Positions 1 to 8,392 of a stretch of DNA of 8,392 nt are shown in pieces. The stretch is taken from NCBI GenBank assembly GCA_900557635.1, contig USTB01000029.1:1-8392 (forward strand), given 5' to 3'. The first letter of the stretch is position 1; every line of letters starts with the position of its first letter. The position numbers and the translations under genes are program-made. This DNA is from an uncultured Eubacteriales bacterium (GTDB taxonomy: Bacteria; Bacillota_A; Clostridia; Oscillospirales; CAG-272). Below the pieces are notes generated by a model that saw only the letters and a list, made by a program, of their open reading frames with translations, made no database searches and was not told where the DNA came from.

Positions 1-5
1 CGCGC

Positions 6-527
6 TTATTTCTTGGGAACGCGGTAAACCAGCTTTTTCAGGGGCGTAGCATACAGAAGCACCACGCCGAGGACAGCGCCCAGCGCCGCCTGCATGATCT
101 GGAAAGGGAGCTTGAGCCAAGCGGTTGCGGGAGTGCTGTACACAAACGCTCTGCCGAGGGAATAACCCGTAACCATAATAACGGCGCCCACACCGACACC
201 CGCAATGGCTCTCCACAGCGGCACAATGCGATCCTTTTTCCCCGCGATCAGCGAAATGCACACCGCCTGCAAGCCATGGGTCACAAGCGACACAAACATA
301 GGCGTGGGATAAAAGAGCAAATCACCCAAAAATGCACCGACGCCGCCCACAACAAACGCCGAGATCGGGTCTAAGATCAGGGACGCCAGACAGATCACCA
401 CGTCGTTGAGATACAGATGCCCGCCCGGAACCGGAAGGCTGAAAATACTCATGCTCATCACCACGTTCAGCGCCGTGAAAAGTGCAATAAAGCATATCTT
501 TTTTGCGGAAATGTACTGTCTTTCCAT
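6..527 (-). CDS. ECF transporter S-component, probably vitamin B6-type
   Basis: Integral membrane substrate-binding subunit (173 aa) of an energy-coupling-factor vitamin importer, which would work with shared EcfA/A'/T proteins encoded elsewhere. The chain is almost wholly hydrophobic, with about five to six membrane segments separated by short loops. A GGHLYLNDVV stretch near residues 35-44 and the following LASLILDP are typical of the HmpT/PdxU-like S-component group. The frame is open upstream to 599, but I chose the second of two adjacent ATGs (525-527) because GGAG at 535-538 lies 7 nt before it; the first ATG (528-530) is only 4 nt away. The divergent neighbour is a MocR/PdxR-type PLP-dependent regulator, which suggests pyridoxine or a related B6 vitamer as substrate. 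That substrate is inference from context; thiazole, HMP or another vitamin remains possible. The stop codon TAA is intact at 6-8, and any downstream terminator lies outside the window. Confidence 0.85.
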   Translation of the reverse strand: MERQYISAKKICFIALFTALNVVMSMSIFSLPVPGGHLYLNDVVICLASLILDPISAFVVGGVGAFLGDLLFYPTPMFVSLVTHGLQAVCISLIAGKKDRIVPLWRAIAGVGVGAVIMVTGYSLGRAFVYSTPATAWLKLPFQIMQAALGAVLGVVLLYATPLKKLVYRVPKK

Positions 528-599
528 CATATTTCTCCGTTCTGCCGCACGGACGCGGCATAAAGCGTCATGAAATGCGCCGCAAAAGCGCGGAAGCAC

Positions 600-628
600 T
601 TGACAATTGTCATCATCTATTATATACT
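600..628 (+). promoter_or_regulatory. Promoter of the MocR-type regulator with palindromic operator
   Basis: TTGACA (600-605), a 17-nt spacer and TATACT (623-628) form a near-consensus sigma-A promoter 57 nt upstream of the regulator start. The -35 box is embedded in a perfect 12-bp palindrome, TGACAATTGTCA (601-612), a natural site for autorepression. On the opposite strand a TATAAT (619-624) could serve the divergent transporter gene. It lacks a good -35 (TGTTAT at 17 nt), so that promoter would probably need an activator, as MocR-controlled vitamin genes often do. The shared control region is seen directly; who binds it is inference. Confidence 0.7.
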
Positions 629-684
629 TCTTTCTGGATATATAACAGTACCAGTTTACGTATTTTTTATAGGATCAGATCAAC

Positions 685-1761
685 ATGAAAAAATATCTTG
701 CCGTCTACGAAAAAATCAGAAGCGACATTGTCGCGGGCGCCATCCCCTACAAGAGCAAGCTCCCGTCCAAGCGGGCGATTGCCGCCATGACGAACGTCAG
801 TCTGGTCACGGTGGAGCACGCCTATGAGATCCTGCAGAGCGAGGGCTATGTGGAATCCCGTGAGCGGAGCGGTTATTACGTGGAATACACCGCCGACGCC
901 AGCTTTTACACCGCCGAGCCGGAGAGCGTCCGCACGGTGCCGCCCTCCCGACCGACCGCGACCGACGAGCAATTTCCCTTTTCGGTGTACGCCGCCGCCG
1001 TGCGTTCGGTCGTGAGCGAGCGGGGAGAGTCCCTCTTAAAAAAGTCCCCGAATACGGGACTGTCGGAATGCAAAACGGCAATTGCGAATTATCTGCGCCG
1101 AAACCGCAACATCCGCGTGGAGACCGAGCAGATCATCCTCGGCTCGGGCGCAGAATACCTGTACGGCATGGCGATTGAGCTTTTGGGCACGGATCGCATC
1201 TACGGAATCGAGACCCCGTCCTATGAAAAGATCGAGCGCGTGTATGCGGCGCGCGGCGTGCACTATGAAAGCCTGCCGCTCTGTCGGGACGGTATTTCGT
1301 CGTCCGCCCTGCAAAGTACCTGCGCAAACGTCCTGCACGTCACGCCGTACCGCAGTTATCCCACGGGCGTCTCCGCCACCGCCTCCAAAATGCGGGAATA
1401 TCTGCACTGGGCGGAAACGCGGAACGGTTACGTGATCGAGGACGACTACGAATCCGAATTTTCCCTCACCGCAAAGGCGGCGGACACCGTTTTCGGGGAG
1501 GATGAGACGGGACGGGTGCTCTACATCAACACCTTTTCCAAAACCATCTGCCCTTCCCTGCGTGTGGGATACATGCTCCTGCCGCGCCCCCTCGTGCCCG
1601 TTTTTTACGAACAGCTGGGCTTCTATTCGTGCACCGTTCCCGTACTGGAGCAATTCCTCATTGCCAAGCTCCTGAGCAACGGCAGTTTTGAGCGGCACAT
1701 CAACCGCATCCGCCGCCTCAGAAGATCGGAAAATCCCGACGGAAAGAGCCGCGCCAAGTAA
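685..1761 (+). CDS. MocR/PdxR-family PLP-dependent transcription regulator, C-terminally truncated
   Basis: Fusion of a GntR-type winged helix (about residues 1-68) to a fold-type I aminotransferase-like domain (about 95 to 345) that senses PLP or a PLP adduct. Conserved features are visible: the TPYRSYPTG stretch (220-228), EDDYESEF (252-259) and the PLP Schiff-base lysine in TFSKT (K286). The family is usually 440-500 aa, with about 165 residues after this lysine (as in GabR, from memory). Here only 72 follow and the protein ends at 358 aa with an unfamiliar tail after HINRIRRLRR. The missing small domain normally helps close the active site, so the regulator may be inactive or constitutive. 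The next 5 nt lead straight into the end of the convergent tyrA, so no room remains for the lost part. The start is ATG 685, with AGGA 10 nt upstream. The divergent ECF S-component points to vitamin B6 control; this is inference. Confidence 0.85.
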   Translation: MKKYLAVYEKIRSDIVAGAIPYKSKLPSKRAIAAMTNVSLVTVEHAYEILQSEGYVESRERSGYYVEYTADASFYTAEPESVRTVPPSRPTATDEQFPFSVYAAAVRSVVSERGESLLKKSPNTGLSECKTAIANYLRRNRNIRVETEQIILGSGAEYLYGMAIELLGTDRIYGIETPSYEKIERVYAARGVHYESLPLCRDGISSSALQSTCANVLHVTPYRSYPTGVSATASKMREYLHWAETRNGYVIEDDYESEFSLTAKAADTVFGEDETGRVLYINTFSKTICPSLRVGYMLLPRPLVPVFYEQLGFYSCTVPVLEQFLIAKLLSNGSFERHINRIRRLRRSENPDGKSRAK

Positions 1762-1766
1762 ATCTT

Positions 1767-2679
1767 TTACCTGTTCTCTCCGCCCTCCGACCACAGGACA
1801 TCCTTTGCGGCAGGACGGTCGAACTTTTCGCGTCTCTCGCCCGAAAGCCGCATCATGCGGCGCATTTCATCGCGGTCTCCCTCCGCCAGCGCCGTTCTGA
1901 GATGATCGAACTGTGCCGCAAAGCGATCCATTTCGGCAAGCAGAGCATCGCGGTTCCACAAAAACAGCTCGCTCCACATTTCGTCGTTGATCCGCGCGAT
2001 TCGGGTAAGGTCGCGGAAGGAGTCACCCGTATATGCCTCCATGCCGGGCACGTCGCTTGCGCACATCAGAGACACGGCGATACAGTGGGTCAGCTGAGAC
2101 AGGAACGCGATCATGCGGTCATGCGTTGCGGCATCCAGACGGCTGATCCGATAAAATCCGAGTGCCTCTCCCAAGGCTTCGCATTTGCAGATCGACTCCT
2201 GACTGTTCCGCCCGTTCGGCACCATGATATAGTTTGCGCCGTGGAAAACGCTGTCGTCGCTGTACTGTACGCCGCTGCGTTCCCGTCCCGCCATGGGGTG
2301 CGCGGCAATGAATTCCACGCCCTGCGGCATCGCGTTCTGCACCGTCTCAATGATACTGCCCTTCACGCCCGTCACATCGGTGACAAGGGTGCCCGCACGC
2401 AGATATTTACCGTTTTGGGTCACCCAGTCGATGAGGGTGTGCGGATACAGCGCCAGCACCACGATATCCGCCTCGCCGAGCCAATCCGTGCGCACCGCAG
2501 TGTCCCTCCGCAAGGAAGCCGTGCTCCACGGCGTAGTCGATGTCCTCCTGCCGTTTCGTGACGGCGCGCACGCGAAAGCCCTGTTTGGTCAGCGCCTTCG
2601 CGTAGCTTCCGCCGATCAGTCCCAAGCCCACAATGAGAATGTTCTCCGTATTTTTCAGTGCCGTATTTTCCGTTTTCAT
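1767..2679 (-). pseudogene. tyrA: Prephenate dehydrogenase with one apparent frameshift
   Basis: NAD(P)-dependent oxidative decarboxylation of prephenate to 4-hydroxyphenylpyruvate, the committed step to tyrosine. The first part (start 2679 to about 2508) has the Rossmann motif GLGLIGGS at residues 18-25. The remaining part, in another frame (about 2507-1767), carries TDVTGVKGS, the family hallmark HPMAG (2286-2300), SQLTHCIAVS and DSFRDLTRIA. Removing one base from the CCC run at 2504-2506 (plus strand) joins the two frames as LAE-DTAVRTDWLGEAD and gives 303 aa, normal for TyrA without an ACT domain. Apart from this one-base surplus the gene looks intact, so a sequencing error or very recent mutation is likely. 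The start ATG 2677-2679 has GAGG 9 nt upstream. It is preceded by a tyrosine attenuator leader and ends 5 nt from the convergent truncated MocR gene, with no terminator between. Confidence 0.88.
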
Positions 2680-2764
2680 GTCTTAAAACCTCATTTTTCC
2701 CGATTTTCTCCGTCCGTTTTGCCGTTCCGCATGCGCCGTCCCCGAACAAGGATACCCAAAATAC

Positions 2765-2824
2765 AAAAAAGAAAGCCCGCACCGTGCGTAAACCCGTGTT
2801 ACGACTGTGCGGACTTTCTTTTTT
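2765..2824 (-). terminator. Intrinsic terminator of the tyrA attenuator
   Basis: On the minus strand AAAAAAGAAAG-t-CCGCAC (2824 to 2807) pairs with GTGCGG-g-CTTTCTTTTTT (2782 to 2765). That gives 17 base pairs around one mismatch, ending in a T6 tract. A further 5-bp stem (CGTAA/TTACG, 2787-2803) lies in the apical part. The stem is also T-rich on the plus strand, so it could act in both directions, but no plus-strand gene needs it. Its position 86 nt before the tyrA start, downstream of tyrA's own promoter, marks it as an attenuator rather than a simple end-of-gene terminator. Confidence 0.88.
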
Positions 2825-2867
2825 ATGCAAGCGGATCGGAATTTGCCGACGGCGAAAAACCGTCTGT

Positions 2868-2933
2868 TCAGCTTTCCCGATTCGGGACAGAAAGACCACA
2901 CAGACGGCAATAATATCGACCTGCGTACATCAT
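2868..2933 (-). CDS. tyrA leader peptide (21 aa, Tyr-rich)
   Basis: Short ORF beginning MMYAGRYYCRLC and ending at TGA 2868-2870. Codons 3, 7 and 8 are Tyr (TAC, TAT, TAT), the tandem pair lying at 2910-2915. AGGA at 9 nt before the first ATG (2931-2933) is a plausible ribosome binding site; a second ATG follows immediately. It starts about 33 nt after the predicted transcription start of a perfect consensus promoter. The stop codon directly abuts the distal half of an RNA stem whose proximal half lies in the codons after Tyr-Tyr. This is the geometry of trp/phe/his-type leader peptides, whose translation is the signal and whose product has no other role. Three Tyr in 21 residues upstream of the tyrosine-specific dehydrogenase makes chance unlikely. 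Confidence 0.8.
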   Translation of the reverse strand: MMYAGRYYCRLCGLSVPNRES

Positions 2934-2972
2934 AGCGGCAATTCCTGTCCTTTCCGATTCGTTTCTGATGTC

Positions 2973-3001
2973 ATTATAGCGCGCAAATTGCCGTTTGTCA
3001 A
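2973..3001 (-). promoter_or_regulatory. Perfect consensus promoter of tyrA
   Basis: On the minus strand TTGACA (2996-3001), a 17-nt spacer and TATAAT (2973-2978) match the sigma-A/sigma-70 consensus at every position. The transcription start is expected near A2966. It drives the tyrosine attenuator leader and tyrA. A promoter this strong needs downstream or operator control, and both are present here: an overlapping inverted repeat and the attenuator. Confidence 0.9.
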
Positions 3002-3020
3002 GAGAAAAACGGCAATTTGC
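2983..3020. repeat. 14-bp inverted repeat over the tyrA promoter (candidate operator)
   Basis: GCAAATTGCCGTTT (2983-2996) and AAACGGCAATTTGC (3007-3020) are perfect inverted copies separated by 10 nt. One arm fills most of the spacer between -35 and -10, and the other lies just upstream of the -35, so a dimer bound here would block RNA polymerase. The distal copy contains the internal palindrome GGCAATTTGCC. The transcript of the upstream ligase could also fold here, but no T-tract follows on the minus strand, so a terminator role is unlikely. Confidence 0.65.
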
Positions 3021-3064
3021 CACAAAACGCGTAAACTTTTTTGTACCGAATGCACAAGCACGCG

Positions 3065-4427
3065 TCATGCATGCCGAATGACCTTGCCGGTGCAGGTTCG
3101 GGGCAGACTGTCGAGCAGTTCGATCTCGGACGGCACCTGAAAGGAGGGCAGGCACTGTACGCACAGATGCTTGACCTCGGCGGCGTCTGCAAAATCTCCC
3201 GAAATGCGCAAGCCGATGCGTGTTCCGAAGGGGTGCGGGACGGCGTATGCCACAGCATCGTGTACCCTTCGGTCGCGTTTGAGCGCGTTCTCGATCTCGG
3301 ACGGAAAAATGTTCATCCCCGCCCGAATGATCAAGTCGTCCGCCCGTCCCATGATGCGGAGGCAGCCCGCCTCATTCTTCTGTGCCAGATCGCCCGTACA
3401 CAGCCAGCCGTCCCGCAGTACCCGTTTTGTCGTCTCGGGATCGCGGTAATAGCCCGCCATCACGTTGTCGCCGCGCACATACAGCATGCCCGTTTCCCCC
3501 GCCTGCGCTTCCCTGCCATCCTTTTTGACAATCCTGACCGAGACCGATCTCAGCGGAAGCCCCACATATTCCGGATACTGCGAAAACAGGTCGGGCGGCA
3601 GATATGCCACGCGCGGACATGCCTCGGTCAGCCCGTACACATGATAGATCCGTGCCGCAGGAAAGCACGCCCGCAGGATACTGGCATTTTGCGCCGTGAG
3701 GCATTCCCCGCTGACCGCGACGTGCCGCAGGGCTGTGACGGGACGGCCGTGCGACATGCGCGCCATCATGGAGAGCAGTGTGGGCGTCCCGCCAAGCACC
3801 GTGATCCCCCGCGCGCAGATTTCCCGCAGGAGTGCAGCGGGGTTCAGCTCCCCACTGTAAAAGCAGACGGCACTGCCGCGCACGAGGGCTGTGAGAAATT
3901 CTCCGGTGAGGACGGCGCAGTGATACAGGGGGCGCGCGATAAGCACCCGGTCGTCGGGCGTGATCCCGAAATAGTCCGCGATATCCCGCACGTTTGTAAG
4001 AATATTGCACTCGGTGAGCATGCTTCCCTTAGGCTTTCCCGTAGTACCCGAGGTACACATGATGAGCGCGGGATGCACCTCGGGCGGCACATACTGACCG
4101 TGCAGAAACGGCTTGACATGTGCCGCCCCGCCTTCATCGCAGATCACAGTATCGGGTAGAACGGTGTTCAAGATTCCGTGGCAGTGTGTCATGCCGCGCC
4201 GGCAGGGGCAGTGCCGTCACGCCCGCCGCAAAGCAGGCAAGCAGGGCGATCGCCGCATTCAGCTCCGAATGACAGAACAGCGCACAGCACTGCTTCCCGC
4301 GCAGTTCCTCCGCCTGCTTTTCCGCAAGTCCGATCATCTCGGCATAGGTCAGACGGCGCGCACCCTCTTCTACGGTTTGTCGGGGATGCGCTTCCATTTT
4401 TGCGCGAAGCTCTTCCCAAAGCGTCAT
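3065..4427 (-). pseudogene. AMP-forming acyl-ACP/CoA ligase-like enzyme, frameshifted at an AC repeat
   Basis: ANL-superfamily adenylating enzyme: activates a carboxylic acid as acyl-AMP and passes it to a thiol, here probably the phosphopantetheine of the ACP encoded just upstream. Core motifs are all present: SGTTGKPKG (4025-4051), YGLTEACPRV, GDLAQKNEAG, GRADDLIIRAGMNIFPSEIE and the C-terminal catalytic lysine in TGKVIRHA. The N-terminal 81 codons (4427 to about 4185) and the rest are in different frames. Adding one AC to the ACACAC run near 4181-4187 restores ARHDTHCHGIL, matching the usual R-x-x-x-THC pattern of the family, and gives a 454-aa protein. Start chosen at ATG 4425-4427 because GGAGG (4436-4440) lies 8 nt before it; a GTG at 4443-4445 overlapping the ACP stop has no such site. 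This could be a sequencing error, slippage or decay. The substrate is unknown. Confidence 0.85.
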
Positions 4428-4435
4428 AGGCTGTT

Positions 4436-4440
4436 CCTCC
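4436..4440 (-). promoter_or_regulatory. Ribosome binding site deciding the ligase start
   Basis: GGAGG on the minus strand, 8 nt before ATG 4425-4427 and lying just past the ACP stop codon. It favours this ATG over the in-frame GTG at 4443-4445, and implies that ribosomes finishing the ACP can reinitiate on the ligase. Confidence 0.7.
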
Positions 4441-4441
4441 G

Positions 4442-4678
4442 TCACGCCTCGGCGCGGTACTTTTCAACCAGTGCCGAAACGTCCGCTACCGTGAGCAGTG
4501 TCATGGGGTCCATATCGGATTCCTCCAGCGTGATGCCGTATGCATCCTCGATCGCCAGAAGCAGATTGACCATCGCCAGACTGTCCAGTCCGAGGTCGCC
4601 TTGCAGGGAGTCGCTTTCCCCGAAGGTGTCAAGACCGCTCAGCTCTCTGAGGATCTTTTGCAGTTTTTCGTCAGTCAT
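4442..4678 (-). CDS. Stand-alone acyl carrier protein
   Basis: Acidic 78-aa carrier protein. The phosphopantetheine attachment serine is S33 in GDLGLDSLAMV, followed by the usual helix II/III pattern (LLLAIEDAYGITLEESD...LTVADVSALVEKY). It is a complete ACP in size and motif but sits apart from any fatty-acid synthesis genes. Instead it lies between a kinase-like gene (8-nt overlap, ATG inside the kinase's last codons) and an adenylating enzyme starting 15 nt downstream. That arrangement points to a dedicated carrier for one activated acid, like BtrI or DltC, rather than the housekeeping AcpP. Which acid it carries cannot be read from the sequence. The GGA-rich stretch upstream is a modest ribosome binding site, so translational coupling to the kinase gene is likely. 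Confidence 0.93.
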   Translation of the reverse strand: MTDEKLQKILRELSGLDTFGESDSLQGDLGLDSLAMVNLLLAIEDAYGITLEESDMDPMTLLTVADVSALVEKYRAEA

Positions 4679-5333
4679 GTTTCTTTTCCATCCTTTCTTT
4701 TTTCTTTTTCAGCCGTGTTACCGCGTCCAGAATCTCGGCAAAGCATTCGTCCTCCGACCGCTCGGTGGAGATCAGAATGCCGCGATTCGCCCGACAGATG
4801 TCCCTGTATTCCCGACGCAGACGGTATTGCAGTTCCATATCGATGTAGCGGTCCCGTTCCTCTTCCCGTGCGCGGACACGGCTGACCGCCGTCTCCACCG
4901 GCACGTCGAAAAAGAATGCCAGATCGGGACGCAGAACAAAGGACGATGCCTCATAGATCCAACGGTCGCGGCGGTATCCCCTTGCGCGAAGATTTGCAAG
5001 GCAGGAATAGAAGTACCGATCGCACAGAACCGTTTCGCCCTTCTGCAAATGCGGCAGTACCGTGTGCGTGACGTGCTGGATGCGGTCGCTTGCCGCAAGC
5101 AGGGACAGGCTCCGATAGTCGTATGCCGTGTGGTCGGGCTTGTCCATATACGTACGGAATATCTCCGAGGTGCGCACGGCGTTTGTGGGCTGTTTTGTCA
5201 CAAACACGCCGCCGTCCCCTTCCAACTCCCGCCGCAGACGGGTCAGCATGGTGGTTTTGCCGCATCCGTCCAGACCGCAGAAGGTAATGAGCATTCCGCG
5301 CTCTCCGTGCGGCTTCATTTCCAAAGCTCTCAT
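4671..5333 (-). CDS. Thymidylate kinase-like P-loop NMP kinase
   Basis: 220-aa protein of the TMPK family. Visible motifs are the P-loop GLDGCGKTT (20-28), LLAASDRIQHV (78-88), CDRYFYSCLA (104-113, equivalent to the DRYxxSxxA signature) and a basic LID-like stretch RVRAREEERDR (152-162). It departs from housekeeping dTMP kinases at key places. FEG before the P-loop is FCG, the usual REPGGT is KQPTN, and the AYQ after DRYxxS is NLR. It may therefore phosphorylate another nucleotide or small molecule. The same reading frame is open upstream to 5675, but that part belongs to the regulator gene. The start at ATG 5331-5333 is fixed by a perfect AGGAGG 7 nt upstream and overlaps the regulator's stop (ATGA). 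Its stop lies inside the ACP start region. Operon membership with regulator, ACP and ligase argues against a simple housekeeping role. Confidence 0.82.
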   Translation of the reverse strand: MRALEMKPHGERGMLITFCGLDGCGKTTMLTRLRRELEGDGGVFVTKQPTNAVRTSEIFRTYMDKPDHTAYDYRSLSLLAASDRIQHVTHTVLPHLQKGETVLCDRYFYSCLANLRARGYRRDRWIYEASSFVLRPDLAFFFDVPVETAVSRVRAREEERDRYIDMELQYRLRREYRDICRANRGILISTERSEDECFAEILDAVTRLKKKKERMEKKHD

Positions 5334-5675
5334 GTTCTCCCCTCCTTTCCCGTGGGTTTGGTATATTGCAGGATCAGGTTGTGCAAAAGCGAGGCTTCCG
5401 TCGGGGACAGAAGTCCGTCGCGCTCCGCCGCGCCCTCCAGCTTTCGGAGCAGGTCGAGCTCCTCGGGCATCATATACATGCGATCCATGCTGTATGTCCC
5501 CACAACGAAAATGCCGCCCGCGCGTCCGCTTTGCGTGTATATGGGATACGAGACGCTCATCCCTGCGCACGGTGCGTTCGCTCACCCCAAGCTCCATTGC
5601 CAGATTGGCTACGGTATCGCTCCTTCTCCTGCAAAGTTTTTTCATGATCTCATTGCGTCTTTCTGTGACCTCCAT
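5330..5675 (-). pseudogene. Small HTH (HTH_11/DeoR-like) regulator, frameshifted
   Basis: First gene of the kinase-ACP-ligase operon. Frame one (5675 to about 5556) encodes an N-terminal HTH ending ELGVSERTVRRD. Frame two (to the TGA at 5330-5332) continues with the wing SYPIYTQSGRAGGIFVV and a helical tail of about 55 residues. It aligns along its length with the intact regulator at 6095-6424 (FGVSVRTIQRD...VPIYIKPGRYEGGVYV). That paralogue has eight residues between RD and PIY; only about five can be read here in either frame, so the indel near 5550-5562 probably removed about 10 nt rather than one. No WYL or sugar-phosphate sensor domain follows. ATG 5673-5675 has AAGGAG 10 nt upstream. 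It probably controlled its own operon through the inverted repeat at 5714-5738; that is inference. Confidence 0.75.
5341..5346 (-). promoter_or_regulatory. Strong ribosome binding site of the kinase-like gene
   Basis: Perfect AGGAGG (minus strand) with a 7-nt spacing to ATG 5331-5333. It lies within the last codons of the regulator gene and settles the kinase start against longer in-frame candidates up to 5675. Confidence 0.85.
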
Positions 5676-5701
5676 GTGCGGTTCACTCCTTTCTGAACCG
5701 C

Positions 5702-5707
5702 ATTATA
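5702..5707 (-). promoter_or_regulatory. -10 box of the regulator-kinase-ACP-ligase operon
   Basis: TATAAT on the minus strand, 26 nt before the regulator start. No acceptable -35 hexamer is found at 16-18 nt (CAGGGG at 17). The -35 position is occupied by a perfect inverted repeat, so transcription may depend on a bound activator or be occluded by a repressor. Confidence 0.6.
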
Positions 5708-5713
5708 GAAGGC

Positions 5714-5738
5714 AAACCGGACAACCCCTGTCCGGTTT
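5714..5738. repeat. Perfect 10-bp inverted repeat, candidate operator
   Basis: AAACCGGACA (5714-5723), a 5-nt spacer (ACCCC) and TGTCCGGTTT (5729-5738). It begins 6 nt upstream of the -10 box and covers the whole -35 region of the minus-strand operon. There is no T-tract, and no gene ends here, so a terminator is excluded. The arm spacing (one to two helical turns between half-site centres) suits a dimeric winged-helix regulator, most simply the product of the adjacent HTH gene or its divergent paralogue. Confidence 0.7.
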
Positions 5739-5927
5739 AGAAAAGAAAAACGGGCAATTCGCCGAGAATCGTTCGACCGAAAGTGACAATACCCCTGTTT
5801 CCTCGAAACCGCACTTCGACATTGTTTTTTCGTTTTTGCAACAATCTGTTAAAATCGACCTCCGATTTCTTCGTTTATATATATTTTATAACAATAAATG
5901 GGAAAATATCGCCGCCGTTTGTTAATG
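5739..5927. other. AT-rich divergent intergenic spacer
   Basis: 189 nt with no convincing coding potential, clearly richer in A+T than the flanking genes. The only notable sequence is GAAAAACGGGCAATTCGCC (5745-5763). It resembles GAAAAACGGCAATTTGCC at 3004-3021 over the tyrA promoter, apart from one inserted G and a T-to-C change. Nothing else could be assigned. Confidence 0.5.
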
Positions 5928-5956
5928 TTGACACGCTTCGCATAATAGTATATAAT
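5928..5956 (+). promoter_or_regulatory. Perfect consensus promoter of the intact small HTH regulator
   Basis: TTGACA (5928-5933), a 17-nt spacer and TATAAT (5951-5956), identical to consensus. Expected transcription start near 5963 leaves a leader of about 130 nt before the ribosome binding site. TGTTGACA (5926-5933) and TGTTCACA (5958-5965) form a near-direct repeat 32 bp apart, flanking the promoter core, each roughly palindromic. The leader contains a small hairpin CACCGT/ACGGTG (6039-6056). Confidence 0.88.
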
Positions 5957-6094
5957 ATGTTCACAATAAAAATTATTTTGCTTCACGATTTTGTCATATC
6001 AAGAAATTGCCGTGGATTTCCGCAAACGGTACTCATTTCACCGTCACCACACGGTGCATCAATATTCCCCAAAGAACGGAAGGAGTTGTCAGCA

Positions 6095-6424
6095 ATGGAT
6101 GCTTTGAATCGGAGATTCGGGATCATCTGGATCCTGTGCCGCAAACGTCACGAAACCTTGGTCAACCTGTCGCAGGAATTCGGCGTTTCCGTGCGCACCA
6201 TCCAGCGGGACATCAACGTCATCGGCAACAATGTCCCCATTTACATCAAGCCGGGCAGATACGAGGGCGGAGTTTACGTCATGGAGCACTATCAGCTTCC
6301 GTGCCGTTATTTCACCAACGACGAACGCTCCCTGCTCCGTCAGATGTCACGGATATGCCGCTCGTCCCTCAAGCAATCGGAGCTTAAGGTCTTAGACGGC
6401 ATCATGGGGCAATGCGCGGGGTAA
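6095..6424 (+). CDS. Small HTH (HTH_11/DeoR-like) transcription regulator
   Basis: 109-aa protein. The N-terminal winged helix has its recognition region FGVSVRTIQRD at about 30-40 and the wing VPIYIKPGRYEGGVYV thereafter, as in the N-terminal part of YafY/DeoR-type regulators. The remaining 45 or so residues look like two or three helices (FTNDERSLLRQMSRI...LKQSELKVLDGIM). There is no effector-binding domain, so the protein is about a third of the usual size for these regulators. It is a paralogue of the frameshifted regulator transcribed divergently at 5330-5675. ATG 6095-6097 has AAGGAG 9 nt upstream, whereas the frame is open further upstream only by chance. A perfect consensus promoter lies about 130 nt before it. 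The target is most likely the divergent operon; this is inference from position. Confidence 0.82.
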   Translation: MDALNRRFGIIWILCRKRHETLVNLSQEFGVSVRTIQRDINVIGNNVPIYIKPGRYEGGVYVMEHYQLPCRYFTNDERSLLRQMSRICRSSLKQSELKVLDGIMGQCAG

Positions 6425-6431
6425 ACGGGGT

Positions 6432-6594
6432 CCTCACTGCGCCCCGCCCGCCCCCGGGGAGACGTCAGCCGAACGGCTGACTGACGCCTCGGCGCGCTTG
6501 ATATCGCTCCGTTTTCCGTTATACAGCGGCGCCGAGACGTCTCGGGCACGGCGTGCCGTGCCCAACTCCCCGGGGGCGGGCGGGTAAAGTGAGG
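6432..6594. repeat. Cloverleaf-shaped palindromic element (four-way junction)
   Basis: A GC-rich 163-nt block, almost all of which pairs. The closing stem is 6443-6461 with 6566-6584 (19/19 bp), extended outward across a small internal loop by CCTCACT/AGTGAGG (6432-6438 with 6588-6594). Inside are three perfect hairpins: GTCAGCCG/CGGCTGAC (6464-6481), GACG-c-CTCGGCGC/GCGCCGAG-a-CGTC (6483-6541, 12 bp and one mismatch, with a 33-nt AT-richer loop), and GGGCACGGC/GCCGTGCCC (6544-6563). Only one or two unpaired bases separate the arms. It lies between two convergent genes, just after the small regulator's stop. It could be a structured RNA in the regulator's 3' end or a non-autonomous palindromic repeat element; I do not recognise a named family, and no coding sequence is supported. 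Confidence 0.75.
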
Positions 6595-6610
6595 CACAGA
6601 CGTTCCCAAA

Positions 6611-6657
6611 ATACCGTATGCACACCGTTTTCACGACTGCGCATACGGTATCTTTTT
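6611..6657 (+). terminator. Intrinsic terminator of the small HTH regulator
   Basis: ATACCGTATGC (6611-6621) pairs perfectly over 11 bp with GCATACGGTAT (6641-6651), followed by CTTTTT (6652-6657). The 19-nt loop is large. It lies downstream of the plus-strand regulator and before the end of the convergent CYTH gene. On the minus strand only a weak T-run follows, so it is mainly a plus-strand terminator, perhaps also slowing minus transcription. Confidence 0.85.
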
Positions 6658-6693
6658 GCCGAAGTCCGCATTATCACGGACCGACACGCCGAC

Positions 6694-7335
6694 TCAGGCG
6701 CGATTAGACATGTATGCCTTCTCCAACTCTAAAAGTTGATCGGAGTCCGACCCGTCGTACGATTTTTCCCGTATCCGCGCCGTCAGAGCCGTAAAGAACC
6801 GTCCCGCCTTGCCGAAGCTCTTGCCGTTGCGGGAAAGAAGCTCAGCGGGCTTGGAGATCAGTCCGTGCCGCACAAGACACGCCGCCGCAGAGCGGAGCGC
6901 ATCCTCTCCTCTCGCCCTGCCGAATTCGGGATATTCCACCTCCAGCTCAAAGTCGATTTTCCCGAGATAGCAGTTCGCGTCAAGGCACACGGATGCCCCG
7001 TCCGGCAGACGCATTTCGGTGCGATCGGTGATGAGACAGCCGCACTGACGCAGGGCAAGATCCTCCCATTGTGCCGTCAGCGGCGCACACGTGACGGGCG
7101 TGCTCAGTTCCTCCCTGCATTCGCGGCGATAGCGATGCGGGAGCTTCACCGTGCGCTCGAATCTGCCCTCCCGTTCCCGCACGCGGTAGCTGATCCCCAG
7201 CCGATACAGCATAAACGAGGGCGTATCGTAATAATAGTTGATATGACACCCGCGCCGCGCGCCGAACATGTAGTGGCGGTACAGGCAATCGTACTCCTCC
7301 TGCGTCAGCAGGAGCTTCATTTCATATTCCTTCAT
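6694..7335 (-). CDS. CYTH domain protein (triphosphate tunnel metalloenzyme)
   Basis: 213-aa member of the CYTH superfamily (CyaB adenylate cyclase/thiamine triphosphatase), which acts on triphosphates or polyphosphates with divalent metal. The signature ExExK is at the very N-terminus (E3, E5, K7 in KEYEMK), which also fixes the start. It is followed by NYYYDT (33-38), the basic strand SYRVRERE (49-56) and ERTVKLP (60-66), then CLDANCYLGKIDFELEVEYP (117-136) with the acidic residues D119, E130, E132 and E134. This pattern is closest to the bacillary YjbK-like group. Its start overlaps the stop of the upstream gene (ATGA), so the two are translationally coupled and probably act together. The substrate is unknown: thiamine triphosphate, inorganic triphosphate or a nucleotide are all possible. 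Confidence 0.82.
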   Translation of the reverse strand: MKEYEMKLLLTQEEYDCLYRHYMFGARRGCHINYYYDTPSFMLYRLGISYRVREREGRFERTVKLPHRYRRECREELSTPVTCAPLTAQWEDLALRQCGCLITDRTEMRLPDGASVCLDANCYLGKIDFELEVEYPEFGRARGEDALRSAAACLVRHGLISKPAELLSRNGKSFGKAGRFFTALTARIREKSYDGSDSDQLLELEKAYMSNRA

Positions 7336-8360
7336 AAGTCTCCCCTACTCCTTCCGTATTCCGTAACCGATTCCAATATGGTGCGCTCCGTATCGCAAAG
7401 GGAGCGCAGTTTGGCTTTCACTGTTTCCAAAAGATCGCGCCGCTGTTTGATGAGATAGGATGCGTATAGCATGCGCATGCGGTTCGCTTCCTCCACCACC
7501 GCCTGATACTGCGTGCTGAAGGCATGATTTTTCTCCCATGTCTTTTCCATCATGACCAGCCGCTCGCTCATGACCTTTTTGTGTTCCCACAGCAGGCGGA
7601 AAATGCGTGGGTCGGTTCGCTTGTAATCGATCTCGCCGTTCAGCAGGAGATTCAGATACAAAATCAGAAATTCCTGCACGGCGCACCCGCAGATGTCCCC
7701 TTCCTTCCTTGCAAAATAGTCCTCCTTGGACGAATGGAGATACTGTGCTATGCCGCGCACGGCGTCGTCGATGCGGAAGCGGCATTCGCCCCGATGCAGA
7801 AGAATGCCGTCAAGCGACCCGTAAATGCCCTGATCGAAGGCATACTGTCTGCCGCGCTCGAAGTCCGCCTGTGCGATGTCGAACGTGCGGTAGATCCACC
7901 GCTGATCGTAGGCGTACATGCGGAAGGTGCGCTTGTCCGCATCAAAGCCGCAGATCAGCCCGTCATGCAGGAAGTGCCGCTCCCCGTAAAAGGATTTTCC
8001 GCGGATGAAAAAGTCGTCCACGCATCCGTATGCCACGTAGTAGCCGTCGGACAGCATGTCACAGATGATGCGATTGGTCTCCTCTCCCTGATAGCGCATG
8101 GGATACCGATCCACAATGATCCACGGGATCTCCCGATAGGAGGAGCGGAGGATATCCAATTCGGGACTGCCGTACCCCTCCAAAAAGCGGCGGGTGCATT
8201 TCAGCTCCATCACAAGGCTGAGATACCAATTGCGGATGGTCGGATTGGAGGCTAACACCGCGCCGCCGATCCCCTGCGCATGATAGGTGCTGTACGGAGG
8301 CACGGTCAGCGGAAGGGATACCCGATCCTTTTTCGGCTGTGCCTGTTTGGTTTGCTCCAT
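7332..8360 (-). CDS. BtrH-like protein of carrier-protein-dependent pathways (tentative)
   Basis: 342-aa soluble protein with no signal peptide or membrane segment. The central part reads YYVAYGCVDDFFI (108-119), then FYGERHFLHDGLICGFDADKR (124-144) and MYAYD (148-152). I associate this pattern (two strands, Y-x-x-x-HF-x-HD, GFD/GYD) with the BtrH N-terminal-like papain-fold proteins of antibiotic and NRPS/PKS clusters, which move acyl groups from an ACP to an acceptor. H129, H132, D133 and D140 are candidate functional residues. No clear nucleophilic cysteine is seen near the N-terminus where BtrH would have one, so it may be catalytically different or only distantly related. The C-terminal 100 residues are helical and charged. 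ATG 8358-8360 has AAAGGAG 10 nt upstream. It overlaps the CYTH gene downstream. The ACP and ligase 2.7-5 kb away on the same strand support a carrier-protein role; this is inference. Confidence 0.55.
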   Translation of the reverse strand: MEQTKQAQPKKDRVSLPLTVPPYSTYHAQGIGGAVLASNPTIRNWYLSLVMELKCTRRFLEGYGSPELDILRSSYREIPWIIVDRYPMRYQGEETNRIICDMLSDGYYVAYGCVDDFFIRGKSFYGERHFLHDGLICGFDADKRTFRMYAYDQRWIYRTFDIAQADFERGRQYAFDQGIYGSLDGILLHRGECRFRIDDAVRGIAQYLHSSKEDYFARKEGDICGCAVQEFLILYLNLLLNGEIDYKRTDPRIFRLLWEHKKVMSERLVMMEKTWEKNHAFSTQYQAVVEEANRMRMLYASYLIKQRRDLLETVKAKLRSLCDTERTILESVTEYGRSRGDL

Positions 8361-8392
8361 TTGAAAAATGCTCCTTTCTGAAAAAATGTGTG

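Follow-up and report, generated by a model that had tools for sequence, protein, structure and literature searches.

The leader upstream of tyrA (prephenate dehydrogenase) in the 8,392-nt stretch of DNA analysed here (the window) is predicted, with a probability of about 0.8, to be a Tyr-responsive, ribosome-mediated transcription attenuator, and to represent, at a tyrA that stands alone, a Tyr-only variant within a family of Phe/Tyr leaders. The gene starts at 2679 on the minus strand, and the leader precedes tyrA alone. The features of the leader and the two parts of the gene are listed below.

3001-2973, minus strand: sigma-70-type promoter TTGACA-17-TATAAT (consensus match 12/12)
2983-2999 and 3004-3020: inverted repeat bracketing the -35 box, a possible operator (17-nt arms, 94% complementary)
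2943-2946, minus strand: AGGA, probably where the ribosome binds to translate the leader ORF (9 nt 5' of the first ATG)
2933-2868, minus strand: leader ORF MMYAGRYYCRLCGLSVPNRES, 21 codons, stop TGA (aligns with the leader ORFs of L225 and L226)
2925-2927, minus strand: Tyr codon 3 of the leader ORF (by reading the sequence)
2910-2915, minus strand: Tyr codons 7 and 8, the proposed stall site (sequence and ribosome-position folding model)
2889-2906, minus strand: segment A, the putative antiterminator strand within the ORF (inverted repeat, 83% over 18 nt)
2860-2867, minus strand: segment 2, immediately past the stop, pairing with 2907-2900 as a protector stem (8/8)
2804-2824, minus strand: terminator 5' arm (T5), the second partner of segment A (inverted repeat)
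2765-2785, minus strand: terminator 3' arm (T3), ending in a T-rich run (inverted repeat)
2407-2679, minus strand: tyrA 5' part up to the frame break (ORF and intact homologue)
1767-2513, minus strand: tyrA 3' part in a different frame (PDH_N and PDH_C domains)

Promoter, ribosome binding site, a peptide with Tyr at positions 3, 7 and 8, a stem and a terminator follow one another in the order described in the earlier note, all of whose coordinates and counts hold. The leader peptide contains Tyr but no Phe, with Cys at 9 and 12 and Arg at 6 and 10. The protector stem is formed by CCGTCTGT (2907-2900) and ACAGACGG (2867-2860), and its 5' half starts just past the Tyr-Tyr codons. Between the leader ORF and tyrA sits an intrinsic terminator with arms of 21 nt each (2824-2804 and 2785-2765), which are 90% complementary and followed by a T-rich tail (-34.2 kcal/mol). 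The previously described pairing of codons 11-15 with the terminator 5' arm was reproduced on the sequence, with A:T5 (2902-2889 with 2819-2806) pairing at 13/14 positions including one GU. The 5' part of segment A is also able to pair with segment 2, and two overlapping pairings, one with segment 2 and the other with T5, compete for the leader codons right after Tyr-Tyr.

A chance origin of this anatomy is unlikely. The leader fold had a z of -4.5, with 0/200 shuffles equally good. When dinucleotides were shuffled, 3/5000 sequences equalled the leader in its pairing to the terminator arm, and 0/5000 contained an ATG ORF behind an SD with three or more Tyr, YY among them. For the post-stop pairing of the tyrA leader alone, the shuffle p was 0.08. 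When the peptide was held fixed and synonymous codons were redrawn (5000 draws), the terminator-arm pairing was equally good in 924/5000 draws, indicating that the peptide sequence itself largely dictates this fit, while the post-stop pairing was equally good in 156/5000 and both pairings at once in 26/5000.

A shortage of charged tRNA-Tyr is predicted to raise transcription of tyrA through this leader. RNA polymerase would start near 2966, and a trailing ribosome would translate the 21-codon leader. When Tyr is short, the ribosome would stall at Tyr 7/8 and cover the 5' part of segment A, blocking its pairing with segment 2 and keeping the 3' part of segment A free; this free part would then pair with the emerging T5, no terminator would form, and tyrA would be transcribed. 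When Tyr is ample, the ribosome would pass over segment A and leave at the stop, and with segment A masked, or folded with segment 2 or the SD region, the terminator would form. The anatomy, the competing pairings and leaders built alike in relatives are observed, and from there we infer translation, stalling, the Tyr response and readthrough of the tyrA leader.

In the ribosome-position folding model of the tyrA leader, the assumed footprint covered 17 nt upstream of the first base of the A-site codon and 13 nt counted from that base, and expected pairs were computed before the terminator 3' arm is transcribed. A ribosome placed with its A site at Tyr codon 3, 7 or 8 left 14.9, 12.5 and 9.8 expected A:T5 pairs, respectively, and one at codon 16 left zero. 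For a ribosome paused at the stop, 15.7 A:T5 pairs were expected, and in the absence of the ribosome 7.5 A:T5 pairs and 3.0 pairs of segment A with segment 2, indicating that quick release at the stop would be required. The full terminator, once complete, prevailed in every ribosome state of the model, which would fit a kinetically determined choice. In the minimum-energy fold, segment A, as read by eye, also pairs with the SD region of the leader itself, which is a possible brake when the leader is untranslated.

Phe/Tyr leader ORFs were observed at the heads of pheA operons in relatives. Among five loci read further upstream, four (L221-L224) had a one-direction run of genes reaching tyrA, the order of which we take from N-terminal sequences to be pheA, aroB, aroC, aroE, aroQ (in three), aroA and tyrA, and an F/Y-rich ORF was located at the operon head in these 4/5 loci (e.g., MMIVLTNRFYYYHHCGLSAYAELG and MMNTSYRFYYYSWGYLFNSARSAR). 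The pheA search gave matches in 154/196 genomes of the family, and upstream stretches of 0.2 to 2.2 kb were collected from 91 close and 19 divergent pheA matches, in which pheA was located in 91 and 16, respectively. An SD-preceded ATG ORF was counted as a leader if it was 10-40 aa long and had 4 or more aromatics within 7 residues. At the close pheA loci, 36/91 had such a leader in the forward direction, compared with 2 in reverse and 1-3 in five shuffles, and with at least 5 aromatics the numbers were 24 forward, 2 reverse and 0-1 shuffled. No leader was counted by the ORF criterion at the other 55/91 close loci, and 0 forward leaders and 1 reverse were found at the 16 divergent-pheA loci. 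Extending the upstream stretch at 20 loci, 19 of which lacked a counted leader, brought up only the known leader of the twentieth. The class-wide pheA scan gave 3/22 forward leaders with at least 5 aromatics (0 reverse, 0-1 shuffled) and again 3/22 with at least 4 (1 reverse, 0-2 shuffled). Both Phe and Tyr were present in 37/37 collected leaders, and Trp also in 3, these leaders having been chosen for aromatic runs and all lying upstream of pheA; among them, the F/Y run is constant while Cys and Arg vary. Most of these F/Y short ORFs are presumably unannotated. A further F/Y-rich candidate, MSMSYFFRFYFNKIGLPVFLKH, was seen at L230, at about -345 from pheA, and stands outside the count (weaker SD or other start codon).

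The upstream regions of tyrA itself were examined at 80 of 210 confirmed genomic loci, 56-69% identical to the tyrA of the contig and mainly from MAGs labelled Clostridia, Oscillospiraceae or Lachnospiraceae, on which the placement of the contig in Bacillota is based; further TyrA proteins 70-89% identical (P0002-P0015) were present in the protein database, and the highest identity among the sampled genomes was 66% (G006). In 178/199 tyrA loci, some of which are duplicates, an ORF of 150 aa or more on the same strand ended at most 60 nt from tyrA. At 14/80 loci, a short ORF upstream of tyrA carried two Tyr codons adjacent or nearly so; two of these loci (L065 and L073) had a terminator-like site, with the ORF overlapping the upstream gene (gap -11). 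The 14 loci with a tyrA gap of more than 150 nt or without an upstream ORF in the sequence gave weak candidates only, including one at L012 (-128), and the F/Y leader scan of the 80 tyrA loci, up to 5 kb upstream, gave 2 matches and 0 in reverse. A leader of this type directly on tyrA was not found in any relative scanned, so that the conserved Tyr-codon leader on related tyrA genes, proposed earlier as a check, was not recovered; the genera of G006 (3 genomes) and G734 (1 genome) gave nothing new.

Because the leader has no Phe, it is to be regarded as a variant and not as a typical member of the Phe/Tyr family. It is probably a variant of the family heading pheA operons and not an isolated invention. 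The proposal that a peptide-based Tyr attenuator controls tyrA is supported by the anatomy and by the F/Y leaders of relatives, with a presumed Tyr response.

Judged from sequence comparison, relatives carry putative competing pairings and terminators before the aromatic operon. A clear terminator past the ORF was found by scan in 23/37 collected leaders. Pairing tests were applied in turn with a narrow T5 arm, a wider post-stop window and a partner swap, and all three are reported here. With the short arm, the A:T5 test was significant in 4/24 leaders, the tyrA leader included. In the post-stop window, the codons past the aromatic run paired with the RNA past the stop better than shuffled sequences (mean z -0.96, Wilcoxon p 7e-6; 37 leaders, with the tyrA leader left out and shared ancestry ignored), and with the tyrA leader added, 6/38 leaders had p < 0.05 singly, the tyrA leader itself having p 0.08. 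Leaders also paired better with their own partners than with swapped ones (p 1e-4; 37 leaders including the tyrA leader, ancestry ignored). In subgroups, this pairing extends into the terminator 5' arm: in one, GCG and TGG of GCGATGGA pair with CGC and CCA of CCACCGC without variation (7/7), and in another GGRCTG-CCCGT pairs with ACGG-CAGTCC, with 76/80 cells paired versus 26-43% when slid. As to the covariation suggested earlier as a check, the aggregate pairing and swap tests gave positive results, but within the GGRCTG-CCCGT subgroup there was one double change, equalled in 54/500 shuffles.

The closest link was observed with the leaders L225 (G006) and L226 (G734), with which the tyrA leader was aligned by MAFFT from promoter to stop, and not at the terminator; the aligned regions comprise the promoters, the aromatic codons, segment A and the stop. 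The aligned peptides are RYYCRLCGLS in the tyrA leader, RFYYYHHCGLS in L225 and RFYYCRQSGFS in L226, and the A:T5 pairings read by eye are TGTGG-T-CTTTCT/AGAAAG-T-CCGCACA, TGCGG-C-CTTTC/GAAAG-CCGCA and GCGG-T-TTTTC/GAGAG-T-CCGC, respectively. In constrained folding, 7.9-11.6 A:T5 pairs were expected in L225 with the ribosome on the aromatic run (codons 8-11) and none at codon 19, and 8.5-11.3 were expected in L226 with the ribosome at codons 9-11 and none at codons 17 and 20. Without the ribosome, the expected A:T5 pairs were 0.3 in L226 and 10.4 in L225, and with the ribosome at the stop they were 1.1 and 9.7, respectively. An antiterminator common to the tyrA leader, L225 and L226 is thus predicted by the models, with clean switching modelled for L226 only. 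The post-stop stem had 0.0 expected pairs in both L225 and L226; the post-Tyr stem reported earlier is present in the tyrA leader at 8/8 positions, but relatives support it less than the antiterminator. For R1, a covariance model of one subgroup, the best match within the window was the tyrA terminator region (E 0.042, with the opposite strand at E 0.12); L225 and L226 had no match to R1 at E <= 1, and the held-out L061, L363, L228, L238 and L243 were matched at E <= 1e-6.

T-box control of the tyrA leader was rejected, with no match to RF00230 at E <= 1 across the whole window. No Rfam family reached the gathering score in the window, and Thr_leader was matched twice below threshold (E 0.027 and 0.15; 29.3 and 26.1 bits vs. 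a gathering score of 55), each time over the terminator hairpin and once per strand. No Rfam elements were found in the tyrA-upstream loci L001-L012. T-boxes were found in 58/59 sampled genomes of the family, and near the aromatic operon in 3/5 loci, each more than 2 kb from pheA; in 20 longer pheA-upstream stretches one T-box was found, at L353, preceding another gene, and none was seen at pheA operon heads in the loci scanned. The contrast drawn in the earlier note, between T-box control of most aromatic amino acid genes in the phylum and no T-box signature here, therefore holds.

Control of tyrA mainly by a DNA-binding repressor that occupies the inverted repeat, with the ORF and terminator being a relic or setting a basal level, would fit the arms at 2983-2999 and 3004-3020, which flank the -35 box 4 nt apart and share a 14-nt core with 0 mismatches between them. 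This is unlikely, however, since promoter and ORF are arranged alike in L225 and L226 with, by eye, no such repeat around their promoters, and a relic would not be expected to retain an ORF with its Tyr codons along with the two pairings. Repressor control and attenuation at tyrA could coexist.

An attenuator sensing Cys (9, 12), Arg (6, 10) or general translation speed in place of Tyr is suggested by the Cys and Arg codons flanking the Tyr pair, but is very improbable given the constancy of the F/Y run upstream of aromatic synthesis genes (37/37 with both residues), where Cys and Arg vary. Likewise, little probability is given to a terminator acting alone or under control of a protein or ligand, with the short ORF untranslated or irrelevant: the strong terminator and the alternative folds already seen without a ribosome in the model are consistent with it, whereas the occurrence of an SD-preceded Tyr-run ORF in 0/5000 shuffles, the enrichment of F/Y leader ORFs in relatives and the lack of any Rfam family at gathering score argue against it.

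In the contig, the tyrA frame is broken between the overlapping ORFs 2679-2407 and 2513-1767 (overlap 2407-2513). An intact 304-aa TyrA protein with 99% identity (P0001) is present in the protein database, indicating that the break reflects a sequencing error or recent decay. The AMP-binding ligase at 3065-4445 is likewise split across two overlapping ORFs in different frames, a further sign of indels in the contig. Convergent with tyrA, a MocR-type regulator (GntR and aminotransferase domain) is encoded at 685-1761 and looks truncated, with its aminotransferase match ending at profile position 248/361. A long GC-rich inverted repeat was seen by eye at 6430-6595, directly past a short HTH-domain ORF, and TTGCCG was present in 20 copies in the whole window vs. 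8.2 expected (0/200 shuffles), 7 of them within 2719-3089.

Leader-peptide attenuators of the trpL and pheL type are found in amino acid operons of Proteobacteria. Compared by plan and not by homology, the tyrA leader has in common with them a short ORF with codons for the regulated amino acid, a terminator and an alternative antiterminator, and differs in its Tyr codons, in the stand-alone tyrA, and in an antiterminator strand that lies inside the ORF and is predicted to pair directly with the terminator 5' arm. Among the matches listed in the open-licence literature without supplements (titles and starts of abstracts), no Tyr leader-peptide attenuator of tyrA was present, and the excerpt of PMC11109978 contained nothing on Tyr leader attenuation of tyrA. 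F/Y uORFs at shikimate genes are already in print, in that a figure legend of PMC6429828 describes two such candidates containing Phe and Tyr, Clostridium novyi being one of the five genomes analysed there; compared by this legend description only, these too are Phe/Tyr uORFs upstream of shikimate genes. A passage on Acholeplasma describes uORFC-13-1 upstream of aroF, with a Phe codon and a terminator (PMC8632094), which resembles the tyrA leader in placing a uORF and terminator before an aromatic gene and differs in Phe, in aroF and in the class of organism, Tyr being unnamed in that passage. According to excerpts, leader-peptide attenuators of amino acid operons are present in Actinobacteria (PMC1262725), and His leader peptides were reported at his genes in Bacillota (PMC2965389, PMC9413887), the latter likewise being leader peptides in the T-box phylum, with His codons and his genes. 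In part of PMC2494555, a Tyr T-box is described for the B. cereus group, on an operon for making tyrosine; its physiological input and output are the same, but the RNA (RF00230) reads the tRNA directly.

The absence of Phe from the leader of a separate tyrA suggests that the codons of a leader match the genes behind it, although a single case is no proof. With somewhat less than even odds, a T-box-rich clade of Clostridia may hold an aromatic supraoperon under Phe/Tyr attenuation, the leader copy of a separate tyrA having lost Phe so as to sense Tyr alone, in a compact design where the leader codons are themselves the antiterminator strand. If this is true, Tyr would become a further amino acid with a leader-peptide sensor, and T-box-rich Clostridia of gut and rumen would read aromatic supply by the ribosome at this operon. 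With many diverged leaders, the retuning of a sensor by codon swaps as operons break up would become testable.
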